From Bradyrhizobium sp. ISRA464 (lineage in GTDB: Bacteria > Pseudomonadota > Alphaproteobacteria > Rhizobiales > Xanthobacteraceae), in assembly GCF_029910095.1 (NCBI RefSeq), contig NZ_CP094526.1, forward strand, positions 4,898,001 through 4,962,000: a stretch of DNA of 64,000 nucleotides. Direction: 5' to 3'. The position numbers were made by a program, and so were the translations under genes. How positions within the stretch are numbered: position 1 is the stretch's first letter; every line of letters starts with the position of its first letter. The notes under the pieces were generated by a model. The model worked only from the letters and a program-made list of their open reading frames with translations. It had not been told where the DNA came from and ran no database searches. Below, piece by piece: positions 1-64,000 of this stretch.

Positions 1-2
1 GC

Positions 3-464
3 TTTCTCGGCGCGCGGATGGATCCGCGGGTGCAGCGGCGGCTCGACGGCTATCGATCCGCCATGAGCGAGGCCGAGTTGTTCGATCCGCAGCTGATTGT
101 CACCACGGCGGTGCCGACCTCGGTGACATTAGGCGGCACGCTGTTCGCCGACCTGCTCGCAAAGGCCCCGGAGATCGATGCCGTATTCTGCGTCAATGAC
201 GACCTCGCGCTCGGCGCGCTGTTCGAATGCAAGCGCCGGCACATGGCGGTCCCGGATCAGATGGCGATCGTCGGCTTCAACGATCTCGAATTCATGGCCT
301 CGAGCGTGCCGACACTGAGCAGCGTGCGCACCAACCGCTACGAAATGGGCAGGAACGCAGCCACGATGGTGCTCGAGGCGCTGGAAGGCCGCCGCCCCGC
401 CGAGCCGGTGGTCGATCTCGGCTTCAGCATCATCGAGCGGCAAAGCTCGGCGCGCCGCAGCTGA
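3..464 (+). CDS. LacI-family transcriptional regulator, C-terminal part (cut by window start)
   Basis: The reading frame is already open at the window edge, so only the last ~150 residues of a roughly 330-350 residue regulator are visible and the helix-turn-helix is off-window. What remains fits the periplasmic-binding-protein-like effector domain of LacI/GalR regulators: a stretch matching 'AVFCVNDDLALGAL' followed by 'VGFNDLEFMASSVPTLSSVR', the usual hinge and sugar-binding end of the family. It ends about 210 bases before a sugar-acid dehydratase gene on the same strand, so it probably controls that pathway in response to a sugar or sugar acid. The family call is firm; the ligand is inferred from context only. 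Confidence 0.85.
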   Translation, partial: FLGARMDPRVQRRLDGYRSAMSEAELFDPQLIVTTAVPTSVTLGGTLFADLLAKAPEIDAVFCVNDDLALGALFECKRRHMAVPDQMAIVGFNDLEFMASSVPTLSSVRTNRYEMGRNAATMVLEALEGRRPAEPVVDLGFSIIERQSSARRS

Positions 465-553
465 CATCTGCCCGACACTGATTCGTCACAGGCCGGCAAG
501 AATGACAAAATGATAGCGCAACCAAAACTCTTCAACTAAGGTCCAATTCCACT

Positions 554-579
554 GGCGATCACATCTGCTCGTGATCGCC
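554..579. terminator. Perfect 9-bp inverted repeat, probable terminator of the LacI-type gene
   Basis: GGCGATCAC and GTGATCGCC face each other across an 8-base loop. The short loop and the position 90 bases after the regulator stop codon suit a transcription terminator, although the following T-run is weak. An operator role is an alternative, but LacI-family operators normally have almost no spacer. Confidence 0.5.
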
Positions 580-600
580 GGGTTTGTAATGCGCGACAAT

Positions 601-608
601 TTGCGCAA
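601..608. promoter_or_regulatory. Candidate LacI-family operator core (TTGCGCAA)
   Basis: A perfect 8-bp palindrome with the central CG that LacI/GalR-family operators usually carry lies 69 bases upstream of the dehydratase start and downstream of the regulator gene. This is a short site that could occur by chance; the only support is the family preference and the position. Confidence 0.3.
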
Positions 609-676
609 GGTAGAAACGACATCGAAATCAGAGCCCTTAGAACGGGCCGATACGAGTTGCATTGCGGGAGAAACCA

Positions 677-2515
677 ATGACAAAACCCCACACCAACGGG
701 AACGGTGCCGCGGGCCAGGCCAGCAAGGGCAAAGGCCGCAAACTCCGCTCGCAGGAATGGTTCAACAATCCGCACAATCCGGGCATGACCGCGCTCTATC
801 TCGAGCGCTACCTCAATTACGGGCTGACGCGTGAGGAACTGCAGTCGGGCAAGCCGATCATCGGCATCGCCCAGACCGGCAACGACCTGTCGCCCTGCAA
901 CCGCCATCATCTCGAGCTTGCGCATCGGGTGCGCGAGGGCATCCGCGCCGCCGGCGGCATCGCGATGGAGTTTCCGACCCATCCGATCCAGGAAACCGGC
1001 AAGCGCCCGACTGCGGCGCTCGACCGCAACCTCGCCTATCTCGGCCTGGTCGAGGTCCTGTTCGGCTATCCGCTCGACGGCGTGGTGCTGACCACCGGCT
1101 GCGACAAGACCACGCCGGCCTGCATGATGGCAGCGGCGACCGTCAACCTGCCCGCGATCGTGCTGTCAGGCGGGCCGATGCTGAACGGCTGGCACGACGG
1201 CCAGCGCACCGGCTCCGGCACCGTGGTCTGGAAGGCGCGCGAGCGGCTCGCGGCGGGCGAGATCAATTATGAGCAGTTCATCGAGATCGTGGCCTCCTCG
1301 GCACCGTCGATCGGCCATTGCAACACCATGGGCACGGCCTCGACCATGAACTCGCTCGCGGAAGCGCTCGGATTCTCGCTGCCGGGCTGTGCGGCAATCC
1401 CGGCGCCCTATCGCGAGCGCGGCCAGATCGCCTACGAGACGGGAAGACGCATCGTCGACATGGTCTGGGAGGATCTGAAGCCCTCGGACATCCTGACGCG
1501 GCAGGCGTTCGAGAACTGCATCGTGGTCAACTCCGCGATCGGCGGCTCGACCAACGCGCCGATCCACATCAACGCGCTGGCGCGTCACGTCGGCGTCGAG
1601 CTGTCGATCGACGACTGGCAGAAATACGGCCATGACGTGCCGTTGCTGGTGAACATGCAGCCGGCCGGCTTCTATCTCGGCGAGGAATATCACCGTGCCG
1701 GCGGCGTGCCTGCGGTGGTGCGCGAATTGATGAAGCACAAACGCATCCATGAGAACGCCGTTACCGTCAACGGCCGCACCATGGGCGAGAACTGCAAGGA
1801 TGCGCCGGCTCCCGATGGCGACGTGATCTGGAGCTACGACAAGCCGCTGGTGAAGGACGCCGGCTTCATCGTGCTGCGCGGCAACCTGTTCGATTCCGCG
1901 ATCATGAAGACCAGCGTGATCTCCAAGGAGTTCCGCGAACGCTACCTCTCCAACCCGAAGGACCTGAACGCCTTCGAAGGCCGCGCCATCGTGTTCGAGG
2001 GCCCGGAGGATTATCACGAGCGGATCGAGGATCCCGCGCTGGATATCGACGAGCACTGCGTCCTGTTCATCCGCGGCACAGGTCCGATCGGTTATCCCGG
2101 CGGCGCCGAGGTGGTGAACATGCAGCCGCCGGCTGCACTGATCAAACGCGGCATCCTGTCCCTGCCCTGCATCGGCGACGGCCGGCAGTCCGGCACCTCT
2201 GGCTCGCCCTCGATCCTCAACGCCTCGCCGGAAGCAGCTGCCGACGGCGGGCTCGCGATCCTCAGGACCGGTGACAAGGTCCGCATCGACCTCAACAAGG
2301 GCAGCGCCAATATCCTGATCTCGGAAGATGAGCTGCGGACGCGCCGTGCCGAACTGAAGGCCAAGGGCGGCTTCCCCCATCCGGCGAACCAGACGCCGTG
2401 GCAGGAGCTTTACCGGCAGACCGTCGGCCAGCACGCGACCGGCGCCTGCCTCGAGCTCGCGACGCGCTACCACGACATCGCCGGCAAGGTCGGCGTCGCG
2501 CGGGATAATCACTAG
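677..2515 (+). CDS. IlvD/Edd-family dehydratase, probable sugar-acid (aldonate) dehydratase
   Basis: 612 residues from the ATG at 677, which is preceded by GGGAG; an in-frame TTG at 662 is less likely. The protein belongs to the iron-sulfur dihydroxy-acid / phosphogluconate dehydratase family. The cluster cysteines are visible in 'SPCNRHH', '[12 protein letters not shown]' and '[13 protein letters not shown]'. The N-terminal 'RKLRSQEWF' resembles arabinonate/xylonate-type members rather than IlvD of valine synthesis. It would remove water from an aldonic acid to give a 2-keto-3-deoxy acid in the cytoplasm. The next gene resembles 2-keto-3-deoxy-fuconate dehydrogenases, so a non-phosphorylating L-fuconate/L-rhamnonate-like route is likely. 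The exact substrate is not determined by the sequence. Confidence 0.88.
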
Positions 2516-2523
2516 CTCCGCAT

Positions 2524-2606
2524 CGTCATTGCGAGCGCAGCGAAGCAATCCATTTCTCCATCGCGGCAGCATGGATTGCTTCGTCGCTTCGCTCCTCGCA
2601 ATGACG
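2524..2606. repeat. Dispersed palindromic repeat, family A (copy 1)
   Basis: The unit begins CGTCATTGCGAG and ends CTCGCAATGACG, with matching inner arms around GAAGCAATCCA / TGGATTGCTTC. It can fold into one long hairpin. A second copy in the opposite orientation lies at 57482-57565. It fills the gap between the dehydratase and the first SDR gene and may act as an attenuator or RNA-processing site. Confidence 0.85.
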
Positions 2607-2647
2607 GCGGCAACAAATCCAATCAATAAGACTTCGAGGAGACTTGC

Positions 2648-3382
2648 ATGTCAGACCGCCTGAAGGGCAAACGCGCATTCGTGACGGCGGCGGCCGTCGG
2701 CATCGGCCGCGCCTGCGCGCTGGCCTTTGCCCGCGAGGGCGCAACCGTGTTCGCGACCGATATCGACGAGGACAAGCTCGCGCAACTCAAGAAGGACGGC
2801 GTCGCAGAGGTGGCGAAGCTCGACGTGCGCGACACCGAGGCGGTGGAGGCGATGGCCAAGCGCGCCGGCCAGACCGACATCCTGCTCAATGCCGCGGGCT
2901 TCGTGCATCACGGCACCGCGCTCGACTGCTCGGACGCGGACTGGGACTTCTCCTTCGACCTCAACGTCAAGTCGATGCACCGCACGACCCGCGCCTTCCT
3001 GCCCGGCATGCTGGCGCAAGGCGGCGGCGCCATCGTCAACATCGCCTCCGCCGCGGGCGCGGTGAAGGCGGCGCCGAACCGCTATGTCTACAGCGCGACC
3101 AAGGCTGCGGTGGCAGCGCTGACGCGGTCGGTCGCGGCTGATTTCATCAGCAAGGGCATCCGCTGCAACTGCATCTGCCCCGGCACCATCGAGACGCCCT
3201 CGATGCTGCAGCGTGCGGCCACCGCCGGCCCGAATGGCCTCGAGATGTTCGTCGCGCGCCAGCCGATGGGCCGGCTCGGCACCGCCGACGAGATCGCCGC
3301 GCTCGCGGTGTATCTCGCCAGCGACGAGAGCTCGTTCACCACCGGCGTCGCACATGTGATCGACGGCGGTTGGACGCTTTAG
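2648..3382 (+). CDS. SDR oxidoreductase, 2-keto-3-deoxy-L-fuconate dehydrogenase / DHRS6-like
   Basis: 244 residues, the normal length of a classical short-chain dehydrogenase. The start has GAGGAG upstream. The cofactor motif reads 'TAAAVGIG' instead of the usual TGxxxGIG, which is characteristic of the DHRS6 (BDH2)/2-keto-3-deoxy-L-fuconate dehydrogenase branch; other shared stretches are 'AGFVHHGT', 'RCNCICPGTIETPS' and the C-terminal 'VIDGGWTL'. The catalytic YxxxK is 'YSATK'. It probably oxidises the keto-deoxy sugar acid made by the dehydratase with NAD. Assignment to this SDR subgroup is strong; the physiological substrate is inferred from neighbours. Confidence 0.85.
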   Translation: MSDRLKGKRAFVTAAAVGIGRACALAFAREGATVFATDIDEDKLAQLKKDGVAEVAKLDVRDTEAVEAMAKRAGQTDILLNAAGFVHHGTALDCSDADWDFSFDLNVKSMHRTTRAFLPGMLAQGGGAIVNIASAAGAVKAAPNRYVYSATKAAVAALTRSVAADFISKGIRCNCICPGTIETPSMLQRAATAGPNGLEMFVARQPMGRLGTADEIAALAVYLASDESSFTTGVAHVIDGGWTL

Positions 3383-3389
3383 TTTCCAA

Positions 3390-3548
3390 CCTCTCCCCGC
3401 CCTTCTGCGGGGAGAGGTCGGATTGCGAAGCAATCCGGGTGAGGGGCAAGGCACGATGCCTCCAGATCCCTAAGCGGAGACACCCCTCACCCCAACCCTC
3501 TAAGAGCGAGCTTCGCTCGTCGACCCCGCGAAGAACGGGGCGAGGGAG
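3390..3548. repeat. Dispersed palindromic repeat, family B (copy 1)
   Basis: CCTCTCCCCGC (3390-3400) pairs perfectly with GCGGGGAGAGG (3407-3417). The unit continues with GGATTGCGAAGCAATCC and GGGTGAGGGG, then a mirrored CCCCTCACCC and a CCCCGCGAAGAACGGGG hairpin. It occupies the whole gap between the two SDR genes. A related unit lies at 24721-24838. Confidence 0.8.
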
Positions 3549-3597
3549 CTCACTTCCGCCGCGGCTATACTCAGGGAAACGTCAAAGGATCCAACCG

Positions 3598-4344
3598 ATG
3601 AACAAGATCGATCTCAACGGCCGCTGCGCCGTCGTCACCGGAGGCGCGCAAGGCTTCGGCCGCGCGATCACCGAGCGCTTTGTCGCGTCTGGCGCCAAGG
3701 TCGCGATCTGGGATTTCGACCGGCCGCTGGCCGAGAAGACCGCGAAAGCGATCAGCGGCAGCGTGATCGCGATCAAGACCGACGTCACCGACCCCGCCGC
3801 CGTCGACGCCGCACGCGACGCAACGCTGAAGGCGTTCGGCAGGATCGACATCCTCGTCAACAATGCCGGCATTGCCGGCGTCAACAAGCCGGTGTGGGAA
3901 ACCGACCTTGACGAATGGCGCAAGGTGCTGCGCATCAATCTCGACGGTCCCTTCATCTGCTGCAAGTCGGTCGTGCCGGCCATGATCGGCCAGAAATACG
4001 GCCGCATCGTCAACATCGCGTCGATCGCCGGCAAGGAAGGCAACCCGAACGCCGCACATTATTCGTCGTCGAAGGCCGGCCTGATCGCGCTGACCAAGTC
4101 GCTCGGCAAGGAGCTCGCGCAGCACGACATCCTGGTCAATGCGGTGACGCCGGCCGCGGCGAAGACCGCGATCTTCGACCAGATGACCCAGCAGCATATC
4201 GACTTCATGCTGTCGAAGATCCCGAAAGGCCGCTTCGTGCTGGTCGAGGAGCTCGCCTCGATGGTGACGTGGCTGGCCTCCGAAGACTGCGCCTTCTCGA
4301 CCGGCGCGGTGTTCGACATCTCCGGCGGCCGCGCGACCTACTAG
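3598..4344 (+). CDS. SDR oxidoreductase (sugar or 3-oxoacyl reductase type)
   Basis: 248 residues from the ATG at 3598; the frame stays open upstream only through repeat DNA. Classical SDR features: 'TGGAQGFG' cofactor motif, 'NNAGIAG', catalytic 'YSSSK' and a serine in 'VNIASIAG'. Annotation pipelines would call it 3-oxoacyl-ACP reductase, but its position after an aldonate dehydratase and a keto-deoxy-acid dehydrogenase suggests a sugar dehydrogenase or another step of the same pathway. Its stop codon overlaps the stop codon of the convergent LysR gene. Substrate not determinable from sequence. Confidence 0.8.
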   Translation: MNKIDLNGRCAVVTGGAQGFGRAITERFVASGAKVAIWDFDRPLAEKTAKAISGSVIAIKTDVTDPAAVDAARDATLKAFGRIDILVNNAGIAGVNKPVWETDLDEWRKVLRINLDGPFICCKSVVPAMIGQKYGRIVNIASIAGKEGNPNAAHYSSSKAGLIALTKSLGKELAQHDILVNAVTPAAAKTAIFDQMTQQHIDFMLSKIPKGRFVLVEELASMVTWLASEDCAFSTGAVFDISGGRATY

Positions 4345-5210
4345 CTCCCCCGCCTCGCCGGCTGCCGCAGGGCCGCGACGAGATGATCGGCCAGCAGTGA
4401 CGCGGCGCGCGACAGGTTCGCCGCGCGATGCAGGCGGATCTCCGCCCGCGGCAGAGGCGGCAGACCGTCGCGCGCGGTCAACCGTCGCAGGGTCGGCGGA
4501 AACGTCCCCGACTTCACCACGGTCACGGCGAGGCCCTGCGCCGCGATGGCCTCGACTGCGGACAGGCTGTGGCTGACAAAAGCGAGCCGCCACGGCCGAT
4601 GCGCGTCGTCGAGCGCCTGCATCGCCCAGCTCCGGAACAGACAGCCCTGCGGATAAAGCGCGACCGGGAGCGGCTCGCGCTGCTCGACGCGATGCTCCGC
4701 GCTCGCGGCCCAGACCGCCTGCTCGGTTCTCAGTAACTCGCCCTCGCCGCGCCCTTCCGGATGCATGGCGATGACGAGGTCGTAGGCTTCCCCGAGTCGG
4801 TCGGTCATTGACGACGTCAGGCCGGTTTCCATCTCAACATGGATCAGCGGATAGTTGGCGACAAAGCCCGCGAGCAGCGGCGGGACGATCAGTGTCCCAT
4901 AGTCGTCCATCACCCCGAGGCGAACGCGCCCGTCCATTCCGTGCGCGCGCACCCGGCCGACCGCTTCGTCGTTCAGGCTGAGAATGCGCCTTGCGTAGCC
5001 AAGCAGTCCCTCGCCGGCTGCGCTCAGGTCGACATTGGACGTGGTGCGGTGAAACAGCTCCGCCTGCAGCCGTTCCTCCAGCCGCTTCACCTGCATGCTG
5101 ATGGCTGATTGCGTCCGGTTCAGCGCGGAGGCCGCGCGGGTGAACGACCGATGGTCCGCCACCGCGACGAAGGCCCGCAGCAAATCCGGGTCCAGAACCG
5201 GAGCACTCAT
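4341..5210 (-). CDS. LysR-family transcriptional regulator
   Basis: 289 residues, typical LysR length. The N-terminal winged helix-turn-helix is clear: 'LLRAFVAVADHRSFTRAASA' then 'NRTQSAISMQVKRLEERL'. An effector-binding domain of the periplasmic-binding type follows (about residues 95-285). It is transcribed divergently from an EamA-type exporter with a 93-base gap, the classic arrangement of a LysR regulator with its target. It probably controls that exporter rather than the convergent sugar-acid genes; the inducer is unknown. Confidence 0.9.
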   Translation of the reverse strand: MSAPVLDPDLLRAFVAVADHRSFTRAASALNRTQSAISMQVKRLEERLQAELFHRTTSNVDLSAAGEGLLGYARRILSLNDEAVGRVRAHGMDGRVRLGVMDDYGTLIVPPLLAGFVANYPLIHVEMETGLTSSMTDRLGEAYDLVIAMHPEGRGEGELLRTEQAVWAASAEHRVEQREPLPVALYPQGCLFRSWAMQALDDAHRPWRLAFVSHSLSAVEAIAAQGLAVTVVKSGTFPPTLRRLTARDGLPPLPRAEIRLHRAANLSRAASLLADHLVAALRQPARRGS

Positions 5211-5230
5211 AACAAACCGTGATTCGTTCT

Positions 5231-5254
5231 ATCAGATATATTCGATTTTCTGAT
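5231..5254. promoter_or_regulatory. Inverted repeat in the LysR/EamA divergent promoter
   Basis: ATCAGA and TCTGAT are separated by 12 bases in an AT-rich stretch between the divergent genes. LysR regulators usually bind interrupted dyads in this place, so this is the best visible candidate site. Short arms make the call moderate. Confidence 0.4.
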
Positions 5255-5303
5255 TATCGCCCCTTCCCTAGATTACGCAAGCAAAACAGAAGGATCGAAT
5301 GGG

Positions 5304-6218
5304 ATGGGCGAGGCTTGGGGAGTGTTGGCGGCTGTGCTGTCGAGTGCGCTCGGCGGCACCTCGATCGGGGCGACGCGATTTCTGGTCGGCTCGATCGATC
5401 CGCTGGCGATCGGTTCGTTCCGGTTCGGCATCGGCGTTCTGCTGTTGCTGCCGCTGACATTGCTGCAGCTCCGGGCGTGGCCGCCGCGGCGTGACTGGCC
5501 CGGGGTCGTGGGCCTCGGCCTGTTGTTCTTCGCGGCGTTTCCGATCCTGTTCAACGCATCGCTGATCTTCACCACGGCGGCGCGCGGCGCGCTTGCGCTG
5601 TCCACGCTCCCGCTGCTGACGATGGTGGTCGGCGCCGCGCTCGGCAGCGAGCCGCTCACCGCACGGAAGACCACCGGCGTCCTGGTCACGATCCTCGGGG
5701 TCGCGCTCGCCCTGCTCTCCGGTCTTGCCACGGCGCCATCCGGCGCCTGGCGCGGCGACCTTCTGATGGTCGCGGCCGCGCTTTGCATGGCGCTCTACAG
5801 TATCTGGTCAAAACCCTTCATCCGCCGCTCCGGTCCGATTCCCTTCACCACGCTGGCGATGGCGGCCGGCGGCGCTTTCCTCATCGTGGCCTCGCTGGTG
5901 CGCGGCAGCTTCGCACCGGTTGCGGATTTCGGCGCACTGCAATGGTTCGGCGCGATCTATCTCGGTGCCTTTGGCGCCGCCCTGACCTTCTACCTCTGGT
6001 CCTTCGCGCTGGAGCGGACAACCCCGACCCGCGCCGCAACATCAGTCACCGTCAATCCGGTCGCGGCCTCGCTGGTCGGCGCCGCATTCCTCGGCGAACC
6101 GCTGCGCTGGAATGTGGTGGCCGGGATCGTGACCGTCTTCGCCGGCATCTGGATCGCCACCACCCAGCCGGGCGTGACCGAGGCGGATTCAGCCGCCGTC
6201 GCGCCGGATACGCATTGA
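5304..6218 (+). CDS. EamA (DMT superfamily) transporter
   Basis: 304 residues forming about ten hydrophobic segments in two similar halves, as in the drug/metabolite transporter superfamily. The start is the second of two nearby ATGs (5299 is out of frame), with AAGG a few bases upstream. Conserved landmarks include 'FRFGIGVLLLLPL' in the first EamA domain and 'PVAASLVGAAFLGEPL' near the end of the second. An inner-membrane exporter of amino acids or metabolites is likely. The divergent LysR gene is the probable regulator; the substrate cannot be told. Confidence 0.85.
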   Translation: MGEAWGVLAAVLSSALGGTSIGATRFLVGSIDPLAIGSFRFGIGVLLLLPLTLLQLRAWPPRRDWPGVVGLGLLFFAAFPILFNASLIFTTAARGALALSTLPLLTMVVGAALGSEPLTARKTTGVLVTILGVALALLSGLATAPSGAWRGDLLMVAAALCMALYSIWSKPFIRRSGPIPFTTLAMAAGGAFLIVASLVRGSFAPVADFGALQWFGAIYLGAFGAALTFYLWSFALERTTPTRAATSVTVNPVAASLVGAAFLGEPLRWNVVAGIVTVFAGIWIATTQPGVTEADSAAVAPDTH

Positions 6219-6313
6219 CCGGAGCCCGGAACCGCCGCGCCGGCCAGCACAGACGTTAGCAAATTCGTGCTAGCCTGACGGTTCGGTCCCTCGCAAACCA
6301 AGGCGGCGCGCAT

Positions 6314-6994
6314 TTGGACATCTCGCTTTACAGCGTCTCCGTCTGGGTGCTGCCGCTGGTCATCGCCATCACCTTCCACGAGGCCGCACACGGCTTCGTC
6401 GCGCACCGGCTCGGCGACAACACCGCCTGGCAGCTCGGCCGCGTCACCTTCAACCCGCTCAAGCACATCGACCCGTTCGGCACGCTGATCTTGCCGGCCG
6501 TCCTGCTCATGGCGCATTCGCCGTTCCTGTTCGGCTACGCCAAGCCGGTGCCGGTGAACTTCCGCAACCTCAACCATCCGAAGCTCGATATGGTCTGGGT
6601 TGCGTTGGCGGGCCCGGCGACCAACATCCTGCTGGCGACCGCGACGGCGCTGGCATTCCACGCACTGCCGTTTGTGCCGGCCAACACGGCGCAATGGACC
6701 GCGGATAACCTGAAAAACGCGTTCCTGATCAACATCGTGCTTGCGATCTTCAACATGATGCCGATTCCGCCGCTGGATGGCGGCCGGGTCGCAGTCGGGC
6801 TGCTGCCGCGCCCACTGGCGATCCCGCTGTCGCGACTGGAGCCGTTTGGCATACTGATCCTGATCGGGCTCCTGATCCTGCTGCCCATGATCGGCGCCCG
6901 CCTCGGCCTAAATCTTGATGTTATTTCCACGATACTGCGAACACTGACCGGCTATGTAATCCAGGCCCTTCTCCTTATAACCGGGAACACATAA
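6314..6994 (+). CDS. Site-2 protease family (M50) membrane metalloprotease homologue
   Basis: 226 residues with four to five membrane spans. The zinc-binding 'HEAAH' sits in the first span and the second catalytic signature appears as 'NMMPIPPLDGGR', matching the NPDG-like motif of the short bacterial M50/S2P group (SpoIVFB-like, no PDZ domain). The start codon appears to be TTG; no better ATG exists nearby. Such proteins cleave substrates inside the membrane, but substrates of this short type are mostly unknown. It stands alone between a transporter and a hypothetical gene. Confidence 0.85.
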   Translation: MDISLYSVSVWVLPLVIAITFHEAAHGFVAHRLGDNTAWQLGRVTFNPLKHIDPFGTLILPAVLLMAHSPFLFGYAKPVPVNFRNLNHPKLDMVWVALAGPATNILLATATALAFHALPFVPANTAQWTADNLKNAFLINIVLAIFNMMPIPPLDGGRVAVGLLPRPLAIPLSRLEPFGILILIGLLILLPMIGARLGLNLDVISTILRTLTGYVIQALLLITGNT

Positions 6995-7024
6995 CTTGAT
7001 TTCAGGCAGGAACGCTTCGAGGCC

Positions 7025-7456
7025 ATGGTGATCAAAGCCGCCGATATGCTGATTGCACGACGCGCCGATACGCGTGCGCGCGCCGACTTTGCAACCTGGA
7101 AGATGATGGCCAAGCTGAACGGCACGTCCGCCCTGCCCCCGGAGGCGCAAAATTTCCTGGCCTGCTACAAGAAGCTGCTGGAACAGATGGACGACGCCAA
7201 GGCGAGCGAAGCCACCATCCAGCTAATGTACCGGACCTATTATGCCGAGATGGGCGGGGCCGGCGCAGCGCCTGAGGTTCCCGCCCGCTCGCGCGAGCCG
7301 GTCTCCGACAGCGGAAACGTCACCGCCTTCCGCCGCCTGCCCGCCAAGCCGAGGCCCGGCGCATCCGGCCCGAACGCCCAGCGTCCGCTACCGGTCGCGC
7401 TGATCTTCTGCTGTCTGGTCGTGGTCTACGTCGCGATCCGCTATTACTGGCGCTAG
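7025..7456 (+). CDS. Hypothetical protein with C-terminal membrane anchor
   Basis: 143 residues beginning 30 bases after the protease gene, so the two may be co-transcribed. The first ~80 residues look helical and charged, followed by a proline/arginine-rich linker and a single hydrophobic span at about residues 121-139, ending in 'RYYWR'. This suggests a tail-anchored inner-membrane protein facing the cytoplasm. I do not recognise the family. Confidence 0.6.
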   Translation: MVIKAADMLIARRADTRARADFATWKMMAKLNGTSALPPEAQNFLACYKKLLEQMDDAKASEATIQLMYRTYYAEMGGAGAAPEVPARSREPVSDSGNVTAFRRLPAKPRPGASGPNAQRPLPVALIFCCLVVVYVAIRYYWR

Positions 7457-7842
7457 CACCACGAGCTATTTCGGTTTGGCTCGGTTTCCTCACGCGAACC
7501 GGTATCCGCTTCGCGTGAAAGCGCTCGACCGGTAGCGCTGTAACCTGCCCCACATTTGCGTCAAAGGCGCGCGGCTCCCGCGCCAGACGGTGATCGGCCG
7601 TTTGTTCTCATCAGACGTCGCAATGGCGTTGTCGATCCTGCGCGCCCTGGTCGTGGACAGCGAGCCGATCGCGTTCATGCGAGGCGCCGCTGACTGCAGA
7701 AGCACAGCGTCGAGCCATCGACCCGGCTAATTCGCCGCGCCGTGGAATATCGCGCGCGGCCGATTGTGTCGCGCGCCTAGGCGACGCCATCGCGGCCGGG
7801 CATAATGAGGAACTCAAAAAACAAAATCATACTGGAGGAAAG
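7457..7842. other. Intergenic region with one inverted repeat
   Basis: No convincing gene in 386 bases. CACGCGAA (7491-7498) and TTCGCGTG (7510-7517) form a perfect 8-bp dyad just after the hypothetical gene; it resembles a short repeat I associate with Bradyrhizobium intergenic DNA and may end transcription. The last 40 bases, AT-rich with GGAGGAAAG, form the leader of the next gene. Confidence 0.5.
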
Positions 7843-9063
7843 ATGAAGCGATCCATTGCAGCCCTTGTCGTGACCACGAGTCTGGTGATCAGCGGCAGCG
7901 CGCTGGCCCGGACCATGGACAAGGTCGTCAAAGTGGGCGCCCTCGGCGATCAGTCCGGGCTCTACCAGGATATCGGCGGACCGGGCTCGACAGTGGCGGC
8001 GCAGATGGCGATCGAGGATTCCGGGCTGCTGGCAAAGGGCTGGAAGATCGACCTGATCTCGGCCGATCACCAGAACAAGCCCGACGTCGCCGTCAACATC
8101 GGCAAACAGTGGATCGACGTCGACAAGGTCGACGTGTTCGTCGACCTTGCAGCCTCCAACGTCGGGCTCGCCATCGCCAACCTCTCCAAGGAGAAGAATG
8201 TCGTCAATTTGAACTCCGGCTCGGGCTCCTCCGATCTCACCGGCTCGCAGTGTACGCCCAATACGGTGCACTGGCCCTACGACACCTATATGCTTGCCAA
8301 CGGCACCGGCAAGGCGCTGGTGAAATCCGGCGGCGACAGCTGGTTCTTCATCACCGCGGACTATGCGTTCGGCCAGGCGCTGGAGCGCGACACGACGGCG
8401 GCCGTCACCGCGGGCGGCGGCAAGGTGCTCGGCAGCGTCAAGCATCCGCTCAATACCGCCGACTTCTCCTCCTTCCTGCTGCAGGCGCAGAGTTCGAAGG
8501 CCAAGGTCATCGGCCTTGCCAATGCCGGCGGCGACACCACCAACGCGATCAAGCAGGCGGCTGAATTCGGCATCGTCTCGGGCGGCCAGAAGCTTGCAGG
8601 CATGCTGATGTTCATCACCGACGTGCACTCCCTCGGCCTCAACGTCGCGCAGGGCCTGAACTTCACGGAAAGCTTCTACTGGGACATGAACGACCAGACC
8701 CGCGCCTTCTCCAAGCGCTTCATGGAGCGCTTCAAGAAGAACCCGCCGACCATGGTGCAGGCCGGCGTCTATGCATCGCTGATCCATTACTTCAAGGCGC
8801 TGGAGGCGCTCGGCGGCAATCCGCACGACGGCCGCGCTGTCGTCGCCAAGATGAAGGAGCTGCCGACCGACGATCCCCTGTTCGGCAAGGGCTCGATCCG
8901 CGCCGACGGCCGCAAGATCCATCCGGCCTACCTGTTCGAGGTGAAGAAGCCGTCGGAGTCGAAGTATCCGTGGGACTATTACAAGCTGGTCGCGACCATT
9001 CCTGCCGATGAAGCCTTCCTGCCGCTGGACAAGAGCGCCTGCCCGCTGGTGAAGAAGAACTGA
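7843..9063 (+). CDS. ABC transporter substrate-binding protein (branched-chain amino acid type)
   Basis: 406 residues with a strong ribosome site (GGAGG). A signal peptide covers about residues 1-22 ('SGSALA' before the cut). The mature part matches the type I periplasmic binding fold of the LivK/Peripla_BP_6 group: 'VKVGALGDQSGLYQDIGGPG' at the start of the domain, and 'FFITADYAFGQALERD' in the middle. It would capture a small organic or amino acid in the periplasm. There is no permease or ATPase gene beside it, so it either feeds a transporter elsewhere or the one at 21-26 kb. Confidence 0.88.
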   Translation: MKRSIAALVVTTSLVISGSALARTMDKVVKVGALGDQSGLYQDIGGPGSTVAAQMAIEDSGLLAKGWKIDLISADHQNKPDVAVNIGKQWIDVDKVDVFVDLAASNVGLAIANLSKEKNVVNLNSGSGSSDLTGSQCTPNTVHWPYDTYMLANGTGKALVKSGGDSWFFITADYAFGQALERDTTAAVTAGGGKVLGSVKHPLNTADFSSFLLQAQSSKAKVIGLANAGGDTTNAIKQAAEFGIVSGGQKLAGMLMFITDVHSLGLNVAQGLNFTESFYWDMNDQTRAFSKRFMERFKKNPPTMVQAGVYASLIHYFKALEALGGNPHDGRAVVAKMKELPTDDPLFGKGSIRADGRKIHPAYLFEVKKPSESKYPWDYYKLVATIPADEAFLPLDKSACPLVKKN

Positions 9064-9085
9064 TTGGTTGGCGTGACGTGCACGG

Positions 9086-9107
9086 CGGATGGGAAAAGCG
9101 CCATCCG
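9086..9107 (+). terminator. Hairpin after the binding-protein gene
   Basis: CGGATGG and CCATCCG pair perfectly across an 8-base loop, 23 bases after the stop codon. There is no U-run, so it would be a weak intrinsic terminator or an mRNA-stabilising hairpin. Confidence 0.45.
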
Positions 9108-9319
9108 TCGTCTCCGCAACATGAGGTGTGCATCACAGGCGGCGCCCTGATCCTGAACAATCTCTATCTGCGGCGTTCGTCGCCGCGGTGATCGAGTAGC
9201 CCTTGAGGAAAAGAACAAGTATGAGGGCTACGGCGCGCGCCACTGGATCACGCGACGATTGCGGCGATAGGCTCAGTCACGATGCGGAGCGGCCTCATAT
9301 TCCAACGGCCGTAGATGCG

Positions 9320-10108
9320 TCAGCCCTTGCCTTTGACGCGGAAGACCACCGGGAGCGTGAACTTCAGGCCTTCGTCGGCGACCAGCGGTGGCGGTGCGGG
9401 GACGGGATCGGAGCGCTTGATCATCGCAAGCGCAGCCTGATCGAACGCCGCATCACCCGACCCCTTCTCGATCGCCATGTCGAGCACATGCCCGAGCCGA
9501 TCAAGGGTGAAGCTGACATAGATCTCGGCCGACTTCAGCGCGCCGCCAGCGGGGTACTTCTTGTGCTTGTCGAGATGCGCCATCAGCCGCTTCTGCCAGG
9601 TCTCACGCGCGCGCCGCAGGGCGTTGCCATTGCCGATGACCGGCGCCACCGAGCGCGGCGCTTCGGGCGCGGCTTCCACGGTCGGCATCGCGGTGGCCTC
9701 GGCAGCGACCGACTCCTGCGATGCCGCGGTCTGGACGGCGGCGACCTTCTGCTCTTCTTCGGTCGGCTTCTTGTTGTCGTTCTCGGTCACCACCCGATCG
9801 GCATCTTCAATCTCGTTCGGCGTGTCCTTCGGCAGGTCGGTTTCCTTGACCTCGGCCTTTTGCTCGTTGACCTGCGGCGAAGCCACGGACGCATCCGCAT
9901 CCGGACCGGCCGGCAAATCGGTGACCTCGCGATTTGGCGCCGCCAGTTCGACCCCGACCTCGATGGCCGACACGCCGGAGACGTCCTCCGGCTCCTCCCC
10001 ATGCAGATTGGTGAGCGCGAGCGCGGCGCCGCCGACATGCAGCACCAGGGCGATCACCGCGGCCGACACCCACAGCGTCCGGGACGGCTTCTGTTCGAGA
10101 TCGGACAT
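9320..10108 (-). CDS. tonB: TonB energy transducer
   Basis: 262 residues from the ATG at 10108; a longer open frame upstream overlaps exbD and is not needed. One membrane anchor near the N-terminus ('[19 protein letters not shown]'), a charged Pro/Glu/Lys-rich periplasmic linker, and a C-terminal TonB domain ('RLMAHLDKHKKYP', 'VSFTLDRLGHV', 'SDPVPAPP'). It transmits proton-motive force from ExbB-ExbD to outer-membrane receptors. It is the last gene of the iron-uptake operon, 16 bases after exbD. Confidence 0.92.
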   Translation of the reverse strand: MSDLEQKPSRTLWVSAAVIALVLHVGGAALALTNLHGEEPEDVSGVSAIEVGVELAAPNREVTDLPAGPDADASVASPQVNEQKAEVKETDLPKDTPNEIEDADRVVTENDNKKPTEEEQKVAAVQTAASQESVAAEATAMPTVEAAPEAPRSVAPVIGNGNALRRARETWQKRLMAHLDKHKKYPAGGALKSAEIYVSFTLDRLGHVLDMAIEKGSGDAAFDQAALAMIKRSDPVPAPPPLVADEGLKFTLPVVFRVKGKG

Positions 10109-10124
10109 CGGCGTCAGGCCTTCG

Positions 10125-10592
10125 TCATGGGTTCTGTGTCGTCGGCGCACCCTGCTGCGCCGCCGCATCCGGAACCCCTTCCAGCGCGACCAGCTTGATC
10201 TTGGAATAACCGCCCTTGCGCAGGAATTCCAGCACGTCCATCAGTTCGCCATAGGGGACCGCCCGATCGGCGCGCACGAAAATGTACTTGTCCTTGCTCA
10301 TGTCTGGCATGGCATCGAGCGCATTCACCAGATCGACCCGCTTGACGAAGGTCTCGCCGATCGCGAGCGAGAGGTCCGGCTTGATGCTGACATAGGTCGG
10401 CTTGTCCGGCTTCTTGGTCGGCGACGCGGTCGAGGTCGGCAAGTCGATCGGCAGGTCGACGGTCGAGAGCGGCGCCGCCACCATGAAGATGATCAGGAGC
10501 ACCAGCATTACGTCGATGAACGGCGTGACGTTGATCTCGTGCGATTCCGCGAAATCGTCGTCGGTATCGTTCTCTGCGACCGAGAAAGCCAT
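10125..10592 (-). CDS. exbD: Biopolymer transport protein ExbD
   Basis: 155 residues, with the family hallmark 'INVTPFIDVMLVLLIIFMV' including the membrane aspartate that carries protons, then a periplasmic domain. It begins four bases after exbB ends and forms the energising complex with ExbB and TonB. The C-terminus is an Ala/Gln-rich tail. Confidence 0.95.
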   Translation of the reverse strand: MAFSVAENDTDDDFAESHEINVTPFIDVMLVLLIIFMVAAPLSTVDLPIDLPTSTASPTKKPDKPTYVSIKPDLSLAIGETFVKRVDLVNALDAMPDMSKDKYIFVRADRAVPYGELMDVLEFLRKGGYSKIKLVALEGVPDAAAQQGAPTTQNP

Positions 10593-10595
10593 CGC

Positions 10596-11645
10596 CTACT
10601 CCGCCGCCGCGGCGCGCGCGTGCGAGCCCTGCGGAAGGCTGCCATGGGTGCGGTCGAGATCGCGCGACAGCAGCCGTGCCGCGGCACCCGAGGCGCGGTT
10701 GACCAGCTCGAGGTAGGTCTTCGTCACGCGCGAGAAGTGGTTGTAGATGATGACCGCGGGAATCGCTGCGACCAGACCGATCGCGGTGGCAAGCAGCGCC
10801 TCCGCGATGCCCGGCGCCACCACCGCGAGATTGGTGGTCTGCGACTTCGAAATGCCGATGAAGCTGTTCATGATGCCCCAGACCGTACCGAACAGGCCGA
10901 CGAAGGGCGACGTCGCACCGATGGTTGCGAGCAGGCCCATCCCGAGCCGGATGCGACGGGCCTCGGCGCGGACGATCTCGGAGAAGCTCGACGCGGCGCG
11001 TTCCTTGACGCCGCTGTCGCTGGAGATCCCGGCAGACAGCCGTCCCTCGCGCATCGCGGCCGCGATGAAGGATGACAGCACATTGCCCTTAGCGCCGAGC
11101 GCGAACTGCGCTTCCGCCAGCGAGCGCGATTCACCGATCTTCGCGAGCGCGCCGCGCAGCTTGCTCTGGGCCACGGTCAGCTCGATCATCTTGGCGATGA
11201 ACACCGTCCAGGTGACCAGCGAGGCGAAGGCCAGGCCGACCATCACCGCCTTCACGATGATGTCGGCATTCAGGAACATGGTCCACGGCGACAATTCGTG
11301 CAGACCGGTGGCGGTCGTCTTCAGCGGCCTGCTCTCGCCCCCCGCAGGCGCAGCCGATGGCGCATTGGTCGCGGACGGTCCGGACGTCTGCGCCGGGGTG
11401 GTTGCGACCGGAGCCGGGGCGGCCTGCGCTTGCGGCACGGCCGGGGCCGGCTGGGCCACCGGCGTGGGCTGCTGGGCCGCCGGTACCGGCTGGGACTGGG
11501 CCACCGGTGCCGCCTGAGGCTTGGCCGCCGGCGCAGCTTGCGCGGCAGGCGCCGTCTGCTGCTGCGCCGAGGCCGGGGCAGCCAGCATCAGCATCGCCAG
11601 CGAGGCGACCATGGCGGATGCAGCGCGGAACATGGATGTTTTCAT
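10596..11645 (-). CDS. exbB: TonB-system proton channel ExbB
   Basis: 349 residues, longer than E. coli ExbB because of a signal-peptide-like N-terminus ('AMLMLAAPASA') and a ~75-residue Ala/Pro/Gln-rich region, as is common in alphaproteobacteria. The MotA/TolQ/ExbB domain follows, with 'ATIGATSPFVGLFGTVWGIM' and 'IAEALLATAIGLVAAIPAV'. It forms the pentameric channel around ExbD. It sits directly downstream of the hydroxylase gene with a two-base gap. Confidence 0.94.
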   Translation of the reverse strand: MKTSMFRAASAMVASLAMLMLAAPASAQQQTAPAAQAAPAAKPQAAPVAQSQPVPAAQQPTPVAQPAPAVPQAQAAPAPVATTPAQTSGPSATNAPSAAPAGGESRPLKTTATGLHELSPWTMFLNADIIVKAVMVGLAFASLVTWTVFIAKMIELTVAQSKLRGALAKIGESRSLAEAQFALGAKGNVLSSFIAAAMREGRLSAGISSDSGVKERAASSFSEIVRAEARRIRLGMGLLATIGATSPFVGLFGTVWGIMNSFIGISKSQTTNLAVVAPGIAEALLATAIGLVAAIPAVIIYNHFSRVTKTYLELVNRASGAAARLLSRDLDRTHGSLPQGSHARAAAAE

Positions 11646-11647
11646 AG

Positions 11648-12337
11648 TTACACTTCAGCCCAGTGGCGGATCAGGTTGTGATAAATGCCGGTCAATTTGA
11701 CCGTTTCAGGGTCGTCGCGCCCCAGCCGTTCCACCAGGGCCTGTATTGCCGTATCGAGATCAAAGATCAGGCTGCGCGCGTGCGCATCCCGTACCATGCT
11801 CTGCAACCAGAAAAAAGACGCAAGCCGCGTCCCCCTGGTGACCGGCGTGACCAGATGCAAGCTGGACGCAGGATAAAGTACCAGATCGCCTGCCGGCAAC
11901 TTGATTTCATGCGAGCCGTAAAGGTCTTCGATGACGAGCTCGCCGCCATCGTAATCTTCCGGCTCAGATAAAAACAACGTGACCGACAGGTCGGTGCGGA
12001 TCCGTATGCCGGTTAATCGGTCGCCGCGCACCGCATTGTCGACGTGCAGGCCGAAATGGTGCCTATCGCTTGCGGCGTACCGATTGAACAAGGGTGGAAA
12101 GATTCTAAGCGGGATCGCCGCCGAGATGAAGCGCGGGCTCGCCGACAGCGCGGTCAGGATGCGGTTGCCGAGCTGCCGCGCGACCTCGCTGTCGGGCGGC
12201 AGCTGCTCGTTGCGCTTCACCAGCGCGGAGGCTGCTCCGGCCGTCGAGCGGCCGTCTTCCCAATCGCTGGCATCCATGATGCGGCGGAAGTCCGCCACAT
12301 CGGCTTTACTCAGAACATTGGGAACACAGACCAGCAT
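11648..12337 (-). CDS. Fe(II)/2-oxoglutarate-dependent PKHD-type hydroxylase (PiuC/YbiX family)
   Basis: 229 residues, the usual size. The iron ligands fit '[10 protein letters not shown]' (HxD) and a later His in '[15 protein letters not shown]', where the Arg would bind 2-oxoglutarate. PiuC-type genes are regularly linked to siderophore receptors, as here between the receptor (22-base gap) and exbB. The reaction is not established for the family; a role in handling iron-siderophore or iron-limited metabolism is inferred. Confidence 0.88.
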
Positions 12338-12358
12338 CGCGACGCTTTGAAACCTCCC

Positions 12359-14938
12359 TCAGTAACGCGCTGAAACAACCAGATACGCGGCGCGTCCCGG
12401 CGCTTCCAGCACGAAGGGTGTCGCGCTCTGGTAGAGCGCATCGTAGTAACGCTTGTCGAAGATGTTGTTGACGAACAGCTTCACGGTCCAGTGCTTGTCG
12501 ACCTTCGCTTCCGCAAAGGCGTCGAAGCGCCAGTAGCTCGGGATCGAGGTACCCTGGTTCGCCGCGAGCAGCGTGCCGCCATAGACCTTAGAGCGATAGA
12601 CCGCCTGCCCGCCGATCTCCCACATGTCGGTGAGCTGGTATTTCGAGAGCACGCTGAACGACTGGTGCGCCACGTTGGCAAGCGGCCGCCCGACATTGGT
12701 CGGATAGAGCAGCGGCTGCGGCGACGGCGCCAGCGACTTCGTCACCTCGGACTGCATCAGCACGAGGCCGCCGAACACGCTCCATTTATCGGTGATCTTG
12801 CCGCCGACGCCGAGATCGATCCCGCGGATGCGGTAGGCAGCGCCGGCCGTGATGCAGGAGACGGTGCCGGTCGTCGGCGGGTTGGTGACTGGATAAGGAC
12901 ATGTCGCGGTACCGGTCGTCGGCGTAATGTTCTGTGCCTCGCGCGCATTCTCCTTTTCGGTCTGGAACAGCGCCGCCGTCACCAGCAGATGACGGTCGAA
13001 CAGCTCCCACTTGGTGCCGACTTCGATCGCCTTGTTATTTTCCGGCCCGAAGATCTGGTTCGAATTGCCGTTGATCACAGGAGCAAGGCCACCATAGGCC
13101 GTGCTGGTGCCGTCGAATTCGGCGCCAATCGGGTTCGACGATGTCGCGTAGGCGGCGTAGACACTGCCATTCGGCGCGGGCTTCAGCGTCAGGCCGAGGT
13201 TGAAGTTCGGCAGGCCGAACTCCGCGCTCTGCGCACCGAACCTCGTCGCGCCGCTGACAGTGCCGTACCCGCTGGTGCTGATGTTGTAGTCGTCGTAGCG
13301 GATGCCGCCGTTGAGGATCACGAAGTCGTGGTAATTGACGCTGTCGAGCAGATAGACGCTCTTGGTGTCGACCGAGAGATTGGTCGGCAAGCCCGCAAGC
13401 GTCGGCGTCGTGGTGAACGGCGTATTGGTGTATTGCGGCGCAAACACGCTGACGCCGGGGATCGATCCGCTGCCCATGAACGGCGTACCGGTCGTCAATT
13501 CCGAACTTAGCCCGGTATATTTGTCGATATACGAGGTCTCGCGCGAGATCTCGACGCCGCCCACCGCGGTATGCCTGAAGCCACCAGTATCGAACTTGTA
13601 GGTGGCCTCGCTCTGGTTGGCGAGCACATCGGTGACCTGATCGCGGCTCTGCGGATTCATCGTGATCGTCGAAGCCGAGAGCGGGTTCGTGACAACCGGC
13701 GATTCGGCGAGCGTACCGATGTAGTCGTTGAGCGAGCGCGATGCCCTGATCTTGTCGCTAAGCACGAGGTCAGGCGTCACCTGGACTTCGGTGTTGACCG
13801 TCCCGATGTCCTGCCGGACCTTGAAAAAGTCGCGATTGACAAGGCCGTAGAAATTGTTGCGGGGCGAACCGAAATCCGGGAACGGACCGCCTGCGGTGCT
13901 CGTGAAGATGTTTCTCGGCGCCGGCGATCCCGGCCGGTAATACGGCACGCCGAAATCCGGGATGCCGTGCAGGTAGGTGTGCACGTAGTCCGCGGTGACC
14001 TTGACCGCGTCGACCGGCGTCCACTTGGTGGCGACGAACGCACCGTTACGGCCGTCGGTGACGTAGTCGCGGCCGGCGACGTTGGCGTCCTGGAACAGGC
14101 CGCCGGCACGTACCGCGAATGTCGGGCTGATCACCTGGTTGACGTCGAGCGTCACACGCTTGGTCTGATCGGTGCCAAACGTGGTGTCCATGTTGTAGAA
14201 GCTCTTCTCCGCAGTGGCCTGCTTGGTCACGATGTTGATCGCACCGCCGGTGGTGCCGCGACCGGCAAAGGACGAGCCGGGGCCACGCAGGATCTCGACC
14301 TGCTCGGTGAAGAAGTTCTCGCGGACGCTGACGCCGGGATCGCGCACGCCGTCGATGAAGATGTCGTTGCGCGCGTCGAAGCCGCGGATGAAGAATCGGT
14401 CGCCGAACGCATTGCCGCCCTCGCCCGTGCCGAGCGTCACGCCGGCCGTGCTCAGGATCGCCTGCTTCAGCGTGGTGGCGTTCTTGTCCTCCAGCACTTC
14501 CTTCGACAGCACCGTCACCGACTTCGGCGTGTTCAGGATCGGCTCGGGAAATTTGCCCGACGCCTGCAGGTGGTCGACCTTGTAGGGCGCGGCCGCATCC
14601 GCGTAGGGGTTGCGGTCGGCGGCAAGGCTGCCGGCATTCGGGAACGGCACCGGCGCAACTTGCGCCTGCTGGTTGCGGCGCGCAGCGCGGCGCAGCGCGG
14701 TGCGGGCGCGGACCTGGTCCGGCGTAGGCTTGGATGTTGCAGGACGCGGGCGAGCGACCGGCGCATCGACCGTCACCGGCGGGAGGTTGGTCTGCTGCGC
14801 TTCGGCACCCGAAAATGATGCCACCGCGATCAGGCCCGCGACCGCGGAAACCTTCGTACCCGAATAACTCGCATTATCGTCGGCCGAGCCAATCCCCGCA
14901 TCGAAACGCAGCGACCTCGGCGCCTTTGCATTGCTCAT
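12359..14938 (-). CDS. TonB-dependent siderophore receptor (outer membrane)
   Basis: 859 residues from the ATG at 14938; an earlier in-frame start at 14965 gives nine more residues. A signal-like segment around residues 28-48 ends in 'GAEAQQ'. A plug domain follows (about 110-240) with 'TPKSVTVLSKEVLEDKNATT', 'FFIRGFDARNDIFIDGVRD' and 'VEILRGPGSSFAGRGTTGG', then a large beta-barrel ending in an aromatic residue pattern ('AYLVVSARY') expected for outer-membrane proteins. It resembles Fiu/CatE-like catecholate receptors. It heads an operon with the hydroxylase, exbB, exbD and tonB, so import and energisation are encoded together. Confidence 0.92.
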   Translation of the reverse strand: MSNAKAPRSLRFDAGIGSADDNASYSGTKVSAVAGLIAVASFSGAEAQQTNLPPVTVDAPVARPRPATSKPTPDQVRARTALRRAARRNQQAQVAPVPFPNAGSLAADRNPYADAAAPYKVDHLQASGKFPEPILNTPKSVTVLSKEVLEDKNATTLKQAILSTAGVTLGTGEGGNAFGDRFFIRGFDARNDIFIDGVRDPGVSVRENFFTEQVEILRGPGSSFAGRGTTGGAINIVTKQATAEKSFYNMDTTFGTDQTKRVTLDVNQVISPTFAVRAGGLFQDANVAGRDYVTDGRNGAFVATKWTPVDAVKVTADYVHTYLHGIPDFGVPYYRPGSPAPRNIFTSTAGGPFPDFGSPRNNFYGLVNRDFFKVRQDIGTVNTEVQVTPDLVLSDKIRASRSLNDYIGTLAESPVVTNPLSASTITMNPQSRDQVTDVLANQSEATYKFDTGGFRHTAVGGVEISRETSYIDKYTGLSSELTTGTPFMGSGSIPGVSVFAPQYTNTPFTTTPTLAGLPTNLSVDTKSVYLLDSVNYHDFVILNGGIRYDDYNISTSGYGTVSGATRFGAQSAEFGLPNFNLGLTLKPAPNGSVYAAYATSSNPIGAEFDGTSTAYGGLAPVINGNSNQIFGPENNKAIEVGTKWELFDRHLLVTAALFQTEKENAREAQNITPTTGTATCPYPVTNPPTTGTVSCITAGAAYRIRGIDLGVGGKITDKWSVFGGLVLMQSEVTKSLAPSPQPLLYPTNVGRPLANVAHQSFSVLSKYQLTDMWEIGGQAVYRSKVYGGTLLAANQGTSIPSYWRFDAFAEAKVDKHWTVKLFVNNIFDKRYYDALYQSATPFVLEAPGRAAYLVVSARY

Positions 14939-15070
14939 TCCACACGCCCCGAAAATCAAGTTCACCGCGAGACCGAACTGCGACGAACTGTCTCTCGGTT
15001 ACTGAGCCCAAATTTTCGGGTCAATGCGATCGCTGCAACAACGCGCTTGAATCGCCCCAATTCAAAGGGA

Positions 15071-15135
15071 TTCTAATGTGCAGTCTAAAATCGTTCTAAG
15101 TCCAATTTTTAAGCGCTCTAATAATGGTTCTAAAA
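15071..15135. promoter_or_regulatory. Phased direct repeats of TTCTAA upstream of the siderophore receptor
   Basis: TCTAA cores occur in the same orientation at 15072, 15084, 15095, 15117 and 15129, that is at steps of 12, 11, 22 and 12 bases; a degenerate copy (TTTTTAA) falls in the missing slot near 15106. All copies lie on one face of the helix, 133-197 bases before the receptor ATG. The half-site resembles that of the rhizobial iron regulator Irr, but Irr boxes as I know them are inverted, not tandem. Regulatory function is inferred. Confidence 0.55.
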
Positions 15136-15192
15136 CACAGCGCGGAGTTCTTCCAATGAGGGAGTCGCTGGCATCGGATAGACGTGCCGCAA

Positions 15193-15432
15193 TCAATCCG
15201 TGCTTGGCGGCTTCATCAGCGAAAACAGCTCATCGACGGTGCGTTGCGCGACCTGCCGCACACGCTCGGTATTGTCCATCCCCGCGATGTTGACGCCGTT
15301 GACGACGGCTTTGATCTCGTCGCGGAAGTCGGTGAGGAAGCGCAGAGGGTCACGCTGCTCGTTGGCGACGCGCGCGATCAATCCCGTGATCAGGATCTGA
15401 CACGCCATCATACGCCCGTTCAATTCATCCAT
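15193..15432 (-). CDS. Hypothetical small helical protein
   Basis: 79 residues from the ATG at 15432, chosen because GGGAGG lies seven bases upstream; longer readings start in poor context. The protein is soluble and helix-rich with 'ITGLIARVANEQRDPLRFL' and ends 'FSLMKPPSTD'. I do not recognise a family. It lies between MarR and the receptor on the same strand. Confidence 0.6.
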   Translation of the reverse strand: MDELNGRMMACQILITGLIARVANEQRDPLRFLTDFRDEIKAVVNGVNIAGMDNTERVRQVAQRTVDELFSLMKPPSTD

Positions 15433-15546
15433 CACGGCCCTCCCGTCTCGCACCATCGACGCGCGCGATATGAACGACATCGCCCGCCGTTTCAACAGGC
15501 GCATGGATCGACGCAAACGAGTTGTTCGACGAATGCGGCGCCGCGG

Positions 15547-16008
15547 CTATTTCGCGGCGATGCTCTCCGGTCCCTCGCCGAGAGCCTTGATGCGGTCCTT
15601 GACCGAGCGGAGCGTGGCTAGTCCGCTTTCGACGTGCGCGTTCGACACGTCGCGCAGCACGTCGCTTGCGATCGCGTCGCGTAGACTATCGAGATCATCC
15701 ACGAGCTGACGTCCGCGCTTTGTCAGGAACAAGCGATTGGCACGACGATCCCTCGGATCTGGCCGCCGTTCGAGCAGGCCATGCTCGACGAGGCGATCGA
15801 GCAGCCGTACCAGCGAGATCGGCTGCAACTCGAGCACGTCTGCAAGATCGACCTGGGACAGTCCCTCCTGCTCGCGCAGGCGGAAGAGCACGATCCATTG
15901 CGCACGGGTGGTGCCGCGCGCCTTGGCGCGGTGATCGATGTAGTTGCGTAGCAGCCGCGAACTCTCGACAAGCTGTGCAATAAATTGACGTTTGATATCG
16001 GACGACAT
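15547..16008 (-). CDS. MarR-family transcriptional regulator
   Basis: 153 residues from the ATG at 16008; the frame is open further upstream but would then include the operator-like palindrome at 16046-16069. The winged helix is clear: 'GLSQVDLADVLELQPISLVR' then 'LVEHGLLERRPDPRDRRANR', with the DxR wing motif. Divergent from an RND efflux system, so it probably represses that system and itself and releases DNA on binding a toxic compound. Confidence 0.9.
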   Translation of the reverse strand: MSSDIKRQFIAQLVESSRLLRNYIDHRAKARGTTRAQWIVLFRLREQEGLSQVDLADVLELQPISLVRLLDRLVEHGLLERRPDPRDRRANRLFLTKRGRQLVDDLDSLRDAIASDVLRDVSNAHVESGLATLRSVKDRIKALGEGPESIAAK

Positions 16009-16045
16009 GGCGCTTCCCAGCCGGGACGTTTCCGTTTGTTTCTGA

Positions 16046-16069
16046 CCTAAACCTTTCCAAATGTTTAGG
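16046..16069. promoter_or_regulatory. Perfect 7-bp dyad, probable MarR operator
   Basis: CCTAAAC and GTTTAGG are separated by 10 bases, 38 bases upstream of the marR start and in the shared promoter region with the efflux genes. Spacing gives half-sites about 17 bp centre to centre. A second palindrome, TGTGT-TT-ACACA, follows at 16085-16096 and could be a second site or part of the promoter. Confidence 0.55.
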
Positions 16070-16151
16070 ATTCTCAAGTCGTAGTGTGTTTACACATTAA
16101 GTGCACGCATATTATATCCGCAAGCTCTGTGAACCGTTTCCATGACCCTTT

Positions 16152-16209
16152 ATTGTTGGTCCCACCCAAGATTGTTGGTCCAACTCAAGATTGGCCGTCC
16201 AAAACCAAG
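16152..16209 (+). repeat. Three tandem 19-20 bp repeats just before the RND adaptor start
   Basis: Units ATTGTTGGTCCCACCCAAG (16152-16170), ATTGTTGGTCCAACTCAAG (16171-16189) and a more diverged ATTGGCCGTCCAAAACCAAG (16190-16209) run head to tail and stop seven bases before the ATG at 16217. The third unit supplies the AAGAG that must serve as ribosome site. They may be regulator sites or a slippage-prone expression element. Confidence 0.75.
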
Positions 16210-16216
16210 AGCCAAC

Positions 16217-17386
16217 ATGTCCAAGTCACGCGCAATTCGTTGGGTTTTACTGATCGCCGCGATTGGCGCTGCGGGCTATTTTGGCTGGCAGAAATACCAG
16301 GGCAACAGGCTGGCGGCGGAGGCCGCGCAGAAGCGCGCCGCCACGCGCCCGGCGGTCCCGGTCAAGGTCGCGCCGGTCGAGAAAGCCGATTTCCCGGTCT
16401 ATCTGACCGGCCTCGGCACCGTGCAAGCCTTCAACACCGTTCAGGTCCGCACCCGGATCGACGGCCAGATCACCAATATCCACTTCAAGGAAGGCCAGTT
16501 CGTCAAGGCGGGCGACACGCTGGTCGAGATCGATCCGCGACCGTATCAGGCTGCACTTGACCAGGCCAAGGCCAAGAAGGCGCAGGACGAGGCCAACCTC
16601 GCCAATGCCAATCTGGACCTGCAGCGCTACACCAGGCTCGGCGAGTTCGCCACGCGCCAGCAGACCGATACGCAGCGTTCCACGGTGGCCCAGCTGACCG
16701 CCCAGATCGCTGCCGACGACGCCGCCATCTTCAACGCGCAGACGCAGGTCGATTACGCAACGGTGAAGTCCCCGATCGACGGGATCGTGGGCCTGCGACT
16801 GGTCGATGTCGGCAACATCGTCAACGCTGCGGCCCAGACTGCGATCGTGTCGATCACCCAGATCGAGCCGATTGCCGTGATTTTCACCGCCCCCGAAGAC
16901 CAGTTGCCTGACATCAAGGCCGCGCTGGCCGTGGCGCCGCCGAAGACCATCGCGCTGTCGACCGACGGCAAGCGGGTCTTGTCGACGGGAACCCTGGCGC
17001 TGATCAACAACCAGGTCGACACCACCAGCGGGACGATCCGGCTGAAGGCGGTGTTCGACAACAAGGACCATGCGCTGTGGCCGGGCCAGTCAGTCTCGAC
17101 CCGGCTGCTGGTCCGAACCTTGAAAGATGCGACCGTGGTCCCAGATGACGCAGTGCAACACGGCACTGACGGCCTTTATGCGTTTTCGGTGAATCAGGAC
17201 AACAAGGCCGAGCTCCGCAAGATCAAGGTCAGCCAATCAATCGACGGCAAGTCGGTGATCGACGAGGGTCTGTCGCCGGGCCAGCAGGTGATCGTCGCAG
17301 GCCAGTACAAGGTCTCACCGGGAACCGTGGTGACGACGGCGGTGGCGAGCTCGGACCAGACTCAGTCGAAGGTTAAAGACGAATGA
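16217..17386 (+). CDS. RND efflux periplasmic adaptor subunit (MdtA-like)
   Basis: 389 residues. An N-terminal membrane anchor ('IRWVLLIAAIGAAGYFGW') is followed by the lipoyl/biotinyl-like half ('VRTRIDGQITNIHFKEGQFV'), a coiled-coil hairpin ('DQAKAKKAQDEANLANANLD') and the beta-barrel part ('VKSPIDGIVGLRLVDVGNIV'). It bridges the inner-membrane pump and an outer-membrane channel. Its end overlaps the pump start by four bases. No outer-membrane TolC-like gene is adjacent, so the system must use one encoded elsewhere. Confidence 0.92.
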   Translation: MSKSRAIRWVLLIAAIGAAGYFGWQKYQGNRLAAEAAQKRAATRPAVPVKVAPVEKADFPVYLTGLGTVQAFNTVQVRTRIDGQITNIHFKEGQFVKAGDTLVEIDPRPYQAALDQAKAKKAQDEANLANANLDLQRYTRLGEFATRQQTDTQRSTVAQLTAQIAADDAAIFNAQTQVDYATVKSPIDGIVGLRLVDVGNIVNAAAQTAIVSITQIEPIAVIFTAPEDQLPDIKAALAVAPPKTIALSTDGKRVLSTGTLALINNQVDTTSGTIRLKAVFDNKDHALWPGQSVSTRLLVRTLKDATVVPDDAVQHGTDGLYAFSVNQDNKAELRKIKVSQSIDGKSVIDEGLSPGQQVIVAGQYKVSPGTVVTTAVASSDQTQSKVKDE

Positions 17387-20300
17387 ACGACGGAATTTCC
17401 GCACCATTCATTCGCTACCCCATCGGCACCTCGCTGCTGATGGCCGGCATCCTCTTCGTCGGTCTCGTCGCCTATCCGTTGCTGCCGGTGGCGCCGCTGC
17501 CGCAGGTCGACTTCCCGACCATCCAGATCACCGCGAGCCTGCCGGGCGCCAGTCCTGAGACCATGGCGACCTCGGTCGCCCAGCCGCTGGAGCGCCAGTT
17601 CGCCCAGATCCCGGGCATCGCCCAGATGACCTCGACGAGCTATCTGGGTACCGCGTCGGTTACGATCCAGTTCGACCTCAACCGCAGCATCGACGGCGCG
17701 GCCAATGACGTGCAGGGCGCGATCAACGCGGCAAGCGGGCAGTTGCCCAAGAGCCTGCCCTCGCCGCCGACCTACCGCAAGGTGAACCCTGCGGACGCGC
17801 CGATCATGCTGCTGTCGGCCACCTCGGACACGCTGCCGCTGATCCGGGTCAGCGACGCCGTCGACGCGCAGCTGGCCCAGCAGATCAGCCAGATCTCCGG
17901 CGTCGCGCAGGTTATCATCGGCGGGCAGCAGAAGCCGTCGGTCCGCGTCCAGATCGATCCGGCCAAGCTGGTCGCGAAGGGCCTGTCGCTGGAAGACGTC
18001 CGCACCGCGATCGCGAGCGCGACTGTCGACAGCCCCAAGGGCAACATCGACGGCGACAGTCGCGCCTACACCATCTACGCCAACGACCAGTTGCTCAAGG
18101 CAGACCCCTGGAACGACGTCATCATCGCTTACCGCAACGGCGGACCGCTGCGGATCCGAGATATTGGTCAGGCGGTTGACGGTCCCGAAGACGCCAAGCA
18201 GGCCGCCTGGGCGAACGGCAAGCGCGGCGTGTTCCTCGTCATCTTCAAGCAGCCGGGCGCCAACGTCATCGACACCGTCGACAAGATCAAGGAGGCGCTG
18301 CCACGCTTGGTCGCGGCGATCCCGCCGGCGATCAAGATCGACGTCATCAGCGACCGCACCACGACGATCCGCGCCGCCGTCGAGGACGTCCAGTTCACCC
18401 TGCTCCTGACCATTTTCCTGGTCGTGATGGTGATCTTCCTCTTCCTCCGCAGCTTCTGGGCGACCGTGATCCCCGCGGTGACGGTGCCGCTCGCCCTGCT
18501 CGGCGCCTGCGCGCTGATGTGGATTTTCGGCTACACGCTCGACAACCTGTCGCTGATGGCGCTGACGATCGCGGTCGGCTTCGTGGTCGACGACGCCATC
18601 GTGATGCTGGAGAATATCAGCCGCTACATCGAGGATGGCGAAAGGCCGTTGGCCGCCGCCTTCAAGGGGTCAAGCGAGATCGGCTTCACCATCGTTTCGA
18701 TCAGCGTCTCGCTGGTCGCGGTGCTGATCCCGCTGCTCCTGATGGGCGGCATCATCGGCCGCCTGTTCCGCGAATTCGCGGTCGTGCTGGCGATGACGAT
18801 CTTCGTCTCGATGTTCGTGTCGCTGACCCTGACGCCGATGATGGCCTCGCGGTTCCTCCGCGCCCACAGCGAGGAGCGGCACGGCCGGTTATACCAGCTC
18901 AGCGAGCGCGGTTTCGACGCGATGCTCAACGCCTACCGGGCCGGGCTCGACGTCGCACTGCGCTGGAAGTTCACGACGTTGATGGTGTTCTTCGCAACGC
19001 TGGCGCTGTCGATCTACCTTTTTGCGGTCATCCCGAAGGGCTTCTTCCCGCAGCAGGACAATGGGCTGATCACGGCGACTTCGGAAGCCAGCCAGGACAT
19101 CTCCTTCGCCGACATGAAACGCAAGCAGGAGGCGCTCGGCAACATCGTGTTGCAGGATCCGGCCGTGGCGTCGGTGGCGATGGCGATCGGCGGCAGCGGC
19201 CGCGCGGGCAACAACGGCAACCTGTTCATCACGCTCAAGCCGCTGAAGGATCGCGACGCGAACGCGCAACAGATCATAGCCCGCCTGCGGCCGAAGCTCG
19301 AGAAGGTCGAAGGCGCCCGGCTGTTCATGCAGGCGGCGCAGGACGTCCGTCTCGGCGGCCGCCCGACCCGCACCCAGTTCGAATTCACGCTGCAGGACGC
19401 CAATCTGACCGAGCTGAACGAATGGGCGCCCAAGATCCTGGCCAAGATGCAGACGCTGCCCGAGCTGCGCGACGTTGCGACCGACCAGCAGACCAAAGGC
19501 ACCACGCTCGAGCTACAGATCAACCGCGACACCGCCTCGCGCTACGGCATCCAGCCGCAGCTGATCGACGACACGCTCTACGACGCCTTCGGCCAGCGCC
19601 AGGTGACGCAATACTTCACCCAGCTTAACAGCTACCACGTCATCCTCGAGGTGCTGCCGGAGTTGCAGGGCGCGATCGACACGCTAAACAAGATCTACGT
19701 CAAGTCGCCGCTGACCGGCGACCAGGTGCCGCTGTCGACCTTCGCGAAATGGACCAGCGTGCCGGTTCGGCCACTCTCGATCAGCCACCAGGGCCAGTTC
19801 CCGGCAATCACCATCTCGTTCAACCTGGCCCAGGGCGTCGCGCTCGGCCAGGCGACGCAGGCGGTGCAGAGGGCGATGGTCGAACTCGGCGCGCCGCCGA
19901 CCTTGAGCTCGAGCTTCCAGGGTACCGCACAGGCGTTCCAGCAATCGCTGTCGACCGTGCCGCTGTTGATCCTCGCCGCGCTCGTGGTGGTCTACCTGAT
20001 CCTCGGCATTCTCTACGAGAGCTATATCCACCCGATCACCATTCTGTCGACACTGCCGTCCGCAGGCGTCGGCGCGCTGGCGATCCTGATGGCGGCCGGC
20101 TTCGACTTCAGCCTGATCGCGCTGATCGGCATCATCCTGCTGATCGGCATCGTGAAGAAGAACGGCATCATGATGGTCGACTTCGCGATCGCCGCCGAAC
20201 GCGACGAGCACATGGAGCCGGCGGCGGCGATCCGCCAGGCCGCCCTGCTCCGCTTCCGCCCGATCATGATGACGACGATGGCCGCACTGCTCGGCGGCGT

Positions 20301-20529
20301 GCCGCTGATGCTTGGCACCGGCACCGGCTCGGAAATCCGCCAGCCGCTCGGCTACGCCATGGTCGGCGGCCTGATCGTCAGCCAGGCGCTGACGCTGTTC
20401 ACGACGCCCGTCGTCTATCTCTATCTCGATCGGCTCTCCAATGCCTTCGCGAACTGGGGCCGCTCGCAGCGGCCGGGCGACGACGCCCACGACGGCAGGG
20501 ACGGATCGGTCAAGGAGGCGGCCGAGTGA
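17383..20529 (+). CDS. RND multidrug efflux pump, inner-membrane permease (MdtB/MdtC-like)
   Basis: 1048 residues, the standard HAE1/AcrB-family length, with two repeats of six membrane spans and two large periplasmic loops. Typical stretches are 'FPTIQITASLPGASPETMA', 'VGFVVDDAIVMLENISRYIE' (including the proton-relay aspartates of span 4) and 'GIVKKNGIMMVDFAI'. It is a proton-driven exporter of drugs or toxic metabolites, translationally coupled to the adaptor and probably under the divergent MarR regulator. Substrates unknown. Confidence 0.94.
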   Translation: MNDGISAPFIRYPIGTSLLMAGILFVGLVAYPLLPVAPLPQVDFPTIQITASLPGASPETMATSVAQPLERQFAQIPGIAQMTSTSYLGTASVTIQFDLNRSIDGAANDVQGAINAASGQLPKSLPSPPTYRKVNPADAPIMLLSATSDTLPLIRVSDAVDAQLAQQISQISGVAQVIIGGQQKPSVRVQIDPAKLVAKGLSLEDVRTAIASATVDSPKGNIDGDSRAYTIYANDQLLKADPWNDVIIAYRNGGPLRIRDIGQAVDGPEDAKQAAWANGKRGVFLVIFKQPGANVIDTVDKIKEALPRLVAAIPPAIKIDVISDRTTTIRAAVEDVQFTLLLTIFLVVMVIFLFLRSFWATVIPAVTVPLALLGACALMWIFGYTLDNLSLMALTIAVGFVVDDAIVMLENISRYIEDGERPLAAAFKGSSEIGFTIVSISVSLVAVLIPLLLMGGIIGRLFREFAVVLAMTIFVSMFVSLTLTPMMASRFLRAHSEERHGRLYQLSERGFDAMLNAYRAGLDVALRWKFTTLMVFFATLALSIYLFAVIPKGFFPQQDNGLITATSEASQDISFADMKRKQEALGNIVLQDPAVASVAMAIGGSGRAGNNGNLFITLKPLKDRDANAQQIIARLRPKLEKVEGARLFMQAAQDVRLGGRPTRTQFEFTLQDANLTELNEWAPKILAKMQTLPELRDVATDQQTKGTTLELQINRDTASRYGIQPQLIDDTLYDAFGQRQVTQYFTQLNSYHVILEVLPELQGAIDTLNKIYVKSPLTGDQVPLSTFAKWTSVPVRPLSISHQGQFPAITISFNLAQGVALGQATQAVQRAMVELGAPPTLSSSFQGTAQAFQQSLSTVPLLILAALVVVYLILGILYESYIHPITILSTLPSAGVGALAILMAAGFDFSLIALIGIILLIGIVKKNGIMMVDFAIAAERDEHMEPAAAIRQAALLRFRPIMMTTMAALLGGVPLMLGTGTGSEIRQPLGYAMVGGLIVSQALTLFTTPVVYLYLDRLSNAFANWGRSQRPGDDAHDGRDGSVKEAAE

Positions 20530-20587
20530 CTTGACTTTGCTCTCCTCCCGGCACATCCGGAAAGACGCTCATTTCGGAGCCGGTGCC

Positions 20588-21142
20588 GTGAAGATTGTCG
20601 CAAAGTCGCTGTTGGTCTTGTTTACCGTGTTCGGCGTGGCCGGCCTCGGCCACGCCGAGGCTACCAAGGGCAAGAATGCGCCCGCGCCAGCCCCTGCTCC
20701 CGCCGCGCCCCATGCCGACGCCGCCCCCGCGAACAATCCCGGCTGGGTCGCACGCTGCACCAGCGCAAGCCGCGACGCTCCGCTCGAATGCGCGATGGAG
20801 CAGACGGCCGTGCTCAGCAAGACCGGCCAGCTCGTCGTGCTGGTCAATATTCGCGTGCCGGGCGACACCCGTACACCTGTCGCGCTGATCCAGCTGCCGC
20901 TCGGGCTCAACCTTCCGGTTGGCGCCAGGCTGCAGATCGACGATGGCAAGACCGCCGACGTGGCGATCCAGACCTGCGAGGCGCGCGGCTGCTACGTCAA
21001 CACCCCGATCGCCGCCGACATCCTGAATGCTCTGAGATCGGGCAAGCAGCTGAAAGTCTCGTTCCAGAATCTCGCCAAGGAAACGATCACCATCCCGATG
21101 TCGCTAACCGACTTCGCGGCGGTGTACGACAAGATCAAGTAG
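20588..21142 (+). CDS. Invasion-associated locus B (IalB) family protein
   Basis: 184 residues from a GTG at 20588 that has GGAG eight bases upstream; an open frame further upstream overlaps the pump gene and is not supported. A signal peptide (about residues 1-21, 'VFGVAGLGHAEA') precedes an Ala/Pro linker and the IalB domain, with 'WVARCTSASRDAPLECAM' and the paired cysteines near 'IQTCEARGCYV'. IalB proteins are periplasmic and common in Rhizobiales; the role outside Bartonella is unclear. Tandem with the efflux operon but probably separate. Confidence 0.82.
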   Translation: MKIVAKSLLVLFTVFGVAGLGHAEATKGKNAPAPAPAPAAPHADAAPANNPGWVARCTSASRDAPLECAMEQTAVLSKTGQLVVLVNIRVPGDTRTPVALIQLPLGLNLPVGARLQIDDGKTADVAIQTCEARGCYVNTPIAADILNALRSGKQLKVSFQNLAKETITIPMSLTDFAAVYDKIK

Positions 21143-21255
21143 CGGCAACGAGCTCCCGGTCGTCATGCATCACGACCGTCCCCTGCGGAAGCTTGCCGTT
21201 GAATTCGGCTGGCCGATTGCCTGTTGCTGAGGGCGGAGACGTAGCTCGCCATTCG

Positions 21256-21335
21256 TGGGATGGGTGGAGCGAAGCAATACCCATCAACCGTGCTGCGTGA
21301 AGGTGATGGGTTTCGCTGCGCCCTACCCATCCTAC
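21256..21335. repeat. Palindromic repeat, family C
   Basis: GTGGGATGGGTGGAGCGAAG with ATACCCATCA is mirrored by TGATGGGTTTCGC and CCTACCCATCCTAC. The unit can fold as a long imperfect hairpin. It lies between the convergent IalB and livF genes, where it may end transcription from both sides. Confidence 0.75.
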
Positions 21336-21344
21336 GATGATCGC

Positions 21345-22061
21345 CTACGTGCCGAGATACACCTTCTGCACCTGCGGATCGTCGGCGAGCGCCGCCGCGG
21401 TTCCCGACAGCACGCTCTTGCCGACCTGCAGCACGGTCGCGAAGTCGGAGACTTCGAGCGCAAGCTCGATCGATTGTTCGGCGAGCAGGATGGTCAGCCC
21501 CTCGCGGTGCAGGCGACCGAACGTCTCGTACATGGATTCGACCACCGCGGGCGCCAGCCCCAGCGACGGCTCGTCCAGCATCAGCAGCTTTGGATCGCTC
21601 ATCAGCGCGCGGCCGACCGCGAGCATCTGCCGCTCGCCGCCGGACATGGTGCCGGCGCGCTGGACGCGACGCTCCTTCAGGCGCGGAAAGATGTCGTAGA
21701 CGCGCTCCAGCAGCCTCCTGATGCGGCTCTTGTCGCGCAGCGGGGTAGCACCAAGCAACAGATTGTTCTCGACGCTCTGCTGCACGAACAGCCGCCAGCC
21801 CTCCGGTGACAGTGCGAGCCCCTTGCGTACGATCGCGAACGCGCTTTGCCCCGCAAGCTGTTCCCCGGCAAAGCTGATCGTTCCGGAATGCACGGGAATC
21901 AGGCCCGCGATCGCGTTCAGCGTCGTGGTCTTGCCGCCGCCATTGGAGCCGAGCAGCGCGACGACGCTGCCCGCCGGCACCTCGAGCGAGACATCGGACA
22001 CGCCGATCAGATCGCCGTAGCGGACCTCCAGATGCTCGATCTTCAGCAGCGGTCCGGTCAT
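21345..22061 (-). CDS. livF: Branched-chain amino acid-type ABC transporter ATPase LivF
   Basis: 238 residues. Walker A 'GSNGGGKTT', signature 'SGGERQMLAVGRAL', Walker B 'LLMLDEPSLGLAP' and the switch region 'LAEQ' are complete. Size and the lack of the C-terminal extension point to LivF rather than LivG. Its start overlaps the end of livG by four bases. Confidence 0.92.
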   Translation of the reverse strand: MTGPLLKIEHLEVRYGDLIGVSDVSLEVPAGSVVALLGSNGGGKTTTLNAIAGLIPVHSGTISFAGEQLAGQSAFAIVRKGLALSPEGWRLFVQQSVENNLLLGATPLRDKSRIRRLLERVYDIFPRLKERRVQRAGTMSGGERQMLAVGRALMSDPKLLMLDEPSLGLAPAVVESMYETFGRLHREGLTILLAEQSIELALEVSDFATVLQVGKSVLSGTAAALADDPQVQKVYLGT

Positions 22062-22828
22062 GTCGTGGGCCCACCCATCAGCTCGATCGGGGTGTGGCCG
22101 GCCGCCACCTTGGCGGCGGCACGGGTGCCGAGATAGGCGGCAATGACCGAAGGATCGGAGGTGACCTGCTGCGGTGTGCCGCGAGCGATCTCCCTGCCCT
22201 GATGAAACACCATGACGCGGCTCGCCAGCGACATGATCACTTCCATGATGTGCTCGACGATCACGAGCGTGATGCCGGAGCGATGGATGTCGCGGACGAG
22301 GTCGATCGCAAGCTGCACCTCGCGCTGGGTCAGCCCGGCCATGGCCTCGTCGAGCAGCAGGATCCTGGGTTCGGTCGCGAGCGCACGCGCGATCTCGAGC
22401 CGCTTGCGGCCCGGCGTGCCGAGCGAGCGCGCCGGCGCATCGGCGAGCCGCTCCATGCCGACCCGCGCCAGCACGGCGCGCGCCTTGGACTCGGCCTCGG
22501 CGCGATGGCTGGAGCGCAAGAAGGCGCCGATCATGACGTTCTCGAGCACCGTCATGCCCTCGAAGGTCTGCGGCACCTGGAAGGTGCGCGCGAGTCCGAG
22601 CCGCGCCCTCGCCTCCGGCGGCATACTGGTGATGTCGTGACCTTCCAGCAACACGTTGCCGGAGGTCAGTGCGAGGTCTCCGGTCAGGCAGTTGAAGAAG
22701 GTGGATTTTCCGGCGCCGTTCGGGCCGATCAGGCCGAGGATGTCGCCCTGCTCGAGCGTGACGCTCGCCGCATCCACGGCCTTGAAGCTGCCGAACGCCT
22801 TGGTGATGTCGCGCGCTTCAAGGAGCAT
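22058..22828 (-). CDS. livG: Branched-chain amino acid-type ABC transporter ATPase LivG
   Basis: 256 residues. Walker A 'GPNGAGKST', Walker B 'ILLLDEAMAGL' and the LivG-type C-terminus 'GREIARGTPQQVTSDPSVIAAYLG'. The signature motif is unusual: 'LGTPGRKRLEIARAL', where the canonical LSxGxQ appears as LGTPGRKR; LivG proteins often deviate here. It overlaps livM by 11 bases and livF by four. Confidence 0.9.
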   Translation of the reverse strand: MLLEARDITKAFGSFKAVDAASVTLEQGDILGLIGPNGAGKSTFFNCLTGDLALTSGNVLLEGHDITSMPPEARARLGLARTFQVPQTFEGMTVLENVMIGAFLRSSHRAEAESKARAVLARVGMERLADAPARSLGTPGRKRLEIARALATEPRILLLDEAMAGLTQREVQLAIDLVRDIHRSGITLVIVEHIMEVIMSLASRVMVFHQGREIARGTPQQVTSDPSVIAAYLGTRAAAKVAAGHTPIELMGGPTT

Positions 22829-23804
22829 TGGTGGCCCCCTTCGTGGAATCGTCCTTCGTCTTCTTGGCCCGCAGGCGGTTAACCAGCGCCAGGATGCCGC
22901 CGGGCTGGAAACGCGCGATCAGCACGATGATCGCTCCGTAGACGACAAAGGTCAGGCCGGCGCCCTTGCCGCCGAGCAGGCTGTTGGAGATCTCCTCCAG
23001 CGGCACCAGGATCGCCGCGCCGACCAGCGGCCCGAACAGGAGCCCCGCGCCGCCGAGCGCAGCCATGATCAGGATCTTCACCGAGATCAGCAGGCCGAGC
23101 CCGGAGTCCGGATCGACGAAGCCGAACATCATCGCGTAGAGCGCGCCGGCAATGCTGGTCAGCCCCGCGCTCAGCATGTAGGCGTACAGCTTGATGCGGC
23201 TGGCCGGTGCTCCGAGCGAGCGCGCCGCGCGTTCGGAGTCCTTGACCGCGCGGAGATAAAACCCCATCCGGCTGCTCGCCATCCACCAGGTGATCAGGAG
23301 CGTGATCGCGAGGACGGCGAGGAAGAGATAGTAGTACGGCAATGCCGAGATGAAGGAGAGATCGAACACGTTGCGCGGCACGGTCGGGCCGCTCAGGCCG
23401 ACGGCGGCGCCGAGATAGTCGGTGTTGGTGACGATCAGCCGGGCAAGCTCGGCGACCGCGATCGTCGCCATGCTGAAATAATGCCCCGACAGCCGCAGCG
23501 TCGGCGCACCGATCACGGCCGCGATCGCGACGCTGGCGATCAGCCCGACGGGGATTCCGACCAACGGCGACAGCGCATAATGCGCATAGGCCCCCATCGC
23601 GGCATAGGCGCCGCAGCCGAAGAACACCGCGTGCCCGACCGAGACCTGGCCGGCATAACCGCCGATGATGTTCCAGGCCGACGCCGCAATCGCATAGAGC
23701 AGGACCAGCGCGCCGAGACGCTGCTGGAACGGCGTGGAGAACACCCAGGGGTAAGCCACGACCAGCACGATCGCTATTGCGAGCCAGAAGTTGCGCCGCA
23801 TCAC
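22818..23804 (-). CDS. livM: Branched-chain amino acid-type ABC transporter permease LivM
   Basis: 328 residues with eight to ten membrane spans; conserved 'GYAGQVSVGHAVFFGCGAY' and 'LSGHYFSMATIAVAELAR' are standard LivM landmarks. It forms the membrane channel with LivH. Starts within the last four bases of livH. Confidence 0.92.
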   Translation of the reverse strand: MMRRNFWLAIAIVLVVAYPWVFSTPFQQRLGALVLLYAIAASAWNIIGGYAGQVSVGHAVFFGCGAYAAMGAYAHYALSPLVGIPVGLIASVAIAAVIGAPTLRLSGHYFSMATIAVAELARLIVTNTDYLGAAVGLSGPTVPRNVFDLSFISALPYYYLFLAVLAITLLITWWMASSRMGFYLRAVKDSERAARSLGAPASRIKLYAYMLSAGLTSIAGALYAMMFGFVDPDSGLGLLISVKILIMAALGGAGLLFGPLVGAAILVPLEEISNSLLGGKGAGLTFVVYGAIIVLIARFQPGGILALVNRLRAKKTKDDSTKGATNAP

Positions 23805-24664
23805 GTCTTGCCCATCAAGCCCTGCGGCCTGAACCAGAGGAAGCCGAGAAACAGGGCGTAGACCACCATGTCCTTGTAGACGGCGCCGATCAGATAGCCG
23901 GACAGCGACTCGATCACGCCGATCAAAAGACCCGCGATCAACGCTCCCGGCACGCTGCCGAAGCCACCCAGCGAAACCGTGACGAAGGCGACGATGCCGA
24001 GCGTCTCGCCGACCGTGGGCACGACATAGAAGAAGGTTGCGATCAGCGCCCCGGCAAGCCCGGTGGCGCCCGCCGCGATCGCCCAGGCGATTGCCTGCAT
24101 GCTATCGGGACGAATGCCCATCAACTGCGCCGCCGTCGAATCCTCGGCGACCGCGAGCATCCGCGAGCCGAGCGTCGTGCGCGTCAACAGCAGATGCAGC
24201 CCGAGCGTCACCAACAGCGCGACAACGCCGGCAAGCAGCCGCGAGGCCTCGATGCGGATGCCGAGGACATCGAATGTGCCGCCGACGAGATCTCCCGGCA
24301 GCGACAGGAAGTTGGCACCGAACCACCAGAATACGGAATAGCGCAGCAGCAGCGCCAGCCCGAACGTGCCGAGGATCTGCGCCAGCATCGGCCCCTTCAT
24401 GACGTCGCGGATCAGGCCGAAATAGACGGCGATGCCGAGCGTGGCGAGCAGCAGCGTCGCCAGCGGCGCGCCGACCAGCGGGCCGCCGCCGAGCAGCGTG
24501 TAGACCACATAGGCGACGTACATGCCGAGCATGACGAAATCGCCGTGGGCGAAATTGACCACGTTCATCATGCCCCACACCAGCGTCAGGCCGGAGGAGA
24601 ACAGCGCATAAACGGCCCCGAGCAGGAGGCCACCCACGATCACCTGGACAAGAACAATGGACAT
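23801..24664 (-). CDS. livH: Branched-chain amino acid-type ABC transporter permease LivH
   Basis: 287 residues, about eight spans, with 'GLTLVWGMMNVVNFAHGDFV' near the N-terminus and 'GGFGSVPGALIAGLLIGVIE' near the C-terminus, both typical of LivH. It is the first gene of the tightly overlapping livHMGF block; the binding-protein gene lies 300 bases upstream, separated by a palindromic repeat. Confidence 0.92.
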   Translation of the reverse strand: MSIVLVQVIVGGLLLGAVYALFSSGLTLVWGMMNVVNFAHGDFVMLGMYVAYVVYTLLGGGPLVGAPLATLLLATLGIAVYFGLIRDVMKGPMLAQILGTFGLALLLRYSVFWWFGANFLSLPGDLVGGTFDVLGIRIEASRLLAGVVALLVTLGLHLLLTRTTLGSRMLAVAEDSTAAQLMGIRPDSMQAIAWAIAAGATGLAGALIATFFYVVPTVGETLGIVAFVTVSLGGFGSVPGALIAGLLIGVIESLSGYLIGAVYKDMVVYALFLGFLWFRPQGLMGKT

Positions 24665-24720
24665 GGGTCAGCGTGCGATGTCTAGCGGTTGAATGATCCT
24701 GGTCGCCAGCGCTTCAACCG

Positions 24721-24838
24721 CCTCTCCCATCGGGAGAGGTCTGCGCGCAGCGCCGGGTGAGGGGATCATATCCATCGATAGAGCGAAACCCCTCACCCAA
24801 TTTGCTCGCGCAAATCGACCTCTCCCAATGGGAGAGGT
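24721..24838. repeat. Dispersed palindromic repeat, family B (copy 2)
   Basis: CCTCTCCCATCGGGAGAGG forms the first hairpin, then GGGTGAGGGG is mirrored by CCCCTCACCC, and CCTCTCCCAATGGGAGAGG closes the unit. It is the same architecture as 3390-3548. It separates the binding-protein gene from livH and could lower expression of the membrane genes relative to the binding protein. Confidence 0.8.
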
Positions 24839-24963
24839 GCGCACCCGCAGTGCGGCACCGATTTGGGTGGGCTTTGTCATGCTCAAGCGTGCCGCTTCCT
24901 CAAGCCGTCGCGATTGACGGCAGACGATCAAGGGCGGAGGCCTGCGCCCCGCCCTCCACATCA

Positions 24964-26217
24964 TCACCAGCCCTTGAAGGGCATGACCGGCGGCTTCACG
25001 GCATTCGCCTTCGGGAACACCGCGACGTAGTTCTCGCCGTCCTGCAACTGGATGATCAGGCCGGAGGCCAGGATGTTCTGGCCCTTGTCGTCGAACTTGA
25101 CGCCCTTGTAGCCGATCATCAGCTGATCGGGCTTCAGGTCCGTCGCCTTCAGCGCGGCCTGTATCTTGGCGGGCTCCGTCGAGCCTGCATGATCGATCGC
25201 ATCGGCCAGCACGAAGAAGGCCTGCATCTCGCGCGCCGCGGTGTCGTCCATCTCGTCGCCGCTCTTCTCCTTGTAGAGCTTGGCGATGATCGCGGTCGGC
25301 GAGCCGGCCGGGCCGACGCTCCAGGACGATCGGTTGAACACGCCTTGCGAGATCTTGCCGACCGCCTTGATGAAGGATGGATCGGAATAGCCGGAATCGT
25401 CGGCGAGCAGCATCGGCGGCTTGTAGTCGAGCGCCTGCATGGTCTTGGCGAACAGGATCGCATCCGACGTGTAGGAGATCATGATGACGATGTCGGGCTT
25501 CTTGTCCTTGAGCTGCAACACCTGGCTCTGCACGTCGGTCGCGTTGGTGGTGTAGGCGACGTCCTGCGCGATCGGATGCCCCTTCTCCTTGAAGGTCGCG
25601 GCGAGGGTGTTGGCAACCGAGACGCCGTATTCGGTGGTGTCATGCACCACCGCGATGGTGTCGGTCTTGGCGCCGGAGGCCTTCATCTCGGTGAAGAAGT
25701 CGTAATAGACCTGGGCGAAATCGGTCGCGATCGGCGTGGTGCGGAAGAACCATTTGAAGCCGCGCTCGGTCAGGTTGGACGCAACCGACTCGCCGTTGAC
25801 GAAGGGAATGCCGTACTTCTCGGCGATTGCGCTTGTCGTCAGCGTGATGCCGGACTGGTAGGCGCCGGTGAGCGCCACCACCTTCTCTTCGGTGATCAGC
25901 CGCAGCGCCTGGTTCTGCCCGGTCGCGGGGCTGCCCTGGTTGTCGGCGAACACCACCTCGAGCTTGGCGCCGCCGAGGCCGGCGAGCCCGGCATTCTTGG
26001 CGAGCGGGAAATTGCCGAGCTCGGGATGCGCATTGTTGATAATGTCGAGCGCGACCTCGATCGCGGCCTTGGCGTGCACGCCGGCGCTGGCAGCATTGCC
26101 GCTTAAGGGAAACACCGCGCCGATCTTGACGGTCTTCTGCTGCGCCATCGCGCCGGAAACCAGACCCATCGCGATCGCGGCCGCGGCAAGCGGCCCGACA
26201 AGTTTCGACACTCTCAT
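24964..26217 (-). CDS. ABC transporter substrate-binding protein (LivK-like)
   Basis: 417 residues from the ATG at 26217, with GGAGACG upstream; a signal peptide ('IAMGLVSGAMA') ends near residue 25. The mature domain opens 'TVKIGAVFPLSGNAASAGVH', the type I periplasmic-binding-protein signature of the LivK/Peripla_BP_6 group. Gene order (binding protein, livH, livM, livG, livF, all minus) shows it is the capture subunit of this importer. The ligand could be an amino acid, amide or aromatic acid. Confidence 0.9.
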   Translation of the reverse strand: MRVSKLVGPLAAAAIAMGLVSGAMAQQKTVKIGAVFPLSGNAASAGVHAKAAIEVALDIINNAHPELGNFPLAKNAGLAGLGGAKLEVVFADNQGSPATGQNQALRLITEEKVVALTGAYQSGITLTTSAIAEKYGIPFVNGESVASNLTERGFKWFFRTTPIATDFAQVYYDFFTEMKASGAKTDTIAVVHDTTEYGVSVANTLAATFKEKGHPIAQDVAYTTNATDVQSQVLQLKDKKPDIVIMISYTSDAILFAKTMQALDYKPPMLLADDSGYSDPSFIKAVGKISQGVFNRSSWSVGPAGSPTAIIAKLYKEKSGDEMDDTAAREMQAFFVLADAIDHAGSTEPAKIQAALKATDLKPDQLMIGYKGVKFDDKGQNILASGLIIQLQDGENYVAVFPKANAVKPPVMPFKGW

Positions 26218-26554
26218 TTGAACGTCTCCGAGATCCCGTGGCCGTGTTGGCGGGAAACGTTCGGGCAAACTGCCGCCGCCTCCCTCTTTGTTTTTTCTTG
26301 GTGTGCCAGCATCGCACGGGCCCCATGAGCCGGCAAGTTAAGGCGCCGCCGCCAGCCAACGCCTGCGACTAAAGTCGCTGCAGCGGGATGTGCAGCGACG
26401 ATCTTCGCCCGGGTGGTGCGTGCAGTCCGTGCGCGACGAGAGTGCGGACCAGCCGCCGCGGGAGCGTGAAGATTTGGGTAAACAGCTCGGCTGCGCCGAG
26501 CGACATCAAGCTCGTGGGTTTGCTGCGAAAGCCGGTGCCGATCGGGCAAAAATC
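26218..26554. other. Intergenic region, nothing recognised
   Basis: 337 bases hold the promoter region of the binding-protein operon (minus strand) and the 3' flank of the tRNA. The bases after the tRNA on the minus strand contain a short T-run (26548-26554) that could end its transcription. No gene or repeat is seen. Confidence 0.5.
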
Positions 26555-26628
26555 TGGCTGGGGAACCTGGATTCGAACCAAGACAAACAGAGTCAGAGTC
26601 TGTTGTGCTACCGTTACACCATTCCCCA
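26555..26628 (-). tRNA. tRNA-Gln (anticodon CUG)
   Basis: 74 bases including an encoded CCA at 26555-26557. The acceptor arms TGGGGAA / TTCCCCA pair perfectly, the discriminator is G as expected for glutamine tRNA, the T-arm carries GGTTCGAATCC, and the anticodon stem ACAGA/TCTGT encloses loop CTCTGAC with anticodon CTG reading CAG codons. All arms are intact. Confidence 0.95.
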
Positions 26629-26861
26629 AAAATTGCTCAGCAGAGTCAACAGCTTAGCTGGATGACCGGGCAATCTTTGCGGCGACGGCGACTGGCAAAT
26701 CAGCGCCTCGCGCGAGTGCGGTCCTTCTACCCGCTTGGTCCTAGGCTTGGCAAGTATTGATGATATCTGATTGGCGTCAAATTGCCCTCCTTTGGCGCCC
26801 TGGCATCGGCGCGCCGGACCGCCCTTCCCGACGCCCGAAGCGAAGGGGTGGACGCCACCGC

Positions 26862-27048
26862 TGCATCTGCATGATCTGATCCATCGGCATGTTCTGGCTG
26901 AGGTTAGCCATGATCCACAACGATCCGCCGGTCACGAGGAACACGCCATCACGTTGTTGGTGCTGTCTGGCCCCGTCGTGATGTGCAGGAAGAACACAAG
27001 ATGCACGCCCATCTGTGCGATCGCGAGCACGACGATCGCCACGGGCAT
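26862..27048 (-). pseudogene. cyoD: cyoD remnant (cytochrome bo3 ubiquinol oxidase subunit IV)
   Basis: Read from 27048 on the minus strand the frame gives 'VVLAIAQMGVHLVFFLHITT', the central span of CyoD, then breaks after 'GPDSTNNVMAC'. A second frame resumes with 'FLVTGGSLWIMANLSQNMPM', the last span and C-terminus of CyoD. The N-terminal third and part of the third span are missing and the two blocks are out of frame, so this is a relic. No other cyo gene is in the window. Confidence 0.75.
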
Positions 27049-27106
27049 CGATCGGTTCCTGGAAAACAATGTCCGGCTGGCGCCAACAACCGGCCGTGAG
27101 GCACGC

Positions 27107-27556
27107 CTAGCTGCCCGCTGCGAGATCGATCAGCGCGATCCCCAGGTCTGGCCGCTTGGTGCGCCTCAACGAGGCCGATGTCTCCGTCATCACGACCTCG
27201 AGCGTCGGGCGCACCGTGGCCGCGAGAAGATGCCCGCCTCGGGTCGTACCGTCAGCCAGCCCAAGAACGACGTGCATGTGCAAGCTCGGCCGACCGTCGT
27301 CGGCAACCGCGACGTCGCCGATCGCACTCAAGACCTCGCACTGCTCGCGCACCTCGATCTTCTTGTACGTCTTTCGCTCGAGATCAAACCACCCGACCGT
27401 CGCCTTCTGGAATGCGCCAATCGCGGTCAGTGACGCAGCCGGTATCTCCAGCTTCCTTGCGATGTCGGTGAGCGCTGCAAACGCCTCTTCACCGGAATCA
27501 AGAACCGCGACGTGAACCCGTTGCCCTGCCTCGTCGGCTACAAGCTTGGCTTTCAT
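27107..27556 (-). CDS. PPC (DUF296) domain protein
   Basis: 149 residues from the ATG at 27556, with AGGTG upstream. The whole protein is one PPC domain: 'VHVAVLDSGEEAFAALTDIA', 'ASLTAIGAFQKATVGWFD' and 'PSLHMHVVLGLADGTTRGGH', whose histidines may bind a metal. Free-standing bacterial PPC proteins form trimers; plant relatives bind DNA via a separate AT-hook that is absent here, so DNA binding is not implied. It heads towards the cyoD relic and follows two small genes on the same strand. Confidence 0.85.
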   Translation of the reverse strand: MKAKLVADEAGQRVHVAVLDSGEEAFAALTDIARKLEIPAASLTAIGAFQKATVGWFDLERKTYKKIEVREQCEVLSAIGDVAVADDGRPSLHMHVVLGLADGTTRGGHLLAATVRPTLEVVMTETSASLRRTKRPDLGIALIDLAAGS

Positions 27557-27590
27557 GAAAGCACCTCTGTCTGATCGCGTTCGCGAACGC

Positions 27591-27809
27591 TCATGGCGCG
27601 CGCTGGCCCAAAGCGGGCTCGCGCTCCTCCCTTGCGGGCACGCTGACATGGACTTCATGGCCCTCCTGGATCGCCAGCGACGCGGCGGCGGCCGCCGACT
27701 CGAACGCCGCTTCCTTGGTGGCATATCCGCCGTTCAAATTGCCGTCGTGCAGGACCCCCCATTCGTCGTGCACCGGAACCACCGCGTACTGAGCCAATCC
27801 CATCGTCAT
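27591..27809 (-). CDS. Small DUF2188-like protein
   Basis: 72 residues. The core 'YAVVPVHDEWGVLHDGN' plus 'TKEAAFESAAAAASLAIQEG' and 'HEVHVSVP' has the strand-strand-helix-strand pattern of DUF2188-type small proteins. It starts with two close ATGs (27809, 27803). It ends 34 bases before the PPC gene and probably shares its transcript. Function unknown. Confidence 0.65.
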   Translation of the reverse strand: MTMGLAQYAVVPVHDEWGVLHDGNLNGGYATKEAAFESAAAAASLAIQEGHEVHVSVPAREEREPALGQRAP

Positions 27810-27842
27810 CTCCTCATCGCATCAATTCAACCGAGCCACATC

Positions 27843-28010
27843 TCAGGCAGCGTCCTTGCGGTAGCGCTCGCGGGTGACCTCTTCCCCGACGCGCACGGCC
27901 CGGCGGTCCCGATAATGGTACTGCAGCACGCCGAAGATCAGCGCCGTCAGAAGCACAAGCGCGCCCACGCCAAATGCGATTTCCCAGCCCATATCCATGG
28001 CTCTCTCCAT
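27843..28010 (-). CDS. Small single-span membrane protein
   Basis: 55 residues from the ATG at 28010. One hydrophobic segment ('AFGVGALVLLTALIFGVLQY') is followed by a basic/acidic tail ('RERYRKDAA'), so the C-terminus should face the cytoplasm. Longer readings start upstream in poor context. It is followed by the DUF2188-like gene. Family not recognised. Confidence 0.55.
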   Translation of the reverse strand: MERAMDMGWEIAFGVGALVLLTALIFGVLQYHYRDRRAVRVGEEVTRERYRKDAA

Positions 28011-28069
28011 CGTTGCGGCACGTTGCGCTCGGCGCAAAAGCGCGGCGATGCCGTCATTGTGGTCAGGGC

Positions 28070-29437
28070 CTATCGCAGGCTTGCGTTCGTCGGCTGCCGG
28101 TTTGCGCCGGTGACGCGCCATACGGTGTTGCCGACGTCATCCGCGATCAGAAGGCCGCCGGACTTGTCGATCGCCAGCCCGACTGGGCGGCCGCGTGATC
28201 TCTCGTCCTTGTTCAGGAAGCCGGTCACGACATCCTGTGCCGGGCCATTGGGGTGCCCGTCGGCGAACGGGACGAACACGACCTTGTAGCCGTTGAGTTG
28301 CGGCCTGTTCCAGCTGCCGTGTTCGCCGACGAAAGCGCCGCCGCGATAGCGCTGCGGAAGCGCATCGCCGTTGAAGAACGCGAGGCCCAACGGCGCGACG
28401 TGCGAACTCAAGGCATAGTCGGGCGCGATCGCCTTCGCCACGAGGTCGGGCCGCTGCGGCTGCACGCGCGGATCGACATGCTGGCCGAAATAGCTGTAAG
28501 GCCAGCCGTAGAAGGCACCGTCCTTGACCGACGTCAGATAATCCGGGACGAGATTGGGCCCGATCTCATCGCGCTCGTTCACGACAGTCCACAGAGCGTG
28601 GCTTTGCGGCTCGAAGGTCAGGCCATTCGGATTGCGCAATCCGCTTGCGAAGATGCGCCAGCGGCCGGTCGCGCGATCGACCTCCAAGATCGCGGCGCGG
28701 TTCTTTTCCGCCTCGATGCCGTTCTCGGTGATGTTGCTGTTCGAGCCCACCCCGACATAGAGTAACGAGCCGTCCGGGCTTGCCACCAAACTCTTGGTCC
28801 AGTGATGGTCGATCGGCCCTCCGGGCAACGGCGTCAGCGTCTCCCCGGGGGCCGTGATCTTCGTATCACCGCTATGATAGGGATAACGGACGATCGCGTC
28901 GGTATTGGCGACGTACAGATCGTTACCGACCAACGCAACGCCGAACGGCGACTTGAGGTGATCGAGGAAGACGCTCTGCAGTTCCGGCTTGCCGTCGCCA
29001 TTCGCGCCGCGCAACAGCGTGATGCGATTGCTTTCCCCGGTATCGCCGCCCGATGTCGCCCACGACTCCACCCATTTCATGATGAAGTCCTTCGGCCGCT
29101 TGATCGGCTCGATACCAGGCGCCTTCGACTCGACGACGAGAATGTCTCCGTTGGGCAGGACATAAGGCGAGCGCGGATGCTGCAAACCGGTGGCAAGCGC
29201 GGTGATCTGGAGGCCGTCGGGCACTGTCGGCTTCTCGCCTTGCTGCCATCCCACGACCGGCGCGACATGCATCGGCGGGATCAGGTACTGCTGCAGCGCC
29301 GGCAGATCGGGCTTCGCACCGATCTGGGTCTTGGGATCAGGCGCGGTTTCGCTGCACCCTGCAAGGCATAATGCGGCCGAGAGAACCGCGGCAAGCCGGA
29401 TGCGGCTTATCTCGATTGGACAGTTGACCACAGGCAT
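28070..29437 (-). CDS. PQQ-type sugar dehydrogenase / sorbosone dehydrogenase family lipoprotein
   Basis: 455 residues from the ATG at 29437, which shares one base with the stop of the upstream DUF2231 gene (TGATG coupling). A lipoprotein signal ('AALCLAGC') anchors it outside the inner membrane. The rest is a six-bladed beta-propeller of the GDH/L-sorbosone dehydrogenase group: 'GLQHPRSPYVLPNGDILVVE', 'SKSPFGVALVGNDLYVANTD'-like blades, 'RNPNGLTFEPQSHALWTVVN' and 'GLAIDKSGGLLIADDVGNTV'. It probably oxidises an aldose or sugar alcohol in the periplasm using PQQ. Not all members have shown activity. Confidence 0.82.
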   Translation of the reverse strand: MPVVNCPIEISRIRLAAVLSAALCLAGCSETAPDPKTQIGAKPDLPALQQYLIPPMHVAPVVGWQQGEKPTVPDGLQITALATGLQHPRSPYVLPNGDILVVESKAPGIEPIKRPKDFIMKWVESWATSGGDTGESNRITLLRGANGDGKPELQSVFLDHLKSPFGVALVGNDLYVANTDAIVRYPYHSGDTKITAPGETLTPLPGGPIDHHWTKSLVASPDGSLLYVGVGSNSNITENGIEAEKNRAAILEVDRATGRWRIFASGLRNPNGLTFEPQSHALWTVVNERDEIGPNLVPDYLTSVKDGAFYGWPYSYFGQHVDPRVQPQRPDLVAKAIAPDYALSSHVAPLGLAFFNGDALPQRYRGGAFVGEHGSWNRPQLNGYKVVFVPFADGHPNGPAQDVVTGFLNKDERSRGRPVGLAIDKSGGLLIADDVGNTVWRVTGANRQPTNASLR

Positions 29438-29910
29438 CAATCCGCAACTCCCACGTGACGGCGATAGACCATTTCCCAACCCAGCCATCCCGTGAACAGC
29501 ATCACGAGCACCGTGAGTACGGAGAGCACCAGTCCGGTAGGAACGACCGAAGTCCAGGCATCGCGGCTGTGAACGAACGAATTGAACAAGGCGAGCAGCA
29601 GGACCACCGCATTGCCGACCATGTGAAGCCAGGCCGGCGCTAGCTCGCGGATGCGGCGGCTGCCCAGGAAATCGATCAGGCCGGCAATGGCCGCGAGCAC
29701 GCCAAGGACCAGGCCGGCAAACAGAAGCCACGCGGAAAAGTCGGCCCACATCATCTGGGCGGTCTGCCAATAGGCGATGTCGGTGATCAGCGCGCCGACG
29801 AAGCACACGATCGGAAATGGCACCAACATCGGATGGATGGGATGCGTGGCGATCCGCGCCGTCGAGTTCGGATTTGGTGTGCGGGTGGCGGCTTGCGTTG
29901 CCTCTGACAT
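29437..29910 (-). CDS. DUF2231 membrane protein
   Basis: 157 residues with four membrane spans. The motif 'THPIHPMLVPFPIVCFVGAL' early in the protein is diagnostic for DUF2231. Its stop overlaps the start of the sugar dehydrogenase, indicating translational coupling; DUF2231 proteins are often beside sorbosone-dehydrogenase-like genes, where they may anchor or pass electrons, but this is unproven. Confidence 0.85.
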   Translation of the reverse strand: MSEATQAATRTPNPNSTARIATHPIHPMLVPFPIVCFVGALITDIAYWQTAQMMWADFSAWLLFAGLVLGVLAAIAGLIDFLGSRRIRELAPAWLHMVGNAVVLLLALFNSFVHSRDAWTSVVPTGLVLSVLTVLVMLFTGWLGWEMVYRRHVGVAD

Positions 29911-30057
29911 TCGGAGCCTCCAAGATGAGCCACCAACGGCTCGCCTGGGGCGATGTTCCTAAGGCACGCGACGGCAGATCCGGAACAGCAGGAACGAAGG
30001 CGCGGTAACGACGTCGACCTGTCGTCGAGACACAACAGCACGCGCAGGAGGCCGACC

Positions 30058-30204
30058 ATGGTCCGCGAAGGTCCCGCCGAACTGCCGCCACACTCCGCTC
30101 CAGAAACCACGGAAGCCAGGCAGGCGCGCGCTTACGGGCTGCTGCTCACCTCGCTGATCATTGCAGCGGTCATCGTCGTTGTTGCATATATCATATTGAG
30201 ATAG
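30058..30204 (+). CDS. Small single-span membrane protein
   Basis: 48 residues from an ATG with AGGAGG eight bases upstream, a strong ribosome site that decides the start. A Pro/Glu-rich N-terminal half is followed by one span ('LLLTSLIIAAVIVVVAYIIL') ending at the last residue. Divergent from the DUF2231 gene. Family not recognised. Confidence 0.6.
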   Translation: MVREGPAELPPHSAPETTEARQARAYGLLLTSLIIAAVIVVVAYIILR

Positions 30205-30607
30205 GTTAAGATGACCGCCGGCGCTGTGGGCAGCACCACGACGCCGCCTCCTCTTCCCAACTTCCCATCCAAGCCTGCTTTCGCTCGCTGCCACCGGCAC
30301 GACAGCGGCGGTTGCATCGGCGCACCTTCGGCAGATCGCGCAAGGAGCTCCGAGCTGAGGTTGCTCAAATTCGTTGGCTGCAGGCCGGGCGCCGCGTCAT
30401 ATCGGGAATAGCATAGCGGTCACGATCAGACATCGCGACATGGCCGTGAGCCGTGCGCGTCTTCGTTCGTTCCGTCCGTTCATTCGAACGTTGATCGGAC
30501 CCAAGTCTGCCTTGTCGCGTTTGTTCCTGTGCACTGCACCGACCTGCCGCTTCACAACAAGCGCGCGCCGGGGGAGTTCCGCTCGAGACCGACGGGCGCG
30601 TCAGATC
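30205..30607. other. Intergenic region before the MFS gene
   Basis: 403 bases without a convincing gene. CGTTC and GAACG flank ATTC at 30477-30490 within a run of GTTC repeats ('CTTCGTTCGTTCCGTCCGTT' begins at 30461); this could be an operator for the MFS gene. No regulator gene is adjacent. Confidence 0.4.
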
Positions 30608-31819
30608 ATGACCAGCCGAAGAGCCAAGACACTCGCCATGACGCGGCCGCTGTGGGCGTTGCTCGCACTGAATTTCTTCATGGCGGATATGCAGTCCGGG
30701 ATCGGACCGTTCGTCGGGGTCTTCCTGCAGAGTCACGGCTGGACCAGCGGATTGATCGGAACTGCGCTTACGATCGGGAACGTCGCGGGGATGCTGATCA
30801 CCACGCCGATCGGCGGCTGCATCGACACGACCAACCACAAGCGCGCGTGGGTCATCGTGCCGGGTGTCGCGGTCGTCGTGGCATCGGCCATCATCCTCGT
30901 GTCGCAAACGTTCTGGGCCGTCGCGCTGTCCCAGATCGCAACCTCGGTCGCGGGCGCCGCAATCGTTCCGGCGGTGACCGGCATCACGCTCGGCATGGTC
31001 AGGCAACGCGGCTTCAACCGGCAGAACGGCCGCAACCAGGCCTTCAACCACGCGGGCAACATGCTGGGCGCCGCAGCCTCAGGCTATCTCGGCTGGCGCT
31101 ACGGCTATGTCGCGGTGTTCCTGCTGGCAGCAGCGTTCGGCGTGCTGACGATCGCAAGCGTGATGTTGATTCCGGCCGATGCCATTGATCATCACGCAGC
31201 GCGCGGCAAGGAAGACGATCCCGAAAGCGAGCCGCACCGATTTCGCGTTCTCATCAGGCACAAGCCGCTGTTGGTGCTTGCCGTAGCGCTCGCGATCTTC
31301 CATCTGGGTAACGCTGCGATCGTGCCGCTCTACGGGTTGGCCGCGGTCGCGAGCGGTCTCAAGAATGGCGCCGGAGTTGTGGCGACCACGATCGTGGTTG
31401 CCCAGGGTGTCATGGTGATCATGTCCGTCGTCGGCATGCACGCCGCCGAACGCCGCAATTTCTGGCCGGTCCTGCTTGCGTCGTTTCTGGCCCTGCCCGC
31501 GCGCGGCGTGCTGGCGTATTTCCTGTCGGGCTGGTGGGGCGTGTTTCCGGTGCAGATCCTCGACGGCATCGGCGCAGGTCTGCAAAGCGTGGCCGTCCCC
31601 GGCATCGTGGCGCGCACGCTCAACGGAACCGGCCGTGTGAATCTCGGCCAGGGAGCGGTCATCACCGTGCAGGGAATTGGCGCCTCGCTGAGCCCCGCGC
31701 TGGGCGGCTGGATCGCCCAATGGATCGGCTACCAGCTCGCATTCCTGTGTCTCGCAGGCTTCGGCCTGCTCTCGGTCGCACTGTGGATTTCGCTTCGAAG
31801 CGTCGTGAAGCACTATTGA
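30608..31819 (+). CDS. MFS transporter
   Basis: 403 residues from the ATG at 30608; an alternative ATG lies at 30638 and longer readings upstream lack support. Twelve hydrophobic spans in two six-span halves separated by a charged loop with 'HHAARGKEDDPESEPHRF'. 'FFMADMQSGIGPFVGVFLQ' at the first span resembles uncharacterised MFS members of soil proteobacteria. Likely proton-coupled export of a drug or metabolite; no ribosome site is obvious. Confidence 0.85.
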   Translation: MTSRRAKTLAMTRPLWALLALNFFMADMQSGIGPFVGVFLQSHGWTSGLIGTALTIGNVAGMLITTPIGGCIDTTNHKRAWVIVPGVAVVVASAIILVSQTFWAVALSQIATSVAGAAIVPAVTGITLGMVRQRGFNRQNGRNQAFNHAGNMLGAAASGYLGWRYGYVAVFLLAAAFGVLTIASVMLIPADAIDHHAARGKEDDPESEPHRFRVLIRHKPLLVLAVALAIFHLGNAAIVPLYGLAAVASGLKNGAGVVATTIVVAQGVMVIMSVVGMHAAERRNFWPVLLASFLALPARGVLAYFLSGWWGVFPVQILDGIGAGLQSVAVPGIVARTLNGTGRVNLGQGAVITVQGIGASLSPALGGWIAQWIGYQLAFLCLAGFGLLSVALWISLRSVVKHY

Positions 31820-31853
31820 GGCCGTCCGCGACCAACCGGGCGTGACCACGCTC

Positions 31854-34340
31854 TCAGTACAGCCCGCCCGTCCCCGACCGCACGATCGCGCGATCCGCGT
31901 CCGGCGAGATTCCGGCCTGGGTCCCGTCGATCACATCGGTGCCCGGGACGGTGTCATAGATCGGTGGCGCCTGGCCTGGCTTGAAGGCTTCGAGCAGCGT
32001 GCCGCTCGTCTCGCCTGGACCAGCGCGCGCGCCGGTCTTGGCCACGACGCGAACCAGCCGGATGCCGGGCGGGATCTTGAACGGAACAGGCGGCTTGTCG
32101 GCCAGCGCTAGCTTCATGAAGTCGCGCGCGATCGGAGCTGCGGTATGGCCGGCCTGAGCGGTCCTGCCGAGCGAGCGCGGCTTGTCGTAGCCGACATACA
32201 GACCGACCACGAGGTCCGGCGAGAAGCCGACGAACCATAGGTCCTTGGCCTCGTTGGAGGTGCCGGTCTTGCCGGCGATCGGCTTGCCGACCTCCTTCAG
32301 CGCCGTGCCGGTGCCGGCCTGCACCACTCCCTCCATCAGCGAGGTGATCTGATAGGCGGTCATGGCGTCGAGCACCTGCTCGCGGCGGTCGATCAGTTGC
32401 GGCTCGGGCTGGTTCTTCCATCCCTCCGGCGCGTCGCAGCCAATGCATTCGCGCTGGTCGTGCTTGAAGATGGTGTGTCCGTAGCGGTCCTGGATGCGAT
32501 CGATCAGCGTCGGCTTCACGCGGCGGCCGCCATTGGCGATCATCGAATACGCGGTGACCATGCGCATGACCGTGGTCTCGCCGGCGCCGAGCGCGTAGGA
32601 GAGATAGTTCGGCAGCTCGTCATAGACGCCGAAGCGCTTTGCGTACTCGCCGATCAGCGGCATGCCGATCTCCTGCGCGAGCCGCACTGTCACGGTGTTG
32701 AGCGACAGTCGCAGCGCGTTGCGCAGCGTGACCTGGCCCTGATAGCGGCCGGTAGAGAAATTCTCCGGGCGCCAGACGTTGCCCTGCCCGAGATCGATCT
32801 CGATCGGCGCGTCGATCATCATCGTCGATCCCGTGTAGCCATTGTCGAGCGCCGCCGAATAGACGATCGGCTTGAACGTCGAACCCGGCTGCCGGTAGGC
32901 CTGCGTCGCGCGGTTGAACTGGCTCTGGTCGAACGAGAAGCCGCCGACCATCGCGAGCACGCGGCCGGTTCGCGGATCCATCGCCACCATCGCGCCCGAA
33001 ATCTCGGGGATCTGGCGCAGCCGATACTGGCCTTCGACGAGATGGCCGTCCTTGTAGAGCGGGTCGGCGTAGATCACGTCACCGGGCTGCAGCACCTGCG
33101 CCACCGAGGCCGGCGTCTTGCCTCTCAGAGGCCCGGAGGCCGCCTTCGCCCATCTCACGCCATCGAGCGTGACAATGCCGGTCTCGCGCTGCTTGCTGAC
33201 GGCGCCGCCGAGCTCGCGGCCCGGCTGGAAGCCGATCCGCGCCGACTGCGGGCTGGTCTCCAGCACCACCGCCATCCGCCACGGCGAGATGTCCGAAAGC
33301 GACTTGATGTCCGCCAGCGGCACGCCCCAGTCGCCGGAAATGTCGAGCTTTTGAATCGGGCCGCGATAGCCCTGCTGCTCGTCGTATTTCACGAGCCCCG
33401 CCACCATGGTCTTGCGCGCCATCACCTGGATCTTCGGATCCAGCGTGGTGCGGACCGACAGGCCGCCCTCATAGAGCTTCTTCTCGCCGTAGCGCTCGAA
33501 GATGTCGCGGCGAACTTCTTCCGAGAAATACTCGCCGGCGAAGGTATGCGCGCCGCTGGCGCGGTTGGTCACGACCAGCGGCTCCTTGCGCGCCTTGTCG
33601 GCATCGGCCGCGGTGATCCAGCCGTTCTCCTGCAGGCGGTCGATCACATAGTTGCGCCGCTCGACGGCGCGTGCGTGGTTGCGCACCGGATGCAGGCTGG
33701 CCGGCATTTTCGGCAGCGCCGCCAGATACGCGGCTTCCGCGATGGTGAGCTCGTTCACCGACTTGTCGAAATAGACCAGCGAGGCCGCCGCGATGCCGTA
33801 GGCGCCGAGGCCGAGATAGATTTCGTTGAGGTAGAGCTCGAGGATCTTGTCCTTGGAATAGGCCCGCTCGATCTTCATCGCGAGCAAGGCTTCCTTGATC
33901 TTGCGGGAGAACGACACCTCGTTGGTCAACAGGAAGTTCTTGGCGACCTGCTGGGTGATCGTGGAGGCGCCCTGCGGACGGCGGTTGGACCCGTAGTTCT
34001 GGATGTAGGCCAGGCCGGCGCGCGCCATGCCGGTATAATCGACGCCGCCATGCTCGTAGAAATTCTTGTCCTCTGCGGCGAGGAAGCTGTTGATCACGAG
34101 CTTCGGCACCGCCTGGATCGGCAGATAAAGCCTGCGCTCCTTGGCGTATTCGGCGAGCAGCGAGCCGTCGGCCGCGTGCACGCGCGTCATCACCGGCGGT
34201 TCATAGTTCTGAAGCTGCGTATAATCGGGCAGATCCTTGGAAAAATGCCAGAACAGGCCCGCGACCGCGGCAAGGCCAGCCAGAAACAGGATCGATCCTG
34301 CGGTGAACAGAAATCCAAAGAACCGTAACAGCAATCTCAT
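31854..34340 (-). CDS. mrcA: Penicillin-binding protein 1A (bifunctional transglycosylase/transpeptidase)
   Basis: 828 residues from the ATG at 34340. One N-terminal anchor (residues 8-30), a GT51 glycosyltransferase domain with the catalytic Glu90 in 'AAEDKNFYEHGGVD' and 'GASTITQQVAKN', an OB-like insert, and a transpeptidase domain with the SxxK serine 487 ('GSTFK'), SxN at 546-548 ('SLNT') and 'KTGTS' at 691. All active-site motifs are intact. It polymerises and cross-links peptidoglycan in the periplasm. Convergent with the MFS gene. Confidence 0.94.
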   Translation of the reverse strand: MRLLLRFFGFLFTAGSILFLAGLAAVAGLFWHFSKDLPDYTQLQNYEPPVMTRVHAADGSLLAEYAKERRLYLPIQAVPKLVINSFLAAEDKNFYEHGGVDYTGMARAGLAYIQNYGSNRRPQGASTITQQVAKNFLLTNEVSFSRKIKEALLAMKIERAYSKDKILELYLNEIYLGLGAYGIAAASLVYFDKSVNELTIAEAAYLAALPKMPASLHPVRNHARAVERRNYVIDRLQENGWITAADADKARKEPLVVTNRASGAHTFAGEYFSEEVRRDIFERYGEKKLYEGGLSVRTTLDPKIQVMARKTMVAGLVKYDEQQGYRGPIQKLDISGDWGVPLADIKSLSDISPWRMAVVLETSPQSARIGFQPGRELGGAVSKQRETGIVTLDGVRWAKAASGPLRGKTPASVAQVLQPGDVIYADPLYKDGHLVEGQYRLRQIPEISGAMVAMDPRTGRVLAMVGGFSFDQSQFNRATQAYRQPGSTFKPIVYSAALDNGYTGSTMMIDAPIEIDLGQGNVWRPENFSTGRYQGQVTLRNALRLSLNTVTVRLAQEIGMPLIGEYAKRFGVYDELPNYLSYALGAGETTVMRMVTAYSMIANGGRRVKPTLIDRIQDRYGHTIFKHDQRECIGCDAPEGWKNQPEPQLIDRREQVLDAMTAYQITSLMEGVVQAGTGTALKEVGKPIAGKTGTSNEAKDLWFVGFSPDLVVGLYVGYDKPRSLGRTAQAGHTAAPIARDFMKLALADKPPVPFKIPPGIRLVRVVAKTGARAGPGETSGTLLEAFKPGQAPPIYDTVPGTDVIDGTQAGISPDADRAIVRSGTGGLY

Positions 34341-34820
34341 CGACGAAGTCCCGTGGCGAATACGCGGCTCATTCTGAGCCCGCTGCCAGCCACACAGGGG
34401 GTCGGTATATCGGTCGCTCCGGGTACCTGCAATTCGATGCGGGAGAATAATAGCGGGTCGGGCGCCAAACTTATGCCATAGAGCCCGGTTCGCGCTCCCG
34501 GCCAAATCAGTGAGGTTGCCAAAAGCCGCAATCGGTGGGTGCGCCGGGGGCGATCCGTCACCGATGTGGCGGTCCAAAGAGCCGTCCCACGGGTGACCCA
34601 TCCGGCTCGCGTCATATTCCGGTCGTCATTGCGACGATCACATGCGCGCGACCTCGCCGGACCGGCGTGTCGCGGAGCCCGGTTGCCGGCCCGGCTTCGC
34701 GCCCTCCCGTCAGCCCGGACGGCTACACCACCGAGGCTTCAGATCCCGTCAGCACAACCAGAGATCGGCCACAATTAACCGCCCGTTAACCATATCAGCC
34801 GCATCGTGTCCCATATCATA
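34341..34820. other. Intergenic region, nothing recognised
   Basis: 480 bases between the divergent PBP1A and coiled-coil genes. It must hold both promoters; AT-rich DNA with TTAACCGCCCGTTAACC at about 34777-34793 (a GTTAAC-like dyad) lies just before the coiled-coil gene. No open frame with protein-like composition is seen. Confidence 0.4.
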
Positions 34821-35270
34821 ATGACTCGCGACGGGCTGACCTCCATGGCACTGCGCGGTTTCAGAAGACCTTTCGTAACCAGCGAAAACATTCTCGGCTT
34901 TCCAAAGCCGCCCGCCTCCAATGTGGGCGCCCAGGCGCTCGACCTCGTCTACCAAGCGGCGGACCTGTTCCGCAGCATCGAGGACCGGGCCCGCGCGACC
35001 GAAACACGCGCCGAGGCCGCCGAGCGGGCCCAGCTCGAGATCATCAATGCGACGGAACGCAAGCTGCGAGAGGCGTCCCGGGCGCTCGAAGAGGCGCAAA
35101 AGCGCATCGAAGCCCAGCGGGAGCAACTGGAGGCGATCGAGTTTCGTGCCCAGACCGCGGAGGCCGAGGCACGCGAAGCCCGCCAGACCCTGGCGCTGGT
35201 CGAGGATGCGATTCGCCGGCTGCTGCTCACGGGCGAGCCAACGGACGACAGGTCGACGGCCGTCGCCTGA
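34821..35270 (+). CDS. Hypothetical coiled-coil protein
   Basis: About 149 residues; starts at GTG 34806, ATG 34821 and ATG 34845 are all possible and none has a strong ribosome site. From about residue 45 to 135 it is a continuous charged helix with heptad character ('EAAERAQLEIINATERKLRE', 'RIEAQREQLEAIEFRAQTAE'). No membrane span. A cytoplasmic structural or scaffold role is plausible but not shown. Confidence 0.6.
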   Translation: MTRDGLTSMALRGFRRPFVTSENILGFPKPPASNVGAQALDLVYQAADLFRSIEDRARATETRAEAAERAQLEIINATERKLREASRALEEAQKRIEAQREQLEAIEFRAQTAEAEAREARQTLALVEDAIRRLLLTGEPTDDRSTAVA

Positions 35271-35316
35271 GACGCGGCCGATTCCGCAGGCGGCCGAACC
35301 TGCCCGTCATCGCGAC

Positions 35317-35524
35317 CGCCGCCGCGCCTGCGCCGCGCGGCTCGCCCCGCTCGACGTCTATCAGGATACTGGCCTGTTCGACCGCGCGCGGCGCATCGCG
35401 CTGATCTGGGAGGCGCATGCGCTCGGCCGGCGACACCTTGATGATCTCACCGCCGCAGATCATCACGGAGGAGCAGATCGAGGCAATCTTCATGGCGAGC
35501 CGCGCCCTGAACGCGATCGCCTGA
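35317..35524 (+). pseudogene. Relic of a class III (omega) aminotransferase
   Basis: One frame gives 'ACAARLAPLDVYQDTGLFDR', matching the 'ACAAALAxLDVYxxEGLFER' region of pyruvate-dependent class III aminotransferases. About 50 bases later another frame gives 'RSAGDTLMISPPQIITEEQI' and ends 'SRALNAIA' with a stop at 35522, matching the extreme C-terminus of the same enzymes. Roughly 100 residues between the blocks, and everything upstream including the PLP lysine region, are lost. Confidence 0.7.
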
Positions 35525-35527
35525 CGG

Positions 35528-36055
35528 TCAGGCGAAATCCCTGGCCGCGAGCAGCGCGCGCAACTCCGCATCGCTCGCCGCGGCCAGCACGAGCAATTCA
35601 CGATAGGGATCGCCGCCGATGCCGAGCACGGCGGCGAAAGCCGGCTCGGTCTTCATTCCGGCGGCTCTTTGTGCACTGACGGCCTGCCGCAGCCGGCCAT
35701 CGCCGAGCGCCAGCAGCCGTCGCTCGACCTCGAAATGGAGCCAGCCGCGCTGCTCCTCTACCGGCCGCGTGTCGCCAAACAGCTCGAACGGCCAGCCGTC
35801 CCACACAAACCGGGCAATCGCAGGTCGCGTACCCGACGTCCATCGGTAGAGCACAAAGCCGTCCGCAAGGTGATAGTGCTCCCAGACCGCGGCCGCGAAG
35901 GCGTTCAGGTCAGGCGCGTGGCAGACGATGTCGATGTCGCTGCCTGATACCGCGAGGCCAAGCGGAAGCGTGCCGACGACACGCGGAGCGAATGGCCTCA
36001 GCGTCATAGTCACAGCCGAGTTTGCGACGGCCGATAGGTAGTCGGGAACGCTCAT
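35528..36055 (-). CDS. DUF4269 (nucleotidyltransferase-like) protein
   Basis: 175 residues from the ATG at 36055. 'RVVGTLPLGLAVSGSDIDIV' is a nucleotidyltransferase-fold GS..DxD motif (here G-x-x-x-SDIDI), followed by 'WPFELFGDTRPVEEQRGWLH' as in DUF4269. These proteins are stand-alone predicted nucleotidyltransferases without known substrates. It converges on the aminotransferase relic with a three-base gap. Confidence 0.75.
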   Translation of the reverse strand: MSVPDYLSAVANSAVTMTLRPFAPRVVGTLPLGLAVSGSDIDIVCHAPDLNAFAAAVWEHYHLADGFVLYRWTSGTRPAIARFVWDGWPFELFGDTRPVEEQRGWLHFEVERRLLALGDGRLRQAVSAQRAAGMKTEPAFAAVLGIGGDPYRELLVLAAASDAELRALLAARDFA

Positions 36056-36221
36056 CTCACAAATGCTCGCGCTTGCCGAACGCGGCGATAGCAGCCTTTG
36101 CTGGAGATGTCTGCATTGTCCGCGCCGCGACAGGCGCGCCGCTGCCATCAGCCGCGATATCGCGCGCAGGACCCTGGCACGCAGGGCCCCGCCCTTCGAG
36201 TGCCGCAGCGATCAGGCGCCG

Positions 36222-36500
36222 TCAGCGATGCCGACGGTTCGCGTTTCCGACGTAGCGGCCATGATACCCGCGCATTTCGGCTCGCGCATTGTACGGCGAG
36301 CGAGATGACGCGCCGCGGCTTTGCCCAATACTCGGCGCCGGGGCTGGTGTCGCCAAACCCTGGGTGAAGGGATCGCGATTGGGATAGATCGCGCATTCCG
36401 CGCACTGCGCGAATGCGGAAGACGTGAACATCATGGATGCTAAAGATGCTGAAGCAAGAGTCAGGAATGTTGCCGCCAAGCCTTCCTTGCATTTTGTCAT
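36222..36500 (-). CDS. Small secreted hypothetical protein
   Basis: 92 residues; the ATG at 36500 has AAGGAGAAGAAC directly upstream, a strong site. A signal peptide of about 31 residues ends 'MMFTSSAFA|QC'. The mature part holds 'CAECAIYPNRDPF', two close cysteines, then a Pro/Ser/Arg-rich tail. Family not recognised; Bradyrhizobium encodes many such small exported proteins. Confidence 0.6.
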   Translation of the reverse strand: MTKCKEGLAATFLTLASASLASMMFTSSAFAQCAECAIYPNRDPFTQGLATPAPAPSIGQSRGASSRSPYNARAEMRGYHGRYVGNANRRHR

Positions 36501-36805
36501 TGTTCTTCTCCTTGGGCCAGCCCGCACCTCGACGTGGCATCTCCTCACGGTGGGTTAACCCACGCTCTGGTGGAGCTGCTATGCGCTGCTCACGGCCATG
36601 CGCTTCGCTCAAGGCTGCAAGCGAAGAACGTCTGGCTCCTTGTGCGCCAGGGACGCGGGGACGCGAGTTGCGGCATCTGATTCCAAGCCGCGGATATCAG
36701 CACCTTGTATTGATCCATCGAGTATTTCGGTCGGTGTCCCGTGCCTTATCTACGCCCTTTTCCATGCAGGACATGGCCTCAACCTAACGCGCCTGGGCCG
36801 CTTGC
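36501..36805. other. Intergenic region, nothing recognised
   Basis: 305 bases between divergent small genes. Codon pattern is not protein-like in any frame. A Shine-Dalgarno for the minus-strand gene sits at its left edge. Confidence 0.4.
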
Positions 36806-37153
36806 TTGTCCGACGACGATCGCTACAAAGAACACTTCAACCGTGCTCACGAGGCGGTGATGGCCGCGGCTGACGCACGCAAGAGCAGGATATTCGCCAA
36901 GTCCGCATTCCTCGTCTCCATGCTGACGCTTGCCGTTGCATTTGCTGGACTTCCTGAAGTGATGACGCACAGCGACCGCGCCGGCGATCACAGGTCAGCG
37001 GCGAGCTCCGGCAACGGAATTTTGCATGTGACGGGTGCGACAGAACGACCCGACGGGCAACTCACCGAAAACCCGTCAAGCCCTCGCGGGCAAAATATTT
37101 CTGTTTTCCAGAAGTGTGACTCAGTGTATGAATGGCCCGTCTCACCCGCTTGA
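36806..37153 (+). CDS. Possible small membrane protein running into repeat DNA
   Basis: 115 residues from a TTG. The first ~60 look natural: an acidic/helical start ('SDDDRYKEHFNRAHEAVMAA') and one hydrophobic span ('SAFLVSMLTLAVAFAGLP'). From about residue 70 the frame passes into the hairpin-rich repeat that begins near 37020, so the C-terminus is probably repeat-derived rather than selected. Expression is uncertain. Confidence 0.4.
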   Translation: MSDDDRYKEHFNRAHEAVMAAADARKSRIFAKSAFLVSMLTLAVAFAGLPEVMTHSDRAGDHRSAASSGNGILHVTGATERPDGQLTENPSSPRGQNISVFQKCDSVYEWPVSPA

Positions 37154-37267
37154 GGGGCGCTTCGCGATCGTCACGAGTGTCGGGTCGAGATGCGGTGGAC
37201 GCTGACTGCGCGACTGACGAGCACGCATGAGGCGGACGGTGAAGTCGTGCAGGCCTGACGCCCTAGT
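37020..37267. repeat. Left half of a hairpin-rich non-coding element interrupted by IS481
   Basis: A string of short perfect hairpins is visible: CGGGT/ACCCG (37032-37036 with 37048-37052), GACGGG/CCCGTC (37052-37057 with 37072-37077) and GCCC-TCGC-GGGC (37080-37091). It ends at the target duplication CCTAGT (37262-37267). Its right half resumes at 38309. From memory, similar sequence recurs in Bradyrhizobium, Nitrobacter and relatives; I could not check this. Confidence 0.5.
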
Positions 37268-38225
37268 TGTGGAGCCTCAAGAGGTTGTTCCCGGTTAATC
37301 CGAGCCTGCTGATCGGTGGCTTTGAGCCGAGACTGCCATGAGGACGATGCCAGTTGTAGCGGTGAAGCCATCGTGGCAGCTCCGCTGCTCTTTCTGTTGA
37401 GGTGTTGTAGGCCTGCGCGTAGGCCCATTCTCGTAGGCTGGTTTGAATGAAGCGTTCGGCCTTGCCATTGGTTTTGGGCGTATAGGGCTTGGTGCGGATG
37501 TGCTTGAGACCGAGACGCTTGCACGCCCTGAGGAAGGCGAAGGATTTGTAGCACGCGCCGTTGTCGGTCATGACGCGCTCTACCTTCACGCCCAGGCTCA
37601 TGTAGTAGGCCACTGCCGCCTTGAGGAAAGCGACGGCACAGCCCTTTCGCTCGTTCTTCATGACCTGGCTGAAAGCGATCCGCGACGCATCGTCGATGCA
37701 GACATGGACGTATTCCCAACCGGGCCCTTGACGGCGAGAACGCAGATTGCTCGACCCACGTCGATCGCTGGTGATCCGATGGCCGATCCGATTGAACTTG
37801 CCGAGCTTTTTGATGTCTAGGTGGATCAGTTCACCAGGATGCTGGCGCTCATAGCGCCGGATCGGCTCGGCCGGCTCCAGAGCAGCCAGCCTGTTCAAAC
37901 CGAGCCGGCGCAGGATACGGCTGACGGTTGCTGCTGAGACCCCGACTTCGAACGCGATCTGTTTGCCGGTGTGGCGCTGCCGGCGGAACGTCTCGACAAG
38001 GTGCATGTGGCTGCCGGGGTTTGGCTTGGCAAGGAATGAGGCCGTGAGGAACGACAAACCATCGACGCCTTCTGCGCGGAAGCGCTTGACCCATTTGGCG
38101 ACCGTCTTCGCCGTGACATTGAATTGCAGCGCGGCTGCGGCCTTCGTCAGGCCGCCCTCGATCACGCTCCGCACCATCGCCTCTCGACCTTTCGGCGTCA
38201 GAGGCGCATTCTTGTGGATGTTCAT
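37263..38225 (-). CDS. IS481-family transposase
   Basis: 320 residues from the ATG at 38225 (GGGGAGACC upstream). An N-terminal helix-turn-helix ('EGGLTKAAAALQFNVTAKTV') and a second one ('VGVSAATVSRILRRLGL') precede the DDE integrase core: D in 'LIHLDIKKLG', D in 'RVMTDNGACY' and E in 'NGKAERFIQ'. Intact and full length. Its TAG stop (37263-37265) lies outside the element, in the duplicated target site. Confidence 0.92.
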   Translation of the reverse strand: MNIHKNAPLTPKGREAMVRSVIEGGLTKAAAALQFNVTAKTVAKWVKRFRAEGVDGLSFLTASFLAKPNPGSHMHLVETFRRQRHTGKQIAFEVGVSAATVSRILRRLGLNRLAALEPAEPIRRYERQHPGELIHLDIKKLGKFNRIGHRITSDRRGSSNLRSRRQGPGWEYVHVCIDDASRIAFSQVMKNERKGCAVAFLKAAVAYYMSLGVKVERVMTDNGACYKSFAFLRACKRLGLKHIRTKPYTPKTNGKAERFIQTSLREWAYAQAYNTSTERAAELPRWLHRYNWHRPHGSLGSKPPISRLGLTGNNLLRLHN

Positions 38226-38308
38226 CTGGTCTCCCCGGGGAACACTGAAGCTTCGCAACCTCAGCTTGCTCGGTTCAGACCAGATGGACAACCTCCTGAA
38301 AGCTCACA
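37268..38308 (-). mobile_element. Complete IS481-family insertion sequence with 6-bp target duplication
   Basis: 1041 bp. The ends read inward as TGTGGAGCCTCAAGAGGTTG (left) and TGTGAGCTTTCAGGAGGTTG (right), imperfect terminal inverted repeats of about 23 bp. Both flanks carry the direct repeat CCTAGT (37262-37267 and 38309-38314), fitting the NCTAGN preference known for IS481. The intact transposase and exact duplication indicate a recent insertion. Confidence 0.92.
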
Positions 38309-38600
38309 CCTAGTGGCAGGTGTCGACTCCCAGGACGCAAAAGCGTCTCGCGGATGACGGTGACAAACAAGCCCAGTCTCGCCGGGGAGAGCACGTATAA
38401 GCCGTAAAACCATCGCGCAGGGAAAGCCGGAGTGTTTTCCGGTTTCACCTGTGGTCCTACCTCCGGTGCTTTTTGTTGCACCGGCCCCATGGGTGCGATC
38501 GGCACCCGGCTTTCCCTGCGCCCTCTGCTTCCAGAGCGGCGAAGATGGCACCAAACCTCGGACGCATCGCGCCGCGAGAATGCGAGCGTATGACTCACAA
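38309..38600 (+). ncRNA. Right half of the interrupted element: candidate structured RNA
   Basis: GCGCAGGGAAAGCCGG (38415-38430) and CCGGCTTTCCCTGCGC (38506-38521) are a perfect 16-bp inverted repeat. They enclose CCGGTGC/GCACCGG (38463-38469 with 38478-38484) and GGGTGC/GCACCC (38491-38496 with 38502-38507), giving a closed stem with two inner hairpins. GACGC-AAAA-GCGTC (38334-38347) precedes it. No protein-like frame. Strand is arbitrary; transcription is not shown. Confidence 0.4.
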
Positions 38601-38620
38601 GCCGCGCAACAAACTCGATG

Positions 38621-38740
38621 TCGTCCTGGCGAAAGCCAGGACCCATTGCCCCGAATGCTCATTGTTGCGTGACGCTGGGGCCACGTTCCCGTTTACAATC
38701 AAATGCGGTGGTAATGGGTCCTGGCTTTCGCCAGGACGAC
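38621..38740. repeat. Palindromic repeat, family D
   Basis: TCGTCCTGGCGAAAGCCAGG with ACCCATT on the left is mirrored exactly by AATGGGT and CCTGGCTTTCGCCAGGACGA on the right, about 70 bases apart. Each arm is itself a hairpin, so the unit can form two small or one long structure. It abuts the interrupted element. Confidence 0.85.
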
Positions 38741-39090
38741 AAATGACGAGCCCCGCCTACAACGCCCGCCGCGGAATATGGGTGCCGGCCTTTCCCGGGA
38801 CGACGATGGCAACAACACCTCGCGGTTGCGGGTCGCTGCTTTCGCAGGGACGACTCGGGAGAGCTCTCACGACAGCTTGCGCCGGCTGCGCAAGCGCAGT
38901 TGCTCGTCGGCTTCGAGGCTCGCCCAGCGACGCAATTGCGCCGCAAGGCTCGCACCTCCAGCGACAAAGGCGAAGCCTTTGCGCGGGGATGACGGAACTG
39001 GTGGAGCGAAGCTTCGTCGCTGGGCCTTGGCTTCGGACGCGGATTCACGCGATCCGTTGGTTCTTCACCATCCCGCGCATTGAGTGGGGC
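38741..39090. other. Repeat-rich intergenic DNA downstream of the amino-acid permease
   Basis: Fragments of repeat-like DNA continue: CCTTTCCCGGGACGACG, a CGCTGCTTTCGCAGGGACG segment like the right arm of family D, and GCGACAAAGGCGAAGCCTTTGC, which forms a hairpin around AAAGGCGAAGCCTTT (38975-38989). No convincing gene; frames on both strands are biased by the repeats. Confidence 0.5.
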
Positions 39091-40578
39091 CTACCCCTCG
39101 CCACTCGACCGCAGCCGGCTGTGGCGTCGGCCATAGACCGCATAGATCACGAGCCCGACCACGAGCCACACCACCAGCCTGATCCAGGTGTCGAGCGGCA
39201 GACCGAACATCAGGAACAGCGAGGCCGCGGCGCCGGCGGGCGCCACCAGCCAGATTGCGGGCGCCCTGAATGGACGCGGCAGGTCGGGATCGCGCAGGCG
39301 CAGCACCAGCGTGCCGATCGAAACCACGGCGAATGCGAACAGCGTACCGATGCTGACGAGCTCGCCGACCAGCCCGATCGGCAGCAGGCCGGCGAGGATG
39401 GCAGCGACCACACCGGACACGATGGTCGAGACATAGGGTGTCTGGAAGCGCGGATGGATTTTTGCGGCGACGGCCGGCAGCAGGCCGTCATATGCCATCG
39501 AGCGGAAGATCCGCGGCTGCGCCAGCAGCATGACCAGGATCACCGAGGTCAGCCCGAACAGGATTCCGAGCTTGATGAACGGACCGAGCCAGCGGACGCC
39601 GACGGCGTCGATGCCGACCGCGATCGGATCGGGCACGTTCAGCCGGTCGTACGGCACGATGCCGGTCAGCACGAAGCCGACGGCGACATAGAGCGCGGCG
39701 CAGATCACGAGCGAACCGAGAATGCCGATCGGCATGTCGCGCTCCGGCGTCTTCGCCTCCTGGGCCGTGGTCGAGACCGCGTCGAAGCCGATATAGGCGA
39801 AGAACACCACGGCCGCGCCGCGAATCACGCCGGACCAGCCGTAGACGCCCGGGCCGGCATTCGGCGGGATGAGCAAACCGTCCGGATTGCTCGCGGTGAC
39901 CCAGTTCGCCGTCGTCACCGACCAGGCAGTGGTGGCGAGGAACAGCGCGATGACGATCAGCTTGAGCGCGACGATGAAGCTGGTGAAGCGCGCGGACTCG
40001 CGGATGCCGATCACCAGCAGCGTGGTGACGAAGACGATGATCGCCATCGCGGGGATGTTGATGATCGCACCGGTCAACGACCAAGCGCCGGTGTTGACGT
40101 CGTAGGCGAGCGGCGCCGAGGTGAATTGCTGCGGCAGGTTGATGCCGAAATCGCGCACGAAGCTCACGAAATAGCCGGACCAGCCAACCGAGACCGCGAT
40201 CGCGCCGACTGCGTATTCGAGGATCAGGTCCCAGCCGATGATCCAGGCGATCAACTCGCCGAGCGTCGCGTAGGCATAGGTATAGGCGCTGCCGCAGATC
40301 GGCACGGTCGACGCCATCTCCGCATAGCACAGCCCGGCAAGGGCGCAGGCAATGGCACCGAGCACGAAGGAGATGGTGACCGCGGGGCCGGCGTTCGCGG
40401 CGGCGGCGTGGCCGGTCAACACGAAGATGCCGGCGCCGATGATGGCGCCGATGCCGAGGCTCACCAGTTGCAGCGCCGAGAGCGAGCGCTTCAAACGCGG
40501 CGCTTCCGCGTCGCCGACCGCCTGAACGGCTTCCTGCAACAATTCGGTGGTCGATTTGCGTACCCAGACGTCGGCCAA
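39091..40578 (-). CDS. APC-superfamily amino acid permease
   Basis: About 495 residues. I chose the TTG at 40578 because GGAGGTGAG lies seven bases upstream; readings starting further up pass through non-coding sequence. Twelve to fourteen spans, with '[20 protein letters not shown]' in span 1 and '[20 protein letters not shown]' in span 6, both typical of the cationic amino acid transporter (YhdG/CAT-like) group. Likely inner-membrane amino-acid uptake or exchange; substrate unknown. Confidence 0.88.
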
Positions 40579-40767
40579 AGCTCTCACCTCCGCCGTCGGC
40601 CCCACCGAGCCCGACACGATGCCAGCAACTATAACGCGTTGGGCGCGAAGACGTTCGAGCGTCAGGCAACGAACGGCGGCTTTATCCACTGTCGGGATCG
40701 CGGCGCCGCACTATTGCCAAGCGCGCCGGCGGCCGCCGAAGCCGCCGGGCGCAGAGGCAAGCGGCCT

Positions 40768-41313
40768 TCAGTGGTTATGCACGTCGGGCCGCGGATCGCT
40801 GACGAAGCCATCGCGGTTCGGCATCTTGACCGCGGCAAGCGACTTGGCATCGAGCACGGCGTTGGCCGGAACGATGCCGTTGAGGCTGAGGATGTAGGCG
40901 GATACCGCGTAGACATCCTCATTGCTCAGCGACTGCGGGGCGTTCTGCGGCATGGCGCGGCGGATGTAGTCGAACAGCGTCGGGGCGTAAGGCCAGTAGC
41001 TGCCGACGGTGCGGATCGGCTTGGGGGTCGCAAGCGTGCCTTGCCCGCCGACCAGACGGTCGCCGATGCCGCCCTGCCCGTTGTCGCCATGACAGGCGGC
41101 GCATTGCTCGCTGAACACCACACGGCCGCGCTCGACGCTGCCGCTGCCCGGCGGCAGGTTGGAGCCGTCACGTCCGATATCGATATTCCAGCCGGCGATC
41201 TCGGCAGGCGTCGCCGGCCGGCCGATGCCGTAGCGCTCTTCGGCCTGTGCAGCGAAACCGATCGCCGCGATCGCGCTCGCCAGCAGCGCGGCTTTGAGCT
41301 CAAGCCTGCGCAT
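40768..41313 (-). CDS. Periplasmic c-type cytochrome, partner of the SoxC-like enzyme
   Basis: 181 residues. A signal peptide (about 1-24, ending 'AAQA') and one haem site, Cys71-x-x-Cys74-His75 ('CAACH'); the likely axial Met is in 'RRAMPQNAPQ'. The start overlaps the end of the molybdoenzyme gene by 14 bases, so the cytochrome should accept its electrons. It is shorter than classical two-haem SoxD and more like a SorB-type partner. Confidence 0.85.
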   Translation of the reverse strand: MRRLELKAALLASAIAAIGFAAQAEERYGIGRPATPAEIAGWNIDIGRDGSNLPPGSGSVERGRVVFSEQCAACHGDNGQGGIGDRLVGGQGTLATPKPIRTVGSYWPYAPTLFDYIRRAMPQNAPQSLSNEDVYAVSAYILSLNGIVPANAVLDAKSLAAVKMPNRDGFVSDPRPDVHNH

Positions 41314-42577
41314 TGCTCACCTCGCCGTTCGCGTCGATCCGCCAGGGCCAGATCGCGTTGTTGTGATAGAAGGAGTTGACGCCACGCACCGCCTCCAACT
41401 CAGCAAGCGTCGGCTGCATGTAGCCGGTCTCGTCGATGGCACGGCTCTGGATCACCGCGGGCGTTCCGTCCCAGTGCCAGGGCAAGCGGAAGCGCGTCAG
41501 CGCCCGCGTCAGCACCGGTTCCTGCAGCGCGGCATCCTGCCAGCTCTTGCCGTCATCGACCGACACCTCCACGCGCTTGATCTTGCCATGGCCGCTCCAG
41601 GCCAATCCGGTGATCTCGTGAAAGCCCTTGGTGGTCAGCTTCTGTCCGCCGGACGGGCGCGTGATGATCGATTTGGCTTCCATGTAGAAGGTGAATTCGC
41701 GCGCCGTGCCGTTGGGCATCGGATCGGTGTATTTCGAGGTCTCCTCGCGCGAATAGGCGGGCTCCGCCACCACCTTCAGCCGGCGCAGCCACTTCACATT
41801 CATGTTGCCTTCGAAGCCGGGCAGCAGCAGGCGCAGCGGATAGCCCTGCTGCGGGCGCAGCCGCTCGCCGTTCTGGCTGTAGACCAGCATGGCGTCGTCG
41901 AGGCATTTCTCGATCGGGATGCTGCGGGTCAGCGCGGCGGCATCGGCGCCCTCGGCAATGATCCACTTGGCACCCGATTGCAGGCCAGCCTCGTTCAGCA
42001 CCGTCTTCAGCGGCACGCCAGTCCATTCGGCGCAGCTCAGGAGACCGACAAGGTCGGACGCCGTCTTGCCGTAGGGCTTGGCGTAGACAGGGTTGCCGGA
42101 GCACTCGAGGAAATGGATGCGCGACTGCGACGGAAACCGGCGGATGTCGTCCATCGTGAACACCAGCGGACGATCGACCATGCCATGCAGCATCAGCCGA
42201 TGCTCGGCCGGATCGATGGTCGCCACGCCGCCATGGTGACGCTCGTAGAACAGTCCGTTCGGCGTGATGATGCCGTCGAGTTCCTGCAACGGCGTGCGGC
42301 CCGAGGCCGAGATGTATTGCGGCAGCGTCTTCGAGATGTTCTTGATGACGCCCTTCTCATGGACCGATGGCGTGCCGTAGGGCTGGCTTCCCATCGGATC
42401 GCCCGGCGCCTTCATCCATTCGGGCACGTCGGGTGGAAGATTGCTCCCGGCTTCGGCATGCGCGCTCGAGCCGCCGAGCCCCGCCACTGCAGAGCCGCCG
42501 ACCAACGCCGCACCCGCCTGAAGGAAATGCCTGCGGGACGCCTCCCGCACGCGCTTGTCCGTCGTCTGTTCGCTCAT
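41300..42577 (-). CDS. soxC: Sulfite dehydrogenase molybdopterin subunit (SoxC/SorA-like)
   Basis: 425 residues. A Tat signal ('SRRHFLQAG', Arg15-Arg16) sends the folded protein to the periplasm. The molybdenum-ligating cysteine is Cys159 in 'IHFLECSGN', followed by 'CAEWTGVPL', then the dimerisation domain ('HEITGLAWSGHGKIKRVEVS'). These fit SoxC/sulfite oxidase family enzymes that oxidise sulfite or sulfur-chain intermediates and pass electrons to cytochrome c. No soxXYZAB genes are nearby, so a stand-alone sulfite dehydrogenase is more likely than a full Sox system. Confidence 0.87.
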   Translation of the reverse strand: MSEQTTDKRVREASRRHFLQAGAALVGGSAVAGLGGSSAHAEAGSNLPPDVPEWMKAPGDPMGSQPYGTPSVHEKGVIKNISKTLPQYISASGRTPLQELDGIITPNGLFYERHHGGVATIDPAEHRLMLHGMVDRPLVFTMDDIRRFPSQSRIHFLECSGNPVYAKPYGKTASDLVGLLSCAEWTGVPLKTVLNEAGLQSGAKWIIAEGADAAALTRSIPIEKCLDDAMLVYSQNGERLRPQQGYPLRLLLPGFEGNMNVKWLRRLKVVAEPAYSREETSKYTDPMPNGTAREFTFYMEAKSIITRPSGGQKLTTKGFHEITGLAWSGHGKIKRVEVSVDDGKSWQDAALQEPVLTRALTRFRLPWHWDGTPAVIQSRAIDETGYMQPTLAELEAVRGVNSFYHNNAIWPWRIDANGEVSNAQA

Positions 42578-42661
42578 CGACGTTTTCCTCTGACGTTCAT
42601 GTCGCGGTGCGAGCCTAACACCAAACGCCGGAGGTCAAGCAACGATCCAGCGCATACCGCA

Positions 42662-43870
42662 TCAGCTGCCCGCGACGACCGGCAATTTGTCGATCGCGCG
42701 GATACCCGGCCGCCCGCGCCAGCGGATTTGCTCAGGCTTGACCGCAAGCTGCAGGCGGGGCCAGCGCGTGAACAAGGATTGCAGCGCGCAGGCCGCCTCG
42801 ATTCGCGCAAGCTGGTGACCGAGGCAAAAATGGATTCCGGTCCCGAACGAGACGTGCCGATTCGGCTTGCGCTCGAGATCCATCCTTTCCGGATGCTCAT
42901 GCGCAATCGGATCGATGTTGGCGGCCGCGATCATCGCCATCACGCGATCGCCCTTCTTCAGCCTGACGCCGCCGAGCACGACATCGCGCCTGACATAGCG
43001 CGGCTCGGTGACCTGCACCGGCGACACGAAGCGCAGGAACTCCTCCACCGCGAGACGGACGCGGCCCCAATCGGCCGCGAGCCAATCGCGCCGCGCGGGA
43101 TCCCTCAGCAATTCGAACACCGATCCGCTGATCAGATGCGTCGTGGTCTCGGAGCCGGCGCCGAGCAACAGGAACATCATCGAGACCATCTCGTCCGGCG
43201 TGATCCGGCCGCCCTCCTTTTCAACCTGCACCAGTTCCGCGATCAACCCCTCGCCGCTCTTCTCGCGCGCCGACTGCAATTGGTGGGCAAGGTATCGTCG
43301 CATCTTCGACAGCGAGCCCATCATGCGCAGGAAGCTGATCGGGCCCCTGAGCTGTGTCATCGCATTGGCCCAGGCGATGAATTTCGGCCGGTCGGCCGTC
43401 GGCAGGCCAAGCAGCTCACAGATCACCGACACCGGCAGGATCCGTGCGTAGCGCTGAACGATATCGGCCGGGCTTCCTGCCGCGAACAGCTCGTCGGCCA
43501 GGCGATCGGCAATGGCGCGGATATGCGGCTCCATGCCGAGCACGGCGCGGCGGCGGAATGCTTCGTCGACGATGCTGCGCAGCCGCGTATGGTCAGGCCC
43601 GTCCATCGTCAGCATGTTGTTGGCGACGGTCGCGATCGACTTCGGCATCCACCAGCGCAGGCCCGCGACTTCGCCGTCCTCCTTGCGCAGCGTGAAGGTC
43701 GCGCTGTCCTTCAGCATCGCCGAGGCCGTGTCGTAGGTGGTCGTCAGCCAGACCCGTCCGACGATCGGAAACTTGACGTCGACCACCTCGCCGCGGGCGC
43801 GCAACGCGGCGATGCCGGCGGCTGGATCTCGGTTGAAGGTTTCGCTGGAGAAATCGGGTTGCGACGCCAT
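42662..43870 (-). CDS. Cytochrome P450
   Basis: 402 residues, normal for soluble bacterial P450s. The I-helix motif is 'GAGSETTTH' (237-245), the ExxR pair is Glu277-Arg280, and the haem loop 'FGTGIHFCLGHQLA' places the ligand at Cys349. A cytoplasmic monooxygenase needing a ferredoxin partner, not encoded here. It is 84 bases upstream of soxC and 126 bases downstream of the VOC gene on the same strand. Substrate unknown. Confidence 0.92.
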   Translation of the reverse strand: MASQPDFSSETFNRDPAAGIAALRARGEVVDVKFPIVGRVWLTTTYDTASAMLKDSATFTLRKEDGEVAGLRWWMPKSIATVANNMLTMDGPDHTRLRSIVDEAFRRRAVLGMEPHIRAIADRLADELFAAGSPADIVQRYARILPVSVICELLGLPTADRPKFIAWANAMTQLRGPISFLRMMGSLSKMRRYLAHQLQSAREKSGEGLIAELVQVEKEGGRITPDEMVSMMFLLLGAGSETTTHLISGSVFELLRDPARRDWLAADWGRVRLAVEEFLRFVSPVQVTEPRYVRRDVVLGGVRLKKGDRVMAMIAAANIDPIAHEHPERMDLERKPNRHVSFGTGIHFCLGHQLARIEAACALQSLFTRWPRLQLAVKPEQIRWRGRPGIRAIDKLPVVAGS

Positions 43871-43996
43871 GGCGCCACCTCATGCTGCCGTTCCGGCCTC
43901 CGAAGCATGGTGCGTGACGGCGCGTGCGCAAGACCGGCCGACGTCTGTGCGGCATCAACTTGTCGGAACTTGCGTTGCAACCTCCCGACTGGCGTT

Positions 43997-44953
43997 TCAA
44001 CGCGTCACTGGCGGGGTGCCGTGGGTGTGGAACGACTCGATCGTCTTCAAACCCCAGGCCTGCCCCTTCTTGCGCTCCTCCTCGGTCCACACGATCGGCT
44101 TCCAGTCAGGCGCGAGGATCAGGCGCGCACCGGCATTGGCGACCTCGACGCGGTTGCCGCCGGGCTCGTAGACGTAGAGGAAGAACGTCTGCTGTATCGC
44201 GTGCTTGTGCGGCCCGGTCTCGATGTGCACGCCGTTCTCGAGAAAGATGTCGGCGGCGCGCAGGATCTCCTCGCGAGTGTCGAGCGCGTAGGTGACGTGA
44301 TGGAAGCGGCCGTGGACGCCGTAATGATCGCGGGTGTAGGCGAAGTCGTAGCTCTTGTTCGACATCGTCATCCACATCGCGGCTTCGCTGCCGTCATTCA
44401 GCACGATCTGCTCGGTGGTCCGGCAGCCAAGATAGTTTTCGAAGAACAGACGGTTGGCCTTGATGTCGACCGCGAGGCAGTTGAGGTGATCGAGCCGGCG
44501 GACGTTGACGCCGCGCGCGGGAAAGCGCTGCGCCTGGTTCTTCAGCGCCGGCCTCAGCTCGGCCGGCGCCTCGTACCACTCGGTCTCGTAATAGAGCTCG
44601 ATGATGTGGCCGTCGGGATCGCGGCAGCGGAATGCCGGTCCCTGCCCCATGTCGCCATCGATCCAGCCGATGTCGAAGCCCGAGCCCTTCAGCGCCGCGA
44701 CGCGGCGCTCGAGCGCCTGCTGGCTGCGGGCGCGCAACGCCATGTGCTCCATGCCCGAGGTCGTCGACGCCGTGAGCTTGAGCGAGTAGCGTTCATAGTC
44801 GTCCCAGCCGCGCAGATAGACCGACTCGCCCTTCCGGCCGCTGACGGTCATGCCCATGACGTCGACGAAGAATTTGAGACTCTCGTCCGGTTTCGGCGTC
44901 AGCAGCTCCATATGTCCGAGATGAGCGAGATCGAAAATCGGTTCCGGCTGCAT
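43997..44953 (-). CDS. VOC-family extradiol dioxygenase (catechol 2,3-dioxygenase type)
   Basis: 318 residues from the ATG at 44953, chosen for the strong GGAAGGAGG upstream. Two tandem vicinal-oxygen-chelate domains: 'HLGHMELLTPKPDESLKFF' starts the first and 'LDHLNCLAVDIKANRLFFE' the second. Iron ligands probably His156, one of His218/219 and Glu270 ('NRVEVAN'), the standard two-His-one-Glu set. It should cleave a catecholic ring beside the hydroxyl pair. Together with the P450 it suggests aromatic-compound degradation. Confidence 0.85.
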   Translation of the reverse strand: MQPEPIFDLAHLGHMELLTPKPDESLKFFVDVMGMTVSGRKGESVYLRGWDDYERYSLKLTASTTSGMEHMALRARSQQALERRVAALKGSGFDIGWIDGDMGQGPAFRCRDPDGHIIELYYETEWYEAPAELRPALKNQAQRFPARGVNVRRLDHLNCLAVDIKANRLFFENYLGCRTTEQIVLNDGSEAAMWMTMSNKSYDFAYTRDHYGVHGRFHHVTYALDTREEILRAADIFLENGVHIETGPHKHAIQQTFFLYVYEPGGNRVEVANAGARLILAPDWKPIVWTEEERKKGQAWGLKTIESFHTHGTPPVTR

Positions 44954-45031
44954 GAGGCGACCTCCTTCCGCGGGCGACGCCAGATCGCGTTCGCGAGGCA
45001 TCGCTATGACCGAACGAGCGACAGCGGACGA

Positions 45032-45049
45032 TTTGTACTAGTGTACAAA
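45032..45049. promoter_or_regulatory. Perfect 7-bp palindrome upstream of the dioxygenase, likely operator
   Basis: TTTGTAC and GTACAAA flank TAGT, giving an 18-bp dyad 79 bases before the dioxygenase start. AT-rich dyads of this geometry are typical of TetR- or GntR-type operators. No regulator gene is adjacent, so the binding protein would be encoded elsewhere. Confidence 0.55.
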
Positions 45050-45172
45050 GGATTAGGTCTCGTCAACAAAATAGTAGGCGTCGGCGGGACACCGCTTAGG
45101 GATCGATCAGCGCGCCTGGCGCTCAGCCGCGCGACATCACCACCGGCGCCGGCGGGTGCGGCCGGAATTCGG

Positions 45173-47065
45173 TCAGGCGACCGAAGCGGTCTTCTCGCGA
45201 TACGACGACAGCAGCTTGCGGATGTCGGTCGCCGGCACCGGGCGGCTGAACAGATAGCCCTGCATTTCGGTACAGCCGAGGATGTGGAGCATGTTGCGCT
45301 GCTGCTCGGTCTCGACACCCTCGGCGGTGGTGGTCATGTCGCTGGCGGCGGCAATGTTCACGACCGCCTGGACAATCGTCGAGGACGCGCCGGCGCCGGT
45401 GAGGTCCTTGATGAAGGCGCGATCGATCTTGATCTTGTCGAACGGGAACCGCTGCAGATAGCTGAGCGAGGAGTAGCCGATGCCGAAATCGTCGAGCGCG
45501 ACCCGCACGCCGAGCTCACGCAACTGATGCAGGATATCGAGCGCGGCTTCGTCGTCGCGGATCAACACCGCCTCGGTGATCTCGAGCTCGAGCCGCGAGG
45601 CCGCGAGCCCCGACGCCGCAAGCGCGGCGGCGACGTTCAGCGCCAGCGTCTGGCTCTTGAACTGAATCGGGGAGACGTTGACCGCGACATGGACGTGGTC
45701 GGGCCAGTTCACCGCTTCGCGGCACGCGGTGTTGAGCACCCAGTGCCCGAGATCGTTGATCAGGCCGGTCTCCTCCGCGACCGGGATGAAATCCGCCGGC
45801 GAGATGGTGCCGCGCTCAGGATGTCGCCAGCGCAGCAGCGCCTCGCAGCAGCTGACCCGATCGGCCTCGAGGTGGAGCAGCGGCTGATAGTGGAGCTCGA
45901 AGCTGCCGTCGGCGATCGCCTGGCGCAGCTCGAGCTCGAGGCTGCGGCGCGCCTTGGCACGTGCATCCATGTCGGCCTCGAAGAACCGGTAGGTGCGGCG
46001 GCCGTCGCTCTTCGCCCCGTACAGCGCGAGATCGGCATTGCGCAGCAAGCGATCGAGGTCGAGGCCGTCGGCAGGCGCCAGCGCGATCCCGACGCTGGCG
46101 TCGGTGGTGATCAGATGCCCAACGCAATCGATCGGCTCGCGGATCGCCTGATAGATCGCAGCCAGGAGCTGCATCGTCTCGGTGTGGCTGCGGATCGCGG
46201 TCTGGATCACGGCGAACTCGTCACCGCCGAGCCGGGCCGCGATGTCGGTGTCCTTCAGGCAGGAGCGCAGGCGGTCGGCGATCGCCTTGAGCAGCTCGTC
46301 GCCGATCTGATGGCCGAGCGCGTCGTTGACGCTCTTGAACTCGTCGATGTCGATGTACATCACGGCAAGCTGCTCGCCCGGCCGGATCGCCTTCAGCTCC
46401 TGCTCCAGCCGTTCGCGGAACAGCACGCGGTTGGGCAGATCGGTCAGGGCGTCGTAATGCGCCATATGGGCAATCTTCTCTTCGGCGCGGGTGCGCTCCG
46501 TGATGTCCTCGATCGTCGCCACCCATCCACCCTGCGGCAACGGCTTGTTGACGATCTCGATCGCACGCCCGCCGGGCGCCTCGGTGAGCTGACGCGTTGC
46601 CTTGCCGAGCGCCACGCTACGAATGATGGCATTGCAGAATTCGTCGACGTCGCCATCGAACGATCCGGTCTCCTGGCGGTGCGCGATCAGCCGCTGCATT
46701 GTGCAGCCCGGCTTCGCGATGTCAGGCGAGAGGCCGAACATCTCAAGGTAAGGCCGGTTGCAGATGATGATGCGGGCCGACGCATCGTAGAGAATGAGTC
46801 CCTGCGGAATGTTGTTCACGGCGGTCGAGAGATTACGGCGCTCGGCGGCGAGCCGCTCGTCCGAGATCTGATGTCGCTTCAGCATCAGGACGACGATGAC
46901 GGTCAGGATCACGACCACTGCCATCAGCAGTCCTTCGCGCGCGCCCCAGCTCGACGTCGCGCTTCCGAGCAGGCTGCCCACCAACAGGCCCGCGCAGAAC
47001 GCGAGCCCCTTGGTCGAGCCGGCCTCGGCATTCCCAGACGTTGGATTGCGATCCTCGATGCTCAC
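45173..47065 (-). CDS. Membrane-bound PAS-GGDEF-EAL protein (cyclic di-GMP turnover)
   Basis: 630 residues: two N-terminal spans (about 20-36 and 46-63), a PAS domain (75-190), a GGDEF domain with an intact 'RLGGDEF' at 278-284, and an EAL domain from about 385 with 'CEALLRW' (EAL 408-410), 'EITEAVLI' and 'ALDDFGIGYSSLSYL'. Both catalytic signatures are complete, so the protein may make and degrade cyclic di-GMP, with the PAS domain choosing. It is upstream of the dioxygenase gene but separated by 219 bases with its own operator. Confidence 0.93.
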   Translation of the reverse strand: MSIEDRNPTSGNAEAGSTKGLAFCAGLLVGSLLGSATSSWGAREGLLMAVVVILTVIVVLMLKRHQISDERLAAERRNLSTAVNNIPQGLILYDASARIIICNRPYLEMFGLSPDIAKPGCTMQRLIAHRQETGSFDGDVDEFCNAIIRSVALGKATRQLTEAPGGRAIEIVNKPLPQGGWVATIEDITERTRAEEKIAHMAHYDALTDLPNRVLFRERLEQELKAIRPGEQLAVMYIDIDEFKSVNDALGHQIGDELLKAIADRLRSCLKDTDIAARLGGDEFAVIQTAIRSHTETMQLLAAIYQAIREPIDCVGHLITTDASVGIALAPADGLDLDRLLRNADLALYGAKSDGRRTYRFFEADMDARAKARRSLELELRQAIADGSFELHYQPLLHLEADRVSCCEALLRWRHPERGTISPADFIPVAEETGLINDLGHWVLNTACREAVNWPDHVHVAVNVSPIQFKSQTLALNVAAALAASGLAASRLELEITEAVLIRDDEAALDILHQLRELGVRVALDDFGIGYSSLSYLQRFPFDKIKIDRAFIKDLTGAGASSTIVQAVVNIAAASDMTTTAEGVETEQQRNMLHILGCTEMQGYLFSRPVPATDIRKLLSSYREKTASVA

Positions 47066-47407
47066 GCTGGTCTCCCCGGAGACCGCATTGTTACGCGGTA
47101 CAAATGGAGAGGGCGTTACAACTCGCAGTTAGCGATCGGTTACACGATACCGAGAAGAGACGCGGCAAAATCGTGCAAGGCACATGATCCGCGGGGTGCT
47201 CTCTTCGGACATGGTAAATCCCGCCTTAACGGAAACACCGCGAAACAATCGCCGTCTGTGCCGGAAAGCGACGATTTCGCCGCGGAAACCAAGCAGCGGC
47301 CTCGCGCCTCGCCGCGCTACAAAAACAAATCGTCACTGGAACGCGGTAGATTTAGCCGATCCGGAACCGTGGAGATTTAACGGATTTTCCAACCCCGCCC
47401 CGGCATA
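47066..47407. other. Intergenic region with hairpin at the HerA-like gene start
   Basis: 342 bases between divergent genes. CCCGG and CCGGG (47399-47416) form a hairpin followed by a T-rich CATTTAATTTTT, overlapping the earliest possible start of the HerA-like gene; it looks like an intrinsic terminator or attenuator. No gene seen. Confidence 0.45.
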
Positions 47408-49195
47408 TTGGCCGGGCATTTAATTTTTCGGAACGACCAGGCCTCAACCGTGACATGCTTCGGACGTGTGATCTCTGTGCGCGGCTCGCAGGCCCGGGTC
47501 GGGCTGATGGACGCCGGCCAGATGCCGCTTTCGGAAATGCGTGCGACCGTCGGCCGGTTCGTCAGCATCCGTTGCGCGAGCTCGGTCATCGTTGCCATGA
47601 TCACGGAAGTATCGTGCGAGGACCTGCCGCCTTCCGACACCTATATCGCGACCGCCTCGGTCGACCTGCTCGGCGAGATCCTCGGCGGCGAGCGCCCCAA
47701 GTTCCAGCGCGGCGTCACCCACTATCCGACCATCGGTGACAGCGTCGAACTGATCACCAACCAGGAGCTGCGCACCGTTTACGCGCCGAGCGGCTCGGAC
47801 CAGATCAATGTCGGCACGCTGCAGCAGGACCGCTCGGTGATTGCCTATGTCGATGTCGAGGAAATGCTCTCCAAGCACTTCGCGGTGCTCGGCTCGACCG
47901 GCGTCGGCAAGTCGACCGGCGTGTCGCTGCTGCTCAACGAGATCCTGAGGTCGCGGCCGAACCTACGCATCTTCCTGCTCGACGTCCACAACGAGTATGG
48001 CCGCTGCTTCGGCGAGCGCGCGCAGGTGCTCAACCCGCGAAACCTGAAGCTGCCGTTCTGGCTGTTCAACTTCGAAGAGATCGTCGACGTGCTGTTCGGC
48101 GGGCGACCGGGCGTGCCCGACGAGCTCGACATCCTCGCCGAAGTGATTCCGGTCGCAAAGGGCATCTACACCCAATACCAGAGCTCCGACCGGGTCGGCC
48201 TCGGGCTGAAGCGCGTCGACCCCAAGCAGATCGGCTACACCGTGGATACGCCGGTGCCCTATCGCCTCGTCGACCTGATCTCGCTGATCGACGAGCGCAT
48301 GGGCAAGCTGGAGAACCGTTCCTCGCGCATCATCTATCACAAGCTGATCTCGCGCATCGACACGGTGCGCAACGATCCGCGCTACGCCTTCATGTTCGAC
48401 AACGCCAATGTCGGCGGCGACACCATGGCGGAAGTGATCAGCCATTTGTTCCGCCTGCCGGCCAACGGCAAGCCGATGACCATCATGCAGCTCGCCGGCT
48501 TCCCCGCCGAAGTCGTCGATTCCGTGGTGTCGGTGCTGTGCCGCATGGCGTTCGATTTCGGCCTGTGGAGCGACGGCGTCTCGCCCATGCTGTTCGTCTG
48601 CGAGGAAGCGCACCGCTACGCCTCCGCCGACCGCAACATCGGATTTGGGCCGACGCGCAAGGCAGTGTCGCGCATCGCCAAGGAAGGCCGCAAATACGGC
48701 GTTTATCTCGGCCTCATCACCCAGCGTCCGGCCGAGCTCGACGCGACCATCATCTCCCAGTGCAACACGCTGTTCACGATGCGCCTTGCCAACGACCGCG
48801 ACCAGGCGCTGCTGCGCTCCGCGGTCTCGGACGCCGCCGCCAATCTGCTGTCGTTCGTGCCCTCGCTCGGTACCCGCGAGGTGCTGGCGTTCGGCGAAGG
48901 CGTGGCGCTGCCGACGCGCCTGCGCTTCAAGGAGGTGCCGCCGCACCAGGTGCCGCGCGGCGAGGCCACGATCGCCACGGTGCCGTCGGTCACCGCCGGC
49001 CATGATATGCATTTCGTCACCGCTGTGCTGGAACGCTGGCGCGGCGCCACCTCGCATCGCGACGCGCTCGGCGATTCCGGCGCCAACGACCGGGCGCCGC
49101 CGCGCTCGATGGCTCCGGCGGAAGCCCCGATGCTGCAGCCCTCGCTCGGACTCGATCCGGATCGCTTCTCGCTCCTGAAGAAGCCGCTGCGCTAG
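47408..49195 (+). CDS. HerA-like (DUF87/FtsK-HerA superfamily) ATPase
   Basis: Up to 595 residues; the TTG at 47408 gives the longest reading, but a GTG at 47453 is possible and avoids the hairpin. An N-terminal HAS-barrel-like region ('TCFGRVISVRGSQARVGL') precedes the ATPase core, with Walker A 'GSTGVGKST' (162-170), Walker B ending Cys398-Glu-Glu in 'MLFVCEEAHRY', and 'GLITQRPAELD' as sensor. HerA relatives pump DNA as hexamers, often with NurA nuclease; no nuclease gene is adjacent here. DNA translocation is inferred. Confidence 0.85.
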   Translation: MAGHLIFRNDQASTVTCFGRVISVRGSQARVGLMDAGQMPLSEMRATVGRFVSIRCASSVIVAMITEVSCEDLPPSDTYIATASVDLLGEILGGERPKFQRGVTHYPTIGDSVELITNQELRTVYAPSGSDQINVGTLQQDRSVIAYVDVEEMLSKHFAVLGSTGVGKSTGVSLLLNEILRSRPNLRIFLLDVHNEYGRCFGERAQVLNPRNLKLPFWLFNFEEIVDVLFGGRPGVPDELDILAEVIPVAKGIYTQYQSSDRVGLGLKRVDPKQIGYTVDTPVPYRLVDLISLIDERMGKLENRSSRIIYHKLISRIDTVRNDPRYAFMFDNANVGGDTMAEVISHLFRLPANGKPMTIMQLAGFPAEVVDSVVSVLCRMAFDFGLWSDGVSPMLFVCEEAHRYASADRNIGFGPTRKAVSRIAKEGRKYGVYLGLITQRPAELDATIISQCNTLFTMRLANDRDQALLRSAVSDAAANLLSFVPSLGTREVLAFGEGVALPTRLRFKEVPPHQVPRGEATIATVPSVTAGHDMHFVTAVLERWRGATSHRDALGDSGANDRAPPRSMAPAEAPMLQPSLGLDPDRFSLLKKPLR

Positions 49196-49313
49196 CGCGT
49201 GATGATGCGCCAATAAGGACCATGGCCAGGGCGCCGATGCGCCTTGCACCGAGGCCATCATCCACTATGGTTTCAGACGACGCCGCATTCCTGCGGCATG
49301 CCGGAACCATCTC

Positions 49314-49892
49314 ATGACGCAGCCGACCGCAAAACGCTTCGCCACGCCCGCTCTCGACCAGCTCCCTGACGACATTCGCACACGCATCCTGGCGGTGCAG
49401 GAGAAGTCCGGCTTCGTGCCGAACGTCTTCCTGTCGCTGACCTATCGTCCAGACGAGTTTCGCGCGTTCTTCGCCTATCACGACGCGCTGATGGAGAAGG
49501 ACAGCGGGCTCTCCAAGGCCGAGCGCGAAATGATCGTGGTGGCGACCAGCGCCGCCAATCAGTGCCAGTATTGCGTGATTGCCCACGGCGCGATCCTGCG
49601 CATCCGCGCCAAGAATCCATTGATCGCCGACCAGATCGCGGTCAACTACCGCAAGGCCGATATCACGCCGCGGCAGCGCGCGATGCTCGATTTCGCGATG
49701 AAGGTGAGCCGTTCGGCCGAGGAGGTCTCGGAGGCCGACTTCACCACCCTCGCCGCCCACGGCTTCAGCGACGACGACATCTGGGATATCGCCGCGGTCG
49801 CGGCGTTCTTCGCGCTCTCGAACCGGATGGCGAATGTCACCGCAATGCGCCCGAACGACGAGTTCTACATGCTCGGGCGGCAGCCGAAGTAG
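49314..49892 (+). CDS. Peroxidase-related, AhpD-like (carboxymuconolactone decarboxylase fold) protein
   Basis: 192 residues. The redox pair is 'CQYC' followed by a histidine in 'VIAHGA', as in AhpD and the peroxidase-related subgroup. The helical core includes 'LSKAEREMIVVATSAANQ' and 'ADITPRQRAMLDFAMKVS'. It probably uses the cysteines in peroxide or alkylhydroperoxide defence. It is 118 bases after the HerA-like gene and could share its transcript. Confidence 0.85.
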   Translation: MTQPTAKRFATPALDQLPDDIRTRILAVQEKSGFVPNVFLSLTYRPDEFRAFFAYHDALMEKDSGLSKAEREMIVVATSAANQCQYCVIAHGAILRIRAKNPLIADQIAVNYRKADITPRQRAMLDFAMKVSRSAEEVSEADFTTLAAHGFSDDDIWDIAAVAAFFALSNRMANVTAMRPNDEFYMLGRQPK

Positions 49893-50024
49893 AGGGCGCG
49901 TTGGCCGACTGGAACGAGATCATCTGACCTGCGGCACCCCCGTAGAGCGGTGGCTGCACCGCGCACTCGGCGGCAAGGAGGATCCATGCGGGCCGGATCC
50001 GGCACCGTCGCACGCCCAGGTTGA

Positions 50025-50651
50025 TCAGTCGTCCGATGCCGGCCCGCACCAGCCGGGCAGATAGACCGCATCCTTGCTCCGCCCGAGCGCCAGGCCCTTC
50101 TCCAGCGCCTTGGCGAAGTTGTTCTCCACCGTCTTGCGCGGAATGTGCCGGCGCAGGAAATCCGCCCACAGGAATTCGCTGAACGGCGTTGTGTCCTTGG
50201 CGAAGCCGCCGGCCCGGCGCATTTCGCCGGCGAGGCTGCGGAACGGATCGTCCTTGAGACCCTTGATCGACTTCGGAATGTCCCTGAAGTGACAACGCTC
50301 GCCCTTGGCGTCGTAGGGGTAGACCCAACGTTTGTTGTCCATCACGCCCCAGAACACATCGCGCTCGACCATCGTGAGGTCGCCGATCACGGTCACCAGG
50401 ATGTCCTTCACACCCTCCTCGTGCAGTGCGCGCGCCATGTGATGGTGATCGACCACGTAATAGTGGTCGTCGGGACCATGGACCACCGGGATCATGTGCT
50501 TGCCAAGCAGTTCCGCGCGCTTTTTGTCGGAGGTGTGCTCGCGCCAGCGCTTCCGCTTCTCTTGCACTTCGTGCATGCCCACCGTCATCTGGGTCGGCCG
50601 CAGCGACATGATCGGCACCGGCTTGACGTAGGGTTCGCGCGTATGGGCCAT
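50025..50651 (-). CDS. ParB-like nuclease-fold protein (ParBc_2 type)
   Basis: 208 residues from the ATG at 50651, with GGGGAGCACAG upstream; longer readings run through non-coding DNA. The core 'IPVVHGPDDHYYVVDHHHMA' followed by 'VKDILVTVIGDLT' is the ParBc_2 pattern (putative ParB-like nuclease), with a His cluster in place of the usual ParB 'GERR' box. No DNA-binding helix-turn-helix is seen, so a role in chromosome partition is unlikely. Function unknown. Confidence 0.75.
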   Translation of the reverse strand: MAHTREPYVKPVPIMSLRPTQMTVGMHEVQEKRKRWREHTSDKKRAELLGKHMIPVVHGPDDHYYVVDHHHMARALHEEGVKDILVTVIGDLTMVERDVFWGVMDNKRWVYPYDAKGERCHFRDIPKSIKGLKDDPFRSLAGEMRRAGGFAKDTTPFSEFLWADFLRRHIPRKTVENNFAKALEKGLALGRSKDAVYLPGWCGPASDD

Positions 50652-51223
50652 GATCTGTGCTCCCCTGTGGCCGGCATCTGCAACGGGTTCCATTATGACA
50701 TGATGTCTCAGGCGGGTAAAAGGCCCGGGTTCGCGCGATTTTCGCGGCCGGACAACCGCCCGGAAATCCCGCGATCTCGGACTCAAAGGGCCTGCAGACG
50801 CCGACGAGTGGCGCAACATCACCGTCAACCCGCACGGCTGTACCCGTTCAAGAATGGCGTCAGCGAGGAAGGCATGCGCGTGTCGCCGGCTCTATGAGCT
50901 GCCGCTTGTCCGCAGCGAGACCCCGGCGGGCTGGACTACGATTCACGTCGTCAACTAAGGACAGCCTGCTCCATGGTCTCAACGTGGGGGACCTGGAAGG
51001 GCTCGGCCCCATCGGATCAAAGTATGACGACGTTGCACCGCAAACTGTGCATGCGCGAAAGTCGTACGAACGTTCCAGCATCCGCATCGGCGATCGCTAC
51101 GCCGAGATTCTCCGCGCCACCGACGATGGACGGCTCAAGATCGACAACGGCCGGTTCCAACACGATGAGGCATGAATACCACCTCCGCGCGCACCAAGAT
51201 TTTAGATGAGGAGCGCGGCGAAC
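50652..51223. other. Intergenic region with one doubtful small frame
   Basis: 572 bases. The only candidate is 50894-51175 on the plus strand, listed separately. The rest shows no repeat or RNA. Confidence 0.4.
50894..51175 (+). CDS. Doubtful small hypothetical protein
   Basis: 93 residues. The last third ('RSSIRIGDRYAEILRATDDG') reads like natural protein, while the first half is Arg/Ser-rich and probably not. No ribosome site before the ATG. It may be a remnant or a gene with a later start. Confidence 0.25.
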   Translation: MSCRLSAARPRRAGLRFTSSTKDSLLHGLNVGDLEGLGPIGSKYDDVAPQTVHARKSYERSSIRIGDRYAEILRATDDGRLKIDNGRFQHDEA

Positions 51224-51604
51224 ATGCTACATATTGGTTGCGACGCGACCGGACTGACAGCAGTGAAAACGCAGCGGCCAATCACCTCGGATGATGAGCA
51301 TGTGGTGCTCAAATTCCGGCCGCGTACCTCTACGCAACCGCCCGGCAAGCGCGAGGAGCCAACCCGGTCGAGCCGTCCGGCGTCCGTCGCCAATGACCTG
51401 TCCCGCTACGAGAAGCCGCGCGAGGAGCCGGACGACTTCCGCCAGCGCATGCTTGCCAACATCGCCGCCTTCGCCTTCACCGTGGCGCTCACCGCGATCG
51501 GTATCTGGCTCGCCATGAGCATCGCCGACCTGCGCAAGACCCAGGACTGCGTGCTGATGGGCCGGCGCGACTGCGCGAAGATTTCAGTAATGCCGCGAAG
51601 CTAG
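51224..51604 (+). CDS. Small single-span membrane protein, stop codon at an IS target site
   Basis: 126 residues from the ATG at 51224 (GGAG about ten bases upstream); an ATG at 51206 adds six residues. A Pro/Arg-rich cytoplasmic part is followed by one span ('MLANIAAFAFTVALTAIGIW') and a tail with 'DCVLMGRRDCA', two cysteines outside the membrane. Its TAG stop is inside the CTAG duplicated by the IS1182-like element, so the reading frame was left unchanged. Family not recognised, but this architecture is common in Bradyrhizobium. Confidence 0.65.
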   Translation: MLHIGCDATGLTAVKTQRPITSDDEHVVLKFRPRTSTQPPGKREEPTRSSRPASVANDLSRYEKPREEPDDFRQRMLANIAAFAFTVALTAIGIWLAMSIADLRKTQDCVLMGRRDCAKISVMPRS

Positions 51605-53049
51605 GAGCCTGTCCAGTTAGCTCCGGGAAGGCGGGCTAATATAATGATAGCGGCTCATGCGACCCTCGCCAGCTTGACGAGGTTGTGAGCGGTGCAGATC
51701 AGGGCCCATTCGGCCTTCACTTTGTCGATGCCGCGCAGCAGGAATTGCCTGAACCCTCTTGCCTGTTTGATCTGTCCGAAGACGGGTTCGACGATCTGCT
51801 TACGCAAGCGGTAGCGACTTCGGTAGCCGGCGCGCTTGAGCTTGGTGCTCATCCTGGCGATCAGCGATCCGGCTCTTGAAGCCGTTTTCGCAGTGGCGGA
51901 CGGGGTGCCGTGCTTCTGCCTCCCGGTGGCGATGTAGCCCTCGATGCGCCGCCGCTTGATCGTGCGAAGATTGGCGGCGGAGCAGTAGCCGGCGTCGGCC
52001 GACACTTCGTCGGGATTGGTCCCCAAATTGGCCCTGATCCCGTCGAGCAACGGCGCCAGTTGCGCCTGATCGCTGGAGGAACCGGTCAGCGTCTGCGCCA
52101 CGATGATCTGATGGGCACCATCGACCGCGGCCTGGGCGTTGTAGCCCTGGATGTAACCGTCCTTGGTCTTCAGGATGCGGCTCTCCGGGTCGGTGAAATT
52201 GCGTTGCGCCTTGCCGTCGGGCTCGGTTTTCGTCGGCGTCTTGCCGCTCTTCTTGCGGCCTTCGGCGACGCGACGCTCCTCGGCCTCGGCCCGCGCCTTG
52301 CTCTCCGCCTCGGCTGCAGCCTTGGCTTCGGCCTCCAGCGCGGCCTTGGCCTCGCGTATCTTCTCAAGCCGCTTCTGCTTGTCGGCCACCCAATCGGGCA
52401 TTTCGTCGCCGCGCTGGTCGCCGTAGCGCTGGTCCTCCTCCGCATCGGCGGCCTCGGCGGCCTTGAGCCAGCGATCGACCTCCGCTTCAAGCTCCGCTTC
52501 CCGCTTCTTCATGCGATCGTAGCTCATCGCCTTGTGCTTGGACGCGTTCGCCTTGATCTTGGTGCCGTCGAGCGCAACGTGCCCGAGCTTCACCAACCCG
52601 GCCTTCTCGGCGAGCTTCAGCACCTGCACAAACAGGTCGGCCAGCGCCTTAAGGTGCCGCCGCCGGAACTCCGAGATCGTGCGGAAGTCCGGCGGGTCGC
52701 CGGCCACGATCATCATGAAATCCGCCCGCTCCACCGTCGCCTTGGCGATCCGCCGCGACGAGTAGATGCCGCTCGCATAGCCGTGCAGAAGCAGCGCCGT
52801 CATCATCCGCGGATCAAACGGCGGCTGACCCAGCCCACTCCGGTAGCTGCCGAGGAGCGCCGATAGATCAAGGCTTTCCCTGACCAGCGACACGATCAAC
52901 CGCGAAACGTGATCTTGCGGCACATAATCCTGCACGCGCGGCGGCAGAAGCTGGGCCTCATCGATCTTCCAGGGGCGAAATTCCTTGCTCATCGCTATGT
53001 AAGGAATCAGACTCGCACCCTCTTGACCAGTCACTACTCAGACAGGCTC
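51605..53049 (-). mobile_element. IS1182-like insertion sequence flanked by CTAG
   Basis: 1445 bp. The ends are GAGCCTGTC and GACAGGCTC, perfect 9-bp inverted repeats. Both flanks carry CTAG (51601-51604 and 53050-53053), either a 4-bp target duplication or part of the repeat since CTAG is palindromic. One intact transposase gene fills the element. Confidence 0.85.
51655..52992 (-). CDS. IS1182-family transposase
   Basis: 445 residues from the ATG at 52992. The N-terminal region 'FDPRMMTALLLHGYASGIYS' and 'DFRTISEFRRRHLKALADLF', then 'LVKLGHVALDGTKIKANASK' with the first catalytic Asp, an Ala/Glu/Lys-rich insertion (about 185-270), and the DDE end with 'PDEVSADAGYCSAANLRTIK' and 'KQIVEPVFGQIKQARGFRQF'. 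Complete and apparently functional. Confidence 0.92.
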   Translation of the reverse strand: MSKEFRPWKIDEAQLLPPRVQDYVPQDHVSRLIVSLVRESLDLSALLGSYRSGLGQPPFDPRMMTALLLHGYASGIYSSRRIAKATVERADFMMIVAGDPPDFRTISEFRRRHLKALADLFVQVLKLAEKAGLVKLGHVALDGTKIKANASKHKAMSYDRMKKREAELEAEVDRWLKAAEAADAEEDQRYGDQRGDEMPDWVADKQKRLEKIREAKAALEAEAKAAAEAESKARAEAEERRVAEGRKKSGKTPTKTEPDGKAQRNFTDPESRILKTKDGYIQGYNAQAAVDGAHQIIVAQTLTGSSSDQAQLAPLLDGIRANLGTNPDEVSADAGYCSAANLRTIKRRRIEGYIATGRQKHGTPSATAKTASRAGSLIARMSTKLKRAGYRSRYRLRKQIVEPVFGQIKQARGFRQFLLRGIDKVKAEWALICTAHNLVKLARVA

Positions 53050-53231
53050 CTAGGCCGGCCGGAACCCCTGCCCGGAAGCCCCCTACCCAGCCGGCCAAGC
53101 TCCATTGAACTAACGGCCCCGCTCCGATATACGGGCACACGACTCCGGCAACAGAACTCGGGGATGCTGGGGCGACGCGTCCGTTTCCTTCGAAGCCGCT
53201 CCTCAATTACCCCCATTATATCAAAGGCTTA

Positions 53232-53534
53232 ATGATGTCTTCCACATTCGAGCAGATCGCCAACATTATCGCGGAGACCTGCGATATTCCGCGCGACACG
53301 ATCAAGCCGGAGAGCCATGCCATCGACGATCTGGGAATCGACAGCCTCGACTTCCTGGACATCGCCTTTGCCATCGACAAGGCGTTCGGAATCAAGATGC
53401 CGCTCGAGAAGTGGACCCAGGAGGTCAACGACGGCAAGGCGACGACCGAGCAGTACTTCGTGCTGAAGAACCTCGCCGATCGCATCGACGAGCTGGTCGC
53501 GGCCAAGAACGCGGGCGCGGGCACGGGCTCGTAA
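53232..53534 (+). CDS. acpXL: Acyl carrier protein for very-long-chain lipid A acyl chains
   Basis: 100 residues (ATG at 53232 or 53235). The phosphopantetheine serine is Ser38 in '[12 protein letters not shown]'. The whole sequence resembles rhizobial AcpXL ('[20 protein letters not shown]', then '[20 protein letters not shown]'), larger than the housekeeping ACP. It carries the C28-type hydroxy fatty acid that is built by the next genes and attached to lipid A. The IS1182-like element ends 182 bases upstream. Confidence 0.93.
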
Positions 53535-53543
53535 TCGCCCGCC

Positions 53544-54017
53544 ATGCAGCTTGAATATTTTCAGCTGATTGATCGGATCGTCGACCTCAACCTCGACGCC
53601 AAGACGATCATGGTCGAAGCCCAGGTTCCGACCGCGAACACGATCTTCGAGGGACACTTTCCGGGCTACCCGATCATGCCCGGCGTACTTCTGACCGAAG
53701 CGATGGCGCAGAGTTCGGGCTGGTTGCTGCTCGGCCTGATGAAGTTTGAGCGCATGCCGTTTCTGGCGATGATCCGGGAAGCGAAGATGCGTGGCTTCGT
53801 CAATCCGGGCGACCTCCTGACGATCGAGGCCAAGCTCGAACACGAGGGCTCCGGTTTCGCGGTCACGTCAGCAAAGATACGGGTCGGCAAGGACCTCAAG
53901 TGCAATGCCGACCTGACCTTCCGCACGATCCCCTTCCCCAGTCCGGACTTGCGTGTGTACATGGATGCGATGGCCAACAAGATCGGCTTCCCGCTCGAGG
54001 GAATGACCCATGGCTGA
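53544..54017 (+). CDS. fabZXL: 3-hydroxyacyl-ACP dehydratase of the lipid A long-chain pathway
   Basis: 157 residues, hot-dog fold. Catalytic His38 and Glu52 lie in 'FEGHFPGYPIMPGVLLTEAM'. It dehydrates 3-hydroxyacyl-AcpXL during elongation. Nine bases after acpXL and overlapping the next gene by eight, so the operon is tightly coupled. Confidence 0.92.
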   Translation: MQLEYFQLIDRIVDLNLDAKTIMVEAQVPTANTIFEGHFPGYPIMPGVLLTEAMAQSSGWLLLGLMKFERMPFLAMIREAKMRGFVNPGDLLTIEAKLEHEGSGFAVTSAKIRVGKDLKCNADLTFRTIPFPSPDLRVYMDAMANKIGFPLEGMTHG

Positions 54018-55197
54018 GCCGAAAGAAGTCTGGATCACCGGAATCGGCCTGCTCTCCTCGCTTGGCGAGGGACTTGACACCCATTGGGAGGCGCTCGCCG
54101 CCAAGCGCGTCAACGTCGACAAGCAGCGCCTCGCGCCTTACGTGATCCATCCGATCGCCCCGGTCACCTTCGACTCGCAGATCCCCAAGAAGGGCGACCA
54201 ACGCCAGATGGAGATGTGGCAGCGCATCGGCACCTATGCGGCCGGCCTTGCGCTCGACTCCGCCGGCGTCAAAGGCAATCAGGAAATCCTGTCGCGGATG
54301 GACATGATCATCGCGGCCGGCGGCGGCGAGCGCGATCTCAAGGTCGACCTGGCGATCATGAATGCCGACGCGCAGGGCAACTTGCCGTCCGGCGCCATCA
54401 ACGAGAAGCTGATGAACGAACTGCGTCCGACGCTGTTCCTGGCGCAGCTCTCCAACCTGCTCGCCGGCAATATCGCGATCGTTCACGGCGTGTGCGGCAC
54501 CTCGCGCACTTTCATGGGCGAGGAAGCCTCGAGCATCGACGCGGCGCGCAACGCGGTCGCGCGCATCGGAGCGGGCCAGAGCGACATCGCATTGGTCGGT
54601 GCCGCCCACAATGGCGATCGCGGTGATCTGCTGATGCTCTATCAATTCGGCGGTTTCAGCCTGAAGGACCAGTATGTGCCGGTCTGGGCTCGCAAGGACG
54701 AGCCGGGCTTCGCACTCGGCTCGGCTGGCGCATTCCTGGTGATGGAATCGCGCGAGCATGCCGAAGCCCGCGGTGCGAAGCCCTACGCCAAGCTGACCAA
54801 GGTGGTTGCCGATCTGGCCCGACGCCAGCAGCCCGGCGCCCTGACGAAATCGCTGCAGGCGATGTGGACGAAGCTCGGCGTGAGCGACGAGGAGACGGCC
54901 CTGATCACGGGCGCGTCCGGCGCCGAACCCGCCACCGCGGAAGAGCGCGCCTTCCTGGGCGAACATCCCGGCCTCGCTGTGCGGGCCACCGGGACGACCT
55001 TCGGCCATACGGTGGAAGCGCAGTTTCCGCTTGGACTGGCGCTGGCCGCATTGTCGATTTCGCGCGGGGCACTCTACCCGGCCAACGACCCGACCGGGTT
55101 CGAGGTTGAAAAGGCCGGTGCTCCAACCCAGATTGTCGTCATGGGAGCCGGTCACTGGCAGGGCGAAGGCATGGCCCTTGTCGAGGCCGTCAAGTAG
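54010..55197 (+). CDS. fabF2XL: Beta-ketoacyl-ACP synthase-like protein, degenerate partner (FabF2XL)
   Basis: 395 residues with the thiolase fold. Cys162 is present in 'HGVCGTSRTFMG' and a GH motif at 332-333 ('TTFGHTVEAQ'), but the first catalytic His region (normally NAHGTST) reads 'ITGASGAEP' (299-307) and the active-site Lys of SxxKSxxGH is missing. In rhizobia this gene sits with fabF1XL. It may form a heterodimer in which this subunit is non-catalytic, like chain-length factors of type II polyketide synthases; that is inference. Confidence 0.9.
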   Translation: MAEPKEVWITGIGLLSSLGEGLDTHWEALAAKRVNVDKQRLAPYVIHPIAPVTFDSQIPKKGDQRQMEMWQRIGTYAAGLALDSAGVKGNQEILSRMDMIIAAGGGERDLKVDLAIMNADAQGNLPSGAINEKLMNELRPTLFLAQLSNLLAGNIAIVHGVCGTSRTFMGEEASSIDAARNAVARIGAGQSDIALVGAAHNGDRGDLLMLYQFGGFSLKDQYVPVWARKDEPGFALGSAGAFLVMESREHAEARGAKPYAKLTKVVADLARRQQPGALTKSLQAMWTKLGVSDEETALITGASGAEPATAEERAFLGEHPGLAVRATGTTFGHTVEAQFPLGLALAALSISRGALYPANDPTGFEVEKAGAPTQIVVMGAGHWQGEGMALVEAVK

Positions 55198-55224
55198 GTC
55201 TGGCGCAGCACCGACGGGGAAACC

Positions 55225-56502
55225 ATGACAGCACCACGCGATAAATTCGGCCGGCCGATCGTTGTCGTGACCGGCATGGGAATCGTGACCTCGCTCGGCG
55301 CGGGCAAGACGGACAACTGGAAGCGTCTGACTGCCGGCGAGTCCGGCATCAAGACGGTGACGCGCTTCCCGATCGACGGCATGAAGACGACGATGGCCGG
55401 CGCGGTTGATTTCGTCACGGTCGACCCGTTCTCGTCGACCAGTCTTTCCGAGCGCCTCGCGGTGATGGCCACCGAGGAAGCGCTCGGGCAATCCGCGATC
55501 GGCAACAAGGGCGATTTTCCCGGTCCGCTGTTTCTGGCCGTTGCTCCGATCGAGACCGAATGGCCGCAACGGCTGGAGGTGGCGCGCGCCGTCGAGACGA
55601 AGGATTTCGGAATAGTCGAGTATCTGGCGGCCTGCGGCAGCGGCAACTTCACCCGCTTTCATCGCCGTTTCACCTTCGGCTCGGTCGCGCTCCAGCTCGC
55701 GGAGACCTTCGGCACCAAGGGGTCGCCGATCTCGCTGTCGACAGCCTGCGCGTCAGGCGCGACTGCGATACAGCTCGGCGTCGAGGCGATCCGCCGCGGT
55801 GAAGCCGATGCGGCGCTGTGCATCGCGACCGACGGCTCGGTCAATCCGGAAGCTATGGTGCGCTTCTCGCTGCTGTCGGCCCTCTCGACCCAGAACGATC
55901 CGCCACAGGGCGCCTCGAAGCCGTTCTCGAAGAACCGCGACGGTTTCGTGATGGCCGAGGGCGCCGGCGCGCTCGTGCTCGAGAGCTACGAGGCGGCAAT
56001 GGCCCGCGGCGCACGCATCCTCGGCGTCGTCGCCGGCTGCGGCGAGCTCACCGACTCCTTCCACCGCACGCGCTCGAGCCCGGACGGCAAGCCCGCGATC
56101 GGCTGCGTGCGCAAGACGCTTGCCGACGCAGGCATGGAGCCGAACCAGATCGACCACATCAACGCGCACGGCACATCGACGCCGGAGAACGACAAGATGG
56201 AATATCTTGCGACCTCGGCGGTGTTCGGCGAACACACTGCCAATATCCCGGTGTCGTCGAACAAATCGATGGTCGGCCACACCATCTCGGCGGCCGGCGC
56301 GGTCGAGGCGATCTTCTCGCTGCTGACGCTCGAGCATCAACGGATTCCACCGACCATCAATTACGAAGTGCCGGATCCGGCAATTCCGTTCGACGTGGTC
56401 GGCAACAAGGCACGCGATGCGCGCGTCACTGCCGTGATGTCGAACTCGTTCGGTTTCGGCGGGCAAAATGCCTCGCTGATCCTGACGCGCGAACCCGCCT
56501 GA
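55225..56502 (+). CDS. fabF1XL: Beta-ketoacyl-ACP synthase II of the lipid A long-chain pathway (FabF1XL)
   Basis: 425 residues. The complete triad is visible: Cys175 ('STACASGA'), His315 ('NAHGTSTPENDK') and His352, with Lys347 ('SSNKSMVGHTISAAG'). It elongates acyl chains on AcpXL. It is 27 bases after fabF2XL and is the catalytic partner of that degenerate protein. Confidence 0.92.
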   Translation: MTAPRDKFGRPIVVVTGMGIVTSLGAGKTDNWKRLTAGESGIKTVTRFPIDGMKTTMAGAVDFVTVDPFSSTSLSERLAVMATEEALGQSAIGNKGDFPGPLFLAVAPIETEWPQRLEVARAVETKDFGIVEYLAACGSGNFTRFHRRFTFGSVALQLAETFGTKGSPISLSTACASGATAIQLGVEAIRRGEADAALCIATDGSVNPEAMVRFSLLSALSTQNDPPQGASKPFSKNRDGFVMAEGAGALVLESYEAAMARGARILGVVAGCGELTDSFHRTRSSPDGKPAIGCVRKTLADAGMEPNQIDHINAHGTSTPENDKMEYLATSAVFGEHTANIPVSSNKSMVGHTISAAGAVEAIFSLLTLEHQRIPPTINYEVPDPAIPFDVVGNKARDARVTAVMSNSFGFGGQNASLILTREPA

Positions 56503-56524
56503 GCTGACGCTCTCGCTTCGCGCG

Positions 56525-57460
56525 ATGAATCGCCTGCTCCTTCGCACCAGGGCGCGTCTTCGCGACGCCGCGAAACCTGTGACCGAGGCTGCGATCGGCG
56601 CGCTGACGATCGGCCTGTTGCGAACCACGCGCTATTTCGATCCGGACAAAACGGCGGACTTCTTCGGCCGGGCCGCGCATTTCATCGGCCGCCGGTTGCG
56701 CGAGGACCGCATCGGCCGTGAGAATCTCAGGGCCGCCTTCCCGGAAAAGTCGCCGGAGGAGATCGAGACAATCCTCGCTGGCGTCTGGAACAATCTCGGC
56801 CGCCTCGGTGCCGAGTTTGCCCATCTCGATCACATCTGGGACTACGACCTCGACCATCCGGAAAAGCCCAGCCGGGTCGAATTCTCGCCCCGCAGCAAGG
56901 AGCTGTTCGACCAACTCCGCGACGACGGCAAGCCGGCGCTGTTCTTCGCCGCGCATCTCGGCAATTGGGAGCTTCCCGCGCTCGCCGCGGTCGCCCATGG
57001 GCTCGATGCCGCGATCCTGTTTCGCAGACCGAACATCGAATCCGCTGACCGCGCCATCGAACGCATCCGCGCGGTCAAGATGGGAACGCTGATCCCGGCC
57101 GGCCGCAACGCACCGCTGCGGCTCGGACAGGCCCTGCAGAACGGCCAGCATGTCGCGATGCTGGTCGACCAATATCTGACCAACGGCGTTCCGGTCACCT
57201 TCTTCGGCCGCAAAACCACCGCCAATCCGCTGCTGGCGCGTCTGCGCCGCCAGGTCGACTGCCCGATCCACGGCACGCGCATCATCCGCCTGCCCAACGG
57301 CCGCTTCCGCGCCGAACTCTCCGAGGAAGTGAAGCCGGTGTTCGATGCATCCGGCCAGGTCGACATCCAGGGCACGATGCAGGCGGTCACCGATGTCGTC
57401 GAGAGCTGGATCCGCGAATATCCGGATCAGTGGCTCTGGCTGCACCGGCGCTGGCGGTAG
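56525..57460 (+). CDS. lpxXL: Lipid A very-long-chain acyltransferase (LpxXL, HtrB/LpxL family)
   Basis: 311 residues, one N-terminal hydrophobic segment, and the HX4E catalytic motif 'HLGNWE' followed by 'LFRRPN' and 'LVDQYLTNGVPVTFFG'. It transfers the AcpXL-bound acyl chain to lipid A on the inner membrane. It follows fabF1XL by 22 bases. In rhizobia such as R. leguminosarum an alcohol-dehydrogenase gene usually lies between; it is absent here. Confidence 0.9.
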   Translation: MNRLLLRTRARLRDAAKPVTEAAIGALTIGLLRTTRYFDPDKTADFFGRAAHFIGRRLREDRIGRENLRAAFPEKSPEEIETILAGVWNNLGRLGAEFAHLDHIWDYDLDHPEKPSRVEFSPRSKELFDQLRDDGKPALFFAAHLGNWELPALAAVAHGLDAAILFRRPNIESADRAIERIRAVKMGTLIPAGRNAPLRLGQALQNGQHVAMLVDQYLTNGVPVTFFGRKTTANPLLARLRRQVDCPIHGTRIIRLPNGRFRAELSEEVKPVFDASGQVDIQGTMQAVTDVVESWIREYPDQWLWLHRRWR

Positions 57461-57481
57461 TCCTGCGGCAAACCTCACCGA

Positions 57482-57565
57482 GTCATTGCGAGGAGCGAAG
57501 CGACGAAGCAATCCATGCTTCAACCCGTGTGGCGGGATGGATTGCTTCGCTGCGCTCGCAATGAC
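57482..57565. repeat. Dispersed palindromic repeat, family A (copy 2, inverted)
   Basis: GTCATTGCGAGGAGCGAAGC and AAGCAATCCAT are mirrored by ATGGATTGCTTCGC and GCTCGCAATGAC. It is copy 1 (2524-2606) in reverse orientation. It lies between the convergent lpxXL and binding-protein genes and probably ends both transcripts. Confidence 0.85.
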
Positions 57566-57591
57566 ACCCCCTGCAGCCATGACGCTTCGCG

Positions 57592-58701
57592 TCACCGCCC
57601 CGTCTTCACCCGGGTCCACAGCCGGTTGATGATCCGCTGCGTGGCGGGATCGCGCGCGGTGATCACGAACAGCTTCTTCTGCATTGCCTCGTCGGGATAG
57701 ATGTTCTTGTCGTTGAAGATCTTCGGATCGATCAGCTTCTGGCTCGCCAGATTGCCGTTGGCGTAGGAAAGGAAATTCGAATTCTTCGCGGCGACATCGG
57801 GACGGTAGAGGTAGTTGATCAGCGCATAGGCCTCCTCGACATTCTTCGCGTCCGCAGGGATCGCGAGATTGTCGAAGAACATCTGCGCCCCCTCCTTTGG
57901 AATCGTGTAGCCGATCTCGACTCCGGTCCTGGCCTCCGCGGCGCGGCTGCGCGCCTGCATGATGTCGCCCGACCATCCGACCACGAAGCAGATCTCGCCC
58001 GAGGCCAACGCGCTGAGATATTCGGACGAGTGGAATTTGCGCACATAGGGCCGGATCTTCATGACGAGCTCGGCGGCCTTCTCGAGGTCTGCCTGCTTGG
58101 TCGAATTCGGATCGAGCCCGAGATAGTTCAGGGCCGCCGGCAGGATATCGTCGGGCGAGTCCAACATGTGGATCCCGCAATCCTTGAACTTGGCGAGGTT
58201 CTCCGGCTTGAACACCATGTCCCAGCTGTCGATCTTCGCTTCGGGCCCCAGGATCTGCTGCGCCTTCTTGACGTTGTAGCCGATGCCGGTGGTGCCCCAC
58301 ATGTAGTTGGCGCCGTACCTATTGCCGGGGTCGTAGGTCGCGAGCTGCTTGGTCACCACGGGCCATGCATTGGCGAGGTTCGGCAGTTTCGACTTGTCGA
58401 GCGGCAAGAACACCTTGGCAGTGATCTGACGCTGCAGGAAATAGCCGGTCGGCACGACAACGTCGTAGCCCGATTTGCCCGCGAGCAGCCGCGTCTCCAG
58501 CGTCTCGTTGGCGTCGAACGTGTCGTAGACGACCTTGATGCCGGTCTCCTTGGTGAAGTCCTCCAGGACTCCCGGCGCCATGTAGTTCGACCAGTTGTAG
58601 AAGTTGACCGTGCGCTCTTGCGCATGGGCGGAGACGGACAAGAGCAAAGCCGCGGCGACGGCACCGATCAGGTACAAGTGACGGCGGCTCAGCTCTCGCA
58701 T
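57592..58701 (-). CDS. Polyamine-type ABC transporter substrate-binding protein (PotF-like)
   Basis: 369 residues from the ATG at 58701, with GGAGGTAAG upstream. Signal peptide about 1-27 ('LLLSVSAHAQ'). The mature domain starts 'RTVNFYNWSNYMAPGVLEDF', the signature of PotD/PotF putrescine/spermidine binding proteins, with 'YDVVVPTGYFLQRQI' and 'GEICFVVGWSGDIMQARSRA'. It is periplasmic. No potGHI genes are in the window; the aminotransferase gene is upstream on the same strand by seven bases. Confidence 0.9.
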   Translation of the reverse strand: MRELSRRHLYLIGAVAAALLLSVSAHAQERTVNFYNWSNYMAPGVLEDFTKETGIKVVYDTFDANETLETRLLAGKSGYDVVVPTGYFLQRQITAKVFLPLDKSKLPNLANAWPVVTKQLATYDPGNRYGANYMWGTTGIGYNVKKAQQILGPEAKIDSWDMVFKPENLAKFKDCGIHMLDSPDDILPAALNYLGLDPNSTKQADLEKAAELVMKIRPYVRKFHSSEYLSALASGEICFVVGWSGDIMQARSRAAEARTGVEIGYTIPKEGAQMFFDNLAIPADAKNVEEAYALINYLYRPDVAAKNSNFLSYANGNLASQKLIDPKIFNDKNIYPDEAMQKKLFVITARDPATQRIINRLWTRVKTGR

Positions 58702-58708
58702 TCCGAGC

Positions 58709-59869
58709 TTACCTCCTGCGGCGTTGGACCGCGTCCGACAGACGCTCCAACGCGGTGTCGAGCGTTGCGTCCTTCTTGGCAAAGCAAAAACGCACGACCG
58801 ACGTCACCGCGTCCTGCTCGTAGAACGCCGACACCGGTATCGCCGCGACCTTGTAGTCCTTGACGATGCGCCAGCAGAACTCCGCATCGGTCTCGTTGAG
58901 CCCGAGCGGCGACAGGTCCACGGTGAGGAAGTAGGTCCCCTGCGACTTCAGCACGGGAAAGCCGAGGCTTTCGAGCCCCTTGGTCAGGCGGTCCCGGCTC
59001 CGCGCCATATCGTTGCGCATGTTCAGGAAGTAATCGTCCGGCTTGTTGAGGCCGTAGGCGACGGCGGCCTGCAGATTGGGCGCCGTCGTGAAAGTGAGGA
59101 ACTGATGCACCTTCGCGGCGACCCGCAACAGCGGCGGCGCGGCGCAGACGAAGCCGATCTTCCATCCCGTCAGCGAGAAGATCTTGCCGGCGCTGCCGAC
59201 CTTGATGGTGCGGTCGCGCATGCCCGGGATCGTGATCAGCGGGATGTGCTCGCGGCCGTCGAACACCACGTGCTCCCAGACCTCGTCGCAGATCGCAACG
59301 CTGTCGAATTCCTGGCAGAACCGCGCAAGCAGTTCGAGGTCCTCGCGCGGATAGACCACCGCTGCCGGATTGAGCGGATTGTTGAACAGCACCGCCTTGG
59401 TCTTGTGATTGAAGGCGCCCCTCAACATCTCCTCGTTGAGCCGCCAGTGCGGCGGCTCGAGACGCAACAGTCGCGGAATGCCGCCGGCCTGACGGATGAT
59501 CGGCAGATAGGAATCATACACCGGCTGAAACACGATCACTTCATCGCCCGGCTCAACGACGGCGAGGATCGCGGAGGTCAGCGCCTCGGTGCCCCCGGAC
59601 GTCACCATCACCTCGGTCATCGGATCGAGCGTGAGGCCGTGCCAACGGCCGTAGTGCGAGGCGATCGCCTGGCGAAGCTCGGGAATGCCCATCATCGACG
59701 GATACTGGTTGTAGCCGTTGACCGAGGCGTCCGCGGCGGCGCGGCGGATATCCTCCGGTCCGGGATCGTCGGGAAAACCCTGTCCAAGATTGATGGCGTT
59801 GTTGTCGCGCGCGGCCTGCGACATCGCCTCGAAGATCGTGACCGGAAGGTCCGCGAAGACCTTGTTCAT
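58709..59869 (-). CDS. PLP-dependent aminotransferase (class I/II)
   Basis: 386 residues from the ATG at 59869 (an ATG at 59878 adds three). The PLP lysine is in 'GSAGKIFSLTGWKIGF'; 'NNPLNPAAVVYPREDLELLA' and the C-terminal Arg in 'SVVRFCFAKKD' are standard. The N-terminal 'NAINLGQGFPDDPGPEDIR' resembles kynurenine/methionine aminotransferases (YbdL/KAT-like). It is seven bases upstream of the PotF-like gene, so both may serve amine or amino-acid use. Confidence 0.9.
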   Translation of the reverse strand: MNKVFADLPVTIFEAMSQAARDNNAINLGQGFPDDPGPEDIRRAAADASVNGYNQYPSMMGIPELRQAIASHYGRWHGLTLDPMTEVMVTSGGTEALTSAILAVVEPGDEVIVFQPVYDSYLPIIRQAGGIPRLLRLEPPHWRLNEEMLRGAFNHKTKAVLFNNPLNPAAVVYPREDLELLARFCQEFDSVAICDEVWEHVVFDGREHIPLITIPGMRDRTIKVGSAGKIFSLTGWKIGFVCAAPPLLRVAAKVHQFLTFTTAPNLQAAVAYGLNKPDDYFLNMRNDMARSRDRLTKGLESLGFPVLKSQGTYFLTVDLSPLGLNETDAEFCWRIVKDYKVAAIPVSAFYEQDAVTSVVRFCFAKKDATLDTALERLSDAVQRRRR

Positions 59870-59886
59870 GGAAATCATGTCGGAGA

Positions 59887-60216
59887 TCAGCCGCCCGTCC
59901 TGGTGGGCAATCCCGCAGCCTTCCAGCCGATGATGCCGCCCGCCAGATGCTTGTCGTACGGCAGGCCCGCGGCCTGGGCGGCCAGCGATGCCGTCACCGA
60001 GCGCTTGCCGGAGCGGCAGGCGAACACCACCTGCCTGCCCTTTGGATCGGGAATCGCCGCCGGGTCGAAGGTCGACAGCGGCACGACAACGCCATCGGGA
60101 TAGGCCTCGACAGCGACCTCATTGGGCTCGCGGACGTCGACCAGGAGATAGCGTCCATCCGCTATTCCCTTCGACACCTCGTCCGGAAACAAATCTTGCA
60201 CCTTGTGGTCCGCCAC
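59887..60216 (-). CDS. Rhodanese-like domain protein
   Basis: 109 residues, a single rhodanese domain. 'LLVDVREPNEVAVEAYPDGV' and the active loop 'CRSGKR' (Cys in the middle) indicate a sulfur carrier or sulfurtransferase in the cytoplasm. It is 17 bases upstream of the aminotransferase and on the same strand, forming a three-gene run with it and the binding protein. Confidence 0.9.
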   Translation of the reverse strand: MADHKVQDLFPDEVSKGIADGRYLLVDVREPNEVAVEAYPDGVVVPLSTFDPAAIPDPKGRQVVFACRSGKRSVTASLAAQAAGLPYDKHLAGGIIGWKAAGLPTRTGG

Positions 60217-60335
60217 GGAAAAATCCTCCCGACATCAGTTTGGCCGGCTGCGCGCCCCCGCCGGTCCGGGCCGCAAAGTCGCCTCTCGCGCGGAGAAAAT
60301 CAAGCGTCCGAAACGGGTTACGGCCTTGCTTTGAG

Positions 60336-62261
60336 CTAGATCGTGACTTGGGTGCCGACCTCGACCACCCGCCCGGTCGGGATCTGGAAATAGTCGGTGG
60401 CGTCGTTGGACGCGCGGCTCAAGGCGATGAACAGATGGTCCTGCCAGCGCGGCATCCCGGAATGGGCGGCCGGCTTCAGCGCGCGGCGGGACAGGAAGAA
60501 CGACGTCGACATGATGTCGAACTGCCAGCCGAGCTTGCGGGCGATCGCCAGCGTCTTCGGTACGTTCGGCGATTCCATGAAGCCGAACTTCAGCGTCACC
60601 TTGGAGAAGGTCTCGCTGAGTTGCTCCATCCGAACGCGTTCGGAGGGATCGATGCGCGGCGTCGGCGCGGTTTCGATGGTGAGGATGACGTTCTTCTCGT
60701 GCAGCACCTTGTAGTGCTTGAGGCTGTGCATCAGCGCGGTCGGCGCGCTGACGGGATCGCTGGTCAGGAACACCGCGGTGCCGGAGACCCGCTGCGGCGG
60801 CCGCTTCTCCAGCATCGCGACAAGATCGGCGAGCGGAAATTCCAGCTTGCGTGACTTCTCGAATAGCAGCCGGCTGCCGTGGCGCCAGGTGTACATCAAG
60901 ACGATCATGGCACCGCCGAGCGCAAGCGGCACCCAGCCGCCCTCGAATACCTTCAGGAGATTGGCGGCAAGGAAAGTGAGATCAAGGAACAGGAACGGCG
61001 CGACCAGCGCGGCGGCCGCGATCGGTGACCATCTCCAGACCCGCCAGATCACGACAAAGCCCATCATCGCGGTCACCACCATGGTGCCGGTCACGGAGAT
61101 GCCGTAGGCTGAGGCCAGTGCGCTCGAGGAGCGGAACATCAGGACCAGCACGATGACCGCGATGAACAGCATGCGGTTGATGCGCGGCATAAAGATCTGC
61201 CCGGAATGCGCTTCCGAGGTGTGGCGGATCTCAAACCGCGGCAGCAGGCCAAGCTGGATCGCCTGCCGCGTCAGTGAATAGGCGCCGGTGATGACCGCCT
61301 GGCTTGCGATCACGGTCGCCACGGCCGCAAGCGCGACCATCGGGATCAGCGCCCAGTCCGGGAACATCAGGAAGAACGGGTTCTCGATTCCCTTGGGGTC
61401 ACCGATCAGGAGCGCCCCCTGCCCCAGATAGTTCAGCGCCAGCGAGGGCAGCACGATGAACAGCCACGCGGTCTGGATCGGGCGCTTGCCGAAATGGCCG
61501 AGGTCGGCATAGAGCGCCTCGGCGCCGGTCACGGCAAGGAAGACCGCACCGAGCGTGATGAAACCGATCACGCCGTGATGCAGCATGAACGACACCGCCA
61601 GGACCGGATTGAACGCGTACAAGACTTCGGGATGCCGCGCGATCTGCGGCAGCGCTGCGATCGCGATCACCGCGAACCACACGCCCATCACGGGGCCGAA
61701 GAAGGCTGCGACGCGCGCCGTGCCGCGCGACTGCACCGAGAACAGCAGGACCAGGATGATCACCGTGATCGGGACGACGTAGGGATCGAAGGTCGCCGTG
61801 ACCAGCTTGATACCTTCGATCGCCGATAGCACCGACAGCGCCGGGGTGATGACGGCGTCGCCGTAGAACAATGCGCCGCTGATGATGCCGAGCAGCACGA
61901 TCGCGGCGGCGCCCTTGGTCGCGGCGCGCTGCGCCAGCGCCATCAGCGCCAGCGTACCGCCCTCGCCGTTGTTGTCGGCGCGAAGCAGGATCACGACATA
62001 TTTCAGCGTGACGACGATGATCAGCGCCCACAGGATCAGCGAGATCACGCCGAGCACGGCGTGGGCGGTCACGCCCGCTTCACCGCCGCTCGCAGCGACG
62101 ACGGCCTCGCGCAGCGCGTATAGCGGGCTGGTGCCGATGTCGCCATAGACGACACCGATGCTGCCGAGCATCAGGGCCTTGAAGCCCGCAGTGGAATGCG
62201 CCTCGCCATGCCCATTGGCCGCGGGCGTTTCCGCCGCGGTGATCGCGCTCTCGAATGACAT
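60336..62261 (-). CDS. kup: Kup-family potassium uptake permease (copy 1)
   Basis: 641 residues. About twelve membrane spans with '[20 protein letters not shown]' and '[20 protein letters not shown]', both hallmark Kup motifs, then a cytoplasmic C-terminal domain ending '[12 protein letters not shown]'. A proton-coupled, low-affinity potassium importer of the inner membrane. The second copy upstream ends in the same residues. Confidence 0.95.
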
Positions 62262-62414
62262 GGGAAGCTGTGCCTCTATCTTTTACCGCACCGCACAATA
62301 CAAGGCGGGGGCTATACTCCCGGCCGGAATGCATAGGTTAGCGCGCATTCAGGCCCCAGCCATGCATCTCATGCATGGGTCGGTGCGCGTACATTTCCGA
62401 TTCCTTTAGCCGCA

Positions 62415-64000
62415 TCAGATAGTTACCTGAGTACCGACTTCAACGACCCGCCCGGTCGGGATCTGAAAATAGTCGATGGCATCGTTGGCCGACCGGCTCA
62501 TCGCGATGAAAAGGTGATCCTGCCATTGCGGCATGCCGGACTGTGCAGCCGGCTTCAACGACCGGCGCGAGACGAAGAATGACGTCGCCATGATGTCGAA
62601 CTGCCAGCCGAGCTTGCGCGCGATCGCCAGCGCCTTCGGCACATTCGGCGATTCCATGTAACCGAAGCGCAGCCGCACGGTGGAGAACTTGTCGCTGATC
62701 TTCGCCATGTGCACGCGCTCGGAGAGATCGACGCGCGGCGTCGGCGCAGTCTCGATGGTCAGGACCACGTTGTGCTCATGCAGCACCTTATTGTGCTTGA
62801 GATTATGCAACAGCGCGGTCGGCACGAAGTTTGGATCACTGGTGAGGAACACCGCAGTGCCCTTCACGATGTGCGGCGGCCGCTTCTCCAGGCTTTGGAT
62901 CAGATCGCGCAGCGGCACCTCAGTGCGGCGGGTCTTCGCAACCAGGATCGCAGCGCCGCGCAGCCAGGTCCAGATCATGATCGCCACGGTCGCGCCGAAC
63001 AGCAGCGGCACCCAGGCACCCTCGAGCAGCTTCAAGAGATTGGCGCTGAAGAAGGTCATGTCGACGATCACGAACGGCAGGATCACGACCGCCGCCGACG
63101 CCACACGCCAGTTCCACAATTTCCAGATCACGATGAAGCCCATGATGCCGTCGGCGACCATGGTCGTGGACACCGCGATGCCGTAAGCCGAGGCGAGCCC
63201 ACTCGAGGTGCGGAACAGCAGCACCAGCAGCAGCACGCCGACCAGCAGCAGCCGGTTGACGCGCGGCAGATAGATCTGGCCGGCATGGGTCTCCGAGGTG
63301 TAGCGGACCTCGAAGCGCGGCAGCAGCCCGAGCTGCACCGCCTGGCTGATCAGCGAATAGGCGCCGGTGATGACGGCCTGGCTTGCGATCACGGTCGCAA
63401 CCGTTGCCAGCACCACGAGCGGCAGCAGCAGCACATCCGGAACCATGCGGTAAAACGAGTTCTCGATCGCCGCCGGATCGGACAGCACCAGCGCGCCCTG
63501 CCCGAAATAGTTCAGCAGCAGCGCCGGCAACACGAAGAACAGCCAACCGGACTGGATCGGCTTACGTCCGAAATGCCCGAGATCGGCATACAGCGCCTCG
63601 CCGCCGGTCACCGCAAGGAACACCGCGCCCAGCGTCACCAGGCCGATGGTGCCGTGGGTCAGCATGAACTGGACCGCGTAATACGGATTGATCGCCGCCA
63701 GCACCGACGGATTGTCGGAGATATGCGCGAGCCCCATCGCCGCCAGCGTGGCGAACCACACCACCATCACCGGCCCGAAGGCCGAGGCGACCCGCGCGGT
63801 GCCGCTGCTCTGCACCGAGAACAGCAGGACGAGAATCAGGATCGTCAGCGGCACCACATAGTGCTCGAGATGCGGGGTGGCGAGCTTGAGGCCTTCGACC
63901 GCCGACAGCACCGAGATCGCCGGCGTGATCATGGAATCGCCGATGAACATCGAGGCGCCGATCACGCCGAGCACCAGCAGCGGCCAGCTGCGGCGTCCGA
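62415..64000 (-). CDS. kup: Kup-family potassium uptake permease (copy 2, cut by window end)
   Basis: About 528 residues are visible; the N-terminus lies beyond the window. The frame continues past a GTG at 63972-63974 into '[16 protein letters not shown]', so that GTG is not the start. It includes '[20 protein letters not shown]' and the same C-terminal domain as copy 1. It diverges from copy 1 in the loops, so it is a tandem paralogue and not a recent duplicate. Confidence 0.93.

What the first reader, a model, noticed from the sequence alone, without database searches (positions are those of the whole stretch)
37020..38600. Hairpin-rich non-coding element, cut in two by IS481, that looks like an undescribed structured RNA or repeat family
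Removing the 1041-bp insertion and one CCTAGT copy rejoins about 540 bases of non-coding DNA. The right half contains a perfect 16-bp inverted repeat (38415-38430 with 38506-38521) enclosing two further perfect hairpins (38463-38484 and 38491-38507), preceded by GACGC-AAAA-GCGTC (38334-38347). The left half has three more hairpins (37032-37052, 37052-37077, 37080-37091). A family D palindrome abuts the right end. No frame is protein-like. I recall similar sequence recurring in Bradyrhizobium, Nitrobacter and related genomes, next to the same type of palindrome, but I cannot verify this.
Basis: partly seen in the sequence, partly recalled or inferred. Interest (0 to 1): 0.72.

Follow-up and report, generated by a model that had tools for sequence, protein, structure and literature searches.

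The report
Dispersed multi-copy structured RNA gene family
The element cut by the insertion sequence is one of at least 63 scattered copies, in this one bacterial genome, of an intricately folded non-coding RNA gene about 400 bases long for which no earlier description was found, and which related genera carry in few copies behind a standard promoter.

Summary
Rejoined, the element (37049-37267 + 38315-38595) is one member of a sharply bounded ~500-bp intergenic repeat: at least 63 copies in this genome, tens of unscored candidates in most genus genomes, 1-11 scored matches per positive genome in ten other genera of the family, and at least 8 in one genome of another family. Across 199 copies the consensus fold is supported by covariation (the three best column pairs of the alignment are Watson-Crick pairs of the fold) and only one strand tolerates G-U pairs, so the folded molecule is RNA from the + strand. 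In 40 copies outside the genus the tail fold derived from the genus is 92% paired, with compensatory swaps. There the unit starts at a sigma-70 promoter (TTGACN-N16-19-TAWNNT in 22 of 35 copies, 29 of 11,400 control windows); within the genus only 4 of 199 copies keep that pattern. I read it as a dispersed family of promoter-bearing, ~400-nt structured RNA genes. No Rfam match and no printed description was found in the searches named. How it spreads and what it does are unknown; a mobile, SINE-like RNA gene and a multi-copy host RNA are nearly equally likely. The window copy is broken by an IS481-type insertion in a loop.

The parts
37049..37267 (+). left half of the repeat (5' boundary CCCGACGGGCAA at 37049), up to and including one CCTAGT copy
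   Evidence: information content drops to background left of this motif in the 130 of 156 full copies in which the anchor was found; homologous to uninterrupted copies
38309..38595 (+). right half of the repeat, starting with the second CCTAGT copy; 3' boundary about 38595
   Evidence: information content at background beyond it in the 103 of 156 full copies in which the anchor was found
37092..37134 (+). A+T-rich promoter-proximal segment of the genus-type copies (AAAATATT...GTATGAAT); promoter role inferred from distant copies
   Evidence: AT 0.61 versus 0.35 in the RNA body over 199 copies, canonical pattern in only 4 of 199; canonical promoter at the matching place in 22 of 35 distant copies; the sigma-70 scan of 36900-38900 found none
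37139..37191 (+). first hairpin domain of the RNA, 37139-37143 with 37187-37191 and inner hairpins; RNA start predicted just before it
   Evidence: consensus fold, one significantly covarying pair (cols 120/166)
37192..37198 (+). closing helix P1, 5' strand (pairs with 38410-38416)
   Evidence: 7 of 7 pairs form in the window, 99-100% paired across copies
37236..37240 (+). helix P3, 5' strand (pairs with 38401-38405)
37245..37256 (+). helices P4/P5, 5' strands (pair with 38391-38396 and 38385-38388)
   Evidence: 8 of 10 pairs form in the window
37257..37262 (+). hairpin P6, 5' strand (pairs with 38319-38324); its CCTAGT loop is the IS target
   Evidence: covarying pair cols 239/252
   Evidence: two significantly covarying pairs, one of them among the three best in the whole alignment; the consensus pairs form only partly in the window copy (5 of 7)
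38358..38384 (+). hairpin P8 (38358-38363 with 38379-38384)
   Evidence: covarying pair cols 295/313 with five pair types
38417..38519 (+). long tail stem P9 (38417-38431 with 38505-38519) enclosing P10, P11 and the P12 hairpin
   Evidence: covarying pairs cols 358/448 and 374/435; CM R2 hit at 38393-38523, 110.5 bits
38557..38578 (+). 3' hairpin P13
   Evidence: covarying pair cols 502/508
37268..38308 (-). IS481-type insertion sequence that splits the copy in the P6 loop
   Evidence: Pfam; an identical full-length IS at the same site of L132 and an identical 236-bp piece at the same site of L130
38620..38644 (.). REP-like palindrome just 3' of the element (an inverted partner at about 38719-38740); separate from the element
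   Evidence: sequence; a similar pair stands at the matching locus of G004, which lacks the element

Best explanation
Shown by comparative sequence: the element is one broken copy of a dispersed family of structured RNA genes. Each intact unit is a promoter-proximal region of about 90 bp followed by an RNA of about 400 nt (3' end not determined): a 5' hairpin domain, a nested multi-branch core (P1-P8), a long branched tail stem (P9-P12) and a 3' hairpin (P13). Selection acts on the fold of the + strand transcript. The unit is old: low-copy relatives with a sigma-70 promoter occur in several genera of the family, some at shared loci. It was amplified to at least 63 copies here. Inferred: the units are transcribed on their own; copies move as units, since the closest pairs examined share no flanking sequence; and the folded RNA is the working product, probably bound by a protein acting in trans. 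I give about 45% to a non-autonomous mobile RNA gene (SINE-like in layout, spread by an unknown enzyme) and about 40% to a host trans-acting RNA whose genes have dispersed. The window copy is probably dead: an IS481-type element sits in the P6 loop.
For: Copies: 63 distinct places in the own genome, a lower bound (union); 33 of 36 genus genomes, own included. Fold: of all column pairs of 199 copies, the three best by APC G-test are Watson-Crick pairs of the consensus fold, a level not reached in 20 tree-based null alignments; 9 of 112 consensus pairs at E<0.05; on A1 and A2 none of 500 shuffles reached the observed value on any of five measures. RNA strand: G-U 2812 cells versus A-C 535, 147 versus 16 in distant copies. 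Test on copies not used to derive the fold: 1062 of 1149 tail-pair cells (92.4%) paired in 40 distant segments (slid controls 35-52%), 11 of 30 pairs with double changes. Transcription unit: distant homology starts at HMM 86-126, the -10/start region, in 33 of 38 matches; TTGACN-N16-19-TAWNNT in 22 of 35 versus 29 of 11,400 control windows. Intergenic: 0 of 222 copies examined overlap a called gene. Unit dispersal: the five closest own pairs checked (91-94%) have unrelated flanks.
Against: No transcript was seen; no RNA data could be searched. In the genus only 4 of 199 copies keep the canonical promoter pattern, the window scan finds none, and none of nine copies in family f35 matches the same pattern, although TTGACT...TACACA stands there; so many copies may be weakly transcribed or dead. 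No terminator was identified. Patchy presence (54 of 198 family genomes, strict filters) speaks against an essential host RNA. No target-site duplication and no partner enzyme was found, against a classical transposon. The covariation test is home-made (R-scape-like), not R-scape itself; with the first 85 rows it gave two significant pairs, with 199 three, and one of the nine within-fold pairs (224/328) is paired in only 65% of copies.
Confidence: 0.82

Rival explanations
1. Purely DNA-level palindromic repeat (REP/BIME-like, cruciform or protein-binding site), with no role as RNA.
For: High copy number, intergenic, rich in inverted repeats, often followed by REP-like palindromes.
Against: G-U far exceeds A-C in the paired cells (2812 v 535; 147 v 16), which a symmetric DNA constraint would not give; long-range nested helices covary; a promoter stands at the 5' end in distant copies.
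Confidence: 0.05
2. Host trans-acting regulatory or housekeeping RNA that kept a host function in low-copy genera; amplification in this genus is dosage gain or neutral spread.
For: Single or few copies kept with fold and, in 22 of 35, a sigma-70 promoter in several genera; shared loci: groEL 1.3-3.4 kb upstream in 7 genomes of 4 genera, an SLT_2 transglycosylase gene downstream in 3 genera, a GGDEF gene 0.3-1.4 kb downstream in 4 species of one genus.
Against: No single universal locus among those read, no match in 144 of 198 sampled family genomes at this sensitivity, turnover of loci in the genus (ppc locus 9 of 34 filled).
Confidence: 0.4
3. Non-autonomous DNA transposon (MITE) of an IS.
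For: Sharp ends on both sides, dispersal as a unit.
Against: No target-site duplications: in 84 copies the longest shared flank words are no longer than in shuffled pairings; the two consensus ends are not inverted repeats of each other (read); selection on a 400-nt fold is not needed for a MITE.
Confidence: 0.08
4. Cis-acting leader (riboswitch-like) of downstream genes.
For: At the ppc and transglycosylase loci it lies just upstream of a gene in the same direction.
Against: Over 164 copies with both neighbours the downstream gene is co-directional in only 72; the bias is towards following a co-directional gene (103 of 164); the downstream genes named are of different kinds.
Confidence: 0.03
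5. Decayed protein-coding gene.
For: An ORF overlapping the right half has 34 fragmentary relatives, those with a name called hypothetical.
Against: No Pfam domain in the overlapping ORFs tested; indels of 1-2 nt in the most conserved parts; compensatory base changes.
Confidence: 0.02

Closest known systems
Br-REP1 / Br-REP2 and CGTC/GTAG REPs of Bradyrhizobium (PMC5082802 and PMC3733652; abstracts and passages seen)
   Same: dispersed, intergenic, palindromic, same genera; REP-like palindromes often follow the element
   Different: REPs are 20-40 bp (abstract of PMC3733652); this is about 500 bp, with a 400-nt fold and strand-specific pairing. [quoted passage not shown] that could be this one, but no sequence is given, and neither Br-REP consensus occurs in 156 element bodies (0 of 156 each)
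Large structured bacterial RNAs such as GOLLD, ROOL, OLE, HEARO (recalled)
   Same: hundreds of nucleotides, elaborate conserved fold, unknown or unusual function; HEARO is also mobile and multi-copy (recalled)
   Different: no Rfam match; sigma-70 promoter in distant copies and dispersal to tens of intergenic sites with different neighbours
Eukaryotic SINEs (recalled)
   Same: short promoter-bearing RNA genes dispersed in many copies without a protein of their own
   Different: bacterial; the promoter is upstream of the RNA rather than internal, so copying from the transcript alone would lose it; no target duplication found

Membership tests
any Rfam 15 family | covariance-model score at or above the gathering cut-off | tested here: not met
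   only a tRNA in the window; a permissive scan of 4 loci gave 12 miRNA-type matches, all far below their gathering scores
REP / BIME palindromes | 20-40 bp palindromic unit | tested here: not met
   unit about 500 bp with sharp ends; no Br-REP1/2 consensus in 156 bodies
MITE | target-site duplication | tested here: not met
   84 copies, no excess over shuffled pairings
MITE | terminal inverted repeats | tested here: not met
   by eye: the consensus ends CCCGACGGGCAAATCAC and ...TGTGTCT are not inverted copies of each other (read)
structured RNA gene | covariation supporting a consensus fold | tested here: met
structured RNA gene | own promoter at the 5' end | tested here: inconclusive
   met in 22 of 35 distant copies; the same pattern in only 4 of 199 genus copies, 0 of 9 f35 copies and not in the window
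structured RNA gene | detected transcript | not testable with these tools
   no RNA-seq available
HEARO / omega RNA | Rfam HEARO match or adjacent IscB/IsrB gene | tested here: inconclusive
   no Rfam match; neighbours were not searched with IscB/IsrB profiles, and Pfam was run on only a few neighbouring proteins
cis-regulatory leader | consistently upstream of, and co-directional with, the next gene | tested here: not met
   72 of 164 co-directional downstream
IS481-type insertion (the split) | IS481 transposase and a 6-bp NCTAGN target duplication | tested here: met
   NCTAGN for an IS481-family element in PMC2516522 (passages)

The most novel reading that the evidence does not exclude
A bacterial counterpart of SINEs: a selfish, protein-less, promoter-bearing RNA gene whose folded transcript (or its DNA) is recognised by an enzyme encoded elsewhere, and which has amplified at least twice (at least 63 copies in this genome, at least 8 in a genome of another family), with the RNA fold under selection because it is the ticket for spreading.
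Probability: 0.35. Interest if true: 0.9.

Novelty: new variant of a known kind. Interest (0 to 1): 0.76.

Why it matters
A folded RNA of this size in tens of copies, in genera that include model nitrogen-fixing symbionts, had no match in the Rfam copy searched here, and the protein search over it returned only unnamed or hypothetical fragments. If transcribed, it would be, as far as I recall, among the most copy-rich RNA genes known in bacteria, and it gives a direct test of whether bacteria host SINE-like RNA genes. The covariance models make the family findable in other genomes.

Tried and rejected
Rejected: protein coding, a known RNA family, plasmid or phage carriage (no match of the right half at blastn sensitivity), cis-leader, target duplications. 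Looking for a clean empty site failed: at the amino-acid permease locus of the window three relatives lack the element, but the region is rearranged; at the ppc locus 9 of 34 genomes are filled, but filled sites also carry other inserted DNA, so no base-exact insertion point was obtained. A gene gap upstream of the element in distant genera looked like a missing partner gene; the open frames listed for nine such loci gave groEL, other ordinary genes and short frames, but this was no systematic search for an enzyme. A boxA-like motif 3' of the element is enriched but unexplained.

Literature: full-text searches (exact sequence strings) gave no description of this element; most subscription papers are not held, and the 2012 small-RNA paper on this lineage is not held. 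PMC5082802: outline, abstract and 12 passages; PMC4842269: start of abstract and 3 passages; PMC3733652: start of abstract and 8 passages; PMC11109978: term counts only (none of six taxon terms occurs); PMC2516522: 2 passages. The other papers were seen only as search listings.

Limits: the own-genome count is a floor, because at most 40 places of the element were scored per search. Alignment rows: one search used 84 loci plus the rejoined window copy (85 rows) and left out 4 loci (L001, L031, L077, L076); one search kept 219 near-complete copies of the 300 HMM rows, then 198 unique plus the window copy. A1 and A2 used 60 of 82 and 60 of 68 non-redundant segments. In one search, 35 of 38 distant HMM matches (start at or before position 126) were examined; one of them, L398, and one of the 40 segments come from a MAG that is probably contaminated by the genus. 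Distant copies were found with model R1; the tail segments were then cut out by R2 hits, which use the tail fold, but no locus was lost at that step except L375, cut by its contig end. Promoter and boxA-like patterns were my own choice. The first null-model script ended in an error and was repeated.

Full report
1. What is in the window. The hairpins, the 1041-bp insertion and the CCTAGT duplication are as described. The insertion is an IS481-type IS. The same IS is inserted at the same CCTAGT in two further copies of the element in this genome: full length and 100% identical, in the opposite orientation, in L132, and as a 236-bp piece, 100% identical, in L130. An IS481-family element that duplicates NCTAGN is described in PMC2516522 (passages), so repeated hits in a multi-copy element with CTAG in a loop are ordinary.

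2. A dispersed repeat with sharp ends. The right half gives 40 scored copies among 111 candidates in the 8.46-Mb genome; a second query scored 40 of 147 candidates. The union of the places is 63, a floor. The left and right halves occur together and collinear in uninterrupted copies. Flanks anchored at both ends lose nearly all information within a few bases: left of CCCGACGGGCAA (130 of 156 full copies had the anchor) and right of ...TGTGTCT (103 of 156). None of 222 copies examined overlaps a called gene (my own simple gene caller); median distance to the neighbours is about 190 bp in 164 copies with both neighbours. Among 24 full own-genome copies the nearest-neighbour identity is 85-94%, median 90.6%; the five closest pairs checked share no flanking sequence. 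So the unit itself has moved, but I saw no very recent copy. Flanks give no target duplication (84 copies).

3. Range. DNA query: 33 of 36 genus genomes and 0 of 24 from other families; 18 of 397 in the order, among them two other-family genomes with partial matches only (104 nt in G258, 57 nt at E 7e-4 in G247). Covariance model R1: 54 of 198 genomes and 11 of 47 genera of the family (1-11 scored matches in the positive genomes of the ten other genera), 3 of 385 genomes of the class and 18 of 397 of the order, including genus g123 of family f35 with 8 matches, the scoring limit, in one genome and 1 in another. The nine f35 loci also have the tail (R2). No match in plasmid or phage records. 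The class-level hit outside the order (G936) is on short contigs of a MAG and closely resembles the genus copies; I treat it as probable contamination.

4. It is a folded RNA. An alignment of 199 copies, 615 columns, was tested with an APC-corrected G-test against 20 null alignments simulated on the tree. The three best of all column pairs are 261/286, 358/448 and 295/313, 93%, 99% and 100% paired, not matched in the null; the next pair has E about 1 and is not in the fold. An earlier run on 85 rows gave two significant pairs, both also in this fold's helices. Within the consensus fold 9 of 112 pairs reach E<0.05, spread over eight helices; one of them, 224/328, is paired in only 65% of copies. 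On the MAFFT alignments A1 and A2 no shuffle of 500 reached the observed value on any of the five measures, and the slid controls are lower; related sequences can inflate the shuffle control and the fold was derived from these alignments, which is why the tree-based null and the next test matter. G-U cells exceed A-C cells 2812 to 535, so the + strand is the RNA.

5. Test outside the genus. 40 tail segments from distant loci found with R1 were added to A2 by sequence alone. The fold from the genus is paired in 1062 of 1149 cells (92.4%; slid 35-52%); 11 of 30 pairs show double changes, for example G-C to C-G in 33 and in 38 segments and A-U to G-C in 30; G-U 147 against A-C 16. The segments were located by R2, which found the tail next to R1 at every one of the 40 loci, one cut by a contig end.

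6. It looks like a transcription unit. In 33 of 38 distant HMM matches the homology starts at position 86-126. There TTGACN-N16-19-TAWNNT occurs in 22 of 35 copies against 29 of 11,400 control windows; TATATTCC runs into the first helix in many of them. The f35 consensus has CTTGACTTTATTCCTAT...TACACA at the same place, although none of the nine matches the strict pattern. In the genus the segment is A+T-rich (0.61 v 0.35), but only 4 of 199 copies keep the canonical pattern and the window scan finds none. No terminator was recognised.

7. Loci. Orthologous positions exist. Upstream of ppc the element is present in 9 of 34 genus genomes; the G022 copy there is 86-92% identical to those at the same locus of G005, G011 and G029, and at most 81% over a comparable length to any other copy listed, its own genome's included (79%). 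It lies 1.3-3.4 kb downstream of groEL in seven genomes of four genera, upstream of an SLT_2 transglycosylase gene in three genera, and 0.3-1.4 kb upstream of a GGDEF gene in four species of one genus (groEL, SLT_2 and ppc named by Pfam, GGDEF from the sequence and recall). The three relatives with the window's permease lack the element there. Old, vertically inherited loci and turnover coexist.

8. Reading. The shown part is a dispersed family of structured RNA genes. The mechanism is inferred: patchiness, lack of a universal locus and repeated amplification look like a mobile element; long-kept low-copy loci with fold and promoter look like a host RNA. A promoter upstream of the RNA start is part of the moving unit, so copying from its own transcript alone would lose it; a DNA-level mover or a longer transcript is needed. 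I lean slightly to a mobile RNA gene.

9. Known work. No Rfam family. PMC5082802 (abstract and passages) describes Br-REP1/2 and mentions a larger repeat around Br-REP2, data not shown, which may or may not involve this element; neither consensus is in the element bodies, and Br-REP1 lies within 300 nt 3' in 1 of 156 copies. An ORF over the right half has 34 relatives, unnamed or hypothetical, which fits over-annotation of a non-coding element.

Noticed in passing
L132 and L130 (own genome), and window 37268-38308: The same IS481-type IS sits in the same CCTAGT of three copies of the element (full length in two, in opposite orientations; a 236-bp piece in L130): the repeat acts as a repeated IS target.
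   Followed up: yes
L002, L003, L008, L015, L026, L029 (3' side); L011, L013, L016, L026, L027 (5' side): Two DDE transposase genes (Pfam DUF772 / DDE_Tnp_1 / DDE_Tnp_1_6) with 99.9-100% identical flanks lie right beside many own-genome copies, in both orientations: recurrent insertion next to the element.
   Followed up: partly
within 200 nt 3' of the element: A boxA-like motif (CTGTTTGAMA...AA) in 17 of 156 genus copies and 5 of 38 distant ones against 23 of 2418 control windows; the likeness to rRNA boxA is recalled.
   Followed up: partly
37049-37134 and other genus copies: Genus copies carry a GGGCAAATCA-like motif at the left end, found at least twice in the upstream segment of 41 of 199: possibly an operator that replaced the ancestral promoter.
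   Followed up: no
L408-L415 (genome G373, family f35): An amplification of a distant version, at least 8 copies, with TTGAC and TACACA at the promoter position.
   Followed up: partly
38620-38644 and 38719-38740: Inverted pair of REP-like palindromes; a similar pair stands at the matching place of G004 without the element.
   Followed up: partly
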